In this document: in pieces, positions 1 through 51,296 of the stretch
Position numbering within the stretch: position 1 is the first letter of the stretch
Layout: each line of letters starts with the position of its first letter
DNA from: Candidatus Woesearchaeota archaeon
GTDB lineage: Archaea; Nanobdellota; Nanobdellia; Woesearchaeales; BM511
DNA: 51,296 nucleotides
Direction: 5' to 3'
Assembly: GCA_018221135.1 (NCBI GenBank)
Contig: JAAOYB010000017.1
Span: forward strand, 1-51,296
The notes under the pieces: generated by a model
Told to the model about the DNA's origin: nothing
The model's input: only the letters and a program-made list of their open reading frames with translations
Databases searched by the model: none
Translations under genes and position numbers: made by a program

Positions 1-15
1 CTTATTAACCAAAAC

Positions 16-26
16 TTTTATAAATA
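16..26 (+). promoter_or_regulatory. TATA box upstream of the ribosomal protein cluster
   Basis: The sequence ttttataaata is a good archaeal TATA element. Transcription would start near base 46, about 265 bases before the uL3 start codon. It therefore either gives a very long leader or drives a separate non-coding RNA. A second, weaker A-rich candidate (about 270-280) sits close enough to the gene for a short leader. Confidence 0.6.
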
Positions 27-43
27 GACCGGGGTTTCTCAGA

Positions 44-245
44 GGAATAACAAAGGCTTATCCGAGTAAAAAAAAGCAGTTATCATGGTTTTTTTCAGAT
101 AAGAAACGCATAGGTTCCTGAAAAGAAAGAATTTTTTACAAATCTGATAAAGGAAAGCTCAAACCCAGTAAAACTTGTTGCTGGGCGTATACGAGTGGTT
201 AGGACACACCAGAAATGGTCTCCTAAAAAAAAATTCTTTGATAGG
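44..245 (+). ncRNA. Structured leader RNA or small ncRNA upstream of uL3, unidentified
   Basis: No credible ORF lies in the first 310 bases, but several helices can be drawn by eye. GGAATAA (44-50) can pair with TTATCC (58-63) with one bulge. A run at about 126-137 pairs with 228-239 (aaagaatttttt with aaaaaaattcttt). Inside it are CCCAG (164-168) with CTGGG (181-185), and AGGA (201-204) with TCCT (221-224) enclosing ACCA/TGGT capped by a GAAA tetraloop (212-215). This looks like a folded RNA rather than spacer. I cannot match it to RNase P RNA, SRP RNA, a tRNA or a known riboswitch. It may be a ribosomal-protein autoregulatory leader or an independent RNA. Confidence 0.4.
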
Positions 246-310
246 ATTAATCTTTCAATAATAGGAACGTTAAAAAAAAGTTAGTGTAGTAGAGTAGGAA
301 TAATTATAGA

Positions 311-1303
311 ATGGCAAAGACTGGAAAACCTAGAAGTGGAAGCATGCAATTTTGGCCTAGGAAACGGGCTAAGAGACCTCAACCTAGAATAAGGACGTTT
401 ACCAAGATTGATAAAGCCAAACCTGTCGGTTTCGCCGGGTACAAAGTAGGCATGACTCACATATTATTCACTGATAACAGAAAGCACAGCATGACAAAAG
501 GAGAAAGTCTACGCTGGCCGGTCACCATAATAGAAGTGCCGCCACTACAAGTAATCGGTGCTAAGTTCTACAAAAAAACTTATGGAGGGGCAACGAACGC
601 CTCAACCCAAGTAATGTATGATAAACTTGACAAAAACCTTGCTAGGAAGCTTACTCCAAAAAAAAGTAAGGAAGAAAAAAAATTAAGCGACTTAAAACCA
701 GAAGGTTACGATGAGATAAGGATTTTGTTCGCTACGCAGCCAAGCCTCACAAGCCTTGGCAAGAAAAAACCAGAAATATTCGAGATGGGAATCGGTGGAA
801 GCTTAACCGAGCAGTACGAGTACGTAAAAGAAAACCTCGGCAAAACAATAAGCGTAAAAAGCGTTGTTGAAGAAGGAAACCTCATCGATACTCACGCCAT
901 AACAAAAGGTAAAGGATTCCAAGGACCTGTTAAGCGCTTCGGCATCGCTCTTAGAGAAAGTAAAAGCGAAAAGACAAGGCGAGGTCCAGGAAGTCTGGGG
1001 GGTTGGAAAGGCCACGCGCACTTCATGTACCGAATAGCTCACGCTGGTAAGATGGGATTCCATCAAAGAGTCGAATACAATAAACTACTCTTAAAAATCG
1101 GTGAGGACCCAAAAGAAATCAACGTCCCAGGAGGGTACGTTAGGTACGGAGAACTAAAAAACGATTACTTATTAGTAAAAGGCGGAGTAGCCGGCCCAGC
1201 TAAGAGACTCATAATTTTCAAAGAAGCCATAAGGCCTAATAAGAAATTGGGGATGGAAACACCTTCAATAGAACACATCAGTGTCAGTAGTCACCAAGGA
1301 TGA
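311..1303 (+). CDS. rpl3: 50S ribosomal protein uL3
   Basis: This is the large-subunit protein that binds 23S rRNA early in assembly and reaches the peptidyl-transferase centre. At 330 residues it has the normal archaeal length. Its basic N-terminus (residues 1-40, with a PRSGSMQFWPRKRAKR-like start) is typical of the archaeal/eukaryotic form, and GFAGYKVGMTH and the GSLGGWKGHAHFMYRIAHAGKMG stretch (split around residues 229-250) are family hallmarks. It is the first gene of the super-operon, six bases upstream of uL4. The ATG at 311 starts the conserved basic arm, so it is very likely correct. Confidence 0.97.
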   Translation: MAKTGKPRSGSMQFWPRKRAKRPQPRIRTFTKIDKAKPVGFAGYKVGMTHILFTDNRKHSMTKGESLRWPVTIIEVPPLQVIGAKFYKKTYGGATNASTQVMYDKLDKNLARKLTPKKSKEEKKLSDLKPEGYDEIRILFATQPSLTSLGKKKPEIFEMGIGGSLTEQYEYVKENLGKTISVKSVVEEGNLIDTHAITKGKGFQGPVKRFGIALRESKSEKTRRGPGSLGGWKGHAHFMYRIAHAGKMGFHQRVEYNKLLLKIGEDPKEINVPGGYVRYGELKNDYLLVKGGVAGPAKRLIIFKEAIRPNKKLGMETPSIEHISVSSHQG

Positions 1304-1309
1304 TAAGAG

Positions 1310-2161
1310 ATGAAAGCTAAGATAAGAAACATAACCGGAGCTCAAAGTAGCAAAGAAATAGTTTTCCCTAGTCAATTCTCAGAAGAAATTCGTCCTGACT
1401 TAATAAAAAGAGCTGTTTTGACAATCCAAGCAAACAAGAGACAAGCATATGGTGCTAAGCCAAGAGCTGGTATGAGGCACTCAGCAGAGCTTAGCAGGCG
1501 AAGAAGAAAGTATAGGGGTAGTTACGGTCTTGGTATAAGCAGAGTCCCTAGAAAAATATTATCAAGGAGAGGTACTAGGATGATGTGGGTAGGAGCAACG
1601 GCTCCTGGAACCAAGGGAGGAAGAAGAGCTCACCCTCCAAAAGCAAGCAAAGGTTGGGCTCAAAAAATTAATGTTAAAGAAAAAAGAAAAGCTATAAGAA
1701 GCGCTCTTAGCGCAAGCATCAATAAAGAACTCGTAGAGAATAGAGGTCACCGAGTACCAAGTGAGTACCCTTTAGTTATTGAGTCAAAAGCAGAAGAGTT
1801 AACCAAGACAAAACAAGTCGTTGATATGCTTACAAAACTTGGATTAGGCGAAGAATTAGAAAGATGCCAAGAAAAAAAGATTCGGGCAGGCAAAGGAACT
1901 ATGAGAGGAAGAAAATACAAGAAGAAAAAAGGTCCTTTACTAGTGATTGCCAAAAAAAGTAATTTGTTAACTAGTGCGAGAAGTATTAGCGGAGTAGACG
2001 TAGAAATCGTTGACTGCCTAAACACAGAACTATTAGCTCCGGGGACTAGTCCTGGAAGACTCACGATTTACACCGAAGACGCTATTAAGCGATTAAACGA
2101 AGAAAAACTATTCACAAACGCCATCATCAAAAAAGTTGAGAAAGTAGAGGTTAAGAAATGA
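1310..2161 (+). CDS. rpl4: 50S ribosomal protein uL4
   Basis: This large-subunit protein has an internal loop lining the exit tunnel. It has 283 residues, somewhat longer than the usual archaeal form of about 255. The conserved arginine/glycine-rich loop is visible around residues 52-108 (AYGAKPRAGMRHSAELSRR, then GGRRAHPPK). The C-terminal globular part contains the usual SARSISGVDVEIV and LLAPGTSPGRLTIYTEDA segments. An ATGA overlap with the next gene indicates translational coupling to uL23, as expected for this operon. Confidence 0.97.
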   Translation: MKAKIRNITGAQSSKEIVFPSQFSEEIRPDLIKRAVLTIQANKRQAYGAKPRAGMRHSAELSRRRRKYRGSYGLGISRVPRKILSRRGTRMMWVGATAPGTKGGRRAHPPKASKGWAQKINVKEKRKAIRSALSASINKELVENRGHRVPSEYPLVIESKAEELTKTKQVVDMLTKLGLGEELERCQEKKIRAGKGTMRGRKYKKKKGPLLVIAKKSNLLTSARSISGVDVEIVDCLNTELLAPGTSPGRLTIYTEDAIKRLNEEKLFTNAIIKKVEKVEVKK

Positions 2162-2412
2162 GTCAAGTAATAATTAACCCTGTCTCAACAGAGAAGAGTT
2201 TGCGATTGATGGAAGCAGAGAACAAACTCATATTTAGGGTTTCAACAAAAGCCAATAAGCAAGAAATAAAAAAAGAAATCGAAGAATTACTAGGCGCAAA
2301 AGTAAGAAGTGTGAACACAGCAATTACGCCTAGAGGACATAAAAGAGCATATGTTAAGTTTGATGATTCAACACCAGCTATTGATATAGCTACAAAGCTA
2401 GGACTGATGTGA
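2158..2412 (+). CDS. rpl23: 50S ribosomal protein uL23
   Basis: This exit-tunnel rim protein is part of the docking site for SRP and other nascent-chain factors. It has 84 residues, the compact archaeal length. It begins with the typical PVSTEKSLRLMEAENKL helix and ends with the conserved KRAYVKFDDSTPAIDIATKLGLM strand-helix (split). It overlaps the uL4 stop by four bases and lies seven bases before uL2. Confidence 0.96.
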   Translation: MSQVIINPVSTEKSLRLMEAENKLIFRVSTKANKQEIKKEIEELLGAKVRSVNTAITPRGHKRAYVKFDDSTPAIDIATKLGLM

Positions 2413-2419
2413 TAATAAA

Positions 2420-3124
2420 ATGGGTAAGAGACTTATACAACAAGCAAGAGGAAAAGGCGGACCTACTTATAGAGCTCCGAGTTTTCGGTATAAGGGAAAG
2501 AGTAAGCTTCCAAGAAAAGACGTAACTGGAAAAATCGTTGATATAGTTAGGTGCCCGGGACACTCAGCTCCGCTTTTCGAAGTAAGATATGATGATAACA
2601 CTAAGGGTTACTTAGTAGCAAGTGATAACGTACGAGTAGGAGACACCATATCCACTCAACAAGTAAACCCTGACTCGCTAAACGTAACAGAATTAAAAAA
2701 TATTCCTGAAGGAGCAAGTATTTTCAATGTTGAAGCAACCCCTAATGACGGCGGAAAATTCGTTCGAGCAGGAGGGACTAGTGCGAGAGTCATTACTAAG
2801 CTAAAAGACAAAGTAATAGTTGAGCTTCCATCAAAGAAACAAAAAGTTTTCCATCCGGACTGCCGGGCTAGCATCGGGATAGTCGCTGGTGGTGGAAGAG
2901 TTGAGAAACCAATACTTAAAGCTGGAAAGAAGTATTATAAGATGAAAGCAAAAAACAAGTTATGGCCTATTGTTTCAGGAACAGCTCAAAACGCTGTTGA
3001 CCACCCTTTTGGTAATAAGAGAAGCAGCAGGAAATCAAAGGCTAGACCTACTAGTAAAAACGCGCCTCCAGGAAGAAAAGTAGGAATGATAGGTGCTAGG
3101 AGAACAGGCAGGAAAAAAAAGTAA
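2420..3124 (+). CDS. rpl2: 50S ribosomal protein uL2
   Basis: This is an essential 23S rRNA-binding protein near the peptidyl-transferase centre and the subunit interface. At 234 residues it has the archaeal length. The N-terminus reads GKRLIQQARGKGGPTYRAPS, as in archaeal L8/L2. The OB-like and SH3-like domains carry GHSAPLFEVRYDD and VAGGGRVEKPILKAGKKYYK. The C-terminal segment holds the DHPFGNK motif and a GRKVGMIGARRTGRKKK tail. The conserved histidine of the catalytic-centre loop (in AVDHPFG) is present. Confidence 0.97.
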   Translation: MGKRLIQQARGKGGPTYRAPSFRYKGKSKLPRKDVTGKIVDIVRCPGHSAPLFEVRYDDNTKGYLVASDNVRVGDTISTQQVNPDSLNVTELKNIPEGASIFNVEATPNDGGKFVRAGGTSARVITKLKDKVIVELPSKKQKVFHPDCRASIGIVAGGGRVEKPILKAGKKYYKMKAKNKLWPIVSGTAQNAVDHPFGNKRSSRKSKARPTSKNAPPGRKVGMIGARRTGRKKK

Positions 3125-3144
3125 TGTTTTGGTGAGATGATCAA

Positions 3145-3528
3145 ATGAGCATAAAAGAATTCAAATACAGAGGAAAAACAATTGAGGAATTAAAAAAGTT
3201 AAGCGATAAAGAATTCGCAGAACTCCTCCCATCTCGTGAGAGAAGAACAGTGCTTAGAGGTTACACCGAAGAGCAAAAAAAGTTCATAGAAAAAATTAAT
3301 GCTGGAAAAGACAGGATAAAAACGCATTGTAGAGATGTTGTTATCCTTCCAAGAATGGTTGGGAGAACCCTTCTAATCCATAGAGGTAATGATTTTAGAA
3401 CTATTACAGTCATGCCTGAGATGGTTGGGCATAGACTTGGCGAGTACGCTCAGACTAGAAAAGGCGTTGGTCATAACGCTCCAGGAGTAGGAGCTACTAG
3501 GAGTAGCGCTCACGTATCAGTAAGATAA
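3145..3528 (+). CDS. rps19: 30S ribosomal protein uS19
   Basis: This 30S head protein contacts uS13 and the A-site finger. It has 127 residues. The first 45 residues form the archaeal/eukaryotic N-terminal extension (FKYRGKTIEELKKLSDKEF). The core carries IKTHCRDVVILPRMVGRT and the signature GHRLGEYAQTRKGVGH. The GTGAGATGATCAA stretch before the ATG at 3145 provides a weak Shine-Dalgarno sequence. Confidence 0.96.
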   Translation: MSIKEFKYRGKTIEELKKLSDKEFAELLPSRERRTVLRGYTEEQKKFIEKINAGKDRIKTHCRDVVILPRMVGRTLLIHRGNDFRTITVMPEMVGHRLGEYAQTRKGVGHNAPGVGATRSSAHVSVR

Positions 3529-3540
3529 AAGTGATGATTT

Positions 3541-4173
3541 ATGAGTTACGCAAAAAACGATTTTGACGAAAAAACCATGGCTAGAGCCAAAGGATTAGGC
3601 TTGTCTATTAGTACTAAGAACGCTATAGAAATAGCTAATTTTATTCGTGGAAAAAAAGTTGTTTTGGCAAAAAAGATTTTAGAAGATGTAATAGGTAAGA
3701 GAGTCGCTGTTCCTTACAAGCGCTTCAACGGAGACGTCGGACACAAAAAAGGAATTGGTCCTGGGAGATACCCAAAGAAAGCTAGCGAACAAATCCTTAG
3801 TGTTATTAAAAGCGCTGAGAGCAACGCTTCGTACAAAGGACTCGAACCAGCAGACTTAGTTATTAACAAATTAGTTATTAACAAAGGACCTACTCAGTGG
3901 CATTACGGTCGCCAGAGGAGGCGACAGATGAAAAGAACTCATGTTGAGATAGTACTTGAAGAAAAAACATCAAAGAAAAAAGAAGCAGACGGAGTTAAAG
4001 ACTCCGGTGCACCAAAGTCAAAGACTTTGAGTGAGCCTAAAGTTAAGGAAGCTCCAAAAAAAGAAGTTGGAGTTGCTAAGCCCGAAGAAGAAGAAAAGGC
4101 TGTAGAAAAAAAAGAAAAGAAAACCGAGAAAAAAGAAGTTAAGAAAAAAACTAAGAAAGTTGATGATAAATGA
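3541..4173 (+). CDS. rpl22: 50S ribosomal protein uL22 with Lys/Glu-rich tail
   Basis: This exit-tunnel protein has an extended beta-hairpin lining the tunnel. The conserved core runs to about residue 139 and ends in the hairpin segment QWHYGRQRRRQMKRTHVEIV. After it come about 70 residues of low-complexity Lys/Glu/Ala sequence not needed for the fold, making the protein 210 residues against a usual archaeal length near 155. Its stop overlaps the uS3 ATG by four bases. The tail looks genuine because the frame stays open into the overlap. Its function is unknown. Confidence 0.96.
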   Translation: MSYAKNDFDEKTMARAKGLGLSISTKNAIEIANFIRGKKVVLAKKILEDVIGKRVAVPYKRFNGDVGHKKGIGPGRYPKKASEQILSVIKSAESNASYKGLEPADLVINKLVINKGPTQWHYGRQRRRQMKRTHVEIVLEEKTSKKKEADGVKDSGAPKSKTLSEPKVKEAPKKEVGVAKPEEEEKAVEKKEKKTEKKEVKKKTKKVDDK

Positions 4174-5021
4174 TTGAGAGAGAGTTCGTAAAACAAAAAC
4201 TAAAAGAGTTCGAGATTCGAGAATACCTTGAAAAAAATCTTAAGAGAGTAGGTTACAGCACTACTAAGATAAAAAGGAGTCCTTTAGGGGATAAAGTAAT
4301 AATTTATGCTTCTAGACCAGGCTTGATAATTGGTAGGCAAGGCGCAAATATTAAGACTTTAACAAAAGCTCTTAAGAATCGTTTCAAACTTGAGAATCCT
4401 CAAATCGAGATCGAAGAAATAAAAAAGATTTATGAAGATGCCCAGATAGTAGCTGAAGAAATCGCTAATAACCTTGAGCGTTACGGGCCTCAACGATTCA
4501 AAGGAATTGGTCACAGAGTCATGACTCGAGTTTTAGAAACAGGAAGCTTAGGTGTTGAGATACTAATAAGTGGTAAGATTCCGAGCAGTAGGTCTAAGAC
4601 TTGGAGGTTTTATGCTGGTTACCTAAAAAAATGTGGGGATATCGCGGTTAGTTATGTTAAAAAAGCGTACGCCACCGCAGAGCTAAAAACCGGGACTGTT
4701 GGGATAATTGTTAAGATCATGCCAAGCAATATTAGGCTTCCATATGATATTAGATTAATAGGTGAGCCTGACGAAGAAGTAATCGAAGAAGTAATCGAAG
4801 AAAAAGAAGTTGAAAAAGTAGAAGAAGAAATAAAAAGCGTAGCAGAAAAACAAGAAGAAGCCACAAAAGAAGAAGTTGAAAAAATAACAGAAAAAGAAGA
4901 AAAGAAAGTGGTAAAAAAAGTTGCTAAACCAAAAAAAGAAACTAAGAAAAAGGCTGAAGAAAAAAAGCCGGCAACCAAGAAGAAAACCGCTTCTTCTTCG
5001 AAAAAGAAAAAAGAAGATTGA
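4170..5021 (+). CDS. rps3: 30S ribosomal protein uS3 with long charged tail
   Basis: This 30S head protein lines the mRNA entry channel and contributes to helicase activity. The N-terminal KH domain shows the GxxG motif in RPGLIIGRQGANIKTLTKAL (around residues 50-69). The C-terminal domain ends near residue 198 with IMPSNIRLPYDIRLIGEP. About 85 residues of Glu/Lys-rich sequence follow, likely helical or disordered, giving 283 residues against the usual 210-240. It is coupled to uL22 by an ATGA overlap and is followed six bases later by uL29. Confidence 0.96.
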   Translation: MIEREFVKQKLKEFEIREYLEKNLKRVGYSTTKIKRSPLGDKVIIYASRPGLIIGRQGANIKTLTKALKNRFKLENPQIEIEEIKKIYEDAQIVAEEIANNLERYGPQRFKGIGHRVMTRVLETGSLGVEILISGKIPSSRSKTWRFYAGYLKKCGDIAVSYVKKAYATAELKTGTVGIIVKIMPSNIRLPYDIRLIGEPDEEVIEEVIEEKEVEKVEEEIKSVAEKQEEATKEEVEKITEKEEKKVVKKVAKPKKETKKKAEEKKPATKKKTASSSKKKKED

Positions 5022-5027
5022 TGATTT

Positions 5028-5225
5028 ATGAAAGCAAAAGAGATAAGACAACTAAGCGTTGAAGAACTCGGAAAAAAAGAAGTTGAGATAAAAAAAGAAT
5101 TGATGAAACTTAACGCTCAAGTAGCCATGGGTGGAGCTCTTAAGAGTCCAGGGCAGATCAAACAATACAAGAAAACAATAGCGAAAATAAACACGATAAG
5201 AAAAGAGAAGGAGGAAAAAAAGTAG
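5028..5225 (+). CDS. rpl29: 50S ribosomal protein uL29
   Basis: This small helical-hairpin protein sits at the tunnel exit next to uL23. It has 65 residues. KAKEIRQLSVEELGKKEVEI and QVAMGGALKSPGQIKQYKK are the two-helix signature of the family. Its stop codon directly abuts the aIF1 ATG at 5226, so the two are almost certainly cotranslated. Confidence 0.94.
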   Translation: MKAKEIRQLSVEELGKKEVEIKKELMKLNAQVAMGGALKSPGQIKQYKKTIAKINTIRKEKEEKK

Positions 5226-5534
5226 ATGAGTGAGATATGCACCACTTGCGGGCTTCCACAAGAGTTATGCGTTTGTGAAACCATAGCGAAGGAGAGCCTA
5301 AAAATAAAGATATACACTATAAAAAAGAAATACGGGAAGAAATACACTGTTATCAAAGGCATAAATGACAAAGACGTCAACATAAAAGAAGTGACCAAGA
5401 AGCTAAAAAACACTTTTGCTTGTGGAGGCACAGCTAAAGAAGGAGTAATCGAGCTTCAAGGTGAGCACAAACAAAGAACAAAAGACGTCCTTGCAAAGAT
5501 GGGTTTCCCACCAGAAACCATAGAGGTCAGATGA
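5226..5534 (+). CDS. Translation initiation factor aIF1 (SUI1 family)
   Basis: This initiation-fidelity factor binds the 30S P site and monitors start-codon selection. It has 102 residues. The N-terminus is a short zinc-ribbon-like segment with Cys at positions 5, 8, 15 and 17 (CTTCGLPQELCVC). The SUI1 core follows with KKYGKKYTVIKGI and the conserved FACGGTAKEGVIELQGEHKQ segment. Its position between uL29 and Rpp29 is the usual archaeal order. It overlaps the next gene by ATGA. Confidence 0.95.
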   Translation: MSEICTTCGLPQELCVCETIAKESLKIKIYTIKKKYGKKYTVIKGINDKDVNIKEVTKKLKNTFACGGTAKEGVIELQGEHKQRTKDVLAKMGFPPETIEVR

Positions 5535-5776
5535 ATGCGAAAAAAGAAGTGCTTCGAGGCGAACTAATCGGAAAACACGCTGTGATAACAACCAAGAACA
5601 ACCAATGTTTCAAAGGAAAAATCATTGATGAAACAAAAAATACTATCACGATAAAAACAAAAGACGGGAATAAGATGATAATCAAAACACAATCAACAAT
5701 CAAAATCGAAGAAGGCGTCATTAACGGAGCAAAAATAGCTAAGCGACCAGAAGACCGCCTAAAAATAAGAGGATGA
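5531..5776 (+). CDS. rnp1: RNase P protein component 1 (Rpp29/Pop4)
   Basis: This protein subunit of archaeal RNase P pairs with Rpp21 and stabilises the specificity domain of the RNA. It has 81 residues. The Sm-like barrel is recognisable from RGELIGKHAVITTKN, a KGKIIDETKNTITIKT strand pair and a GAKIAKRPEDRLK C-terminus. It lies between aIF1 and uS17, the standard archaeal location. Its presence implies an RNase P RNA elsewhere in the genome. Confidence 0.93.
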   Translation: MNAKKEVLRGELIGKHAVITTKNNQCFKGKIIDETKNTITIKTKDGNKMIIKTQSTIKIEEGVINGAKIAKRPEDRLKIRG

Positions 5777-5787
5777 ATGATTAGAAA

Positions 5788-6123
5788 ATGGTTAAGAAAA
5801 GCATAGGTGTAAGCGGCGTGAAAATGCCAGAAAAAGTTTGCGAAGACAAAAATTGTCCTTTCCACTCAAATCTTCCTCTTAGAGGTAAGATCTTCGCCGG
5901 AGAAGTAGTAAGTAACGTTTTTCAAAGAACCGTTAGTGTTTTTTGGCAGAGAAGAGCAAAAATACCAAAGTATGAAAGATATGAGAAAAGAAAAACAAAG
6001 ATTCGGGTTCACAGCACGCCATGCATAGAAGTAAAACTCGGAGACCTTGTTCGGATTGCTGAGTGCAGACCATTATCAAAAACAAAGCAGTTTGTCATAA
6101 TAGAAAAAATCACAAAAAAATAA
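5788..6123 (+). CDS. rps17: 30S ribosomal protein uS17
   Basis: This OB-fold 16S rRNA-binding protein has 111 residues, the archaeal/eukaryotic length with an N-terminal arm containing CEDKNCPFHSNLPLRGKIF. The conserved core includes RTVSVFWQRR, PKYERYEKRKTKIRVHSTPC and VRIAECRPLSKTKQFVIIEK (around residues 92-111). The ATG lies 11 bases after the Rpp29 stop. Confidence 0.95.
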   Translation: MVKKSIGVSGVKMPEKVCEDKNCPFHSNLPLRGKIFAGEVVSNVFQRTVSVFWQRRAKIPKYERYEKRKTKIRVHSTPCIEVKLGDLVRIAECRPLSKTKQFVIIEKITKK

Positions 6124-6139
6124 AAAAAACGATTTTAAG

Positions 6140-6541
6140 ATGAAAGCGAAAAAAGCAAAAGTGACGCGAGCACTCCAAGTAGGAAGCTACCTTGAGACTT
6201 GTGATAATAGCGGGGCTAAAAAAGTTAAGATAACCGCTGTTAAGCGTCACAAAACAGTTAAGGGAAGAATCCCCGCCGCTGGTGTTGGAGATATGGTGCA
6301 AGTAACCGTGAAAAAAGGTCGGCCAGACGTTCGAAAACAAGTTCACTTCGCAATCATCGTAAGACAAAAAAAAGAATACAGACGCCCTGATGGGACAAGA
6401 GTTAAGTTCGAAGACAACTCACTTATCATATTAAAAGATGATAAGGGAAACCCTAAAGGAACAATATTCAAAGGCCCAGTAGCTAAAGAAGCCGCTGAGA
6501 GATGGCCTGCCCTTGCAAAAGTAGCGAGTATGATACTATAA
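6140..6541 (+). CDS. rpl14: 50S ribosomal protein uL14
   Basis: This intersubunit-face protein binds near the factor site. It has 133 residues. The hallmarks are YLETCDNSGAKKVKITAVKR and GDMVQVTVKKGRPDVRKQVH, followed by AIIVRQKKEYRRPDGTRVKF and a C-terminus ending EAAERWPALAKVASMIL. It lies 16 bases downstream of uS17. Confidence 0.96.
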   Translation: MKAKKAKVTRALQVGSYLETCDNSGAKKVKITAVKRHKTVKGRIPAAGVGDMVQVTVKKGRPDVRKQVHFAIIVRQKKEYRRPDGTRVKFEDNSLIILKDDKGNPKGTIFKGPVAKEAAERWPALAKVASMIL

Positions 6542-6546
6542 AAAAA

Positions 6547-6930
6547 ATGGATAGAAATAAGTTTTCAAGTATGTGGAAGGCATCAAAAAAGCCATCAAAA
6601 CAAAGAAAATATGTCTCAAAAGCTCCGCTTCACTTAAGAGGTGCTTTTTTGAATGTTCACTTATCTGCTGAGCTTAGAAAGAAACACTCAAAAAGAAGTG
6701 TTAGAGTAAGAAAAGGAGACAAGATAAAAGTGCTTAGAGGAACTCACAAAGGAAAAATGGGGAGTGTTGAGAGCGTAAATGTTAAAAAATCAAAAGTGTA
6801 CGTCGTAGGCGTTGAAAGCATAAAAAGAGACGGTTCAAAAACTAAGTATCCGCTTAGCGCATCGAACCTTTTAATCACTGATCTAAACATTAATGATAAG
6901 AAAAGAAAAGAAAACCTTGAGAGGAAATAA
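6547..6930 (+). CDS. rpl24: 50S ribosomal protein uL24
   Basis: This assembly-initiator protein near the tunnel exit contains a KOW domain. I chose the ATG at 6547, five bases after the uL14 stop, giving 127 residues. An in-frame upstream ATG at 6502 would overlap uL14 by 40 bases and add 15 unrelated residues. The archaeal N-terminal part reads APLHLRGAFLNVHLSAELRK. The KOW motif is VRKGDKIKVLRGTHKGKMG at about residues 54-72. Confidence 0.94.
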   Translation: MDRNKFSSMWKASKKPSKQRKYVSKAPLHLRGAFLNVHLSAELRKKHSKRSVRVRKGDKIKVLRGTHKGKMGSVESVNVKKSKVYVVGVESIKRDGSKTKYPLSASNLLITDLNINDKKRKENLERK

Positions 6931-6940
6931 TTAGAATAAA

Positions 6941-7630
6941 ATGGTTAAATCACACTTAAAAAGAATAGCGACACCAAAGACTTGGAAGATAAAAAGAAAA
7001 AAGAACGTGTTCGTAACTAGGCCGAAACCCGGCGCTCACAAAATAAGTATGGGTGTTTCTTTGAACACTTTTTTCAAAGAAGTCCTAAGGTATTGCAAGA
7101 CCACAAAAGAAGTAAGACAAATATTGCATAATAAAGAAGTATTAGTCGATGGTAAGAGAAGAAAGAACCCAAGGTTTCTTGTTGGCTTAATGGATGTTGT
7201 AAGCATCCCTAGCATAAAAGAAAATTATAGGTTAGTACTAAGTGATAAAGGAGTATTAACCCACCTAAAAATTGAGGGTAAAGAAGCAAATCTAAAACCA
7301 TCTAAGATCATGAACAAAACCCTAATCAAAGAGGGTAAGGTGCAACTTAACCTAAGCGATGGAAGAAACATATTACTAAAAAAAGACAGTTACAAAACAG
7401 GAGACACCTTGCTTTTTGAGTTGCCTTCTCAAAAAATAGTTAAGCATCTAAAACTAGGTGTTGGCAGCTACGTAGTCTTAGGTCGTGGTAAGCACGCAGG
7501 CATGGGAGGAGTAGTATCTGAGATAAAAGATAATGATATCAGTTTTAAAAATAAGGACGGCGAAGTTCTCAAAACAAAAAAAGCTTATGCTTTTGTAGTG
7601 GGCGAGAAAAAAGCCGAGATAAAAATATAA
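6941..7630 (+). CDS. rps4e: 30S ribosomal protein eS4
   Basis: This archaeal/eukaryotic 30S protein combines an S4-like RNA-binding domain with KOW/central domains. It has 229 residues. It starts SHLKRIATPKTWKIKRK, includes the S4 segment VRQILHNKEVLVDGKRRKNP (residues 50-69), and ends with a KOW-like stretch LGRGKHAGMGGVVSEIK. It lies between uL24 and uL5, with a one-base gap to uL5. Confidence 0.95.
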   Translation: MVKSHLKRIATPKTWKIKRKKNVFVTRPKPGAHKISMGVSLNTFFKEVLRYCKTTKEVRQILHNKEVLVDGKRRKNPRFLVGLMDVVSIPSIKENYRLVLSDKGVLTHLKIEGKEANLKPSKIMNKTLIKEGKVQLNLSDGRNILLKKDSYKTGDTLLFELPSQKIVKHLKLGVGSYVVLGRGKHAGMGGVVSEIKDNDISFKNKDGEVLKTKKAYAFVVGEKKAEIKI

Positions 7631-7631
7631 G

Positions 7632-8183
7632 ATGAGCAAAACAAAAAAAGAAGTCAAGAAAAAGAAAGGGGAAAACCCGATGAGGATGATTGGCGTTGAG
7701 AAAATCACGCTTAATTTTAGTGCGGGAAAAGACCAAAACCTCCTTAATAAAGGCGTACAACTCTTAGAGCACATCTCAGGTGTAAAACCTGTTTTGACTA
7801 AGACTAATAAAAGGATTCCTACTTGGGGGCTTAGACCGGGTCTTCCTATTGGTTGCAAGATAACTCTTAGAGGAGAAAAAGCAGAAGCTCTTCTTTTAAG
7901 GTTGCTTAAAGCCAAGAGTATGACTCTTCAAGACTCCTCTTTTGATGGTAATGGAAACATAAGTTTCGGGATTCACGAATACATTAACATCCCGGATGTT
8001 AAGTACGAGCCAGACATCGGAATTATAGGCTTGCAAGTAAGCATCACTCTTAGAAGACCTGGTTTTAGAGTTAAGAACCGAAGTGTTAAGAAGAGTTTTG
8101 TTGGTAAAAACCACGTTGTTAACAAAGATGAATCAATTAATTATTTTGTTAATAAATACGGTGTTAAACTAGGAGAGGCATAG
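7632..8183 (+). CDS. rpl5: 50S ribosomal protein uL5
   Basis: This 5S rRNA-binding protein of the central protuberance contacts the P-site tRNA. It has 183 residues. The conserved core starts at [20 protein letters not shown] (residues 15-34) and continues through [19 protein letters not shown] and [16 protein letters not shown] and [16 protein letters not shown] segments. The first 14 residues are a lysine-rich arm. An internal ATG at 7680 preceded by aagggg is an alternative start, but the conserved Asn-Pro lies upstream of it, so 7632 is preferred. Confidence 0.94.
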
Positions 8184-8188
8184 GAAAA

Positions 8189-8419
8189 ATGACTACTAGC
8201 GATCACAAAAAAGTTTTAAAACAAATAGGCAAAAAGCCTGGAAAACTTGAGAAGTTCAAAAAGCATAACACTCCAAAAAAGAGGAGTTGCGGGATAGCCA
8301 CAAAGAAGTGTAGGCGTTGCGGAAGAAACGGAGCCCACATAGACAAATACGGCCTTGATCTTTGTAGGCAGTGTTTTAGGGAGAACGCTCTTAGGATAGG
8401 TTTCAAAAAATATTATTAG
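8189..8419 (+). CDS. rps14: 30S ribosomal protein uS14 (zinc-binding type)
   Basis: This 30S head protein has a zinc ribbon. It has 76 residues, about 20 more than the compact archaeal form, owing to a basic N-terminal arm ([18 protein letters not shown]). The four zinc ligands are in CRRCG and LCRQC, followed by the conserved [12 protein letters not shown] end. It sits five bases after uL5 and 14 bases before uS8. Confidence 0.94.
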
Positions 8420-8433
8420 GTGTTAATAAAAAA

Positions 8434-8826
8434 ATGGTGTTAAATGACCCAGTAGCAAACGTGCTTAGCCACATACAAAATTATGAGAAGATAGGCAGAA
8501 AAGAGATTGTGTTAAATCATAGTTCAAAAGTGATAAAAGAACTCTTAAGAGTTCTTAATGAGAACAGTTACATTGGGAGCAGCGAAGTAATCGAGTCGAA
8601 TAGAGGCGAAAAACTTCGTCTTAACTTGTTAAACCACATAAATAAGTGCGGGGTTATAAAGCCTCGGTTCAGCGTGAAAAAAGATGAGTATGACAAGTTT
8701 GAGAAAAGGTTTTTGCCAGCTAAAGGCTTTGGGATACTAATACTCTCTACGTCGCAAGGAATAATGACTAATGATGAAGCAAAAGACAAAGGTATCGGAG
8801 GACGACTCTTAGCATACTGCTACTAA
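8434..8826 (+). CDS. rps8: 30S ribosomal protein uS8
   Basis: This primary 16S rRNA-binding protein of the platform also acts as an operon repressor in bacteria. It has 130 residues. It begins with DPVANVLSHIQNYEKIGRKE and ends with the canonical GFGILILSTSQGIMTNDEA and GGRLLAYCY. Spacing to uL6 is 20 bases. Confidence 0.95.
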   Translation: MVLNDPVANVLSHIQNYEKIGRKEIVLNHSSKVIKELLRVLNENSYIGSSEVIESNRGEKLRLNLLNHINKCGVIKPRFSVKKDEYDKFEKRFLPAKGFGILILSTSQGIMTNDEAKDKGIGGRLLAYCY

Positions 8827-8846
8827 AAAAGGATTTAAGATATAAT

Positions 8847-9392
8847 ATGAAAGTCGAAAAATATGTTGATTCAGTGGAAGTTCCACAAGGTGTTAGCGCG
8901 TCTTACGAATCAGGAATCTTTAAAGTAAGCGGTGAGAAAGGAGAAGTCTCTAAGAAATTGTTTTATCCCAATTTAAAGGTGGGTGTTTCTTCTGACAAAG
9001 TAGTCTTTGAATACGCTAACGCTACAAAAAGGGAGAAAAAAATTATATCAACTTATAAGGCGCATCTAAGAAACCTTTTTAGAGGCGTAATCGAAGGGCA
9101 CACGTACGAATTAAAGATTTGCAGCGGTCACTTCCCAATGAATGTAAGCATAAAAGATGATAGTTTTATTGTTAAGAACTTCATAGGAGAAAAAGTGCCG
9201 AGGACTTACAAGATACGAGACGGCGTCAAAGTAAAAATAGACGGAGACAAAATAATTGTTGAAGATGTTAATAAAGAAAAAGCCGGTCAAACCGCCGCTG
9301 ATATCGAGCAGTTAACTAGGCGGACCGGTTTTGATAGAAGAATATTTCAAGACGGGATATACATAACGTTAAAGGACGGTAAAAAATTATAA
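8847..9392 (+). CDS. rpl6: 50S ribosomal protein uL6
   Basis: This protein sits near the sarcin-ricin loop and consists of two duplicated L6 domains. It has 181 residues. Recognisable segments are HLRNLFRGVIEGHTYELKI, GHFPMNVSIKDDSFIVKNF (second domain) and the C-terminal QLTRRTGFDRRIFQDGIYI. Both domains are complete. Confidence 0.95.
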   Translation: MKVEKYVDSVEVPQGVSASYESGIFKVSGEKGEVSKKLFYPNLKVGVSSDKVVFEYANATKREKKIISTYKAHLRNLFRGVIEGHTYELKICSGHFPMNVSIKDDSFIVKNFIGEKVPRTYKIRDGVKVKIDGDKIIVEDVNKEKAGQTAADIEQLTRRTGFDRRIFQDGIYITLKDGKKL

Positions 9393-9405
9393 GGATTGAT
9401 TTATC

Positions 9406-10002
9406 ATGGTTAAAAAATTACTTGATTTAAAAAAGAAGATGAAAAAGAAACTTCCAAGTTTCACCAGAAAAGACAGTCATAAAAAAAAGAAAATAAGTCG
9501 TGGTGGTTGGAGAAGTCCTAAGGGATTGCATAATAAGATGCGACTTCAAAGAAGAGGACATAAAAGAATAGTTAAGACTGGTTACAGAACACCAATTAGT
9601 ATTAGGGGTTTAAACTCTCAAGGATTAAGAATTATGTGTGTATCAAATCTTGATGAGATAAGAAATATTAACGCAGAAAAAGAATGCGTGGAAATCTCAA
9701 GTACTGTTTCAAAAAAGAAGCTTATAGAAATGCTAGGAATTGCTAAAACAAAAAAAATAGTTGTTTTATCATATAAAGACGTCTCAGAAAAAATTGAGGA
9801 GTTAGAGAAAAGTTTTGAGTCAAGAAAACTTGAAAAGAAGAAAAAACTTACTTCGAGAACTAAGAAAAAAGAAGAAAAAGCCAAGAAGGTCGAAGAAGAA
9901 AGCAAAAAAGAGGAAAAAGAAAAAGAAGTTGATGGCGGCGACGAAGAAAAAAAGGTTGAGGAGAAAAAAGAAAAAGACAAGCTCCTCACAAAAAAACAAT
10001 GA
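9406..10002 (+). CDS. rpl32e: 50S ribosomal protein eL32 with charged tail
   Basis: This archaeal/eukaryotic large-subunit protein has its core at residues 1-135, with SFTRKDSHKKKKISRGGWRS, KGLHNKMRLQRRGHKRIVKT and GYRTPISIRGLNSQGL. From about residue 137 onward it is a Lys/Glu-rich tail of about 60 residues, bringing it to 198 against a usual 130 or so. A frame-shifted overlapping ORF within the tail is a by-product of the AAG/GAA-rich sequence and is not a gene. Confidence 0.94.
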   Translation: MVKKLLDLKKKMKKKLPSFTRKDSHKKKKISRGGWRSPKGLHNKMRLQRRGHKRIVKTGYRTPISIRGLNSQGLRIMCVSNLDEIRNINAEKECVEISSTVSKKKLIEMLGIAKTKKIVVLSYKDVSEKIEELEKSFESRKLEKKKKLTSRTKKKEEKAKKVEEESKKEEKEKEVDGGDEEKKVEEKKEKDKLLTKKQ

Positions 10003-10024
10003 GTATGAATGAGTTGATGTTTAT

Positions 10025-10492
10025 ATGAAGCTTAAAAATCAGAAAAGAATCGCGGCGAGCGTTTTTAAAGGCAGCAAAAAAAGAGTTATTTTTGAGACCT
10101 CAAAACTCGAACAAATAAAAGAAGCCATCACCCGGTTCGATATTAGGAACTTAATAACTCAAGGCGTGATTAGCGAGAAGCCAAAAAGAGGAGTTAGTAG
10201 GGGTAGAGCAAGAAAAGTTAACGAGCAAAAAAGAAAAGGAAGAAGAAGCGGCGCGGGTAATAAGAAAGGAACCAGGACTGCTAGGACTCCCAAAAAACTT
10301 GTTTGGATGAATAAGATACGATTACAAAGAAGCTTCCTAAAAGAACTAAAAGAAAAAAAATTAGTTGATGACAAAATTTTTAGAGACTTGTACAGAAAAG
10401 CCAAAGGCGGTTTTTTTAGGAGTAAGCGTCACATAAAACTATACGTAAACGAGCACGGACTAGTAAGAAGTGATGATGATATTAAGAAATAA
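10025..10492 (+). CDS. rpl19e: 50S ribosomal protein eL19
   Basis: This archaeal/eukaryotic protein forms an intersubunit bridge through its long C-terminal helix. It has 155 residues, the normal length. Signatures are LKNQKRIAASVFKGSKKRV, ISEKPKRGVSRGRARKVNEQ and KGRRSGAGNKKGTRTARTPK, then the helix with WMNKIRLQRSFLKELKEKK. It lies 22 bases after eL32. Confidence 0.95.
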   Translation: MKLKNQKRIAASVFKGSKKRVIFETSKLEQIKEAITRFDIRNLITQGVISEKPKRGVSRGRARKVNEQKRKGRRSGAGNKKGTRTARTPKKLVWMNKIRLQRSFLKELKEKKLVDDKIFRDLYRKAKGGFFRSKRHIKLYVNEHGLVRSDDDIKK

Positions 10493-10505
10493 TTAAAGAA
10501 AAAAA

Positions 10506-11060
10506 ATGGTTAAGAAAAAAACTCAAGTGGTAATACACCGACGTAAAAGAGAACAAAAAACTAATTATAAGAAGCGACTAGCTCTTCTAAAAAGCAAGAA
10601 GAATCGCCTCGTAATAAAGATTTTTAACAAGCACGTATTAGCTCAGCTAATAAAATATGATCCTAAAGGAGATATCGTTATTGGAAGCGCGTATTCTAAG
10701 GAGTTAGGAAAACTTAGTTGGGATCAAAGCCTTAGCAATACTAGTGCGGCTTACCTCACAGGATTATTATTATCTCAAAAAGTCAAAGAAGAAGAAGCCG
10801 TGCTTGACACAGGGCTTCAAAGAGTTAGTAAAGGCGGGAAAATCTATGCTTGTCTTAAGGGTTGCGTTGATGGAGGATTAATCGTTCCTCACTCAGAAGA
10901 AGTCCTCCCAGCTGAGAACAGGGTAAAAGGAGAGCACGTAGCTAGTTACGCAGCGTTAACTAAGAATAAGAAACAGTTCTCTAAATTAAAGAACACTAAG
11001 AAAATCGTTGAGAACTTTGAGAAAACAAAAAAGAACATACTTAGTAAAGGTGGAAAATGA
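10506..11060 (+). CDS. rpl18: 50S ribosomal protein uL18
   Basis: This 5S rRNA-binding central-protuberance protein has 184 residues, as in other archaea. It starts with the basic VIHRRKREQKTNYKKRLALL arm. Further family segments are AYLTGLLLSQKVKEEEAVLD, GLQRVSKGGKIYACLKGCVD and GLIVPHSEEVLPAENRVKGE. The ATGA overlap with uS5 implies coupled translation. Confidence 0.95.
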   Translation: MVKKKTQVVIHRRKREQKTNYKKRLALLKSKKNRLVIKIFNKHVLAQLIKYDPKGDIVIGSAYSKELGKLSWDQSLSNTSAAYLTGLLLSQKVKEEEAVLDTGLQRVSKGGKIYACLKGCVDGGLIVPHSEEVLPAENRVKGEHVASYAALTKNKKQFSKLKNTKKIVENFEKTKKNILSKGGK

Positions 11061-11854
11061 GAGAAAACAAATCACAACAAAAAACTGGTAAGCCACAAAC
11101 CAGAAGAAATGATAGGCGTGGTTCAAATATGCCTGTTCAAGAAGTAGTTTGGCATCCTAAAACCAAAATAGGTCTAGAAGTCCAGAAAAAAGAAGTCACT
11201 GATGTTTACGAATTATTAGATAAGGGAACTCCTATATTAGAGCCTGAAATAACTGATATGTTAATCCCTGATGGAGAAACAGATCTTTTACTAATCGGTC
11301 AAAGCAAAGGAAAATTTGGAGGGGGTCAAAAAAGAGTTTTTCGTCAAACTCAAAAAAAGACTCGTGAAGGAAACAAGCCTCGATTCGCTACCATGGCGGT
11401 TTTTGGAAACAAAGATGGAATAGTAGGTATTGGTTATGGAAAAAGCAGAGAAACTGTTCCTGCAAGAGAAAAAGCATACCGAAAAGCTAAGATTAACATT
11501 TTTAAAATTCATAGGGGTTGTGGTAGTTGGCAGTGCGGGTGTGGTAATCCTCACACAGTTCCTTTTAAGGTTAGCGGAAAAGAAGGAAGCGCAGAGATAG
11601 AATTAATCCCTGCTCCTAAAGGTACCGGTCTAATTGTTGAGAAAGAATGCGCAAAAGTATTAGAATTAGCAGGCATCACAGATGTGTGGAGTAAGACTCG
11701 CGGTCAGACCAAGACTAAGATAAACTTGGTTAAAGCTTTAGAAAAAGCATTAAAAATGCTTAGTAAGACAAAAGTAAGACACGAATTATCTGAGAAGCTT
11801 AGAATAACTCAAGGAAGAGCTGAAAAGCAACCTGAGAAAGTCGCAGAGGAATAA
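11057..11854 (+). CDS. rps5: 30S ribosomal protein uS5
   Basis: This 30S protein is involved in decoding fidelity and mRNA helicase activity. It has 265 residues, longer than the usual 210-235 because of a basic N-terminal stretch of about 30 residues. The dsRBD-like and second domains are clear, with GQKRVFRQTQKKTREGNKPR, VGIGYGKSRETVPAREKAYR and CGCGNPHTVPFKVSGKEGSA. The glycine-rich end of the second domain reads LIPAPKGTGLIVEKECAKVL. Confidence 0.95.
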   Translation: MRENKSQQKTGKPQTRRNDRRGSNMPVQEVVWHPKTKIGLEVQKKEVTDVYELLDKGTPILEPEITDMLIPDGETDLLLIGQSKGKFGGGQKRVFRQTQKKTREGNKPRFATMAVFGNKDGIVGIGYGKSRETVPAREKAYRKAKINIFKIHRGCGSWQCGCGNPHTVPFKVSGKEGSAEIELIPAPKGTGLIVEKECAKVLELAGITDVWSKTRGQTKTKINLVKALEKALKMLSKTKVRHELSEKLRITQGRAEKQPEKVAEE

Positions 11855-11859
11855 ATAAG

Positions 11860-12285
11860 ATGAGTGAAAAGCAAAAAAAAGGCGCCGAGAAGAAAAAGGA
11901 AGAAAAACCTAAGACTAAGAAATTAGTTGTTATTAGGATTAGAGGCGTTACGGGCATCAGAAAAGACATAAAAGACACTCTTGACATGCTTCGCCTTTAC
12001 AAAAAACATTTCTGCGTAGTACTAAGAAGTGATAAGCCCACCGTTGGCATGATAAAAAAAGTCAAAGATTACGTTACTTGGGGAGAAATAAGCGAAGAAG
12101 CTCTAAAAGAGTTAAAAAAGAAGAGAGAAGCAAAATACGCTGATAACACGCCTAAACCGTTTTTTAGGCTTCACCCACCAATTGGTGGTTTTGAGAGAAA
12201 AGGCATTAAGAAACCATTCTCGATAGGAGGAGTCCTTGGGGATAGAAAACAAAAAATTGATGATTTACTAAAAAAGATGATGTGA
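11860..12285 (+). CDS. rpl30: 50S ribosomal protein uL30
   Basis: This large-subunit protein has the archaeal form at 141 residues. A lysine-rich leader of about 20 residues precedes the ferredoxin-like core, which starts at KLVVIRIRGVTGIRKDIKDT. It continues with LRLYKKHFCVVLRSDKPTVG and ends in the archaeal extension RLHPPIGGFERKGIKKPFSI. It lies five bases after uS5 and nine before uL15. Confidence 0.94.
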   Translation: MSEKQKKGAEKKKEEKPKTKKLVVIRIRGVTGIRKDIKDTLDMLRLYKKHFCVVLRSDKPTVGMIKKVKDYVTWGEISEEALKELKKKREAKYADNTPKPFFRLHPPIGGFERKGIKKPFSIGGVLGDRKQKIDDLLKKMM

Positions 12286-12294
12286 TGGATAAAC

Positions 12295-12834
12295 ATGGTT
12301 ATTAATAAGCGAAAAAAAGTTGTTAAGATGCGCGGAAGCAAAACTCATGGCGGAGGAGCTATGAAGAAGCGAAGAGGCGCAGGGAACCGAGGCGGCCGAG
12401 GAAACGCGGGTAGTGGTAAAAGAGGAGACGCTAAGAAGCCAAGATATAGTAAGAGCAAAGCGTACCGCGAAAAAAATAAGGGGTTCTCATCTCCTTTGAT
12501 TAATAAGAAAGTAAGAACTATTAATTTTGGAGTCATTGAGCAACGACTAGAAAAACTCGTTTTGGATGGCTTCGCTAAGAAAACAAAAGATTCTTACGAA
12601 ATAGATTTGTCAAAGTTCGGCGTTGATAAGCTTCTTGGAAGCGGCGCACCAACTAATAAGTTAATGATTACTGTAAGTACTGCTTCCAAAAACGCTATTA
12701 GCAAAGTAGAAAAAGCAGGCGGAAAAGTAAAGCTTTTAAAACAACCAATACAAAAAGAAGTAAAAGAAGACGTATTAGTTGATGAGAAAAGCGAAGATGA
12801 AATTAGTAAAGAAGAACAAGAAACTAAATCTTAA
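12295..12834 (+). CDS. rpl15: 50S ribosomal protein uL15
   Basis: This is an assembly protein of the large subunit. The N-terminus carries the conserved glycine-rich RNA-binding stretch (RGSKTHGGGAMKKRRGAGNR, then GGRGNAGSGKRGDAKKPRY). The globular part follows, with KVDKLLGSG-like and AISKVEKAGGKVKLL segments. A short acidic C-terminal tail (about 20 residues) brings it to 179 residues against a usual length near 145. It is the last ribosomal gene before secY. Confidence 0.93.
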   Translation: MVINKRKKVVKMRGSKTHGGGAMKKRRGAGNRGGRGNAGSGKRGDAKKPRYSKSKAYREKNKGFSSPLINKKVRTINFGVIEQRLEKLVLDGFAKKTKDSYEIDLSKFGVDKLLGSGAPTNKLMITVSTASKNAISKVEKAGGKVKLLKQPIQKEVKEDVLVDEKSEDEISKEEQETKS

Positions 12835-12880
12835 AAATGATTTTCTTGGTGTTCTTTAATAACTGGGTGAACAAGTAAAG

Positions 12881-14305
12881 ATGACGTTTTTTCAAAAAGT
12901 AATGGATTACTTCCCTGAGATAAAATCTCCTACTGAGAAAAAGCTTGGTTTTAAAGAAAAACTAAAATGGACTTTGCTAGTAATCGTCTTATTCTATGTT
13001 CTCGGCCTCATACCTTTATTTGGTCTTGGAAATAACGCTTTAGAACAATTCGAGATGGTTTCTATAATCTTAGGCGCGGAGTTCGGAAGCATTATGAGCC
13101 TCGGAATCGGCCCCATAGTAACCGCTAGTATTATTTTGCAGTTACTTAACGGAAGCGGAATACTAAAATTTGACATGACTACCAGCGAAGGAAAAAGAAA
13201 CTTTGAAGGTTTCCAAAAAGCTGCGACTTTGTTCTTTATAATATTTGAAGCAATCGTTTATGTTTTTATGGGGGGCTTAGCTCCTGGAAGTTTTTATGAC
13301 CCAGCAACTAACGCGTTTCTTAGCCAAAGCGCTCCTGGTGTCATAGCTCTTGGTGCTAGTGCTTTAGCCTTTGTTAAGTTCGGATTAATCTTTCAGTTAT
13401 TTCTTGGCGGAATCATTGTTATGTTAATGGATGAGCTAACTACTAAATGGGGTTTTGGAAGTGGTGTTAGTTTGTTCATCGCCGCAGGTGTTAGTAAAAG
13501 TGTTATGATACAAGCTTTTAATCCTTTACCTAGCCCTACAAATCCTGGGATTGCTAGCGGGGCAATACCTGCTTTGTTTCAGAGTTTAGCAGCAGGGGAT
13601 CCAACAACAGCGATTTTGATGCTTAGCGCAGTACTTGGTACCATCTTTGTTTTTATGATAAGTGTTTATGCTCAGAGCATGAAAGTAGAAATACCTCTTT
13701 CTATGGGCCGGGTTCGTGGTCACACGATTAGGTGGCCGCTGCAATTCTTATACACCTCTGTGATACCAGTTATCTTAATCGGCGCTTTAATGGCAAATAT
13801 TCAGTTATGGACTCGTCTCTTTGGAGGGGAGAGGGCTAGTTTAGCTATTTCTCCTTGGGTTACCGGCCCCAACATTATCGGCACAATTATTCAGCAAAAA
13901 ACTATTCTTATTGGTGTTATTCCTTACTTGCAAGCACTTGTTTACTTACTCATATTAATGGGCGGATCAGTGGTTTTTGGGATTTTCTGGGTTCAAACAG
14001 CGGGGCTGGATGCTAGAAGCCAGGCTAAGCAGATGATGTCTTCAGGCTTGCAAATCCCTGGTTTTAGAAAAGACCAAAGAATCTTAGAGCGTTTACTTGA
14101 TAGATACATCGGCCCATTAACTGTTATGGGCAGCTTAGGTATTGGTTTCTTGGCTGGAATAGCTGACTTGATGGGAGCTCTTAGTAGAGGAACAGGTATT
14201 TTGCTTACGGTGATGATTGTTTACAAGTTATATGAGGACATCGCTAGGCAGCACTTATATGATATGAATCCTCTTATGAGAAAGTTTATGGGAGGACAAC
14301 AATAA
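12881..14305 (+). CDS. secY: Protein translocase subunit SecY (Sec61 alpha)
   Basis: This is the channel-forming subunit of the Sec translocon in the cytoplasmic membrane. It has 474 residues with about ten hydrophobic helices. An N-terminal amphipathic segment (FPEIKSPTEKKLGFKEKLKW) leads into TM1, and the plug-type region contains SIMSLGIGPIVTASIILQLL. The cytosolic loop MKVEIPLSMGRVRGHTIRWP and the C-terminal loop with a YIGPLTVMGSLGIGFLAGIADL core (split) are archaeal SecY signatures. It lies 46 bases downstream of uL15 and is followed four bases later by DUF106, suggesting coordinated supply of translocon and insertase. Confidence 0.96.
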   Translation: MTFFQKVMDYFPEIKSPTEKKLGFKEKLKWTLLVIVLFYVLGLIPLFGLGNNALEQFEMVSIILGAEFGSIMSLGIGPIVTASIILQLLNGSGILKFDMTTSEGKRNFEGFQKAATLFFIIFEAIVYVFMGGLAPGSFYDPATNAFLSQSAPGVIALGASALAFVKFGLIFQLFLGGIIVMLMDELTTKWGFGSGVSLFIAAGVSKSVMIQAFNPLPSPTNPGIASGAIPALFQSLAAGDPTTAILMLSAVLGTIFVFMISVYAQSMKVEIPLSMGRVRGHTIRWPLQFLYTSVIPVILIGALMANIQLWTRLFGGERASLAISPWVTGPNIIGTIIQQKTILIGVIPYLQALVYLLILMGGSVVFGIFWVQTAGLDARSQAKQMMSSGLQIPGFRKDQRILERLLDRYIGPLTVMGSLGIGFLAGIADLMGALSRGTGILLTVMIVYKLYEDIARQHLYDMNPLMRKFMGGQQ

Positions 14306-14309
14306 AACC

Positions 14310-15068
14310 ATGGTTTTTGATAACTTATTAAACCCTGTTTTTAATCCTTTGCTAAGTTTTCCTCCTCTTATTAGCATATTAATTATTAGTTTCTTAGTTA
14401 CGCTTATTATCACTATTATTTACAAGTTAGTAACTGATCAGGAAGTGATGAGGACTCTCAAAGCTGACCTTAAGGCTTTTCAGGCTGAGATGAAAAAATT
14501 CAAGGATAACCCTACTAAAGTCTTAGAAGTCCAAAAAAAGGCCATGGAAAAAAACATGCAGTACATGACTCACAGCTTAAAACCAACTTTTTTTACGTTG
14601 ATTCCTATACTAATCATTTTTGGTTGGTTATCATCTCACTTAGCATATCACCCTATCATGCCTGGTGAGGAGTTCGGTGTCACCGCAGAGTTCGCCAAGG
14701 GAAGTATTGGCGAAGCAGTTATTAGTACTCCTAGTGGCTTAATAGTTTTGAGTGAGGAATCTCAGAAAGTTCTTCTAGACGAAGCTGCATGGGTGTTAAA
14801 AGGTGAATCCGCCGGGGATTATAACGTAGTGATTACTTATAATGATCGCGCTTTTGAGAAAAGAGTTATTATAAGCGACGAAAAAGAGTACGCTAATCCC
14901 ATCTTCGAAGTCAAAGATAAGGGCACTAACCTTAAAAGAATCGTTGTTAACTACGAGAAAGTTAGGCCTCTAAACTTGTTTGGGTGGCGAGTTGGCTGGC
15001 TTGGAACCTACATCATATTCTCAATAATTTTTAGCACTGTCCTTAGAAAAATATTGAAACTACACTAA
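14310..15068 (+). CDS. Membrane protein insertase, YidC/Oxa1/EMC3-like (DUF106, TMCO1-like)
   Basis: This is the archaeal member of the Oxa1 superfamily, thought to insert membrane proteins. It has 252 residues and three predicted membrane helices: about 17-41 (SILIISFLVTLIITIIYKLV), 90-109, and 225-247 near the C-terminus. The cytoplasmic coiled coil after TM1 (LKADLKAFQAEMKKFKDNPT) and the conserved KNMQYMTHSLKPTFFTLIPI segment match the family. A beta-rich external domain separates TM2 and TM3. In many archaea adk sits between secY and this gene; here they are adjacent. Its stop overlaps that of the convergent alaS by four bases. Confidence 0.88.
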   Translation: MVFDNLLNPVFNPLLSFPPLISILIISFLVTLIITIIYKLVTDQEVMRTLKADLKAFQAEMKKFKDNPTKVLEVQKKAMEKNMQYMTHSLKPTFFTLIPILIIFGWLSSHLAYHPIMPGEEFGVTAEFAKGSIGEAVISTPSGLIVLSEESQKVLLDEAAWVLKGESAGDYNVVITYNDRAFEKRVIISDEKEYANPIFEVKDKGTNLKRIVVNYEKVRPLNLFGWRVGWLGTYIIFSIIFSTVLRKILKLH

Positions 15069-17605
15069 GATATTTTTTCTATGTTTTGTTCTAGTTCTTT
15101 TTTGAATCTAGTTAATGTTTTTGGTATGTGTTCTGGTTGTGTTCGAAGAATATCCTTTAATACGCTTAGCACATCTGAGTCACTTCTTTTCTCTGGGTTT
15201 ATATCAAAGATTGATAAATCCTCTACCTTCTTTTTTTTGCTAACTGCTTTTTTTGCTTTCTTCCAAGCCGAGAATAACTGAGTCGCTGCGCTTATGATCT
15301 CATCTCTCTCCACAGATAAAATCCTTTGAGCTTCCACCAAGATGTAATCTTGTGAGTCTTGTGTTTTCTTAGCAGTGCCCCCAGCGGTGAACTCTAATCT
15401 TACTACGCCATCTTGAATCTTTGATGACTTAATTATTTTGATTTCCCCAATTTCTTTTGTGTTATCAAGATGTGTGCCACCACAAGCTTCTACATCCACC
15501 CCTACTACTTCTACTATTCTTATCTCGCTTCCCGGAACGGCTCCTCCTTGGTATATCTCCATGCCGTGACGTGCTTCTGCTGTTTCTCTAGGCATGAAAC
15601 CTTTTTTTATTGGGTGCGCTTCTCTTACGAGCTTGTTTGCTTCTGCTTCTATGAGTTTTAATTCTTTTTCTTTTAAGCTGTCGTAATGTGTTATGTCAAG
15701 CGTTGATTTCTCCATTGTTTTCCTGGCGCCTGCTTGGTATACGTGGCTTCCAAGAATTCTTCTCGCCGCCGCGTTTACTATGTGCGTCGCTGAGTGATGT
15801 TGTGTTAGTTGGAGGCGTCTATCAAAATCGAGGCTTCCGCTGATCATGTCTCCTTTTTTTAGACCATGGTTTTTGTTTAGTCTGTGTATTATGAGGCCTC
15901 CTTGTTTGAAAACATCCAAGACTTCAAAGTCATTTATCCTTCCGATGTCATGGAGTTGCCCTCCGCTTGTAGGGTAATAAAGTGTTTGATCTAAAACTAC
16001 ATATTCATCTTTTACTCCTAAGACTTTTGCTTCAAACTTTGTAAGTTTGTAATCATCAAAATATAACGCGTCAGTATCAGGTAAACCTTTTTCGAACTCG
16101 ATTACTACTTCTTTTTTTGTCGCCGCTGCGCTTCTTTCTTTTTTTGCGTGGAGCTCTGAGACCTTAACATAGAAGTCGTCTGGCACAACTATTTTTTTCC
16201 CGTGTTTTAATGCTTCTTCTTTGATTATCTCAGGACTAATACCATTAGAGTCGTAGAGTTGTAAGAGTAGTTTTTCGTTTATTTCTTGTCGCACGATTTT
16301 TTGGATTATTGTCTTTGCTTTTTCTTTGGTTGCTTCGTACTTGGTTTTTTCTACCTTCAATATTTTTTTTACGTTCTCAAGATTGTTCTTAAGCTCAGGA
16401 AACACAAATTCTAATTCTTTTGCGTGCCACTCAGCGACTTCTCCTAAGTCTACTTTCCATCCGAATTGGTCGATGAAACTTAGTGCTCTTCTAAGAATAA
16501 CCCTTAAGTTATACCCGCCGCCGGTATTACTTGGTAGTGCTCCGTCGCTAAGGGAGACTAGTAATGCTCTTGCGTGCTCTGCTATAGAATAAATAGCTGC
16601 CATTGGCAACACCTTTTTTTTTAGTGTCTCTACGCTTATGCTTAGCTTATCAGCTACTTTTTTCCATTCTGCTTCTATGTTTTCTGATTCATCAACATTA
16701 AGGTATGCGCTGTACCTTGAGAATTCTTTGTATAGTTCGTGGTCCATTTCAGTTTTTGTTTTTTCTCTTAGTTTCTTTAGGACTTTTGGAAATATTGCTT
16801 CGTACATGTTTGGTGTTCCTTGAGAAAACCAAGCGACTCGCTCCATTCCGAGTCCCATATCCAAGACTTTTATTGATAATTCTTTTGATTCCCCGGTTGG
16901 TGTTAATTCGTATAACATGTATACTTGGTTGAATAATTCTACTCCTCGACTGAAGAATTCCATGCATGGCCCATAATTACCTCCTCCTGCCCAAGCGTCT
17001 TCGTGAAGTGTTAATTCGTGTTTTGATAACCCGACGCCTACTGTGATGAAGTCGTACATGTCTTGGAATGCGTCTTCTTGGCTCCACTCCTCTGGTGGCA
17101 CGAATTGGTGTTGTCCTATCATAACAAAGCCTGTGCAGTGACTCCCTGTTATTCCCACGTTGTCTATGTCTCCGAATCTTAAGCAGAACTGAGGTATTAA
17201 GAGTTTCTTCGCAGGGGGTTTTACGTCTCCTGAGATAACGTATGGTTGAAACGCCGCAATTGATGCCAGGGTGTACTCCATCGTGGGGTTCCATCTAGCA
17301 ACTGTGGGATACCTTTTTATTGGCTTGTACCCTCTTGGTTCTAGTACTTCTACTATTTTATCCCAGACCCCACCAAATGATAATTTGTGCTTCGCTGGGG
17401 TTCCGCTTGCTATGTCAAACCCTCCAGAACAAGCAGGGTCTCCGCAGACAACTCGGTCTTGGTGCGTAGTCCAAAAATAGGTTTTGCACTCGCATCTTTT
17501 TCTCATGAACCCTTCTCTTTTTAAGACGGTTGTTGCGTAGTACTCATCCGGATTTTTTGATGCTATTAGTTTGAATTCTTTTTTTAGTTGTTTATCTGAC
17601 TTCAT
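15065..17605 (-). CDS. alaS: Alanyl-tRNA synthetase
   Basis: This enzyme charges tRNA-Ala and deacylates mischarged Ser- and Gly-tRNA-Ala. It has 846 residues in the archaeal arrangement. The N-terminal archaeal zinc-like segment has RKRCECKTYFWTTHQDRVVC. The class II catalytic core includes RWNPTMEYTLASIAAFQPYV and NTGGGYNLRVILRRAL. The editing domain has HHSATH and CGGTH as zinc-ligand motifs. The C-Ala region is short, so the protein is about 50 residues smaller than methanogen enzymes. It lies 15 bases downstream of the aminotransferase gene in the same direction and probably shares its transcript. Confidence 0.97.
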   Translation of the reverse strand: MKSDKQLKKEFKLIASKNPDEYYATTVLKREGFMRKRCECKTYFWTTHQDRVVCGDPACSGGFDIASGTPAKHKLSFGGVWDKIVEVLEPRGYKPIKRYPTVARWNPTMEYTLASIAAFQPYVISGDVKPPAKKLLIPQFCLRFGDIDNVGITGSHCTGFVMIGQHQFVPPEEWSQEDAFQDMYDFITVGVGLSKHELTLHEDAWAGGGNYGPCMEFFSRGVELFNQVYMLYELTPTGESKELSIKVLDMGLGMERVAWFSQGTPNMYEAIFPKVLKKLREKTKTEMDHELYKEFSRYSAYLNVDESENIEAEWKKVADKLSISVETLKKKVLPMAAIYSIAEHARALLVSLSDGALPSNTGGGYNLRVILRRALSFIDQFGWKVDLGEVAEWHAKELEFVFPELKNNLENVKKILKVEKTKYEATKEKAKTIIQKIVRQEINEKLLLQLYDSNGISPEIIKEEALKHGKKIVVPDDFYVKVSELHAKKERSAAATKKEVVIEFEKGLPDTDALYFDDYKLTKFEAKVLGVKDEYVVLDQTLYYPTSGGQLHDIGRINDFEVLDVFKQGGLIIHRLNKNHGLKKGDMISGSLDFDRRLQLTQHHSATHIVNAAARRILGSHVYQAGARKTMEKSTLDITHYDSLKEKELKLIEAEANKLVREAHPIKKGFMPRETAEARHGMEIYQGGAVPGSEIRIVEVVGVDVEACGGTHLDNTKEIGEIKIIKSSKIQDGVVRLEFTAGGTAKKTQDSQDYILVEAQRILSVERDEIISAATQLFSAWKKAKKAVSKKKKVEDLSIFDINPEKRSDSDVLSVLKDILRTQPEHIPKTLTRFKKELEQNIEKIS

Positions 17606-17620
17606 CTTTTATTTTGTTAT

Positions 17621-18682
17621 TTATGTGTTATTAATATAGTTTTTTATTCTTCTTAGTCCTTCTTCTATCTTATCTGTTTCTAAAGCGTAACTAAGACGTA
17701 TCCTGTTTGGGCTTCCAAACCACTCACCAAGATATGTTATGACGTCATGGTTTTTGTATAGTTCCCAAACCGTTTTTCTTGGGTTTTTTATTTTTGGAAA
17801 AACATAGAATGCTCCTTCTGGCTTCCACAAATCCAATCCTAGGTCTTGTAGTCCTTTGTATATCGTGTCTCTTCTATTCTCCCACCTAACTCTTTGTTCT
17901 TCTATCACACTTTTTGGTGTTTTTAAGGCTTCTATAGCCATTTGCTGCGCTAAGATATTAGTGTTCATTGAGCTATGCGTCTTGATATCAATTGCTCTTT
18001 TCACTATTGATTTGTCATTTGAGTAAAGGTACCCTATCCTGAATCCACACATACTAAAAGTTTTTGAAAAACTGTTTATTGTAATTACGTGATCACCTGA
18101 TAACATGTAGTTTTCTCTCTCGTAGATTAAATCTTTGTAGACTTCGTCACTTATTATTACTTTGCCTAAGTCTTTGGCGAGTTTCTCTATTTCTTTGAGT
18201 GTTTTTATCTCTTGAATCCTCCCTGTCGGGTTCGAGGGACTGTTTATTAGTATTGCTTTACACTCATGTATTTTTTGTTCTACGTCATCTATTTGTATCC
18301 TGCCACCTATTGTTTCTGTGATTACTGGTTCTATATGGTTTGCTTTTAGTAGCGGTGGGTAAGAGTAGTAGTACGGCGCGTGGATTAAGATTTTGTCCTT
18401 TGGTTTGCATATGCTTCTAAAGGTTAAGTCTATTGCTTCTGATGCTCCGTTTGTTATTACAAAATTGTCTTTGTCTGCGTCTTGATTTAAGAATTCGCTT
18501 CTAAGAGAGTTTCTTAGTTTTTCTTCTCCTTGGATGAGGCCATAAGCAAAGTTCGTGTACTTTGGCAGTATGTCATATATTCCTTTTGGGGGCGGCATGT
18601 CTGGTTGTCCGCTTCCAAAACTTATCAAGTTTTCTTGTTTTATTCCTATAAACATTGATGGGCTGCTTAGTTTATCTGTCAT
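17621..18682 (-). CDS. PLP-dependent aminotransferase, class I/II
   Basis: This fold-type I aminotransferase has 353 residues, slightly short for the AspC/AlaT group. Visible features are SFGSGQPDMPPPKGIYDILP near the N-terminus, ITNGASEAIDLTF (cofactor phosphate region), NSPSNPTGR, the DEVYKDL strand and the PLP-lysine motif SFSKTFSMCGFRIGY (Lys near residue 208). A C-terminal RIRLSYA supplies the substrate-carboxylate arginine. Co-transcription with alaS hints at alanine as substrate or product, but aspartate or aromatic substrates are equally possible from sequence. A GGTGAT Shine-Dalgarno sequence precedes the ATG. Confidence 0.88.
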   Translation of the reverse strand: MTDKLSSPSMFIGIKQENLISFGSGQPDMPPPKGIYDILPKYTNFAYGLIQGEEKLRNSLRSEFLNQDADKDNFVITNGASEAIDLTFRSICKPKDKILIHAPYYYSYPPLLKANHIEPVITETIGGRIQIDDVEQKIHECKAILINSPSNPTGRIQEIKTLKEIEKLAKDLGKVIISDEVYKDLIYERENYMLSGDHVITINSFSKTFSMCGFRIGYLYSNDKSIVKRAIDIKTHSSMNTNILAQQMAIEALKTPKSVIEEQRVRWENRRDTIYKGLQDLGLDLWKPEGAFYVFPKIKNPRKTVWELYKNHDVITYLGEWFGSPNRIRLSYALETDKIEEGLRRIKNYINNT

Positions 18683-18953
18683 TTTATTATCACCTTAAAT
18701 AATCCTTATTTTTTCAAAAAAAAAGGGTTTTTTATTTTTTTAACAGGGTTTTAACTATGAAGTAGAATTCTTATCCCGCTATTGCGTCTAAGTCACCTGT
18801 TAAGCTTGTTTTCATAATAGTATTTATTTGTTTTTTTTTATTTATAAACTTGTCGAAAATCTTATTTTTTTGCTTGTCGAGAACGCTTTTTTCACTAAGT
18901 GGTGGGTATACTTTTTTGTATACTGGTTTAACTATATTTTATAGGATAGAAAA

Positions 18954-18964
18954 CTATATAAATA
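18954..18964 (+). promoter_or_regulatory. TATA box for the NrdD-tail gene
   Basis: The sequence ctatataaata fits the archaeal TATA consensus. It predicts a transcription start near 18986 and a leader of about 100 bases containing the 19001-19029 hairpin. The GTATAC dyad lies about 30-48 bases upstream, in a position suited to an activator or repressor. Confidence 0.6.
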
Positions 18965-19000
18965 TGAAAAATCAACAACATATTGATAGTTCATGGGTAT

Positions 19001-19029
19001 TCGACCACAACCGGTTGTGGTTTGGTCGA
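19001..19029 (+). promoter_or_regulatory. Leader hairpin with 16-bp perfect palindrome
   Basis: TCGACCA (19001-19007) pairs with TGGTCGA (19023-19029), and the centre is the perfect palindrome CCACAACCGGTTGTGG (19005-19020). It lies after the predicted transcription start and about 60 bases before the NrdD-tail ATG. It can therefore act either as a DNA operator or as an RNA stem in the leader. No known riboswitch class was recognised. Confidence 0.55.
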
Positions 19030-19086
19030 TTTGTTGTGTGCTCTGGGTAGAGACAAGGATTGGGGAGATGTAGGAGGCAAGTAAAG

Positions 19087-19308
19087 ATGCAAAAAAGTGA
19101 ATGCAAGCAATGCGGGAGCACAAACACACATGGCATAAGCAGAGTAGTTGGTTACTATAGTATAATTGAGAACTGGAACACTTCTAAACAAGCTGAATTC
19201 AAAGATAGACAAATAGGAGATTATAAGCTTAACGAGTCTGAATTAATCCCTGAGCGAGCTGAGAGATTACAAGCAAAAGGCGAACAAGAAGTAATCGTAG
19301 TAATATAA
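19087..19308 (+). CDS. Free-standing NrdD C-terminal glycyl-radical domain
   Basis: The 73-residue product matches only the extreme C-terminus of anaerobic ribonucleotide reductase NrdD. It has one CxxC (CKQCG, Cys6/Cys9), then SRVVGYYS, in which Gly22 corresponds to the radical-bearing glycine, then NWNTSKQAEFKDR. About 30 unrelated residues follow. The ten-stranded catalytic barrel is absent and there is no frame upstream to supply it. I chose the ATG at 19087 because AGGAGG lies nine bases before it; a TTG at 19060 is less likely. It could be a spare radical domain comparable in concept to GrcA for pyruvate formate-lyase, a zinc-binding regulator, or a relic. The own promoter and strong SD argue against a relic. 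Confidence 0.75.
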   Translation: MQKSECKQCGSTNTHGISRVVGYYSIIENWNTSKQAEFKDRQIGDYKLNESELIPERAERLQAKGEQEVIVVI

Positions 19309-19330
19309 CCAAATTCTTTTTTTGGATTAA

Positions 19331-19340
19331 TTTTATATAA
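19331..19340 (+). promoter_or_regulatory. TATA box for the GTPase gene
   Basis: The sequence ttttatataa ends 23 bases before the ATG at 19364, so the transcript is probably leaderless, consistent with the lack of a Shine-Dalgarno sequence. Confidence 0.6.
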
Positions 19341-19363
19341 TAACTAGAACCTTCTATTATTTT

Positions 19364-20107
19364 ATGGCTAGAGTTTTTTGGAATGATGTAAAAAGAGTCA
19401 TCGCTGAGAGCGATGTAATCATTGAAGTTCTTGATAGTCGCTTCGTTGATCTAAGTAGGAACTCTGAAATCGAAAAAAAGATTGAGGCTGCTGGCAAACC
19501 AATAATTTTTGTTATTAACAAATGCGACTTAGTAGAAAAAGACGTACTTGACAGAAAGAAAAAAAAGTTGAAGCACTCAGTATTTGTTAGTTCTAAAGGC
19601 CACCTCGGCACTACTATTCTTAGAGACAAAATATTAAGTGTTGCTAAAAAAGATAAAGTAGTCGTCGGAGTCGTTGGTTACCCCAACACAGGAAAGAGCA
19701 GCTTGATTAATGCGCTGGCCGGAAAGGCTAAGGCTAAGGCTAGTAGTGTTAGTGGCTACACCAAAGGGTTCCAATACGTAAAAGCTGATAATCGTATAAA
19801 ACTCATTGACTCGCCAGGCGTTATTCCTTTTCGAGAAGATGACGAAATAAAACACGCATTGATAGGTTCTAAGAGCCCAGAGAAGATGAAAGAACCTGAC
19901 TTAGCAGCCATGAATCTAATCGAAGAACTCGGAGGATTAGTCGAACTTCATTATGACGTCGAGATACAACGCGACGGTTACGAAGCAATTGAAGCAATCG
20001 CCAAAAAAATAGGAAGACTCGCTAAAGGCGGCGAAGCAGACATTGACACTACAAGCAGAATAATTCTAAAAGACTGGCAAACAGGACGGATAAAACACTC
20101 AAAATGA
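19364..20107 (+). CDS. Circularly permuted GTPase of the YlqF/RbgA (NOG2/Lsg1-like) group
   Basis: This predicted ribosome-assembly GTPase has 247 residues. The G motifs occur in permuted order: G4 NKCD (about residue 52), then G1 GYPNTGKSS (about 105-113), then G3 DSPG (about 149). This G4-G1-G3 order is diagnostic of the YlqF/YawG family. The N-terminal part, with EVLDSRFVDLSRNSEIEKKI, resembles the family's opening strand-helix. In bacteria and eukaryotes relatives act on large-subunit maturation; the same role here is inferred. Archaeal relatives are of similar size and lack the long C-terminal extension of RbgA. Confidence 0.88.
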   Translation: MARVFWNDVKRVIAESDVIIEVLDSRFVDLSRNSEIEKKIEAAGKPIIFVINKCDLVEKDVLDRKKKKLKHSVFVSSKGHLGTTILRDKILSVAKKDKVVVGVVGYPNTGKSSLINALAGKAKAKASSVSGYTKGFQYVKADNRIKLIDSPGVIPFREDDEIKHALIGSKSPEKMKEPDLAAMNLIEELGGLVELHYDVEIQRDGYEAIEAIAKKIGRLAKGGEADIDTTSRIILKDWQTGRIKHSK

Positions 20108-20135
20108 AGAAATTGTATGCGTCGACCGGATAAAG

Positions 20136-20158
20136 AAAACACAAAAGAAAGTGTTTTC
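20136..20158 (-). terminator. Hairpin between the GTPase gene and tRNA-Gly
   Basis: GAAAACAC (20136-20143) and GTGTTTTC (20151-20158) form an 8-bp stem with a seven-base loop. It lies downstream of both the plus-strand GTPase and the minus-strand tRNA, so it could mark the 3' end of either. There is no long T-run on the plus side. Confidence 0.4.
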
Positions 20159-20182
20159 GAACCCGTTCTTACATTCTTTGAA

Positions 20183-20253
20183 TGCGTCGACCGGGAATTG
20201 AACCCGGGCCTAAGCGTTGGCAACGCCCAATTGTACCATTCAACCACCGACGC
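20183..20253 (-). tRNA. tRNA-Gly (anticodon GCC)
   Basis: Read on the minus strand, the gene folds into a full cloverleaf. The acceptor stem is GCGTCGG/TCGACGC with discriminator A. The D arm is GTTG-AATGGTA-CAAT. The anticodon arm is GGGCG-TTGCCAA-CGCTT with GCC at positions 34-36. The T arm is CCGGG-TTCAATT-CCCGG. CCA is not encoded. The first base pairs with the last, and no intron is present. A TATA box lies about 34 bases upstream. Confidence 0.95.
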
Positions 20254-20286
20254 AATAATTGATTTAGTAGTGGAGAATTGAGGTTT

Positions 20287-20297
20287 TATTTATAAAA
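20287..20297 (-). promoter_or_regulatory. TATA box for tRNA-Gly
   Basis: On the minus strand the sequence reads taattttataaat, about 34 bases before the tRNA 5' end, the usual distance for archaeal tRNA promoters. Confidence 0.6.
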
Positions 20298-20365
20298 TTA
20301 ACCCAAAAAAACACTTTTTTAGTATAACAATAATTTTTTAAACAAAAAAGGTTTTCTAATATATT

Positions 20366-21292
20366 ATGAGTAAAGAAAAGTATGACTTAATAATTATAGG
20401 AGCAGGCGCAGCTGCTTACTCAGCCGCGATATATGCTCAAAGAGCGAAGCTAAGCGTGTTAATAATCGGAAAACTAATCGGTGGGACCACGACAGAAGCC
20501 CATCTAATCGAGAACTGGCCAGGAACAAAGAGTAAACCAGGACTAGAATTAATGAATGAATTCAAAGCTCACACAGAAAGTTACGGCGCAAAAATATTAA
20601 TGGATGAAGTAGTCAGGATAAACAAAAAAGACGACGACTTCTTAGTACACACCAAGAGCAAAGAAGAATACCAATCAAGCTATATACTACTAGCAATAGG
20701 ACTGGATCGAAGAAAACTAGGAATACCAGGAGAAAAAGAATTACTAGGTCGAGGCGTGAGTTACTGTGCGACATGCGACGCTTTCTTTTTCAAAGACAAA
20801 ACAGTCGCCGTGGTTGGCGGAAGCGACGCCGCGACAATGACAGCAATACTATTATCAGAGCACGCCAAAAAAGTCTATATAGTATACAGACGTGATAAGT
20901 TAAGAGGTGAGCCTGTCTGGATAGAAAGAGTACAAGAAAATCCAAAGATAGAATTAATTTTGAACACGACGCTAACAAAGATAAACGGAGAAAAAGCAGT
21001 TGAGAGCGTCTCATTAGATAAAGGAGAAAACTTAGCAGTTGAAGGAGTATTCATCGAAGTTGGAAGCGTCCCAAGCAAAGTCTTAATTAACGCTTTAGGA
21101 GTAGAAGTTGATAAAGAAGATTACATAGTAGTAGATGAGACCCAAAAGACTAATGTAGACGGTGTCTACGCAGCAGGAGACATCACAAACGCTAGTAACA
21201 AATTAAAACAAGTGGTGACCTCAGCATCAGAAGGAGCAATCGCTGCAAATAACATCTTCAAAAAAAACGCTGTGAGAGTAGCCAAAAAATAG
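20366..21292 (+). CDS. trxB: Thioredoxin reductase
   Basis: This flavoprotein reduces thioredoxin with NAD(P)H. It has 308 residues. The FAD-binding Rossmann motif GAGAAAYSAAIYA follows YDLIIIGAG at residues 5-13. The redox disulfide is CATC (about residues 134-137) in SYCATCDAFFF. The second nucleotide-binding motif is VVGGSDAAT, and the C-terminal FAD segment is VDGVYAAGDITNASNKLKQV. It is convergent with, and four bases from, the winged-helix regulator, with trxA just beyond, forming a thiol-redox island. A weak A/T-rich TATA (20334-20343) would give a leaderless transcript. Confidence 0.93.
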   Translation: MSKEKYDLIIIGAGAAAYSAAIYAQRAKLSVLIIGKLIGGTTTEAHLIENWPGTKSKPGLELMNEFKAHTESYGAKILMDEVVRINKKDDDFLVHTKSKEEYQSSYILLAIGLDRRKLGIPGEKELLGRGVSYCATCDAFFFKDKTVAVVGGSDAATMTAILLSEHAKKVYIVYRRDKLRGEPVWIERVQENPKIELILNTTLTKINGEKAVESVSLDKGENLAVEGVFIEVGSVPSKVLINALGVEVDKEDYIVVDETQKTNVDGVYAAGDITNASNKLKQVVTSASEGAIAANNIFKKNAVRVAKK

Positions 21293-21296
21293 TTCT

Positions 21297-21647
21297 TTAC
21301 CATTTTTCTAGTTCTGCCAAAACTTTTTTTTGCCACGCCTCAAAATTTTCGTAAATCAATTTCTTGATATTATTCTTGTCGCTTATCTCGTAAACAAATA
21401 AGTATCCTCCACTACCTATGTTTATTTGACGTCTACTAATAATTTTTTTGTCTAGTAAGTTCTTTATGCTTTTCTGAGTGGTTGAGCGATCACGTTTTAG
21501 CTTCTTTGCGATTTGGCTTATCTCCAACTCCTTATTATTTGATAAAAGAGTTTTGAATACTTGATAATCGGTTTTGCTCATCGCAAACGCGCAGCGTATC
21601 ACTTGTTCTATAGGAACTTGTTTACATGCAAAGTTAATCATCTCCAT
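21297..21647 (-). CDS. Winged-helix transcriptional regulator (TrmB/MarR-like)
   Basis: The 116-residue DNA-binding protein has a helix-turn-helix at about residues 40-75 (LEISQIAKKLKRDRSTTQKS, then IKNLLDKKIISRR) and a wing with GSGGYLFVYEISDK. The family resembles archaeal regulators with a PxEEVI-type N-terminus. The N-terminal segment contains Cys8 and Cys19, flanking KQVPIEQVIR, which could form a redox switch. It is divergent from trxA and convergent with trxB, so the redox genes are its likely targets. That is an inference from context. A TATA box 22-34 bases upstream gives a leaderless start. Confidence 0.8.
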   Translation of the reverse strand: MEMINFACKQVPIEQVIRCAFAMSKTDYQVFKTLLSNNKELEISQIAKKLKRDRSTTQKSIKNLLDKKIISRRQINIGSGGYLFVYEISDKNNIKKLIYENFEAWQKKVLAELEKW

Positions 21648-21668
21648 GTTTGACTAGAAAAAGTTTTT

Positions 21669-21681
21669 GTTATTTAAATAA
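21669..21681 (-). promoter_or_regulatory. TATA box for the winged-helix regulator
   Basis: The sequence tatttaaata on this strand sits about 24 bases before the ATG at 21647, predicting a leaderless mRNA. It is about 50 bases from the divergent trxA TATA, so one bound regulator could affect both promoters. Confidence 0.55.
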
Positions 21682-21729
21682 TTTGTTGGTTGTGCAAAAA
21701 AACCGCACATTTTTTCACTTTAACAAACG

Positions 21730-21740
21730 CTTTATAAATA
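21730..21740 (+). promoter_or_regulatory. TATA box for trxA
   Basis: The sequence ctttataaata lies about 56 bases before the preferred trxA start. It predicts a leader of roughly 35 bases containing the GGAGG Shine-Dalgarno sequence. Confidence 0.65.
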
Positions 21741-21795
21741 AATAACTCTTAACCAAAAACTAATCTCAAAAAAAATAGTTATGGAGGAAAATAAT

Positions 21796-22116
21796 ATGGT
21801 TGTTGAATTAAGCATTGAGAATTTTGATAAAGAAATAAAAGAATCAAGCGTGCCAGTAGTAGTTGATTTCTGGGCTCCTTGGTGTGGTCCTTGCCAGATG
21901 ATGGCACCTGTTTTTGAGGAGTTATCAAAAGAGTTCAACGGAAAAGTTAAGCTTGTGAAATTAAACACTGATGAGAACCAGCAAATAGCTGGGGGCTTTC
22001 AGATTAGAGGAATCCCTACTCTCATAATATTAAAGGATGGTAAAGAAGTTGATAGAATAGTTGGCTTTGCTCCAAAAGAAGTCTTAAAACAAAAAATTGA
22101 GAGCACAATAGCATAA
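21796..22116 (+). CDS. trxA: Thioredoxin
   Basis: This small dithiol oxidoreductase is the substrate of the TrxB encoded upstream. It has 106 residues. The classic active site is [17 protein letters not shown] with CGPC, and the cis-proline is in [14 protein letters not shown] chose the ATG at 21796 because GGAGG (21783-21787) lies eight bases before it. The ATG at 21781 overlaps that ribosome-binding site. It is two bases upstream of a second thioredoxin-fold gene, in an operon. Confidence 0.94.
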
Positions 22117-22118
22117 AA

Positions 22119-22484
22119 ATGAGTGTTAAGATAAGTGTTTTTACGTCTCCGACGTGCCCTCACTGCCCCGCTGCTATAAACGTAGCTAGGACTGTCTCTA
22201 AGGAGATGGGTGTCAGATTAGTTGAGATAAGCACCGCTACAAATGAAGGCAGTAAAAAAGCAAGAGCTCATCAGATTATGAGTGTGCCTACAACTATCAT
22301 TAAGGGTGATGGCTATGATCAAAACATTGGTTTTAAGGGTGCGCCTAGTAAAGCAAGCTTGATTAAAGCTGTGCGTATCGCTAATGGTGAAGAAGGATTC
22401 CAAGAAAAAAAGAAGAGTTTTGGTTTGGGTCAAAAAATTAATTCTTTTATTAAAGATAAGTTCAAGATAAAAATAAGATTATAA
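22119..22484 (+). CDS. Thioredoxin-fold protein (glutaredoxin-like), CPHC active site
   Basis: The 121-residue protein begins ISVFTSPTCPHCPAAINVAR, a thioredoxin fold with active-site CPHC (residues 13-16), as in small archaeal glutaredoxin-like proteins. The cis-proline segment is IMSVPTTIIKGDG. The last 30 residues are basic and could be a short amphipathic C-terminal helix. It is cotranscribed with trxA. It may transfer electrons from TrxA or act on other disulfides; the specific partner is unknown. Confidence 0.82.
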   Translation: MSVKISVFTSPTCPHCPAAINVARTVSKEMGVRLVEISTATNEGSKKARAHQIMSVPTTIIKGDGYDQNIGFKGAPSKASLIKAVRIANGEEGFQEKKKSFGLGQKINSFIKDKFKIKIRL

Positions 22485-22517
22485 GAATTCTTTTTTTATT
22501 TTTAAAAAAAACAATAA

Positions 22518-22528
22518 GTTTTTATAAG
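22518..22528 (+). promoter_or_regulatory. TATA box for the small-gene cluster
   Basis: The sequence gtttttataag predicts transcription from about 22550. The resulting leader holds a GAGGTG motif, a hairpin with T-run, then the first ORF. Confidence 0.55.
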
Positions 22529-22566
22529 GGCGTACTCACTTATTATTGTTAGAGGTGGCGCTGTAG

Positions 22567-22591
22567 AAAAACTATTTAATAGTTTTTTTTT
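22567..22591 (+). terminator. Terminator-like hairpin in leader
   Basis: AAAAACTA (22567-22574) and TAGTTTTT (22580-22587) form an 8-bp A/T stem with a five-base loop, immediately followed by a T-run to 22591. The structure lies between the promoter and the first codon of the next ORF, so it would act as an attenuator if it works as a terminator. Confidence 0.4.
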
Positions 22592-22606
22592 GTGGGTGAG
22601 TGTTTT

Positions 22607-22912
22607 TTGAACCGGTTGGCGCGAATAATAAACGAATTGTCTTTTGAAGATCTTAGATTAATCAAAAAAGATTTAGAAGAAGGTAACATAGAAAGATTAA
22701 TAAATAAAAAGATTACTCATTTTCGAAAAGGTGATGAGGGTGGGGTTTGCCCGATTTGTCACGCGGTTGTCGACGAAGAGAACGATTTGGTTTTTGAGTT
22801 TGGTCATGGTATCAGGAAAAAGGCTGTGTTTGACGCGATTGACTGCTTAGAGTATTTTTTGTACAAGTTAAAAAGCCAAAAACAAAACAGTAAAAAAGAA
22901 GAATTAGAGTAA
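22607..22912 (+). CDS. Hypothetical protein with one CxxC-His segment
   Basis: The protein is not recognised. It has 101 residues from a TTG at 22607, with GGTGAG six bases upstream; a GTG at 22592 would add five residues. The N-terminal half is helical and charged (ELSFEDLRLIKKDLEEGNIE). The middle contains CPICHAVVDEENDLVFEFGH, a possible single zinc site using two Cys and two His, and the rest is helical. It is the first of three consecutive small genes with short gaps, so a shared role is likely. Confidence 0.6.
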   Translation: MNRLARIINELSFEDLRLIKKDLEEGNIERLINKKITHFRKGDEGGVCPICHAVVDEENDLVFEFGHGIRKKAVFDAIDCLEYFLYKLKSQKQNSKKEELE

Positions 22913-22923
22913 GAAGAACAAAA

Positions 22924-23217
22924 ATGGTTTTGAGCGAACTCTCCCGGATTTTTGAGAAAAGAAAGATGGAGTTATACCAACTCTTAAATGATCGAAACGA
23001 GGAGTTGAAACCAGAGACTCAACACCAAATGTATGGTGCTATGAACGAAATCGACATCTTCTTAGAAACAATTCAGCATTACAGACATAAAGAAGTCGAC
23101 GACGAAATCAAAAAGCTCAGGTTGGTCGGCCCTATTATTAAGGAAAGAAAAATAACTAAGTTCTTCAACAACATAAATGATAGCTTATCTAATATAAGAT
23201 TCAAAAAACAAAACTAG
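22924..23217 (+). CDS. Hypothetical helical protein
   Basis: This 97-residue protein, not recognised, appears entirely alpha-helical and rich in charged residues (LSELSRIFEKRKMELYQLLN and IKKLRLVGPIIKERKITKFF). No membrane helix or metal motif is present. It lies 11 bases after the CxxC-His gene and 14 before the next small gene. An ATG with AAGAACAAAA upstream gives no clear Shine-Dalgarno sequence. Confidence 0.55.
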   Translation: MVLSELSRIFEKRKMELYQLLNDRNEELKPETQHQMYGAMNEIDIFLETIQHYRHKEVDDEIKKLRLVGPIIKERKITKFFNNINDSLSNIRFKKQN

Positions 23218-23231
23218 AGGTATAAAATAAA

Positions 23232-23471
23232 ATGGCTGGGATTAGACGAATAGAAAAAGAAATGGAAAATACTGCTATAAAAGCTAATCATTTACTCACT
23301 GTAGCAATGCATAAAGTTCCTAAGTTCATATCTGATAGAGACGTCTTAAACAACTTAGAAGGTGCTTCAAAGGAATTAGATAAATTATTAAAATTGATTT
23401 TAACTGAAGAACGTTACTCAAAACATATTCAAGGCTTAGCTGAACACATTAAAAGATTTACAGAAAAATAA
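23232..23471 (+). CDS. Hypothetical helical protein
   Basis: This 79-residue protein is not recognised. It is all-helical with a heptad-like pattern in the second half (LEGASKELDKLLKLILTEER). It follows an AGAGGTATAAAATAAA leader carrying GAGGT, so it is probably translated in its own right. It may be a partner of the two preceding small proteins. Confidence 0.55.
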   Translation: MAGIRRIEKEMENTAIKANHLLTVAMHKVPKFISDRDVLNNLEGASKELDKLLKLILTEERYSKHIQGLAEHIKRFTEK

Positions 23472-23501
23472 ATGTTTTTCCCTTCTTCTTTTTTTAGTTA
23501 A

Positions 23502-23511
23502 TTATTTAAAG
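23502..23511 (+). promoter_or_regulatory. TATA box for the P-type ATPase
   Basis: The sequence ttatttaaag sits about 52 bases before the ATG, predicting a leader of about 30 bases. Confidence 0.5.
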
Positions 23512-23562
23512 CTTAGAACTCATTTTTTTGTATTATTATAAGAAGTGGGTGGCTAAGCAGTT

Positions 23563-26304
23563 ATGGATTATTACAAGTTAGAATCAGATGACGTTCTAAA
23601 AGCGCTAGGTAGTTCAATAGAAGGCCTAAGCGAAGAAGAAGCAAAGAAATTACTAATAGAACACGGTCTTAACGAGATAAGAAAAACAAAAGATTACTCG
23701 GTAATGAAAAGTATTCTTTCTCAATTCACAGACTTAATGGTAATAATTTTAATAATTGCTTCCTTGATTAGTTTCTTCTTAGGAGAATCAGCAGACGCGC
23801 TTGTAATACTAGGGATAGTGCTCTTAAACGCGCTCATCGGCTTCTTTCAAGAGTTCAAAGCAGAGAAAAGCATCGAAGCACTCCAAAAACTAGTAAGCCA
23901 AACCGCTATCGTGATTCGCGACGGAGCACAAAAAGAGATTCCAAGCACGCAAATAGTGCCCGGAGACGTAATAGTATTAGAAGAAGGAAGCAAAGTCCCA
24001 GCAGATGCCAGGCTACTAGAAGAATACATCTTAAAAACTGATGAGTCAAGCCTCACTGGCGAGAGCATACCACAAAAAAAAGTAGTGGAATCAATAAGTT
24101 GCGACAAAGTAGTATGCGACCAAAAAAACATGGTTTTCTTAGGGACAAGCGTAGCGCACGGCCGAGGCATCGCAGTCGTTGTAAGCACTGGTCACGAAAC
24201 TGAGTTTGGCAAGATAGCGAATCTAACAACACAAACAAAAACAGAGACGAGCCCCTTACAAAAAGAACTACTCCAAGTTGGAAAATTCATAGCTAAAGCA
24301 ACATTCGTATTAGTATTCTTAGTGTTCATCGCAGGCTTGCTAAGTGGAGGAACACTCCTAGACATGTTCTTATTTAGTATTAGCATGGCAGTAGCCGCGG
24401 TACCAGAAGGACTCCCAGCCACTGTTACGATAGCCTTAGCATTGGGTGTTAGTAGAATGGCTAAGAAAAACGCTATTATACGTCGCTTATCTAGTGTTGA
24501 GACTCTTGGTTGTACTAATATTATCTGCACAGACAAAACTGGGACATTAACAAAGAATGAGATGACAGTGACACAGATATACGCTAATAACATCACTATT
24601 GACATCTCAGGCGTTGGGTACGATCCTAAAGGAAGCCTAAGCGTTGATGGCAGAAGATTAAAACATGAAGACTTAGATGAGTACGAGATGCTTTTTAACA
24701 TCGCTGCGCTAGTAAATAATAGTGAGTTAATCAAACCGTCTAAAAAAAAGAGTGCGTGGGACATACTAGGCGACCCCACTGAGGGAGCGTTATTAGTTGC
24801 TGCTAAGAAAATTGGGATTGATCATAAAGCCTTACTAAAAGAGTATCCAAAAATCGATGAGATTCCTTTTGATAGTGATAGAAAACGCATGATAACTGTG
24901 CACGAACACGAAAAGCACAACCACGCGTATATGAAGGGTGCTTTCTCAGAAGTCATAAAGCTCTGCGACAGAATCTCAATTAATGGTGTTGTTCATAAAT
25001 TAACAACTCAAAAAATTGAGGAATTAGAGAAAAAAAACGAGGAGATGGCTGAGAAAGGCCTTAGAGTCCTTGCTTTTAGCATAAAAAAAGTAGAGAAGAA
25101 ATACGACGTTGAAAGCATTGAGAAAAACATGACTTTCGTCGGATTAATAGGAATGATAGATCCTCCTAGACACGGAGTTAAAGAAGCCGTGGCCATGGCG
25201 AAGAAAGCAGGGATAAGAGTAATCGTGATAACAGGGGATTTTGGAGTCACAGCCAAAGCAGTCGCTAAACAAGTCGGGATAATAAGCGAAGATGCTAGGA
25301 TAATAACCGGGGACGAACTAAGTAGTATGAGCGATGAGAAACTCAAAAAAGTGTTGGACACAGAAGTCTTGTTTGCTAGGGTGAGCCCATCACACAAGCT
25401 TAGAATCGTTAAGATTCTTGAATCAAAAGACTTAGTAGTTGCCGTGACAGGGGATGGGGTTAACGACGCACCAGCGCTTAAAAAAGCGAGTATTGGCATC
25501 AGCATGGGTCTTAGCGGCACCGATGTCAGTAAAGAAGCGTCTAACATGGTATTAGCAGATGATAGTTTTGTAAGCATCATAAGCGCTATAAAAGAAGGCA
25601 GAACGATTTATGATAACCTAAAAAAGTTCATAACTTATATTCTCTCAAGTAATATTGGTGAGTTAGTAACTGTGCTCTTAGCTTTAATAATAGGGTTTCC
25701 CTTGCCTTTATTAGCGTTGCAGATATTGTTGATTGATTTAGGAACTGATGTGCTGCCTAGTCTAGCTTTGGGTGTTGAGCCATCAGAACAAGGCGTGATG
25801 AATAGGAAGCCTAGGGATAGAAAGCAAAAAATCATGAACAAAGACCTTCTTAGTCGCCTCTTAATGATTGGTGGAGTGCTTGGTGTTGGAAGCTTATTCT
25901 TATTTTACAACACCATTACTAGTTTTGGTCTTAGCCCATTTGACAAATCTATAGTTGGAAGCGCGGCGTACGTTAAGGCTACTACAATGGTTTTTGTAAG
26001 TCTTATATTGTTTCAGATGGTTAACGTCTTTAATTGTAGAAGCGAGAAGAAAAGCGCGTATAGCGTCCCGTTTTTTAGCAATCCCTTCCTATTATTTAGT
26101 GTTTTTAGCTCTGTAGTTATTAGCGTGTTATACGTTTACCTCCCATTTTTTAATACGTTCTTGCACACCTCGCCTATTGGCTTTGTTGATTGGGCGTACA
26201 TATTAGTGATTGCTTTTAGTATTAACTTAGCTGATGAAGCAAGAAAATTTTTTATAAGAAGAAAAGAAGGTTTAGTAGTTGAAAATGTTAGAGTTACTCA
26301 GTGA
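23563..26304 (+). CDS. Cation-transporting P-type ATPase (P2A, Ca2+-type)
   Basis: This membrane ion pump has 913 residues. The actuator TGES lies in DESSLTGES (about residue 165). The phosphorylated Asp is in CTDKTGTLTKNEM (about residue 325). The nucleotide-binding domain has YMKGAFSEVI, and the hinge is VTGDGVNDAPALKKASIGIS. The ion site shows PEGLPATVTIALALG in M4, SSNIGELVTVLLALIIGFPL in M5, and DLGTDVLPSLALG in M6. These resemble SERCA-type pumps, though the M6 Asn is replaced by Asp. Calcium is the likely substrate; Mn2+ or others cannot be excluded. It overlaps the next membrane-protein gene by 20 bases. Confidence 0.93.
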   Translation: MDYYKLESDDVLKALGSSIEGLSEEEAKKLLIEHGLNEIRKTKDYSVMKSILSQFTDLMVIILIIASLISFFLGESADALVILGIVLLNALIGFFQEFKAEKSIEALQKLVSQTAIVIRDGAQKEIPSTQIVPGDVIVLEEGSKVPADARLLEEYILKTDESSLTGESIPQKKVVESISCDKVVCDQKNMVFLGTSVAHGRGIAVVVSTGHETEFGKIANLTTQTKTETSPLQKELLQVGKFIAKATFVLVFLVFIAGLLSGGTLLDMFLFSISMAVAAVPEGLPATVTIALALGVSRMAKKNAIIRRLSSVETLGCTNIICTDKTGTLTKNEMTVTQIYANNITIDISGVGYDPKGSLSVDGRRLKHEDLDEYEMLFNIAALVNNSELIKPSKKKSAWDILGDPTEGALLVAAKKIGIDHKALLKEYPKIDEIPFDSDRKRMITVHEHEKHNHAYMKGAFSEVIKLCDRISINGVVHKLTTQKIEELEKKNEEMAEKGLRVLAFSIKKVEKKYDVESIEKNMTFVGLIGMIDPPRHGVKEAVAMAKKAGIRVIVITGDFGVTAKAVAKQVGIISEDARIITGDELSSMSDEKLKKVLDTEVLFARVSPSHKLRIVKILESKDLVVAVTGDGVNDAPALKKASIGISMGLSGTDVSKEASNMVLADDSFVSIISAIKEGRTIYDNLKKFITYILSSNIGELVTVLLALIIGFPLPLLALQILLIDLGTDVLPSLALGVEPSEQGVMNRKPRDRKQKIMNKDLLSRLLMIGGVLGVGSLFLFYNTITSFGLSPFDKSIVGSAAYVKATTMVFVSLILFQMVNVFNCRSEKKSAYSVPFFSNPFLLFSVFSSVVISVLYVYLPFFNTFLHTSPIGFVDWAYILVIAFSINLADEARKFFIRRKEGLVVENVRVTQ

Positions 26305-26971
26305 AGTAGTAAGTGGTTTTCTCACTATCTTTGTTAGTCCTAGTAATGACTGGAGCGTTTTCTGGTTACTCGCACCAATATTTTTGTTCTGGGTAGTCTT
26401 AGAATTCTATTTTGACAAGCACAAAAAAGAGGAGTTGGGTTGGAACACCGCTCTTGGTAATGGGCTTAGCTTGTTCTGGGTCGCGATTAGCTGCGTCAAG
26501 TACATCTTTACTTTAGAATTTACTATGCAGACGTTTTGGAGGACGTTTTGGATATTCACTATTTTTAGTTACGCGTTATTTATTATTAGTATGAGTTTCT
26601 CTCATCAAATAAAAGACAAGCAATTATACTTATTAGCGAGCCCCACACCGATTTATTACCTAAGCGCGGTGTTAGTCTTGTTGTCGTATGGTGTTTTGGA
26701 ATTCACATGGATTATTCTTTTTGACCTAGCCTTCCTTTATGGAGCAATCATTGGGTTAGAGGTTTTGATTAAGAAAATAATCCCTGAGCCGGGAGCTAAA
26801 CGAGTCGTTCAAGTAATAAAAAAAGACGCGACTCCTAGTCCTAACGCTTACGAAATAAAAAATGGGCGACCTATGCCTATCAACGTAGACCAGCAAGAAA
26901 ACGTGGCTCTTGATGATTCATTAGATGAAAAAAATGAAGAGTCTGATTTTGAGTTCGAAAACTTCAAATAA
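26285..26971 (+). CDS. Multi-spanning membrane protein, unknown
   Basis: This 228-residue protein, not recognised, starts at the ATG at 26285 inside the ATPase gene; a TTG two codons earlier is possible. There are about five hydrophobic helices: near 24-42 (WLLAPIFLFWVVLEFYF), 57-73, 84-103, 120-138 and 141-160. A soluble C-terminal tail ends in acidic DDSLDEKNEESDFEFENF. The overlap implies coupling with the P-type ATPase, so it might be an accessory subunit. That is an inference without family support. Confidence 0.7.
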   Translation: MLELLSEVVSGFLTIFVSPSNDWSVFWLLAPIFLFWVVLEFYFDKHKKEELGWNTALGNGLSLFWVAISCVKYIFTLEFTMQTFWRTFWIFTIFSYALFIISMSFSHQIKDKQLYLLASPTPIYYLSAVLVLLSYGVLEFTWIILFDLAFLYGAIIGLEVLIKKIIPEPGAKRVVQVIKKDATPSPNAYEIKNGRPMPINVDQQENVALDDSLDEKNEESDFEFENFK

Positions 26972-27004
26972 AAAAAAAAGAAAATAAGAAAAAAAGAAAA
27001 GAGT

Positions 27005-27760
27005 TTATTCTGTTTCTTCTTCTTTAGGAGTTTCTTCTCCTTCTGCTTCTTCAGGTTTTTTCTCTTCTTCTTTTGGCAAGGATTCTTCAATGATTTGGCC
27101 TGGGAGCTCTGCTTCCTGCATTGCTTCTTTTATATCTTTGATATCTTTTCCTTGCATTGCTGAGACGATTTCTTTTGCTTTTGCTTCGTACTCACTTCTT
27201 TTCGCTTCTAACTCCTCAGCTAACCTTTTTTGTTCTTCTTCGATTTCTTTTAGTTCTTCTGCTGTGAGTTCTGTCTTACCACTAGCGAATTTTTTGTCGT
27301 AGACGCCTTTGTTTACGTCTTCTAAGAATTCTTGTGCGATTTTACCTTCGATGTAGACCCCCATTGATTGGCATGTCCCGATGATTTCTTTACTCTTCTC
27401 CTTTAGGGTTTTGCCTAAGAGTCCGTCTTCTTTTGTCTTTGCAACTTTCATTACTTGCTCGATTTTGAGATCTGCTACTTTGTCAGTTGCTGGGTTACTA
27501 GCAGCTTTTTTAATCCCTGCCGCTTGTTTTATTAATGCGCTAGCAGGAGGGGTACCTACACTAATACTTACTTGTTTTGTGTCTGTGTCTACTGTTACCT
27601 TGACTGGTACTTGCATTCCAGAAAGAGCGCTTGTTTTCTCATTGATATCGCTTACGACTTGTGCGATGTTAATTTTTAGTGGTCCCAAAGCGGGTCCTAG
27701 TGGCGGTGCTGCTGTTGCTTTGCCGCCTTCGATTACTACGTCAATTGATTCTTTAGCCAT
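27005..27760 (-). CDS. rpl11: 50S ribosomal protein uL11 with long acidic coiled-coil tail
   Basis: This is the base protein of the L11 stalk, binding the GTPase-associated region. It has 251 residues from the ATG at 27760; an upstream start would add nine unrelated residues. The N-terminal domain reads IEGGKATAAPPLGPALGPLK, with the conserved prolines. The C-terminal RNA-binding domain includes GIKKAASNPATDKVADLKIE and KEIIGTCQSMGVYIEG. After about residue 160 come 90 residues of Lys/Glu-rich helix (LKEIEEEQKRLAEELEAKRS), absent from standard archaeal uL11. It stands alone, away from uL1 and uL10. Confidence 0.93.
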   Translation of the reverse strand: MAKESIDVVIEGGKATAAPPLGPALGPLKINIAQVVSDINEKTSALSGMQVPVKVTVDTDTKQVSISVGTPPASALIKQAAGIKKAASNPATDKVADLKIEQVMKVAKTKEDGLLGKTLKEKSKEIIGTCQSMGVYIEGKIAQEFLEDVNKGVYDKKFASGKTELTAEELKEIEEEQKRLAEELEAKRSEYEAKAKEIVSAMQGKDIKDIKEAMQEAELPGQIIEESLPKEEEKKPEEAEGEETPKEEETE

Positions 27761-27811
27761 TTTATATTTCTCCCACGACAACCACAAACTCTATTTGGTT
27801 TCTTGGTGCGT

Positions 27812-27834
27812 GTTGGATGCCTATTCACACAACA
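27812..27834 (-). promoter_or_regulatory. Small hairpin in the uL11 leader
   Basis: On the minus strand TGTTG can pair with CAACA around a 13-base loop in the roughly 95-base leader. It could be a regulatory stem, but only five pairs are seen, so this is weak. Confidence 0.25.
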
Positions 27835-27878
27835 AATATGTTTTCAGCTACCGGTTATATGCGTAGAAACAATGATTT

Positions 27879-27889
27879 CTTTATAAAAG
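27879..27889 (-). promoter_or_regulatory. TATA box for uL11
   Basis: On the minus strand the sequence reads cttttataaag. It predicts transcription near 27856 and a leader of about 95 bases, long for this genome. Confidence 0.6.
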
Positions 27890-27942
27890 TGACGGTTCAG
27901 TACCATAATCTTTAAAAATTAGTCATTTTTCCTATGATTGTT

Positions 27943-28443
27943 ATGAGCGAGATAATATTACTTAGAGACGTTGATATGAATACTATACCTTACCATCAAA
28001 AAACAGGTCTTGTTGATGGAGAAGTGCTTCCTATTAGAGAAATAGTTGGGTACACAGACTTAGCCAGAGGCATTGTTAGAAGCATCGTTGACATCCCTTC
28101 TGTAATAGCAAATAATAGGATAAATTTTTTTAGAGTTGAGATAACGCCCGATCTTAATATGCGTTTTGCAGAAGAAATAAATGGTGCTTTGCCAGTGAGT
28201 GTTTACGCTTCTGCAACTCAGATGGCGGGTGTTTATGGCATGGGTGAAAAAAAAGTTAGAGATATTATTAGTGAATGCGACGAAGGCTTATTCTTAGAAA
28301 CATTCGATACTGGCAACGGCGTTTTATACCTAACTAATAGAGATAACAGGAAAAAAATAGTTAAATATTCTCGTGAACCTTTTTTTAGGAAAAAAGTAGA
28401 AGAACCAGATTTTCCAGAAAGCGATTTAGAAAAATCGCTTTAG
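27943..28443 (+). CDS. Hypothetical protein with possible winged-helix segment
   Basis: The family is not recognised. The ATG at 27943, about 24 bases after a TATA box (27911-27919), gives a leaderless 166-residue protein; an ATG three codons earlier is possible. A possible winged helix lies in the middle, with SATQMAGVYGMGEKKVRDII as helix pair and GVLYLTNRDNRKKIVK as wing strand. The C-terminus is acidic (EEPDFPESDLEKSL). It is divergent from uL11, from which it is separated by only about 180 bases. A DNA- or RNA-binding role is a guess. Confidence 0.6.
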   Translation: MSEIILLRDVDMNTIPYHQKTGLVDGEVLPIREIVGYTDLARGIVRSIVDIPSVIANNRINFFRVEITPDLNMRFAEEINGALPVSVYASATQMAGVYGMGEKKVRDIISECDEGLFLETFDTGNGVLYLTNRDNRKKIVKYSREPFFRKKVEEPDFPESDLEKSL

Positions 28444-28505
28444 AACTATTTCTTATTATTGTATAAAAAAGAATAAAAAAAAGAAATTAATCTTTTCCTG
28501 TTTTT

Positions 28506-30290
28506 TTAGCATTGTCCTGTGCTTGGCGCAGCTGCGGTGCTTGGTGTTGTGACTTGTATGTTGTCACACGGAGCAGGGGGTTCTTCGAAAGCGGCGCATA
28601 GACTTGCCATGTACCCTTCAGCGGTTCTTGAACCACTGTATTCTTCTCCGTCAATGAAGACTGTTGGGCTGCCTCTTACTCCAAGTTGGACGTTTAGGTC
28701 GTAATCAGCTTTTGAGTACTCAACGCCTTTAGCGTCTTCGCAAGCACTAATTTTTGCTGTGTCGTAACCTAATCCTTGCGCTACTGCTTCCCAGCAAGTA
28801 TCCGCGTTTTGTGATGTGCAAGCTGTGTTCATTTCTAAAGCGAACGTAAACCATGCATCTATTCCGTACTCGTCTTTTACGCAAAGTTCTCTAACGTTTT
28901 GGTGAATCTCTGGTCCTCCGTGAAGACTGCAAAGCTGAACTCCGTCGTCCTCGTAACACCCGTTTCCTTGGTTGTAAATCACGTATTTCGGGTTGAAATC
29001 CGCGTAGTCTTTTAACTCGTCAAAAACTAGTTTGATAGCTTCTTCTGCTTGGTTACCGTAAGGGCAGTAACTCATAACGTAAAAATCGATTTGGGGTCTG
29101 TTATCTCCTTTGACAACTCCGATGCTCTCATGTAGCTCTGCTCTTTTCTCTTCGGAAATGTAGTACTTGGCACCGGTTACTTCATCTTTTAATTTGTAAC
29201 TACTTCCTATTTTTTCGAATACTGCTGCTAGTTGAGGATTACTAGTATACGCTTCTTCCTCAGCTACTTGTTCATCAAAGATGTACGTGGGTACTAATTC
29301 TATGTTGAATTCATCAATTAAGTCTTCTCCGGAACTACTACTTACATCAACTGTTGTTGTTTTAAGACCTGGGAACATCCTCTTAAGAGCCCCTAGTAAT
29401 TGGCTTGTGTCGCAGTTATTGCAGTTCTTATCAGTAACAATTGTTAATGCTACTTCTTGAGGAACTGGGATGTCATCGCACTCAGCGGGTCTATTCCCAC
29501 TATAAGCGTTGCATATAGCCACTAAGAAATCTCTCTCGGTTCTTCCGCCTTGGTACAACTCGTCGTTGAGGTAGATCGTTGGGCTCCCCCTAGCATTAAC
29601 TGCTTGGGCTTTCTTAACTGATTCGCTAAGAAGAGTTTTTCCTTCTTCTCCTTCAAAGCAAGCTTTGATCTTGTCAACGTCTAAATCGTTTTGTTCGGCG
29701 CATCTCTCCCAATTACCAGGGATTGCTTTTGCGTTTTTGTTCTGGCAAATTATCATGTCCATATAAGCCTCGGGGTTGTACTTAGCAGCGCATAACTGCA
29801 CGATGTTACCTTGGGTTTCTGGTTCTCCATGAAGACTTCTGAACTGTCCGCCTCCTAGGTCTGTTGAGATGAAATCCACGTTGAAATCGACGTCTCCACC
29901 GATTTTTTGTAATACTGGATAAATCGCGTCTTCTGCTTGGGTTCCGTAAGGGCATTGGCTCATAACGTAGAAATCAAGTTTTACCTTTTCACCAACACCG
30001 CCACTTGGCGTCTTCTTGGTTTCTTCTTTTACTTCTTCTACTTCTCTGTACTCTTCGAGTGTTGTTTGAAAGCCTTCAAGTTCTGTTCGTAGGGCATCGT
30101 TGCTCGTAGTCTCGCTTAGTTTCTCAACGCTTTTTTGCAAACCACTAACACTATTAGTGCCAAAGTTAAAACCATTAGTGTACAAAGAAATTATTAGTAA
30201 TACTCCTAATACCATGGTTGCTATTTTGTAAGTATCAAGCGTTGACTTTTTCTTCTTCAAAAGTATTGAGTGTTTTTTTCTTTTTTTCAT
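28506..30290 (-). CDS. Membrane-anchored protein with three thioredoxin-fold domains (DsbA/GILT-like)
   Basis: The 594-residue protein has a basic N-terminus and one TM helix (about 22-40), then three thioredoxin-like domains facing outward. Domains 1 (about 106-280) and 3 (about 395-570) are similar. Each opens FYVMSxCPYGxQAEEAI, carries a SLHG segment, later Cys residues and a VRGSPTxxxDxExYxGxRT motif, as in GILT- and DsbA-type folds. Domain 2 contains CNNCDTS and VPTYIF. CPYG lacks the second active-site Cys, so the mechanism may use distant cysteines. The protein ends with Cys. It is downstream of a PpiC-type foldase, suggesting roles in folding or disulfide handling of exported proteins. 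A GAGGTGATT Shine-Dalgarno sequence precedes the ATG. Confidence 0.82.
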   Translation of the reverse strand: MKKRKKHSILLKKKKSTLDTYKIATMVLGVLLIISLYTNGFNFGTNSVSGLQKSVEKLSETTSNDALRTELEGFQTTLEEYREVEEVKEETKKTPSGGVGEKVKLDFYVMSQCPYGTQAEDAIYPVLQKIGGDVDFNVDFISTDLGGGQFRSLHGEPETQGNIVQLCAAKYNPEAYMDMIICQNKNAKAIPGNWERCAEQNDLDVDKIKACFEGEEGKTLLSESVKKAQAVNARGSPTIYLNDELYQGGRTERDFLVAICNAYSGNRPAECDDIPVPQEVALTIVTDKNCNNCDTSQLLGALKRMFPGLKTTTVDVSSSSGEDLIDEFNIELVPTYIFDEQVAEEEAYTSNPQLAAVFEKIGSSYKLKDEVTGAKYYISEEKRAELHESIGVVKGDNRPQIDFYVMSYCPYGNQAEEAIKLVFDELKDYADFNPKYVIYNQGNGCYEDDGVQLCSLHGGPEIHQNVRELCVKDEYGIDAWFTFALEMNTACTSQNADTCWEAVAQGLGYDTAKISACEDAKGVEYSKADYDLNVQLGVRGSPTVFIDGEEYSGSRTAEGYMASLCAAFEEPPAPCDNIQVTTPSTAAAPSTGQC

Positions 30291-30342
30291 CGTTAATTAA
30301 TCACCTCAAAAAAAAATTAATAAAAAAAAACAAATGTTTTTT

Positions 30343-31587
30343 TTATTCTGCTTCGTACATCACGACTTCTGACTCATTTCGTAAATTCGATACAAAATCT
30401 TGGAATTCTGTTTGTCTATCCTGCGTTTCTAACTGTGCCATTATCCCTTGTTTTGCATCTTCGAAACTCGCCGCGGATTCTTCTTGTTTATCAAAAACTT
30501 TGATAATATGGTATCCGAACTGAGTCATTACGGGTTCTGAGACGTTGCCTACTTCTAAGCTAAAAGCGACTTCTTCAAATTCTCCTACCATGACTCCTCT
30601 TGGGAATAATCCTAAGCTTCCACCATTAGGACCGCTTGGCCCATCGCTGTACTTAACTGCTAATTCAGCGAAGTTATCTTCGTCTTCATCTATTAATCCT
30701 GTTATCATCTCTGCTCTTTCAAGCGCTTCTTCTAAGCTTCTATTCTCATCGCAGCCAGTCACGCTATCAACATAACAGATTAAGATGTGGCTCGCGTTTA
30801 CTTGCGCTGGGTTCGCTACGAATAAGTCTTGGTTCTCATCATAGTAAGTCAAAGCTTGTTCTTCAGTAACGTTTTCTAAGACTACTACTACTTCGATGAG
30901 TTTTGTAAGAGTTATTTGTTTTCTTATCTCATCTCTTAATTCGTCTACGCTCATGTTTTGTTCGGCGAGTCTTACTTCGAGTTCTTCTTCTGATAACTGA
31001 TTAGTAGCTAGTACTAATTCAAAAAATTCTTCTACTTCAGAGTCTTCTATGCTGATGTTTAACTCGTCTGCTTTTTGCAATAATAACTTCTCAGTTATTA
31101 ATTGGTCAAGCAAAGCTTCCTTGGTTAACAGAAACCTGTTCTGTGGTGGTATCTTTGAATAGATATCATCTATTTGTGCTTGTGTTATGTCTTCTCCATT
31201 CACACTAGCAAGAACAAGTAATGCGTCTCCATCGCTAAAGCTTGGGGTTTGTTCGTCCCCAACTGGTTTTTTGATTATGAAAAAAGCTATTAACGCTATT
31301 GCTACCACAACAGCTACTGTAGCGATTATAGTTGTGTAATCCTTTGGTTTTTCTGTTTTAGCCTTTTTTTTGGGCTTTTCTTCTTTCTTAACTTTTTTTG
31401 GTTTTGCTTCTTTAACCTTCGCCTTCTTAACAGGTTCAGGCTTAGCCACAACTTTTTCTTCTACTATTTTTTTAGGCTTATCTTTTGCCTTTTTAGATTT
31501 CTTTTTTAGTTTTCTGCTTTTAGCCATCAAAGCTTCTTGTCTTTTTATAAGCTCCAATGAGTCTTTAGATAAATTTTTCTTAGCCAA
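30343..31587 (-). CDS. Membrane-anchored peptidyl-prolyl isomerase (PpiC/SurA parvulin family)
   Basis: This exported foldase has 414 residues. The first 80 or so are a cytoplasmic Lys/Ala/Pro-rich arm, followed by a single TM helix (TIIATVAVVVAIALIAFFII). The external part has a SurA-like N-terminal helical domain and a parvulin domain with ASHILICY, GGSLGLFPRG and FGYHIIKVFD. The TTG at 31587 is favoured because GAGGGTGG lies five bases before it. A GTG start at 31608 would add seven residues. It is upstream of the thioredoxin-fold gene in the same direction. Parvulins of this kind are more typical of bacteria. Confidence 0.88.
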   Translation of the reverse strand: MAKKNLSKDSLELIKRQEALMAKSRKLKKKSKKAKDKPKKIVEEKVVAKPEPVKKAKVKEAKPKKVKKEEKPKKKAKTEKPKDYTTIIATVAVVVAIALIAFFIIKKPVGDEQTPSFSDGDALLVLASVNGEDITQAQIDDIYSKIPPQNRFLLTKEALLDQLITEKLLLQKADELNISIEDSEVEEFFELVLATNQLSEEELEVRLAEQNMSVDELRDEIRKQITLTKLIEVVVVLENVTEEQALTYYDENQDLFVANPAQVNASHILICYVDSVTGCDENRSLEEALERAEMITGLIDEDEDNFAELAVKYSDGPSGPNGGSLGLFPRGVMVGEFEEVAFSLEVGNVSEPVMTQFGYHIIKVFDKQEESAASFEDAKQGIMAQLETQDRQTEFQDFVSNLRNESEVVMYEAE

Positions 31588-31667
31588 TATTACCACCCTC
31601 ACGTACACCTAAAAAGTGTAGTTGTTAAGACTCTGCCACCCCTCTTATACAACGCTAAAATACTAAT

Positions 31668-31677
31668 AATATAAAAG
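31668..31677 (-). promoter_or_regulatory. TATA box for the parvulin operon
   Basis: On the minus strand the sequence reads agcttttatat. Transcription would begin near 31645, about 58 bases before the TTG start, leaving room for the GAGGGTGG ribosome-binding site. Confidence 0.5.
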
Positions 31678-31768
31678 CTTATTGTTTTTTTTACTCCTAA
31701 AAAATAAAAAAAACTTATTTAACCCTTAAAAAAAAGGTTTAAAACACTGTTTTTCTTTGTGGATAACC

Positions 31769-31777
31769 TTTATAAAG
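31769..31777 (+). promoter_or_regulatory. TATA box for the HerA-like gene
   Basis: The sequence tttataaag predicts initiation close to 31797, just upstream of the ATG at 31803 and downstream of the ATG at 31791. This supports the second ATG as the start. Confidence 0.55.
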
Positions 31778-31802
31778 ACGCTTACACATAATGCTTTTTA
31801 AT

Positions 31803-33152
31803 ATGAGCATGGACGTAATTATTGGGAGAAGCAAAGAAGACAGAGAAAAGTTTGGCATGAAAGGAACTGTTTTTCTAGGCAAGCAATACGTTACCATGGG
31901 CAAAACAACTAGTTTATCTAATAATATCTACTTGGATGTTGCTAGTGCTCACGTAGTTTTTATCTGTGGGAAACGAGGAGGTGGTAAGAGTTATACTATG
32001 GGCGCCATCGCTGAAGGATTTCACTTATTAGAAGAAGATGTAAAAAAGAATTTGAGTGTTATAATGCTTGACACAATGGGTGTTTATTGGACTATGAAAT
32101 ACCCTAATAAGCAAGACAAAATCCTTCTTGATGAGTGGGGGCTCCCACCTCAGAAAATCCCTGTTGAGATCTTTACTCCGACAACGTATTATCATAAGTA
32201 CAAAGAGCAAGGCATACCAACAGATCACCCTTTCAGCATTGACCCCTCCGAGATCGACCCGGATGATTGGTGTAACGCTTTTAGGATAGAAAAATATGGT
32301 GAGCAAGGAGTCTTGATTAGCAGGACTATTCTAACATTAAAAAATGAGAAGGGAAAGTTTAGCGTAAAAGACGTCCTTGAGAGCATAAGAAATGATGATA
32401 AGGCTGAAAAGCATATCAGAGACGCGGTTGATAGCATGTTCTTAATGGCTGATACGTGGGGTGTTTTCAGCGATAATCCCACAACGCTCGCTGAACTCGC
32501 AGCACCTGGAAAAATCAATATCTTGGATGTTAGTTGCTACGCTACTATGCCGGGGGGTTGGGATGTAAAAGCTTTAATTATTGGTATTGTTTCTAAGCAC
32601 TTATTCATTCAACGTATGACTAGCAGGAAGTTTGAGGAGTTCAGACAAGTTCATAGAAGCCTTAATTATTTCAGCGAGGACTTACCTGAAGAAGAGGAGA
32701 GTATGCCTTTGGTTTGGTTAATAATCGATGAAGCTCACGAGTTCTTGCCAAATAAGGGAAAAGTAGCTTCAACAGATGCTTTAGTTACTATTATGCGTGA
32801 AGGAAGACAACCAGGGATTAGCTTAATTTTGGCTTCGCAACAACCTGGCAAGATTCACACTGATGTCATGACCCAATCAGACACAGTACTATCTCATCGT
32901 ATCACTGCTAAGATCGACGTTGAGGCTTTAGGGATGCTTATGCAGAGTTATATGAGAAGCGGATTAGTCGAGCAACTCGACATCTTGCCAAGGGTTAAGG
33001 GCGCCGGGATATTATTTGATGATAGTAATGAGCGAATGTACAGCATGCGGGTCAGGCCTCGTTACACGTGGCACGGAGGAAGTAGTCCTATAGCGATTCA
33101 TCCTAAAAAAGAATTTTTTAAAGAAGTAAAAGTTAAAAATAGTAAAGAATAA
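31803..33152 (+). CDS. HerA-like ATPase (DUF87)
   Basis: This FtsK/HerA-superfamily ATPase acts on DNA ends or DNA pumping in archaea. It has 449 residues from the favoured start. Walker A is FICGKRGGGKSYTMG (about residues 53-67), Walker B is WLIIDEAHEFLP (about 304-315), and a sensor-type segment is ILASQQPGKIHTDVMTQSD. No NurA nuclease gene is next to it, unlike canonical herA loci. A short partner gene follows 40 bases later. It could be HerA or a paralogue with a different role. Confidence 0.88.
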   Translation: MSMDVIIGRSKEDREKFGMKGTVFLGKQYVTMGKTTSLSNNIYLDVASAHVVFICGKRGGGKSYTMGAIAEGFHLLEEDVKKNLSVIMLDTMGVYWTMKYPNKQDKILLDEWGLPPQKIPVEIFTPTTYYHKYKEQGIPTDHPFSIDPSEIDPDDWCNAFRIEKYGEQGVLISRTILTLKNEKGKFSVKDVLESIRNDDKAEKHIRDAVDSMFLMADTWGVFSDNPTTLAELAAPGKINILDVSCYATMPGGWDVKALIIGIVSKHLFIQRMTSRKFEEFRQVHRSLNYFSEDLPEEEESMPLVWLIIDEAHEFLPNKGKVASTDALVTIMREGRQPGISLILASQQPGKIHTDVMTQSDTVLSHRITAKIDVEALGMLMQSYMRSGLVEQLDILPRVKGAGILFDDSNERMYSMRVRPRYTWHGGSSPIAIHPKKEFFKEVKVKNSKE

Positions 33153-33192
33153 CCAAGTTTCTAATATTAAATTATTAGGGGGATTGATTTTT

Positions 33193-33492
33193 ATGGTTTT
33201 TAGCAAGACTTTTCCAAAAACAGTTGAAGGAAGCAATTATCCTACGTGGGAAGAAGTATACCTAAGCGACGCCGAAGAAGAAAAAGCAGAGAGCTTAGCT
33301 AGGCAAGAAAACCTTGAAGTACTTCGAGAATGCGTCGATGATGCCAAAAAAGTTTTTGTCGAGAAAAATTTAAAAGAGTACCAAACAGATATTATTAACG
33401 CCGCGATTGCTTTGTTTGAGAAGCGTGCTAGTCACGCAGTTTTTTTCAAAGAACAAATAGCTAAAACAAAGTTTGACGAAGAACACAAATAA
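33193..33492 (+). CDS. Hypothetical protein downstream of the HerA-like ATPase
   Basis: The 99-residue protein is not recognised. I chose the ATG at 33193, with a GGGGG Shine-Dalgarno sequence at about 33178-33182; a TTG at 33184 would overlap the spacing. The N-terminus is KTFPKTVEGSNYPTWEEVYL. The rest is helical and charged (ENLEVLRECVDDAKKVFVEK). It may be a small partner of the HerA-like ATPase; the evidence is only adjacency and direction. Confidence 0.65.
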   Translation: MVFSKTFPKTVEGSNYPTWEEVYLSDAEEEKAESLARQENLEVLRECVDDAKKVFVEKNLKEYQTDIINAAIALFEKRASHAVFFKEQIAKTKFDEEHK

Positions 33493-33496
33493 AGCT

Positions 33497-33742
33497 TTAC
33501 TTTTTTTTCTTGTATGCTTTTTTGGGTTCGTGAATACTAAGGTGGTGTAGGAAGTCTTCTTCTGTCGTGGCTTTTGTCATGCTAATCATACTACTAATAA
33601 ACATTAACACAAATATTAGACTAAAAGCGAAACTCCATGTAGGACTAAGACTTGATATGTACAAAGCGCTTATAAGAAAGCCAAAAATGCTGGTGAGAAA
33701 AAACGTGCTTGATAGCGGGGCTGCTTGAAAACTCTTCTTCAT
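33497..33742 (-). CDS. Small membrane protein, two TM helices
   Basis: This 81-residue protein, not recognised, has two hydrophobic helices of about 20 residues (FFLTSIFGFLISALYI and FAFSLIFVLMFISSMI) joined by a short loop. A cytoplasmic tail ends in KKAYKKKK. A GAGGTGAT Shine-Dalgarno sequence precedes the ATG on the minus strand. It is convergent with the preceding gene, four bases apart. Confidence 0.7.
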   Translation of the reverse strand: MKKSFQAAPLSSTFFLTSIFGFLISALYISSLSPTWSFAFSLIFVLMFISSMISMTKATTEEDFLHHLSIHEPKKAYKKKK

Positions 33743-33786
33743 ATTACCATATCACCTCTTATAATAAGTCTTAACTATTAATTTTT

Positions 33787-33797
33787 GTTTTTATAAG
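33787..33797 (-). promoter_or_regulatory. TATA box for the two-TM protein gene
   Basis: On the minus strand the sequence reads agcttataaaaac. It lies about 50 bases before the ATG at 33742, so the predicted leader of 20-30 bases includes the GAGGTGAT site. Confidence 0.5.
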
Positions 33798-33838
33798 CTT
33801 TATGGAAATACTTAAAAACAACTAAGAACTACTAATAG

Positions 33839-33900
33839 TTTGCTGTGATGAAGTGAACACCCGCTGATACTATGATGAGAAGGAGTAACTGCTGAGCAAA
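33839..33900 (+). ncRNA. Box C/D small RNA (2'-O-methylation guide)
   Basis: All four boxes occur in order. Box C is GTGATGA (33845-33851), D' is CTGA (33864-33867), C' is ATGATGA (33872-33878), and D is CTGA (33892-33895). Terminal TTTGC (33839-33843) and GCAAA (33896-33900) can pair. The two guides are 12 and 13 bases (33852-33863 and 33879-33891), the standard archaeal spacing, and the D'-C' spacer is three bases. By the N+5 rule the D' guide would direct methylation of U in CGGGU of a target reading CGGGUGUUCACU. The D guide targets CAGUUACUCCUUC. I cannot place these in rRNA or tRNA from memory. Confidence 0.85.
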
Positions 33901-33901
33901 A

Positions 33902-33910
33902 CTTTAAATA
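33902..33910 (+). promoter_or_regulatory. TATA box for the M29 aminopeptidase
   Basis: The sequence ctttaaata starts two bases after the C/D RNA end and predicts transcription near 33935, giving a leader of about 50 bases. Confidence 0.55.
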
Positions 33911-33956
33911 AAAAAACAAGATTCTTATTTTTTATTAAGAGGTTGACACATAAAAC

Positions 33957-33974
33957 CTCAGAACTATTTCTGAG
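33957..33974 (+). promoter_or_regulatory. Hairpin just upstream of the M29 start codon
   Basis: CTCAGAA (33957-33963) and TTCTGAG (33968-33974) form a 7-bp stem with a four-base CTAT loop. It ends 11 bases before the ATG in the predicted leader. It may affect translation or mRNA stability. Confidence 0.45.
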
Positions 33975-33985
33975 AAATAATTAAA

Positions 33986-35158
33986 ATGAGAGAAGACTTA
34001 ATACTCAGAGATGAGCCTAGAGCTAAAGAACTAGCGAGTTTAGTGCTTGATTATTCTGTTAATCTAAACGAAGAGGACCGATTGCTTTTACAGTTTGATC
34101 CAAAGTTTAGTTTTTACGCTAGTATGTTCGAAGAAGAAGCAAGAAGAATAGGTGCAAAAGTAAGATATGACCCTCTTAGTTTCGATCCTGTTTATCTATG
34201 GGGTTTGATAGATAGAAATGATAAAAAGAAATGGGAGGAAGATCTTGAAAGAAGAATAGAATTGGCTTTGTGGTGTACTTCAAGAGTCTTGATTGATTGT
34301 GATAGTAACCCTGAATATGCAAAAGGAATACCTAATTCTAAAAAAAGAGTTGCTGAGTATAATGAGTTAGTCATAGGCCCATTTAAGCATGCGCTTTATA
34401 GGAAAGGAGAAAAATATTCTCATATACCTCTAAATAAATGGAATATTGTGGGGTTTCCTTATACTAGAAAAGCAGAAGAAATAGGTATGACACTAGATGA
34501 ATACTCAGACTTTGTTTATTCTGCCACTATAAATGTCGATTGGCAAAAGCTAGAAGAAGAAATGAAAATTGTAAAAGAAGTTTTTGATGCTGGAAACGAT
34601 GTTCAAATAATTGTTCCTGGCCAAACAGATATTAGCCTAAGCCTTACTGGCCGCGAAGGTTATGTCAGTGGAGGAGAACATAACATGCCTGGAGGAGAAG
34701 TGTTCTACGGCCCTGTTGAGAACTCAATAAATGGGGAAATCTTTTTTCAACACTCCTACATGATGGATGGAATAGGACGAATTAGTAAGATAAGACTAGA
34801 ATTCGTTGATGGAAAAGTGATGAGTAGTGAAGCTAATATAAACGATGAAGGATTAAGAAGTGTGTTATCTATTGATGAAGGAGCTAAAAAAATTGGTGAA
34901 TTAGGTCTTGCTTGTAATTATGGCATAAAAAAAGTTACTAATGAAGTATTATTCGATGAAAAAATAGGAGGGACTATTCACTTAGCTCTTGGAGACGCGC
35001 ATAGAGAATACGACCTTGATAATGGGGGAGGTCTTAATGAATCTAAGATTCATTGGGATTTAATATGTGATCTTAGAAAGCTAGGAAATGGTTTTCCTGG
35101 TGGAGAAATCAGAGTTGACGATGTCTTAGTCCAAAAAGATGGAAAGTGGCTAATATAA
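33986..35158 (+). CDS. Aminopeptidase, M29 (aminopeptidase T) family
   Basis: This metallo-aminopeptidase, probably cytoplasmic and peptide-recycling, has 390 residues. M29 hallmarks in the C-terminal half include GEHNMPGGEVFYGPVE and the terminal metal-site segments IGGTIHLALGDA and ESKIHWDLICDL. A Glu-rich helix sits at residues 36-55. The N-terminal half is the usual alpha/beta domain of AmpT. The codon usage looks like its neighbours. The downstream PAN gene also acts in proteolysis. Confidence 0.87.
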   Translation: MREDLILRDEPRAKELASLVLDYSVNLNEEDRLLLQFDPKFSFYASMFEEEARRIGAKVRYDPLSFDPVYLWGLIDRNDKKKWEEDLERRIELALWCTSRVLIDCDSNPEYAKGIPNSKKRVAEYNELVIGPFKHALYRKGEKYSHIPLNKWNIVGFPYTRKAEEIGMTLDEYSDFVYSATINVDWQKLEEEMKIVKEVFDAGNDVQIIVPGQTDISLSLTGREGYVSGGEHNMPGGEVFYGPVENSINGEIFFQHSYMMDGIGRISKIRLEFVDGKVMSSEANINDEGLRSVLSIDEGAKKIGELGLACNYGIKKVTNEVLFDEKIGGTIHLALGDAHREYDLDNGGGLNESKIHWDLICDLRKLGNGFPGGEIRVDDVLVQKDGKWLI

Positions 35159-35176
35159 AATAAGAAAAAGTTTTTT

Positions 35177-36304
35177 TTACCCGAACATTTTGATGTATTC
35201 GTCGCCGTGTTCTTCTTCGTTCTTCTTTACTTTCTTAACTGCTTTTAAGAAATCGTCTTCTACTACTTTACTCCTATTCTCACGAATAGCGAAGTAACCA
35301 GCTTCGGTGACGACGGCTTTTATCTCAGCGCCGCTAAACCCCTCGAGTTTCTTAATAATCTCAGCACTACTAAAATCTTTATCGAACTTCATGTTTTTTG
35401 TGTGAATCCTAAAAATCTGTCTGACCCCATCCAAATCAGGTTGAGGAACCATTATATGCCTATCCAAGCGACCCGGCCTCATCACAGCGGGGTCTAGTAT
35501 ATCTTTTCTGTTAGTACAAGCAATGACTTTGACATCTCCTAAGTGCTTAAAACCATCAATTTCAGCTAGTAACTGCATGAAAGTTCTTTGAACCTCTCGC
35601 TCACCACTCGTACCGATCTCGATGCGCTTAGCAGCTAACGAATCAATTTCGTCAATAAAAATAATGCTGGGGCTCTTCTCCTTAGCTAACTGAAAGATTT
35701 CTTTTACGAGCTTAGCTCCTTCCCCTATGAACTTCTGGACTAATTCGCTGCCAACAATTTCTATGAAAGTGCTATTAGTACTCGTCGCGACTCCCTTAGC
35801 CAATAATGTTTTTCCTGTTCCTGGGGGCCCGTGTAGTAAGACTCCTTTTGGGGGTTGAATCCCTACTTTTTTGAAAAGCTCAGGTTTTAGAAGAGGTAAT
35901 TCTACTACTTCTTTTATCTCGTTTATCTGCTCAGACAAACCACCTATTTCTTCCCAAGGAAGATTAGGTTTCTCGATAATAACGAATTTCTCAACATTAA
36001 AACTTTTTTCTTGCCCTATCTTACGAATAACATTAAGGTTTTTTTGATCAACTAACACTGTGTCCCCCGCTTTTATCTTCTTAGCCTGGTTGCTAAGAGT
36101 TACGTAGAACTGGTTCCCATTAGGAATCTTGATAATAGCGTGATTATCCGGTAATGTTTCTTGGACGTCACAAACCATTAATGGTGGCGTCCTGTACCGA
36201 TCGAGCTCGTTTTTTAATTGGTTAATAGTTTCTCTAAGAACCCTGTTTTCTTCTTCTAACTCAGAATCTTGTTCGGTGTTATAAGAATATAATACTTTAT
36301 CCAT
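35177..36304 (-). CDS. pan: Proteasome-activating nucleotidase PAN (AAA ATPase)
   Basis: This hexameric AAA ring unfolds substrates for the 20S proteasome. It has 375 residues, somewhat shorter than methanogen PAN. An N-terminal coiled coil (DSELEEENRVLRETINQLKN) is followed by an OB domain with TPPLMVCDVQ, then the AAA domain. Walker A is GPPGTGKTLLAKGVA (about residues 157-171), Walker B is IIFIDEID (about 213-220), and the second region of homology contains MRPGRLDRHIMV. The C-terminus is KMFG, so the proteasome-docking HbYX motif reads Met-Phe-Gly, with Phe in place of Tyr. It is divergent from the winged-helix gene. Confidence 0.95.
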   Translation of the reverse strand: MDKVLYSYNTEQDSELEEENRVLRETINQLKNELDRYRTPPLMVCDVQETLPDNHAIIKIPNGNQFYVTLSNQAKKIKAGDTVLVDQKNLNVIRKIGQEKSFNVEKFVIIEKPNLPWEEIGGLSEQINEIKEVVELPLLKPELFKKVGIQPPKGVLLHGPPGTGKTLLAKGVATSTNSTFIEIVGSELVQKFIGEGAKLVKEIFQLAKEKSPSIIFIDEIDSLAAKRIEIGTSGEREVQRTFMQLLAEIDGFKHLGDVKVIACTNRKDILDPAVMRPGRLDRHIMVPQPDLDGVRQIFRIHTKNMKFDKDFSSAEIIKKLEGFSGAEIKAVVTEAGYFAIRENRSKVVEDDFLKAVKKVKKNEEEHGDEYIKMFG

Positions 36305-36365
36305 ATTGTTTTTTTAGCGTCGCTCTTACGCCCCTCACACACTTAGAGTAAGGTAATGCTTTTAA

Positions 36366-36376
36366 GTATATAAAAC
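36366..36376 (-). promoter_or_regulatory. TATA box for pan
   Basis: On the minus strand the sequence reads tttatatactt. Transcription would begin near 36340, leaving a leader of about 35 bases. Confidence 0.5.
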
Positions 36377-36423
36377 TAACTATCCTGCACAAAAACAAAA
36401 AAGGATGGTTTTTTTTCCTATAC

Positions 36424-36433
36424 GTTTATAAAT
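36424..36433 (+). promoter_or_regulatory. TATA box for the winged-helix gene
   Basis: The sequence gtttataaat lies about 25 bases before the ATG at 36459, predicting a leaderless transcript. Confidence 0.6.
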
Positions 36434-36458
36434 ACATTTTTGTTTTTGTAGTTTTAAC

Positions 36459-36725
36459 ATGACTGATTTTGACGAGATAATTAGGATTCAACGCCACATG
36501 CAGAGACGATTAAGTGACGAGAAAAAAATGGAGGACACCGTCGAAGTACTCATGGTAATAAACGAAGTCGCACCTGATCCAGAGCAAAGAATACATAAAG
36601 AAACAGTGATGGTAGAAGCAGGTATTCGAGGCTACTCAGAAGGATACGTTGAGAAAATACTCGATCAATTAATAAGAGATAACGTACTCTTCGTGCCCGC
36701 ACCAGGATATCTAAAAAGAAGATAA
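36459..36725 (+). CDS. Stand-alone winged-helix protein resembling the MCM helicase C-terminal domain
   Basis: The 88-residue protein starts with a basic helix (RIQRHMQRRLSDEKKMEDTV). It continues with a winged-helix-like fold in which GYVEKILDQLIRDNVLFVPA and PGYLKRR match the C-terminal winged helix of archaeal MCM (helix, then xxLxxxGxIxxPxPGxxKR). No helicase motor is attached. It is convergent with polB, nine bases apart. The resemblance is by eye, so other winged-helix families remain possible. Adjacency to the replicative polymerase makes a replication link plausible. Confidence 0.6.
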   Translation: MTDFDEIIRIQRHMQRRLSDEKKMEDTVEVLMVINEVAPDPEQRIHKETVMVEAGIRGYSEGYVEKILDQLIRDNVLFVPAPGYLKRR

Positions 36726-36734
36726 AAAAAATTT

Positions 36735-39047
36735 TTAGTAGTTGAACAAGTTCTTTTGACTCTCACCTTGTATTAAGTCATCAAACTTCTTATCAAAAAA
36801 TACGAGTACGCTATCAGCTATTGGCTTGATTTGTTTTTCTATGTAGTGATTATAATCAATGTTCGAAGTGGTTTTCTGGGTTGGTTGCGGCCCATCAACT
36901 GTCATGACGTAACTAATAATCGTGCTATCAATCTTGTCAAGGAGACGCGCGGCTTTTACGTGCGGCGGAGTAGTCTTAACGTATTCATCAAGGTTCTTCC
37001 TGAGCGCTTTTTTGTATATTAAGTCGTTATCATAACTGCCTTTTTTTACGTCTTTTACGAAGCCCTGTATGAACGACTCTACTGGTTTTTCTTTGAATAC
37101 TAAATCTAAGAGACCGAGTTGAAAGTGCTTGCTGACTTCTGTCCAGTCACGTCTTACAAACTCTAACCCTGTGAATTCTAGTTTTGTGCTACCATCGCTT
37201 TTTTCTCTAAGACCCGCGTACCTCTTCTTACTACCCTGTTCTCCTCCTCTCACTTTTGGCATAAAGAATTTTTTGAAGACTTTATCGAACTCTATTTCTA
37301 ACATGTTCTCTCTAGAATAATTTTTTTTGATTATTTTTGTGAAGTAATCGTTGATGTAAGAACTAATCGTGTCCCCTATTTTCTTTGCTTGCGCGTAGTT
37401 TTTGGCGTCTGCGTTTACGAAAACGCTGTCTGTGTCTCCGTATATGACTTCGTAGCCTTTCTTCGATATTAACTCTGATGTTTTCTTTATGAGGAACTGG
37501 CCGAAGTGAGTGATTGCGTTGGCTACTTCTGTGCTGAAAAACCGACACGTTGGGTTAGCAAGCACTCCAAAGAAACTGTTCATCAAAATCTTTATAGCGT
37601 AGCTTTTCAAATCATTATTTTCTTTTTTGGCTTTGTCACGTTCTTGCCATAATCGTTGAATAATACCTGGCAGTATTCCTTCTTCGTTTCTAAACAATGC
37701 TCCGTTAGGAGCCTCGACGACGCTCCCGGTTTTCTTGGTGGTGTGACTGTAGGGGTCTATGTTGAACGTTCTGATAATACTTGGGTATAGGCTTTTAAAA
37801 TCAAGTACTAATACGTAATCATAAATCCCTGGTTGTGACGCTTGAACATACCCTCCAGTTATTCTTTCTTCTTTACTAGCAAACGGCGTTGTTACCGCGA
37901 CGACTCCTTTTTCTCTTAGCGCCCTTAAGTACAAGCTATCTAAACTAGCAATACTTGCCTTAACCCGCTCTAATGGGAGGCCTGTTAAGAAACTCCTGCT
38001 AATAGTAATACCCATAACACCTGTTTTGTCAAGGATTCCGAGTACTAACTCGGAGTCTTTTAAGTTGTAATCGACGAGTTTTTGTTTGTTATTAGCGTAG
38101 GCTTCTTCTATTTCGAGTCCTTTGTTCTCGTCTCCTATAATCTTTTTTTCTCCTAGTAATTCGTGCGCAGCAGTTGATAATTTGTAATCATCTAAGCTAA
38201 CAAAACTGCTTTTTAATAGGTGAATCCCATCAAGGACGACCCTCCCATTAAAATCCGCGTTTGAATCCCTAAAATAATCTCTTTCCACCCTTATACTTAC
38301 TTCTTCACTGCTTCTGCCAAGATTGAATTCGACTCCGTGTTTTTTGTACATGCGTCTAAGAACGTTAAAATCGAAGTCGATAACATTCCAACCCACTATG
38401 ACGTCTGGGTCTAACTCCTTTATTTTTTGTTTGAATAATATGAGGGCTTCCTTCTCAGAAGAAACACTTATCGCATTCTTTAGTTTTTCTTCTGCCACGA
38501 TTATTACGTTCTTATAATCTTTTAAGACCAAAGATATACTGTAGAGTTTCTTTGCGTCTTTGCTCGTCTCGATATCAATTGATAAAACTTTGAGGTTTGG
38601 GTAAAACTCATCTATTGGTTCGATTTCTGGATTGGTAAATATTAAGTCAACAAAATCGCCTTTGACAGGTTTAGAATCAGTCTTGAAAGTTCTAAGAATT
38701 TCTAAGTCCATAAGTATTCTTTGAGGTGTTAAGATGTCTGCTTCGAACACGCTTATCTGGTTATCAACAAATAAGTCTCTGCCGATTTTTAATTCTATGG
38801 AATTCTTAAAAATCGCTTTTACAACTTTTTCGCCATCAAAATTCTTGAAACTCGTTTTCTCAAAATCAGCGTTTCTGAATAAGCCAACCGCTTTTTTTCG
38901 GTCTTTTTCTCTGATATAAAAATAAGGCTTGGTATCATCTAATACTATCTTGAAACTCTCGCCGCTTCTTAGACGCCCGTAGTACTCCACCAAGTTTTTT
39001 TGGTTTACTACCTTGCTTCTCTGATACAAGATGTAACCGGTATACAT
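36735..39047 (-). CDS. polB: DNA polymerase, family B
   Basis: This replicative-type polymerase with 3'-5' proofreading has 770 residues, with no intein. Exonuclease motifs are LSIDIET (Exo I), NVIDFDFNVLRRM (Exo II region) and YNLKDSEL (Exo III). Polymerase motif A is VLDFKSLYPSIIRTF, motif B is KILMNSFFGVLANP and motif C is YGDTDSVF. All catalytic acidic residues are present. A TATA on the minus strand (about 39070-39080) predicts a nearly leaderless mRNA. It is convergent with the MCM-like winged-helix gene. Confidence 0.96.
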   Translation of the reverse strand: MYTGYILYQRSKVVNQKNLVEYYGRLRSGESFKIVLDDTKPYFYIREKDRKKAVGLFRNADFEKTSFKNFDGEKVVKAIFKNSIELKIGRDLFVDNQISVFEADILTPQRILMDLEILRTFKTDSKPVKGDFVDLIFTNPEIEPIDEFYPNLKVLSIDIETSKDAKKLYSISLVLKDYKNVIIVAEEKLKNAISVSSEKEALILFKQKIKELDPDVIVGWNVIDFDFNVLRRMYKKHGVEFNLGRSSEEVSIRVERDYFRDSNADFNGRVVLDGIHLLKSSFVSLDDYKLSTAAHELLGEKKIIGDENKGLEIEEAYANNKQKLVDYNLKDSELVLGILDKTGVMGITISRSFLTGLPLERVKASIASLDSLYLRALREKGVVAVTTPFASKEERITGGYVQASQPGIYDYVLVLDFKSLYPSIIRTFNIDPYSHTTKKTGSVVEAPNGALFRNEEGILPGIIQRLWQERDKAKKENNDLKSYAIKILMNSFFGVLANPTCRFFSTEVANAITHFGQFLIKKTSELISKKGYEVIYGDTDSVFVNADAKNYAQAKKIGDTISSYINDYFTKIIKKNYSRENMLEIEFDKVFKKFFMPKVRGGEQGSKKRYAGLREKSDGSTKLEFTGLEFVRRDWTEVSKHFQLGLLDLVFKEKPVESFIQGFVKDVKKGSYDNDLIYKKALRKNLDEYVKTTPPHVKAARLLDKIDSTIISYVMTVDGPQPTQKTTSNIDYNHYIEKQIKPIADSVLVFFDKKFDDLIQGESQKNLFNY

Positions 39048-39069
39048 AAAAAATGATGTAACAAAATTG

Positions 39070-39080
39070 TTTATTTAAAC
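39070..39080 (-). promoter_or_regulatory. TATA box for polB
   Basis: On the minus strand the sequence reads gtttaaataaa. It is about 25-35 bases before the ATG at 39047. Confidence 0.5.
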
Positions 39081-39120
39081 TTTATCAATAATAGTCTGGT
39101 GAAGAGCTTTTCTAGGCAAT

Positions 39121-39130
39121 TTTTATAAAT
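39121..39130 (+). promoter_or_regulatory. TATA box for ABCE1
   Basis: The sequence ttttataaat ends 23 bases before the ATG at 39154, so the transcript should be leaderless or nearly so. Confidence 0.6.
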
Positions 39131-39153
39131 AAAACACGACCACCAATACTATT

Positions 39154-40890
39154 ATGACTCGTTTAGCAATTATTAACAAGGATAAGTGCAGCCCTGTGAA
39201 GTGTGGCGAGCTTTGCGCAAAGATATGCCCTGTTAATCGTATGGGAGAAGAATGCATCAAGATAAGCAAGAAGGCCGTGATAGACGAAGTCCTATGCACG
39301 GGTTGCGGGATTTGCCCAAAGAAATGCCCGTTTGACGCTATCATGATAATAAACTTGCCAGAAGCCTTGAATAAGCCACCGATTCATAGGCATGGTATTA
39401 ATGGATTCGAATTATTTAGTCTTCCTACGCCTACTTTTGGTAAAGTAACAGGGATTATTGGTCGCAACGGCATTGGTAAAAGCACTGCATTAAAAATAAT
39501 CGCGGGGTTACTAAAGCCTAACCTGGGGCGTATCGGAGAAGAAGCAAGTTATGATGAATTAATAGATTATTTTAAAGGAACAGAAGCTCAGACCTTCGTA
39601 GAGAACCTGCGAGACGGCAAAATCGTGGTTAGTTATAAACCTCAAGAAGTAGAGCAAATACCCAAGCACTTCAAAGGAACTGTAAAACAATTATTAAAAA
39701 AAGTCGATGAGAAAAAAGGGTACGAAAAAATAATAGAGGCTCTTGAGTTAGAAAAATTTCTTGACACAGACATCTCCAAAATTAGTGGTGGGGAATTGCA
39801 ACGAGTTGCTATCGCGGCGACCGTGCTAAAAAAAGCCAATCTGTACTTATTTGATGAACCGGCTAGTTATCTTGATATCAAGCAACGAATAAAAATCTCA
39901 AAATTTATTAGGGGTTTAGCTGACGAAGAAACCGCGGTTCTCGTAATCGAACACGACTTAATCATCCTTGATTACATGACTGACGCTGTTCACATAATGT
40001 ATGGTAGAGAAGGCGGGTTTGGGATTGTTAGCCAGCCAAAAACTACTCGGGTAGCAATCAATGTTTACTTGGAAGGGTACTTACGAGAGGAGAACATTCG
40101 TTTTAGGGATTACGAAATCAAGTTTTTGTCCAAGCCTGCTGAGCAAATCAAAGCTCAAGTCGACTTTGCTAGTTGGAATGATATCAAAGAAAGCTTTGGT
40201 CGCTTTGAGTTAAGTGCTAAGAGCGGCAAAATCAAGACTAACGAAGTCGTTGGGATCCTTGGAGAGAACGGGATTGGTAAGACTAGCTTTGTAAAAACAT
40301 TAGCTAGTAAAGCTAAGGAGTTGGGTCTTGGTGAGGTTAAGATTAGTTACAAGCCTCAATACCTAGAAAAAAACGACACCGTGGTCAGGGCGTTCTTGGA
40401 TAAAGCGATAAAGAAGTATGGTAATACTTTGATAAAACCTTTGAATCTTGAGCCTTTACTTGATAAGACTCTTGAACAAGTTAGTGGTGGGGAGCTTCAA
40501 AGAATTTACATCGCTAGAGTGCTTAGTGAGCCTGCTGAGTTATTCTTGCTTGATGAACCTTCTGCTTACCTTGATGTTGAGCAACGATTAGTTGTTAGCA
40601 AGGTTGTTAATGAGATGATGAGCGTTATGGACGCCTCAGCTTTGATTGTTGATCACGACTTGTTATTCGTTGATTACCTTAGTGATAGATTACTTGTTTT
40701 TGAGGGTGAACCCGCGATTAGAGGCGAGGCTAAAGGACCCTTCTCGATGGGGGAGGGTATGAATGTATTCTTAGAAGGTCTTAACATGACTTTTAGAAGA
40801 GACCCCGACAGCAATAGGCCGAGGGCGAACAAACCTGAAAGCCAAAAAGATAGAGAACAAAAAACAGCGGGGAAACTATATTATATTTAG
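39154..40890 (+). CDS. abce1: Ribosome recycling factor ABCE1 (Rli1)
   Basis: This ATPase splits ribosomes into subunits after termination. It has 578 residues. The N-terminal Fe-S domain has Cys12, Cys17, Cys21, Cys25 and a second ferredoxin set in CTGCGICPKKCPFDAI (two 4Fe-4S clusters). NBD1 has Walker A GRNGIGKST (about residue 102) and the signature ISGGELQRVAIA. NBD2 has GENGIGKTS (about 370) and VSGGELQRIYIA. The hinge and C-terminal Asn/Gly-rich segment are present. The following DUF1461 gene starts five bases after the stop. Confidence 0.96.
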   Translation: MTRLAIINKDKCSPVKCGELCAKICPVNRMGEECIKISKKAVIDEVLCTGCGICPKKCPFDAIMIINLPEALNKPPIHRHGINGFELFSLPTPTFGKVTGIIGRNGIGKSTALKIIAGLLKPNLGRIGEEASYDELIDYFKGTEAQTFVENLRDGKIVVSYKPQEVEQIPKHFKGTVKQLLKKVDEKKGYEKIIEALELEKFLDTDISKISGGELQRVAIAATVLKKANLYLFDEPASYLDIKQRIKISKFIRGLADEETAVLVIEHDLIILDYMTDAVHIMYGREGGFGIVSQPKTTRVAINVYLEGYLREENIRFRDYEIKFLSKPAEQIKAQVDFASWNDIKESFGRFELSAKSGKIKTNEVVGILGENGIGKTSFVKTLASKAKELGLGEVKISYKPQYLEKNDTVVRAFLDKAIKKYGNTLIKPLNLEPLLDKTLEQVSGGELQRIYIARVLSEPAELFLLDEPSAYLDVEQRLVVSKVVNEMMSVMDASALIVDHDLLFVDYLSDRLLVFEGEPAIRGEAKGPFSMGEGMNVFLEGLNMTFRRDPDSNRPRANKPESQKDREQKTAGKLYYI

Positions 40891-40895
40891 TTAAA

Positions 40896-41588
40896 ATGTC
40901 TTTGTTTAAGCTTAAAAAAAACGTTTTTCGAAAGAAGAACACCAAAAAAATTAGTAGTAATCAAAAATACTTAGTTAGTATTGCTGGTTTTGCCTTGACA
41001 TTACTAGTGTTTTTACTTGTTTTTCAGTACTACGCGTTTGATACTAACACTCACCAAGAAAGACAAAGACTAGCTAAAGTTTATCAAGATTTTAATAATG
41101 ACACATTAGTTGATGAGAAGACAAACGAAGTCGTCGGCTTCCTAAAAAACAAGAACGGCCTTGACCCAACTTTTTTTGGTAGTGATGAGATAAGTCATTT
41201 AGAAGATGTTAAAAAAATATTTAGGACAACAACTTATATTACTTACGCGCTAATAATCTTAATAGCTTTCTTGTTCTACAAGATTCATGAACAAAAAGAA
41301 AAAAAATTATTGTATTATTACACTTTTTTGGTTAGTGCTTATTCTGGGATGGCTTTAATCTTGATTGGTAGCATTAACTTTTTCTTCTTATTTGACTTGA
41401 TGCACGCCGTGTTATTTCCTCAAGGAAACTATGCTTTTAACCCAGCAGTTAGTAATATGATAAGATTATTTCCAGTAATGTTCTTTTTTGGAATCTTTTC
41501 AAAAATACTAACTATGTTACTATACTTTCTAATACTGTTTTTGATAACGGCTCGTATCATTAATAAAAAGAATAAAGGTTTTTTTTAG
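40896..41588 (+). CDS. DUF1461 (TIGR01906-like) integral membrane protein, Lit-like
   Basis: The 230-residue protein has a basic N-terminus, a first TM helix (about 27-46), an external loop of about 65 residues, then three to four more helices. The segment DLMHAVLFPQGNYAFNPAVS followed by NMIRLFPVMFFF matches the family core (a His near a PxGNxxF segment, then RLFP). In bacteria, family members include Lit, a lipoprotein intramolecular transacylase. That activity is not expected to carry over directly to an archaeon. It is five bases downstream of ABCE1, convergent with trmI with a four-base overlap. Confidence 0.65.
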   Translation: MSLFKLKKNVFRKKNTKKISSNQKYLVSIAGFALTLLVFLLVFQYYAFDTNTHQERQRLAKVYQDFNNDTLVDEKTNEVVGFLKNKNGLDPTFFGSDEISHLEDVKKIFRTTTYITYALIILIAFLFYKIHEQKEKKLLYYYTFLVSAYSGMALILIGSINFFFLFDLMHAVLFPQGNYAFNPAVSNMIRLFPVMFFFGIFSKILTMLLYFLILFLITARIINKKNKGFF

Positions 41589-42301
41589 TTAATCTTCCTA
41601 GCTAGTGTTATAAATCCTGTGTGTTGGAAATCCTTTGTTACTGGGCGAACACTTCTACCCTCAGCATTCCATTCGCGCTCGATTACCTCAACGGTTTTTA
41701 CATGCATATAATTCTCAGGCAATGCGTTTACTAACGTGTTGTTTTGTGTGATGCAAGGATTATAAGACGCCAAGAAACCACCAATTTTTAGGGTTTTATC
41801 AACGTTAGGCAACGCTTTTTCTGGGCTAGGCACATCAAGAACGAAAAGGTCTCCTTTTTCTTTAACACTTATCTTGTCAACGTAGATATCGAGTTTTTTT
41901 GCGGTTACGTTTTTTAATCCGAGCTTCTCTGCGTTTTCTTTTAATATTTTGATGTGGTCTTCTCGGTTGTCAAAACTGTAAACTTTCTTAGCATAATTAG
42001 CAAAGAAACACGCCGCTGCGCCGCTGCCACTACCACAATCAAAGACTATTGAGTTCTTATCAACCATGGTGTTTGATAGTATGAATCCCAAGTCTTTTGG
42101 CACCATTATCTGTGCTCCTCGCTTAATGTTTTCGTACTCGTCTTTTTTAGTACTATCAAAGCAAAAGAATTCTTTTTTGGTATTAGTCTTAACAACGCCT
42201 TTTTTGAAGTCCGCGCTTTTTATCATGCCGTCTTTGCAATGAAAATCTTTAGTGGAGTCTTTTACTAAGTAAGTCTTTTTTTTATCAGTTAATACTTTCA
42301 T
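41585..42301 (-). CDS. trmI: tRNA (adenine-N1)-methyltransferase, TrmI family
   Basis: This SAM-dependent enzyme methylates A57/A58 in the T loop of tRNA in archaea. It has 238 residues. The N-terminal small beta domain precedes RGAQIMVPKDLGFIL, equivalent to the RGPQVxYPKD motif of TrmI. The SAM motif is VFDCGSGSGAAACFF (motif I), followed by YSFDNREDHIKIL and LFVLDVPSPEKAL (motif IV-like). The C-terminus ends with HTGFITLARK, as in the family. A TATA element on the minus strand lies about 26-36 bases before the ATG, indicating leaderless expression. Confidence 0.88.
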   Translation of the reverse strand: MKVLTDKKKTYLVKDSTKDFHCKDGMIKSADFKKGVVKTNTKKEFFCFDSTKKDEYENIKRGAQIMVPKDLGFILSNTMVDKNSIVFDCGSGSGAAACFFANYAKKVYSFDNREDHIKILKENAEKLGLKNVTAKKLDIYVDKISVKEKGDLFVLDVPSPEKALPNVDKTLKIGGFLASYNPCITQNNTLVNALPENYMHVKTVEVIEREWNAEGRSVRPVTKDFQHTGFITLARKIN

Positions 42302-42326
42302 ATAAAGAAAAGAAAAGAAATACCTT

Positions 42327-42337
42327 AATTATAAGTT
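42327..42337 (-). promoter_or_regulatory. TATA box for trmI
   Basis: On the minus strand the sequence reads acttataatta. It directly follows the end of the giant surface-protein gene, so the promoter fills almost the whole 36-base gap. Confidence 0.5.
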
Positions 42338-45300
42338 TTATGCTTCTGCTATTACTGGGTCAATGACTCCGCCATCCCAACCAGCTTGTACTAATAAATC
42401 CCTTATATGGGTGTGCTCTACGCCTTTTGAGATCATGTTAGTAACGTAGTTTTTTACTTTCTCCACGTCGTCATGGACTTCGTGGACTTCGTGAAGTACC
42501 ATCTCAACGAAGTGCTCAGCCCACTTAGCATTGATTAAGTGGTGCTTGATAGTGTCATTGCTAAGCCCCGTCGCCTTGGCTTTTTTGATATACTCTGCTA
42601 ATACTTTTAAGTTATCTCTGCAACTCTTCCTCTTCAAGGCTTCTTCTACTAAGTCAGCAGGCCAACCTTTCTCTTTTAGCATCTCTTTAACTTTTGATAT
42701 AGGAACCCCTTTTTGGTGCGTCTCATTTAAGTACTTAACAACTGGTTCTAATTCTTGTTCTGAAAAACCAATCTTTTCTTTTTCTATACCTTCCAATTGG
42801 ATTTTTCTCTCTTTAAGTGGGTCTTCGTTTAAGTGTTCCAAATCACTTATTTGTTTTGGGGTACTCATAGCAACGCTGACTTCAGGAACAGGAACTACCG
42901 GGGTGGGTGTTTGTATAGGTACTCGTTGCGCGACGCTTTGACGTATCAATTCATCAGGTGTCAACTCATCATCATCTTTTTTCGGTTTCTTTTCCTCGTG
43001 CTTTTTCTTTCTAACAAAGACTACTAATAGTATTGCTCCTGCGATGATTAGTACTAGGGCAGTGATTCCTCCACCTATTAAGACCCAAGGATTCTTAGCA
43101 AAAGACAAGATTGTTTGCCATAAGTTTTCTTGGCCTGCGCCTGTCTCGCCTGGCTGAGTTGGTTGCGTAGTTGGGGGTGGTGGAGGAACTACTGGAGGAG
43201 GCACTATAGGAGTAGTAGGGGAAGTGCTAGTAGCTGGGCATCTGAAAGGACAACTGCCTCCGCAATCGATTCCTTCTTCGTCTTGGTTTCTAACACCATC
43301 TGTGCAAGTCTCTATTCTGCCGATGATTGGTTCTTCACTACGGCTAGAAGAAGAGGAGGTGGAGGAGCGAGATGGAGGATTTTGGGGGGAACATTGTTGG
43401 TCAGAACCAGAGTAATCCTCATCTACTCCATTACCACACACCTCAGAGTCAGCTTGATCCTCAGCTAATACGAAAGCGCTAAAAGCGTTGACTACTAAGT
43501 AGATAGTCTTAGCAGATGTGTTTATCGTAAAGCTGGTGTGAGTAGTCATATCAGTGTAATCTATTTGGTTGTTTGAGAAGTTGTATCCGAACTCGAATAT
43601 TATTAAGTCTCCAGAATTATTTATCATCGCTTCGTACGCTGAGTAATTCAGTTGAACGTAGTACTGCCCGGAGAAGTCTGAGAGTATTTCTACGCCGACT
43701 GCGTCTAAGACTTCGTACCTGTCTCCTTCGTAAAGGACGCTTGTGTTGCTTCCTAGTCTTATCGCGTCGTAATCAACAGTTACAACGTTGATATCAAAGA
43801 AGCTCACATTCAAATACGAGAAGTCAAGTATGTTGAATCTCTCAGTTCCGAACTCGTAACTCGTCGCTTGTGGTGTTATCCTCATGCTGAAATTGGTTTG
43901 GTTAGGAAGTATTATGCTTGTGGGGTTTATCTGAGTAGAGTGTAGTGAGCCGTCTGATAAGTTGTAAAAGTCAAAGATTAAGTTTACTGAGCTGTTTATA
44001 CTAACATTATTAGTTGAGCTATCAATTACTGATACGCTCACATTGTTTGAGAGAGCTGTTTCCCCACCTGAATCTGTGACGTTAAAAATAACCCAGGTGT
44101 CACCGAAGTAATCCGTTGCTGGGGTGATGTTAACTATGGAGTTATTCCAAGTAAGGGTAAGGTTGGGTCCGAATAAATAAAAATCCAGTTCTAATATTTC
44201 ATTATCATCGTAATCAGAGATGTAAGGAAAAATATCAAATGAGTAACTATCATTAAGCAAAATCGTTAAGTCATTTATTTCATCTAACCCTGTAGGAGCG
44301 AATTCTTTAGTGTAAATTCCTAGTTCGTCAAGCCAAACAACTCCGCTTGGAATCAAGTCATAAATAGAACTAAATGATGTTTCTATTAATACAGGATAAT
44401 GCTCGCTTAGATCATAGTAATAAGCAGATCCTGATAAGTAATCTAAAAAGAACGAAGAAGTTATTTTTGGATTTGATAAATCATCTATGTTTAGTTTGGT
44501 TGATTGATTGCTTGATAAGTTATACTGATAAACTGAGAGGTTATCATAATAAACAAATTCTGCGTTCTCATCAAAGACTAAATAAGAGATTATTGTGTTG
44601 CTAAAAAGAGGTGTATTTGTGTATGTATTGCTTGATAAGTTATGCTTGATTAAATAGTAATCATAAAGCCCTCCAGAAAAATTAAAATGATAAGCATAGA
44701 TTACTCCATTAACTATCTTAGCAGAGTAGAGATACGTTAGGTTTTGGGGTAATATGACTTGATTTGTAATATTATAATATACTAAAAACTCATTTGATTG
44801 ATTAGAAACTTCATAAATTTTCTCGTTGTTATCATTGTAAACTGTTGAGAGAAGACTCCAATTATTCAGTGTTGGAGAATACTCAGCTACCATACTACTA
44901 TTGGTTAAGTTATAATATATGATTCCATAATAATCTGTTAATACCTCGGTGTTGTTAATTGTGTAGTTAAGAATTGTGTAAGAGATTATGTCGTCTTTTA
45001 TTGAGCTATCAAGATAAAATGATTTATTATTTGAGTACAAGGAATAAACTAGTGAATTAGTTGTTAAGTTGTAAACTGATAGTCTTGACTCGAAACCCTC
45101 TGTTGAGTAATTAACATTGTCCACCACGTACGAAACTATTAATTTATCATTATCGTAACGTATTGCTTGAGAATCAAGATCTGCGTAGTTATGACTTGTA
45201 ACTACTTTTTTGTTTCTTCCAAACCAAGGAGCCCGATTCCTAGGAACATAATTAAAGCTCAAACTACCAATGTTTCCGGCGGTGTCATTAGCGTAAATCG

Positions 45301-48300
45301 TTATGTTACTCTGATTATTAGGACTAGCAAAGTTAGAAACAAAATACATCGTAGCACCGTAACCCACATAGTTGTCGTACTTAGAAGTGAAGTTATGAGT
45401 CGTTGTGTTAATAGGTGTTTCTTCAACCACCCAGATTTTATCGTAAGCATTGGCTTCGCCGATACCAAATATTATCTCAAAGTAATCAGTGAATAAGTAA
45501 TCAGGTATTGTTAAGTTCTCCACACTAGGCGGCGTGGTATCAAGAACAAAGCTTTTCCCAAAATATGAGCCTCCACCGTACAAATCACTATAAGTAATAA
45601 TAATGGAGTAATCCCCATCACCTGCTGAGCTAATATTGATTAATGAGACGTTATTGATGTATTTTTCTTCGGGTGTGTTATTTATTTCATAATACTGCGC
45701 TACTCCCCCAGTTGAGTTCGTAATGTTTACTTCTAAGAACCAAACAAAACTCGTGTTAATTGTTAAGTTAAAAACTCCGGGGGTGATGCTTGGAATCTGA
45801 GCTAATATACTAGCTGAGTCAATGCTTGGAGTTGAGGTGTCATAATAGAATGGAACAATTATGCTAGCTGAATTGTTGGATTCATCTGTTAAGTTAAACT
45901 CTATCTCTAATGATTCATATTCTAAAGTATTATTAATGAAGTAAACTGTGTAGTAAGGAGTTAAGTATCCTTCTACGTCTTCGGTGTTATTCAAAAAAGT
46001 GTTAGTAGCGTTCTTTACCGCGTAACTCACCGTTTTTGGCGTCAAATCCCCAAGTAAGAAAGTAAAGAATCCCATGTCTTCAAAAACTGTGATTGAGGAG
46101 TTGTACATGTAAACTCCTCCGCTTCTTTGAGGATAACTAAGCGCCGGAGTCGTAGAATTATAAACTTGGATTACCGCGCTTGTTAGCGTAGTGTTTGCTT
46201 GGACAAAACTTATATTGTTTAATTTTATTATGACGTCGTTGTTTGACGCCGCGTAGTAAGAAGCGCTGCTACCAACACTTATGCTTTTTGGCTGCAAATC
46301 AACTAGTACTTCTATGTGAGTCTGGTTGATATCAAGTATTTCTACGAATCTGGTGTTGTATGTGAATGTGTCGCCTTGGCTTACTCTTAGCTCATCACTA
46401 AACAAGGGTCTTAGGTAGAAGAGTTCTGGATTTGAGCGATCAAGCAATATTATTTGTTCGTATGAATCGTACTCAAAGAACTCATTTGCCGCGATGACTT
46501 TTAATGTGTAGGCTCCGTCACTCAGTGAAGAGACGTCTATAGTGTTTTGTAGGTTTTGTGTTAGTTGACTAACATTACTAGAGTTAAGTGTTTGGTTAAA
46601 CCAAGCAACTACGCCTAACTCATCTACTAGTTGATAAGCTAATACAAACGAATCAGTAGTATTGATACTTATGTTAAAATCACTCTGCGTCTTGTTAGGC
46701 GCACTGACAGATACTATTTCTGGGCTGTACTCATAAATCGTGATGTTTATTATTTCTTGTGCGCTTTTATTAAAGTAATCTGTGCTGTTAATCGTGACTG
46801 TGTGAGTGTCAAAACTGTAACCAGGATCGTAATTAATACTGTAATATATTGTGTTGTTATCTATATAATCATAAAATATTGATTGGTTCTGTACTAAGTC
46901 ATTGTTTGAATCTCTAGCCTGATACTTAGTAATCACGCTTGGAGAGTACTGCGTAACTGAAAAACTTAGAAGTAAAGGCGTCTTCGAGAACATCAAGGTA
47001 TTATAGTAATCACTAAAAACTACTTGGCTGCTTGGAGCATAATAATTATCAGGTAAAGTAACACTCTCATTTTTTATGTAGACAAAAGCCTTTGATAAGT
47101 TGTCAAAGCCTTCTATTATGAAAGGATGAACGTTAGACAAGTACACTCCCTCAAATAATGAGGAAACGCCCTTTAATAATGTGATTGTTGTTTGGTTAAC
47201 AAGCACAGTAATATAATTATTGTTAAGGCTGATAAGAGTGATGTTCTTTCCATAAGCTAAGATTGTGTTGTTTATGTATAAGTAGTAATCATCACTGGTC
47301 TTGCCTGTTGGCGTATTTATTATTGGTGCGTTGTGGGCTTTTACGAAACTCACATCGACGTTTTGCTCGGATGTTTGCTCATTACCACTACTATCAGCGC
47401 AGACAACGTAATAAGTGTAATATCCTTCTTCTGTAAGATTAATTTCACACTCATAATTCGTTCCTGAAACAGCTTGGCAGAACCCTTCTCCGTCCGCTGC
47501 GTTTGGTGTTTTGTAATTCACGTCGTACGGGCTGTAAACACAATTCAAGCCAGTCTCGCTACCACTAAAATATATGGTTGTGTTGGTTTGTGTTGAGTCA
47601 TAATAATACCCTAATATTGGCGTGGTCCAGTTATCAACGCTTGTTATTTGTATACTAGCTGGCGGGTCGACGTCGAAGTAGTATATCCCGTTTGTAGAGC
47701 TAAGATTACTAGTTAAGTTTAAGTGGTTAACAGCGTAGACATCAAAATAATACTCTACAGCGTTTTGTAAGGGTAAGTCGTACTCTGTTACTTGCAAGTA
47801 CTCTGTTTGAGTCCAATCAACTATGGTTGTGGTGTTATCTCTTAATCTATAAACATAGTAATCTATTCCTGATTCCAAATCAATACTCTCACTCCACTCC
47901 GCGCTTAGGCTCTTACTTGTAGTCCACGCTCCGTAATCACTAGCAATCACGCTTGATGGCGGCGTGCTGTCTACTCTTATACTTATTATGTTGCTGGTGC
48001 TTGGGTACTCAACGTAGTTGCCCGCATTATCCCAAGTTCTTAGCTTAAAACGATAACACCTACCATCACTAAGACCAACAAGGGTGCTTGAGCCGTTAGG
48101 GCTGTGTGATAAGTTACGGTAAGGATCAAAACTCGTGTACGCCCCGCAGTTACCTGTGATTACGTTTATCGGAGACCAACTCATCAATAATTCTACTTTG
48201 TTTATGTTTATCCCGCTTAAGTCATCGTAACCACTCGCGTATCTTATACTAACATTTCTTATGGTGCTTGAGATGTTCTCGTAAACTGCTCCGCTATAAT

Positions 48301-50617
48301 TGATGTATCCGCCGTAAGGAGGGGTTCCGTCGTACTTTATTGGTATTGATGAGTAACAATCACTTAGGCTTTCTTTTATTATCTCGCTGTTCTCAGCCCA
48401 CGCATTAACGTAGTACGAAATGTTCTCAATCATTGGCAAGTTGTAGGCTATTGGGTTGTTGTAAGCTACTCTTGCTTTGTTTCTTAGGCTATCGTGCCCG
48501 GTTAAGTAACACGTATTGGTTCCTATCTCGTAATCGTAAGCTATGATGCTGCTCTCAGGTTCGGTGAAGTCAAGTTCCAGGTATATTTCTTTTTGGTTAG
48601 TCCACTGCGTTGGTCTTAGTGATGCGTCTCCGCTTATAGTTATGCAATTAGAGCAAACAGGTGGTGTGAGGTCTACGTACATTATCCCATCACTACTACT
48701 CCACGGACCTTTTGAGCCGTCTTGGTAAACGATTCTTACGCTTATGAAGTACATGGTGTCAACTTGTAATGGAATCGTTTCGGTTGTGTAATTATTCATT
48801 GTGTTTTCTAAGAATACCACATTATTCCATTGTCCTGGCACGTCGTGTTTATCGTTTCCTATAGCGTATTCGTAAAAGCTAAACGCGGGGTTCGAGCTAT
48901 TACTCCAAGTAAAATACAAAGTTGTGCTATTAGTCTCGGTCCCGCCATCAGTTATGTTACTCACGGTTTCTAGCGTGCTATAAATAGTGATGTTGCTTGT
49001 TTGGATGTTTAGGTTTCCAAACACATCATAGACATAGAAAGTGACGTCGTAGAACTCTTCTACTAAGCTAGTGTTTATGCTACAACTACTATTTATTTGT
49101 GGCCCTGAACAAGTTATGTTTTGGTCCGCGGCGTAATAAGCGTAGTCGTATGAGAAGCTCTCGTTATAAGACGCGCTTGTAATATTAACTATAAGCGTTG
49201 TTAAATTAACACCATAATTATCATAGACGTTAAAGTTTATTACAGGTCCTTCACTAAAATAATAAGGAGGGAGATCTGTTAAGTTAACAAAGGGTGGGCT
49301 TTGATCTAAGAATACCTCTGCGTACGTTGACGAAACTGATTGCGTTAATGAATTATTTACTCTTACTCCTATCTTATTAGTCCCGTTATAAGCAAGGTTT
49401 AGTGTTACATTAAACCACGCCGGCGGCGTTGATGAATTAGTAAGGTTGAAAGCATCACTTACTTGCAGGGTTGCTGGTCTTGGGCTGTCAAGTATTAATG
49501 TGTAATACGTTGTTTGGTCTAATACTTGTGTTATGTTGTACCCAGTTAAGTCGCTTTTTTGGTAGTCATCAAAGTAGAGGTATCTTCCTTGCGCAGCACC
49601 AAACAATGCAACGTTGTATGGTACGTTTATCCTGCTAGTGTTCGATGGTAAAGTTTGAACTGTGCTAGAACCATAAGTAGTGATGTTAACATACGGATAA
49701 AAGCTTTGGGTGAAAGCACTTACAAAATCAGGGTCTCCGGTGTCTGTATAGGTATAAACTCTTAAGGTTATATTATTGCTAGCCCCGTAGCCGAGTATGT
49801 TAGTGACGGCTGCGTTGTTAGTGCTTAAGTTAAAATATTTTATGAATGGGAGGGGGAGTCTTGGAATATCAACTATGCTGATGTTGTCGTTGTTCTCTAA
49901 AGGTTCATATCCACTAGCTGTGCAGTTTATCTTGTAGTTATAATTACTAGGAGTAGTGAATGAGTGGTCGTATTCGTATCTGTCATCTCCTGCGTCGTAA
50001 CTCATAGCGTAATCAGTGCTTTGTGTGTTTAGGATGCACGTTGCCCCATTAATAAGTAATCCGCTCGTAATATTAGTGTAATTCGCCCAGAACGTTATTG
50101 TTTGATTAACCATTTGTAAACCGACGAAATCCGTACTAAGAGCTGAGTTATTACCTGTGCTGTAGGCACTAAAAGAGGCGATGTCAAAGACTAATCTCTC
50201 AGTTGCTGGGTTGTAAGTCTTGGTGCAAGCCGCGCATTCATTCCAAGTCCCGCTTGAGTTTAGTTGTCTTGTTAGTATTATCGGCGTTGCTTGGTATCCT
50301 AAGTTAAAAAACGTAATCGTCGCGGTAGTGTTTAGGTTTGGCATCGCTGCTGTGTCTACGTATACATGGTTTTGGCTTATCTCAATGTCTGCGTTTAAGT
50401 CGTAACCAGTAAGGTTTAGGTTCGATGCGCTCCAGTTTATTTGTGCTAAGCCTGTTTTTCCTACGTAGGGATTAGTCACATCAGAGATGTTCTCTGCTGA
50501 GAAATTCATTGTTAGGCCTTCATCAAAGTCGGTGCCTGTTGTGTTTATGAATAATAGTGACGCCACTATTAAGAGAGATGTTAATATTTTTGTTAAGGAA
50601 GTGCTTGTTTTTTTCAT
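42338..50617 (-). CDS. Giant membrane-anchored surface protein (2759 residues)
   Basis: This secreted, cell-surface protein has a signal peptide at residues 1-28 (KILTSLLIVASLLFINTTG). Very many N-x-S/T sequons follow (at least 15 by eye in the first 330 residues), indicating heavy N-glycosylation. Most of the ectodomain is Ig-/fibronectin-like beta repeats, with phrases such as DxTPP and YDSYEQIILLDRS. About 1800-2110 looks like a beta-propeller, then a cadherin-like segment, two Cys-containing motifs (CGNGVDED, about 2393; CTDGVRN with DCGGSCPFRC, about 2436) and a Pro/Thr stalk. A TM helix follows (about 2511-2533). The cytoplasmic tail carries three repeats of about 45 residues (about 2615-2759). 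It could be an adhesin, S-layer-like or host-contact protein. The start overlaps the AbrB-type gene (ATGA). Confidence 0.9.
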   Translation of the reverse strand: MKKTSTSLTKILTSLLIVASLLFINTTGTDFDEGLTMNFSAENISDVTNPYVGKTGLAQINWSASNLNLTGYDLNADIEISQNHVYVDTAAMPNLNTTATITFFNLGYQATPIILTRQLNSSGTWNECAACTKTYNPATERLVFDIASFSAYSTGNNSALSTDFVGLQMVNQTITFWANYTNITSGLLINGATCILNTQSTDYAMSYDAGDDRYEYDHSFTTPSNYNYKINCTASGYEPLENNDNISIVDIPRLPLPFIKYFNLSTNNAAVTNILGYGASNNITLRVYTYTDTGDPDFVSAFTQSFYPYVNITTYGSSTVQTLPSNTSRINVPYNVALFGAAQGRYLYFDDYQKSDLTGYNITQVLDQTTYYTLILDSPRPATLQVSDAFNLTNSSTPPAWFNVTLNLAYNGTNKIGVRVNNSLTQSVSSTYAEVFLDQSPPFVNLTDLPPYYFSEGPVINFNVYDNYGVNLTTLIVNITSASYNESFSYDYAYYAADQNITCSGPQINSSCSINTSLVEEFYDVTFYVYDVFGNLNIQTSNITIYSTLETVSNITDGGTETNSTTLYFTWSNSSNPAFSFYEYAIGNDKHDVPGQWNNVVFLENTMNNYTTETIPLQVDTMYFISVRIVYQDGSKGPWSSSDGIMYVDLTPPVCSNCITISGDASLRPTQWTNQKEIYLELDFTEPESSIIAYDYEIGTNTCYLTGHDSLRNKARVAYNNPIAYNLPMIENISYYVNAWAENSEIIKESLSDCYSSIPIKYDGTPPYGGYINYSGAVYENISSTIRNVSIRYASGYDDLSGININKVELLMSWSPINVITGNCGAYTSFDPYRNLSHSPNGSSTLVGLSDGRCYRFKLRTWDNAGNYVEYPSTSNIISIRVDSTPPSSVIASDYGAWTTSKSLSAEWSESIDLESGIDYYVYRLRDNTTTIVDWTQTEYLQVTEYDLPLQNAVEYYFDVYAVNHLNLTSNLSSTNGIYYFDVDPPASIQITSVDNWTTPILGYYYDSTQTNTTIYFSGSETGLNCVYSPYDVNYKTPNAADGEGFCQAVSGTNYECEINLTEEGYYTYYVVCADSSGNEQTSEQNVDVSFVKAHNAPIINTPTGKTSDDYYLYINNTILAYGKNITLISLNNNYITVLVNQTTITLLKGVSSLFEGVYLSNVHPFIIEGFDNLSKAFVYIKNESVTLPDNYYAPSSQVVFSDYYNTLMFSKTPLLLSFSVTQYSPSVITKYQARDSNNDLVQNQSIFYDYIDNNTIYYSINYDPGYSFDTHTVTINSTDYFNKSAQEIINITIYEYSPEIVSVSAPNKTQSDFNISINTTDSFVLAYQLVDELGVVAWFNQTLNSSNVSQLTQNLQNTIDVSSLSDGAYTLKVIAANEFFEYDSYEQIILLDRSNPELFYLRPLFSDELRVSQGDTFTYNTRFVEILDINQTHIEVLVDLQPKSISVGSSASYYAASNNDVIIKLNNISFVQANTTLTSAVIQVYNSTTPALSYPQRSGGVYMYNSSITVFEDMGFFTFLLGDLTPKTVSYAVKNATNTFLNNTEDVEGYLTPYYTVYFINNTLEYESLEIEFNLTDESNNSASIIVPFYYDTSTPSIDSASILAQIPSITPGVFNLTINTSFVWFLEVNITNSTGGVAQYYEINNTPEEKYINNVSLINISSAGDGDYSIIITYSDLYGGGSYFGKSFVLDTTPPSVENLTIPDYLFTDYFEIIFGIGEANAYDKIWVVEETPINTTTHNFTSKYDNYVGYGATMYFVSNFASPNNQSNITIYANDTAGNIGSLSFNYVPRNRAPWFGRNKKVVTSHNYADLDSQAIRYDNDKLIVSYVVDNVNYSTEGFESRLSVYNLTTNSLVYSLYSNNKSFYLDSSIKDDIISYTILNYTINNTEVLTDYYGIIYYNLTNSSMVAEYSPTLNNWSLLSTVYNDNNEKIYEVSNQSNEFLVYYNITNQVILPQNLTYLYSAKIVNGVIYAYHFNFSGGLYDYYLIKHNLSSNTYTNTPLFSNTIISYLVFDENAEFVYYDNLSVYQYNLSSNQSTKLNIDDLSNPKITSSFFLDYLSGSAYYYDLSEHYPVLIETSFSSIYDLIPSGVVWLDELGIYTKEFAPTGLDEINDLTILLNDSYSFDIFPYISDYDDNEILELDFYLFGPNLTLTWNNSIVNITPATDYFGDTWVIFNVTDSGGETALSNNVSVSVIDSSTNNVSINSSVNLIFDFYNLSDGSLHSTQINPTSIILPNQTNFSMRITPQATSYEFGTERFNILDFSYLNVSFFDINVVTVDYDAIRLGSNTSVLYEGDRYEVLDAVGVEILSDFSGQYYVQLNYSAYEAMINNSGDLIIFEFGYNFSNNQIDYTDMTTHTSFTINTSAKTIYLVVNAFSAFVLAEDQADSEVCGNGVDEDYSGSDQQCSPQNPPSRSSTSSSSSRSEEPIIGRIETCTDGVRNQDEEGIDCGGSCPFRCPATSTSPTTPIVPPPVVPPPPPTTQPTQPGETGAGQENLWQTILSFAKNPWVLIGGGITALVLIIAGAILLVVFVRKKKHEEKKPKKDDDELTPDELIRQSVAQRVPIQTPTPVVPVPEVSVAMSTPKQISDLEHLNEDPLKERKIQLEGIEKEKIGFSEQELEPVVKYLNETHQKGVPISKVKEMLKEKGWPADLVEEALKRKSCRDNLKVLAEYIKKAKATGLSNDTIKHHLINAKWAEHFVEMVLHEVHEVHDDVEKVKNYVTNMISKGVEHTHIRDLLVQAGWDGGVIDPVIAEA

Positions 50618-50904
50618 ATTAAGTCAAGCCCTCCTTTCTTGGTTTTTTTGTAAGAAGTAATTGTTTTGTCTACGTTTTCTTTTTTTACGCCTATCTTAGT
50701 TGCTTTCTCGTTTATTTTTTGTATTATATCGTCGTCTTTTTCTAGTGTTGCTTCTTCGACTTTTTTTAGAAGTATGCCCTCATTAGTTACTATGAACATG
50801 TAGAACCCTGCGCCTTCTTCTATTCCGAGGTCTTGTCGTACTTCTTTAGGTATTACTATTTGGCCTCTTTTGTCGCATTGTACGAGTTTGGGGTATTTTT
50901 TCAA
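50614..50904 (-). CDS. AbrB/MazE/SpoVT-type DNA-binding regulator
   Basis: The 96-residue protein has a swapped-hairpin AbrB fold in residues 1-50: KLVQCDKRGQIVIPKEVRQD, then LGIEEGAGFYMFIV and GILLKKVEE. The second half is a helical and charged dimer or partner region. The TTG at 50904 is supported by GGAGGTG ending six bases before it. Its last codons overlap the ATG of the giant surface protein (ATGA), so the two are cotranslated. The upstream 17-bp palindromes are natural candidates for autoregulation. Alternatively it is an antitoxin-like MazE relative, but no toxin gene is adjacent. Confidence 0.85.
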   Translation of the reverse strand: MKKYPKLVQCDKRGQIVIPKEVRQDLGIEEGAGFYMFIVTNEGILLKKVEEATLEKDDDIIQKINEKATKIGVKKENVDKTITSYKKTKKGGLDLI

Positions 50905-50915
50905 GTTTTACACCT

Positions 50916-50943
50916 CCAAGCAAAGAGTAAGAATGTTGCTTGG
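50916..50943 (-). promoter_or_regulatory. SD-overlapping hairpin upstream of the AbrB-type gene
   Basis: In the minus-strand mRNA CCAAGCAA pairs with TTGCTTGG across a 12-base loop (plus positions 50936-50943 and 50916-50923). The final GG of the stem is the first GG of the GGAGGTG ribosome-binding site, so folding would sequester it. This predicts translational control of the regulator and, by coupling, of the surface protein. Confidence 0.5.
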
Positions 50944-50945
50944 TT

Positions 50946-51077
50946 TCACATACAACACCCCCACTCGTACATGCCTAGTTCATGGTTGTAGAACATGCTG
51001 TACTCATGCAAAAAAAACCGCTCTTTAGTCCTGCGTATCGCTTCTCGGATTTCGTCTTTGTTTTGTTGGCGCCTCAT
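50946..51077 (-). CDS. Possible 43-codon leader ORF
   Basis: A small ORF (ATG at 51077) between the promoter and the AbrB-type gene begins MRRQQNKDEIREAIRRTKER and ends EWGCCM. There is no good Shine-Dalgarno sequence, and no family is recognised. It ends about 40 bases before the regulator's start. It could be a real small protein, a leader peptide affecting the downstream hairpin, or chance. The basic, helical first half is not typical of random AT-rich DNA, but that is weak evidence. Confidence 0.35.
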   Translation of the reverse strand: MRRQQNKDEIREAIRRTKERFFLHEYSMFYNHELGMYEWGCCM

Positions 51078-51092
51078 CAAAAACAAACCTTA

Positions 51093-51109
51093 TTTCTGAA
51101 AATCAGAAA
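51093..51109. promoter_or_regulatory. Palindrome O1, TTTCTGA-N3-TCAGAAA
   Basis: A 17-base element with perfect 7-bp arms around AAA. It is the same as the second palindrome 80 bases upstream and lies in the predicted leader of the AbrB-surface-protein operon. Confidence 0.6.
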
Positions 51110-51172
51110 AATTAACTGATTATAAGTTTTTTATTCTGATTTTATCAATTTTTTTCTTATTTTAATAAAAAT

Positions 51173-51189
51173 TTTCTGATAATCAGAAA
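51173..51189. promoter_or_regulatory. Palindrome O2, TTTCTGA-N3-TCAGAAA
   Basis: A 17-base element with perfect 7-bp arms around TAA, overlapping the predicted transcription start (about 51182) of the minus-strand operon. A repressor bound here would block initiation. Additional TTCTGAT half-sites lie between it and O1. Confidence 0.6.
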
Positions 51190-51205
51190 TAATTGTTTTT
51201 GTTGT

Positions 51206-51214
51206 TATATAAAA
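51206..51214 (-). promoter_or_regulatory. TATA box for the AbrB-surface protein operon
   Basis: On the minus strand the sequence reads ttttatata. Transcription should start near 51182, within palindrome O2, giving a leader of about 280 bases before the regulator. Confidence 0.6.
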
Positions 51215-51218
51215 CTTT

Positions 51219-51296
51219 CGATTAGAAAGGCTTTGTGTAAAAAAGGCTTAGTCTGTGTAAAAACTTGCTATTTTATTACACAAAGCCGATTAGAAA
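51219..51296. repeat. Repeat cluster with GGCTTTGTGTAA elements
   Basis: GGCTTTGTGTAA (51229-51240) recurs inverted as TTACACAAAGCC (51276-51287). A degenerate direct copy, GGCTTAGTCTGTGTAA, lies between. CGATTAGAAA occurs at 51219-51228 and again at 51287-51296. The cluster is immediately upstream of the TATA box and continues beyond the window end, so its full extent is unknown. Confidence 0.6.

Follow-up and report, generated by a model that had tools for sequence, protein, structure and literature searches.

Oxygen cleaves glycyl-radical enzymes at the glycine that bears the radical; class III ribonucleotide reductase (RNR) is cleaved by O2 at its glycyl radical (PMC3019208). For pyruvate formate-lyase (PFL), spare parts have been described: GrcA/YfiD and T4 Y06I are small autonomous glycyl-radical domains that are encoded apart from the enzyme and have a probable replacement role; YfiD rescues PFL, and spare parts for other glycyl-radical enzymes are considered possible, with none validated (PMC8683613). 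RNR catalytic chains made as two polypeptides occur in phages with split nrdD/nrdA (PMC3653736) and in the split class II RNR of Pseudomonas aeruginosa, as cited in PMC9669993. The NrdR regulon is marked by 16-bp palindromic boxes before nrdR and RNR genes, and NrdR accepts spacers of 14-17 bp between boxes (PMC12051234). Split RNRs and spare parts for PFL have each been described on their own. In the open-licence literature we found no description of a split NrdD in archaea, of a solo NRDD domain or of spare parts for NrdD, nor of a class III RNR with an independent, multiplied and separately regulated radical subunit.

The gene analysed here comes from a Woesearchaeota-type DPANN archaeon (genome G000; 1.05 Mb, 95% complete) and lies in the window, by which we mean the whole 51,296-nucleotide stretch of DNA that was analysed. 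Its product carries the RxxGYxS...WN-x2-K-x2-E-x3-R motif and the second CxxC of the NrdD C-terminal radical domain (PF13597, TIGR02487), but it is a separate chain, hereafter a tail, with the first CxxC on another protein, the body, and with several copies per genome. GrcA/YfiD is likewise a detached radical domain; however, its family (PF01228) is unrelated and the window tail matches NRDD only. Further differences are that no PFL-type enzyme was found in the window's genome, that the parent enzyme is itself split, and that the predicted operator is of the NrdR type. Compared with the phage and P. aeruginosa enzymes, the break in the window's genome isolates the radical domain alone and runs through the zinc ribbon; the archaeal split is old, and its small part has been multiplied and separately controlled. 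Relative to the described NrdR regulon, the one predicted here is archaeal and takes in a solo glycyl-radical tail.

The 73-residue translation of the gene is MQKSECKQCGSTNTHGISRVVGYYSIIENWNTSKQAEFKDRQIGDYKLNESELIPERAERLQAKGEQEVIVVI. Residues 4-42 align with positions 522-560/562 of the Pfam NRDD profile (PF13597; E 3.6e-10, bit score 39.6 with the cut-off at 26.2), and NCBIfam TIGR02487 is matched with E 9.1e-12. The resemblance to NrdD is confined to the first 42 residues and corresponds to the extreme NrdD C-terminus. The first-pass annotation had described a protein keeping only RVVGYYS and one CxxC of NrdD, with its own Shine-Dalgarno sequence and TATA box; translation and profile search bear this out, and both upstream elements were located (Table 1). 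The tail possesses the RxxGY-type radical glycine of class III RNRs, which is present in 29 of 30 aligned tails. A four-cysteine zinc ribbon on one chain is absent, two cysteines being on the tail and two on the body. Beyond residue 42, the tails of the window's family keep G-x-Y-[KR]-[LF] and then differ at their C-terminal ends in the alignment; the window tail ends in EVIVV.

Table 1. Sequence features of the solo tail gene and its upstream region, in window coordinates
Feature	Position	Strand	Basis or remark
Solo glycyl-radical tail of class III RNR, 73 aa	19087..19308	+	NRDD profile, syntenic orthologue, purifying selection
Predicted radical Gly22 codon (RVVGYYS)	19150..19152	+	Translation; tail alignment
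Second CxxC of NrdD zinc ribbon (Cys6, Cys9)	19102..19113	+	First pair on separate body chain (G000:C54)
TATA box TATATAAATA	18955..18964	+	Archaeal consensus match only
Shine-Dalgarno GGAGG	19073..19077	+	
NrdR-box-like perfect palindrome CCACAACCGGTTGTGG, predicted operator	19005..19020	.	Ends 66 bases before ATG
Degenerate candidate second NrdR box CAACAACATATTGATA	18973..18988	.	7/10 core bases, 16-bp spacer to main box; weak alone

The window tail is under purifying selection. Compared with its syntenic orthologue on contig C7 of the related genome G002, 27 of 43 core codons differ and 7 of these changes alter the residue, whereas about 22 were predicted by neutral simulation. Assembly truncation, which the earlier annotation had named as grounds for refutation, is ruled out because the gene lies in the interior of a 51-kb contig and has a syntenic orthologue in another genome; the split is also found in the closed genome G013.

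An NRDD profile search of the window's genome matched a single body (profile positions 1-517) and three tails. The ORF for the body lies on contig C54 and is truncated at its 5' end by the contig edge. Its C-terminus reads ...SPEFTVCNDCDSVTPGYQ...EEEEVKNENRE*, with the stop following the first CxxC (VCNDCD) and an acidic end. A 58-aa ORF overlapping this stop carries CGNCGS..RIVGYYS..WN, that is, the second CxxC and the radical Gly, and is followed by a glutaredoxin/thioredoxin-like redoxin and then NrdG. The body retains the CC finger loop (ACCR); a related finger-loop type without methionine, SCCR, has been tied to thioredoxin as reductant (PMC9669993). Both a cognate barrel with the finger-loop Cys and an NrdG (NrdG2, adjoining the body) are present in this genome. 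The third tail is a 63-aa gene on contig C1, located after a 4Fe-4S protein gene that diverges from one for an HxlR regulator. The NrdD of G000 is split, and the window gene is one of two extra tails beside the operonic one. The complete NrdD with an intact C-terminus that the first-pass annotation had wanted sought was not found, as no one-chain NrdD was detected in the genome; no class I or II RNR was found there either, so the split NrdD is the only RNR seen. Another glycyl-radical enzyme as the partner of the tail was ruled out, the PFL-type radical domain PF01228 having no match in this genome and ten relatives (11 genomes). As a separate observation, all four genomes of the window's family encode a second NrdG2-like radical SAM protein (L156:1888-2622 (-), L158:1920-2654), whose gene adjoins dUTPase-like genes in G000 and G003.

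In the NrdD of P. copri, the radical domain consists of a structural zinc site followed by a buried Gly loop (PMC11226230). The same region was confidently predicted in an AF2 model of a fused homologue (pLDDT 83.5), for which the best matches were class III RNR structures, and the split point falls in a loop of this model. The window tail modelled alone gave low confidence (pLDDT 57.6) and was uninformative, which is what one would expect if the part depends on its partner. From the positions of the cysteines, the zinc ribbon would be divided 2+2 between body and tail, and the two chains would share one zinc site. The earlier suggestion of a zinc or oxygen sensor found no positive support, since the tail has only half of the four-cysteine site and retains the radical loop.

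The perfect palindrome listed in Table 1 upstream of the tail gene, which the first-pass annotation had not noted, matches CCACAA-N4-TTGTG[GT]. The whole of G000 contains only two such sites: one precedes the window tail, and the other stands 28 bp ahead of nrdR, at a contig end compatible with adjacency to the nrdD contig. The whole G001 genome likewise has two, before the nrdR-nrdD-tail-redoxin-nrdG operon and before the solo tail; G002 has sites before nrdR, before the C7 solo tail, and two within ORFs; and in G003 the pattern precedes the solo tail gene, the class I nrdA and a gene for an FTR1 iron permease. As a control, the reversed pattern gave one site in all four genomes. In G310, of another family, ACACAATATATTGTGT precedes nrdR and ACACTATATATTGTGT precedes the solo tail. 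Four genomes (G000, G001, G002 and G310) pair a box at nrdR with one at a solo tail, and G003 pairs one at nrdA with one at its solo tail. At the window tail, a 16-bp box is shared with RNR genes in a genome that encodes NrdR. The nrdR promoters have a clear second box with a 17-bp spacer. No box was recognisable within 500 bp of the Heimdallarchaeal solo tails or at the G000:C1 tail, and no Rfam match was obtained that would make the palindrome part of a known RNA family. Judged by the shared motif, the window tail is apparently under the same control element as the nrdR-nrdD operon. NrdR control fits general dNTP demand and alone is no proof of an oxygen response.

Two further observations concern NrdR. 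In G003, which has a class I RNR, a NrdR-box-like palindrome lies directly upstream of the FTR1 gene (G003:C39, L180:2605-3492), making NrdR control of iron supply possible there. In Heimdallarchaeota (L166, L168, L170, L171, L173) and in L174 (G081), a single ORF of ~800-850 aa encodes NrdR fused to the NrdD body, with NrdR-like boxes upstream; a repressor is there joined to the enzyme it would control.

An NRDD match was found in 84 of 279 genomes of the phylum, with a separate tail ORF in ~30 of those 84 by hand count from the search table. Several genomes of the window's family and order share the split, the closed genome G013 among them, and it occurs in many DPANN genomes and in Heimdallarchaeota. 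Within the window's family, where the named relatives are Woesearchaeota, both G001 and G002 encode a body and an operonic tail, accompanied by a single solo tail in G001 and by two in G002. G003 encodes a single solo tail; its assembly (95% complete) yielded no NrdD body, operonic NrdG or NrdR. Synteny connects the window tail with G002:C7 (AlaRS and YlqF-like GTPase neighbours), the G000:C1 tail with G002:C74 (fibrillarin-like gene, HxlR), and the G001:C29 tail with that of G003:C22. The G002:C74 tail (L040:4291-4524 (-)) is the one exception among the aligned tails: it reads RVVWYYS, with Trp for the radical Gly and the rest conserved, and its ferredoxin neighbour is lost. A body with one operonic tail is found in Nanohalarchaeota; in Heimdallarchaeota the body and operonic tail are accompanied by one to two solo tails. 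In our survey of archaeal genomes, extra unlinked tails recur in the window's family (f1), G310, G225, G073 and Heimdallarchaeota. The same domain is fused in Planctomycetes and an Omnitrophota bacterium. An Asgard-wide search gave mostly one-chain NrdD among the matches listed, and the split therefore looks limited there. One variant tail (79 aa; G036:C157, L048:3681-3917 (-)) has an extra N-terminal Cys-rich region ahead of a YSRVTGYC radical motif.

In a tree of 50 NrdDs, the window-type split, between the two CxxC pairs (type A), had a single origin, falling in one clade of DPANN and Heimdallarchaeota with one re-fusion; a split after the cysteines (type B) arose separately, several times, in another subfamily. 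The tails were too short for their own tree to be resolved and grouped by lineage, which fits independent extra copies. A phage or mobile origin of the tail was rejected, as full-length NrdDs of low identity were all that the search found in phages, and viral contigs contained no relative.

In two type B genomes, an extra tail lies among oxidative-stress genes. At G225:C9 (L185:491-3382), a Fur-family regulator, a tail overlapping it by one base and several rubrerythrin/ferritin-like genes form one apparent operon. At G073:C41 (L187:2062-4167), genes for a DUF1858 protein, a tail, a Cys-rich peptide, glutaredoxin, peroxiredoxin and ferritin are consecutive; close by is a homologue of the 4Fe-4S protein encoded before the G000:C1 tail.

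We consider it likely that the window gene adds a copy of the glycyl-radical subunit of a split class III RNR and that this subunit is exchangeable, a built-in spare part. The catalytic chain (G000:C54) would contribute the barrel with the CC finger loop, along with the first CxxC; the second CxxC and the Gly loop would come from the tail. The two would join via the zinc site shared 2+2, the Gly loop would dock in trans by entering the barrel, and NrdG would put the radical on the tail glycine. One tail would be expressed from the nrdR-nrdD operon and the window tail from its own promoter, where NrdR would bind the NrdR-like operator; because of this operator the window tail would be made at low dATP, a consequence of RNR loss. 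Since oxygen cleaves the chain at the glycine that bears the radical, having the tail separate would let the cell replace ~70 residues after damage while keeping the 730-residue body. By analogy with GrcA, the extra tail probably supplies a substitute after loss of RNR, oxygen damage being one such case. A GrcA-like spare part for NrdD had been proposed in the first-pass annotation; the proposal gains indirect support from the boxes shared with the nrdR-nrdD operon and from the relatives' tails in oxidative-stress clusters, but the tail had been pictured there alongside a one-chain NrdD, intact or damaged, which was wrong: NrdD itself is split, with three tails.

The leading alternative, which we regard as unlikely, is that extra tails raise or tune RNR activity as added dosage or isoforms under dNTP demand (NrdR derepression), without a role in replacing damaged parts. 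The NrdR box common to the window tail and the operon would suit this, as would the varying C-terminal ends; yet the operonic tail is already made alongside the body, NrdR control alone needs no second locus, and relatives' extra tails sit in Fur/rubrerythrin and Prx/ferritin clusters. We think it very improbable that the tail acts apart from NrdD, with the fold but not the radical put to use, for instance in a redox sensor or a small regulator that binds zinc. The G003 tail without a detected NrdD and the missing radical Gly in G002:C74 could mean such a role outside NrdD. Against it, nearly all aligned tails keep the Gly loop, the tail bears only two of four zinc cysteines, the G002:C74 locus has also lost its ferredoxin neighbour, and G003 retains NrdR boxes at its tail and nrdA though no NrdR was found, so that the nrdR-nrdD operon may simply be absent from the assembly. 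Pairing of the G003 tail with a class II RNR was ruled out, since the large RNR of G003 belongs to class I and has an NrdB-like neighbour. That the gene is a decaying, functionless duplicate of the operonic tail is hardly credible: it is short and one family copy (G002:C74) lacks the Gly, but 7 nonsynonymous among 27 codon changes against ~22 expected, with synteny and operator conserved, argue otherwise.

Counted against the exchangeable-subunit reading are the G003 tail without a found NrdD, the Trp in G002:C74, and the box-less Heimdallarchaeal and G000:C1 tails; we prefer an assembly gap for G003 and local decay for G002:C74. A wider proposal, to which we give somewhat less than an even chance, is a modular archaeal class III RNR that would be repaired by tail swapping, with tails stocked under different controls (NrdR operator; Fur-rubrerythrin operon; 4Fe-4S gene divergent from HxlR). 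Outside PFL, this would be the first glycyl-radical enzyme with a natural system of spare parts. The split NrdD with its separately controlled tails offers concrete genes for testing spare parts in a DNA-precursor enzyme, and a natural two-chain system for studying radical-domain docking. Tail exchange would give mostly anaerobic archaea a route through oxygen pulses, and genome annotation can be corrected where such small genes look like NrdD fragments.

Downstream of the window tail and the GTPase gene, positions 20366-22484 encode a thioredoxin reductase, a TrmB/MarR-like regulator, a thioredoxin and a second redoxin.
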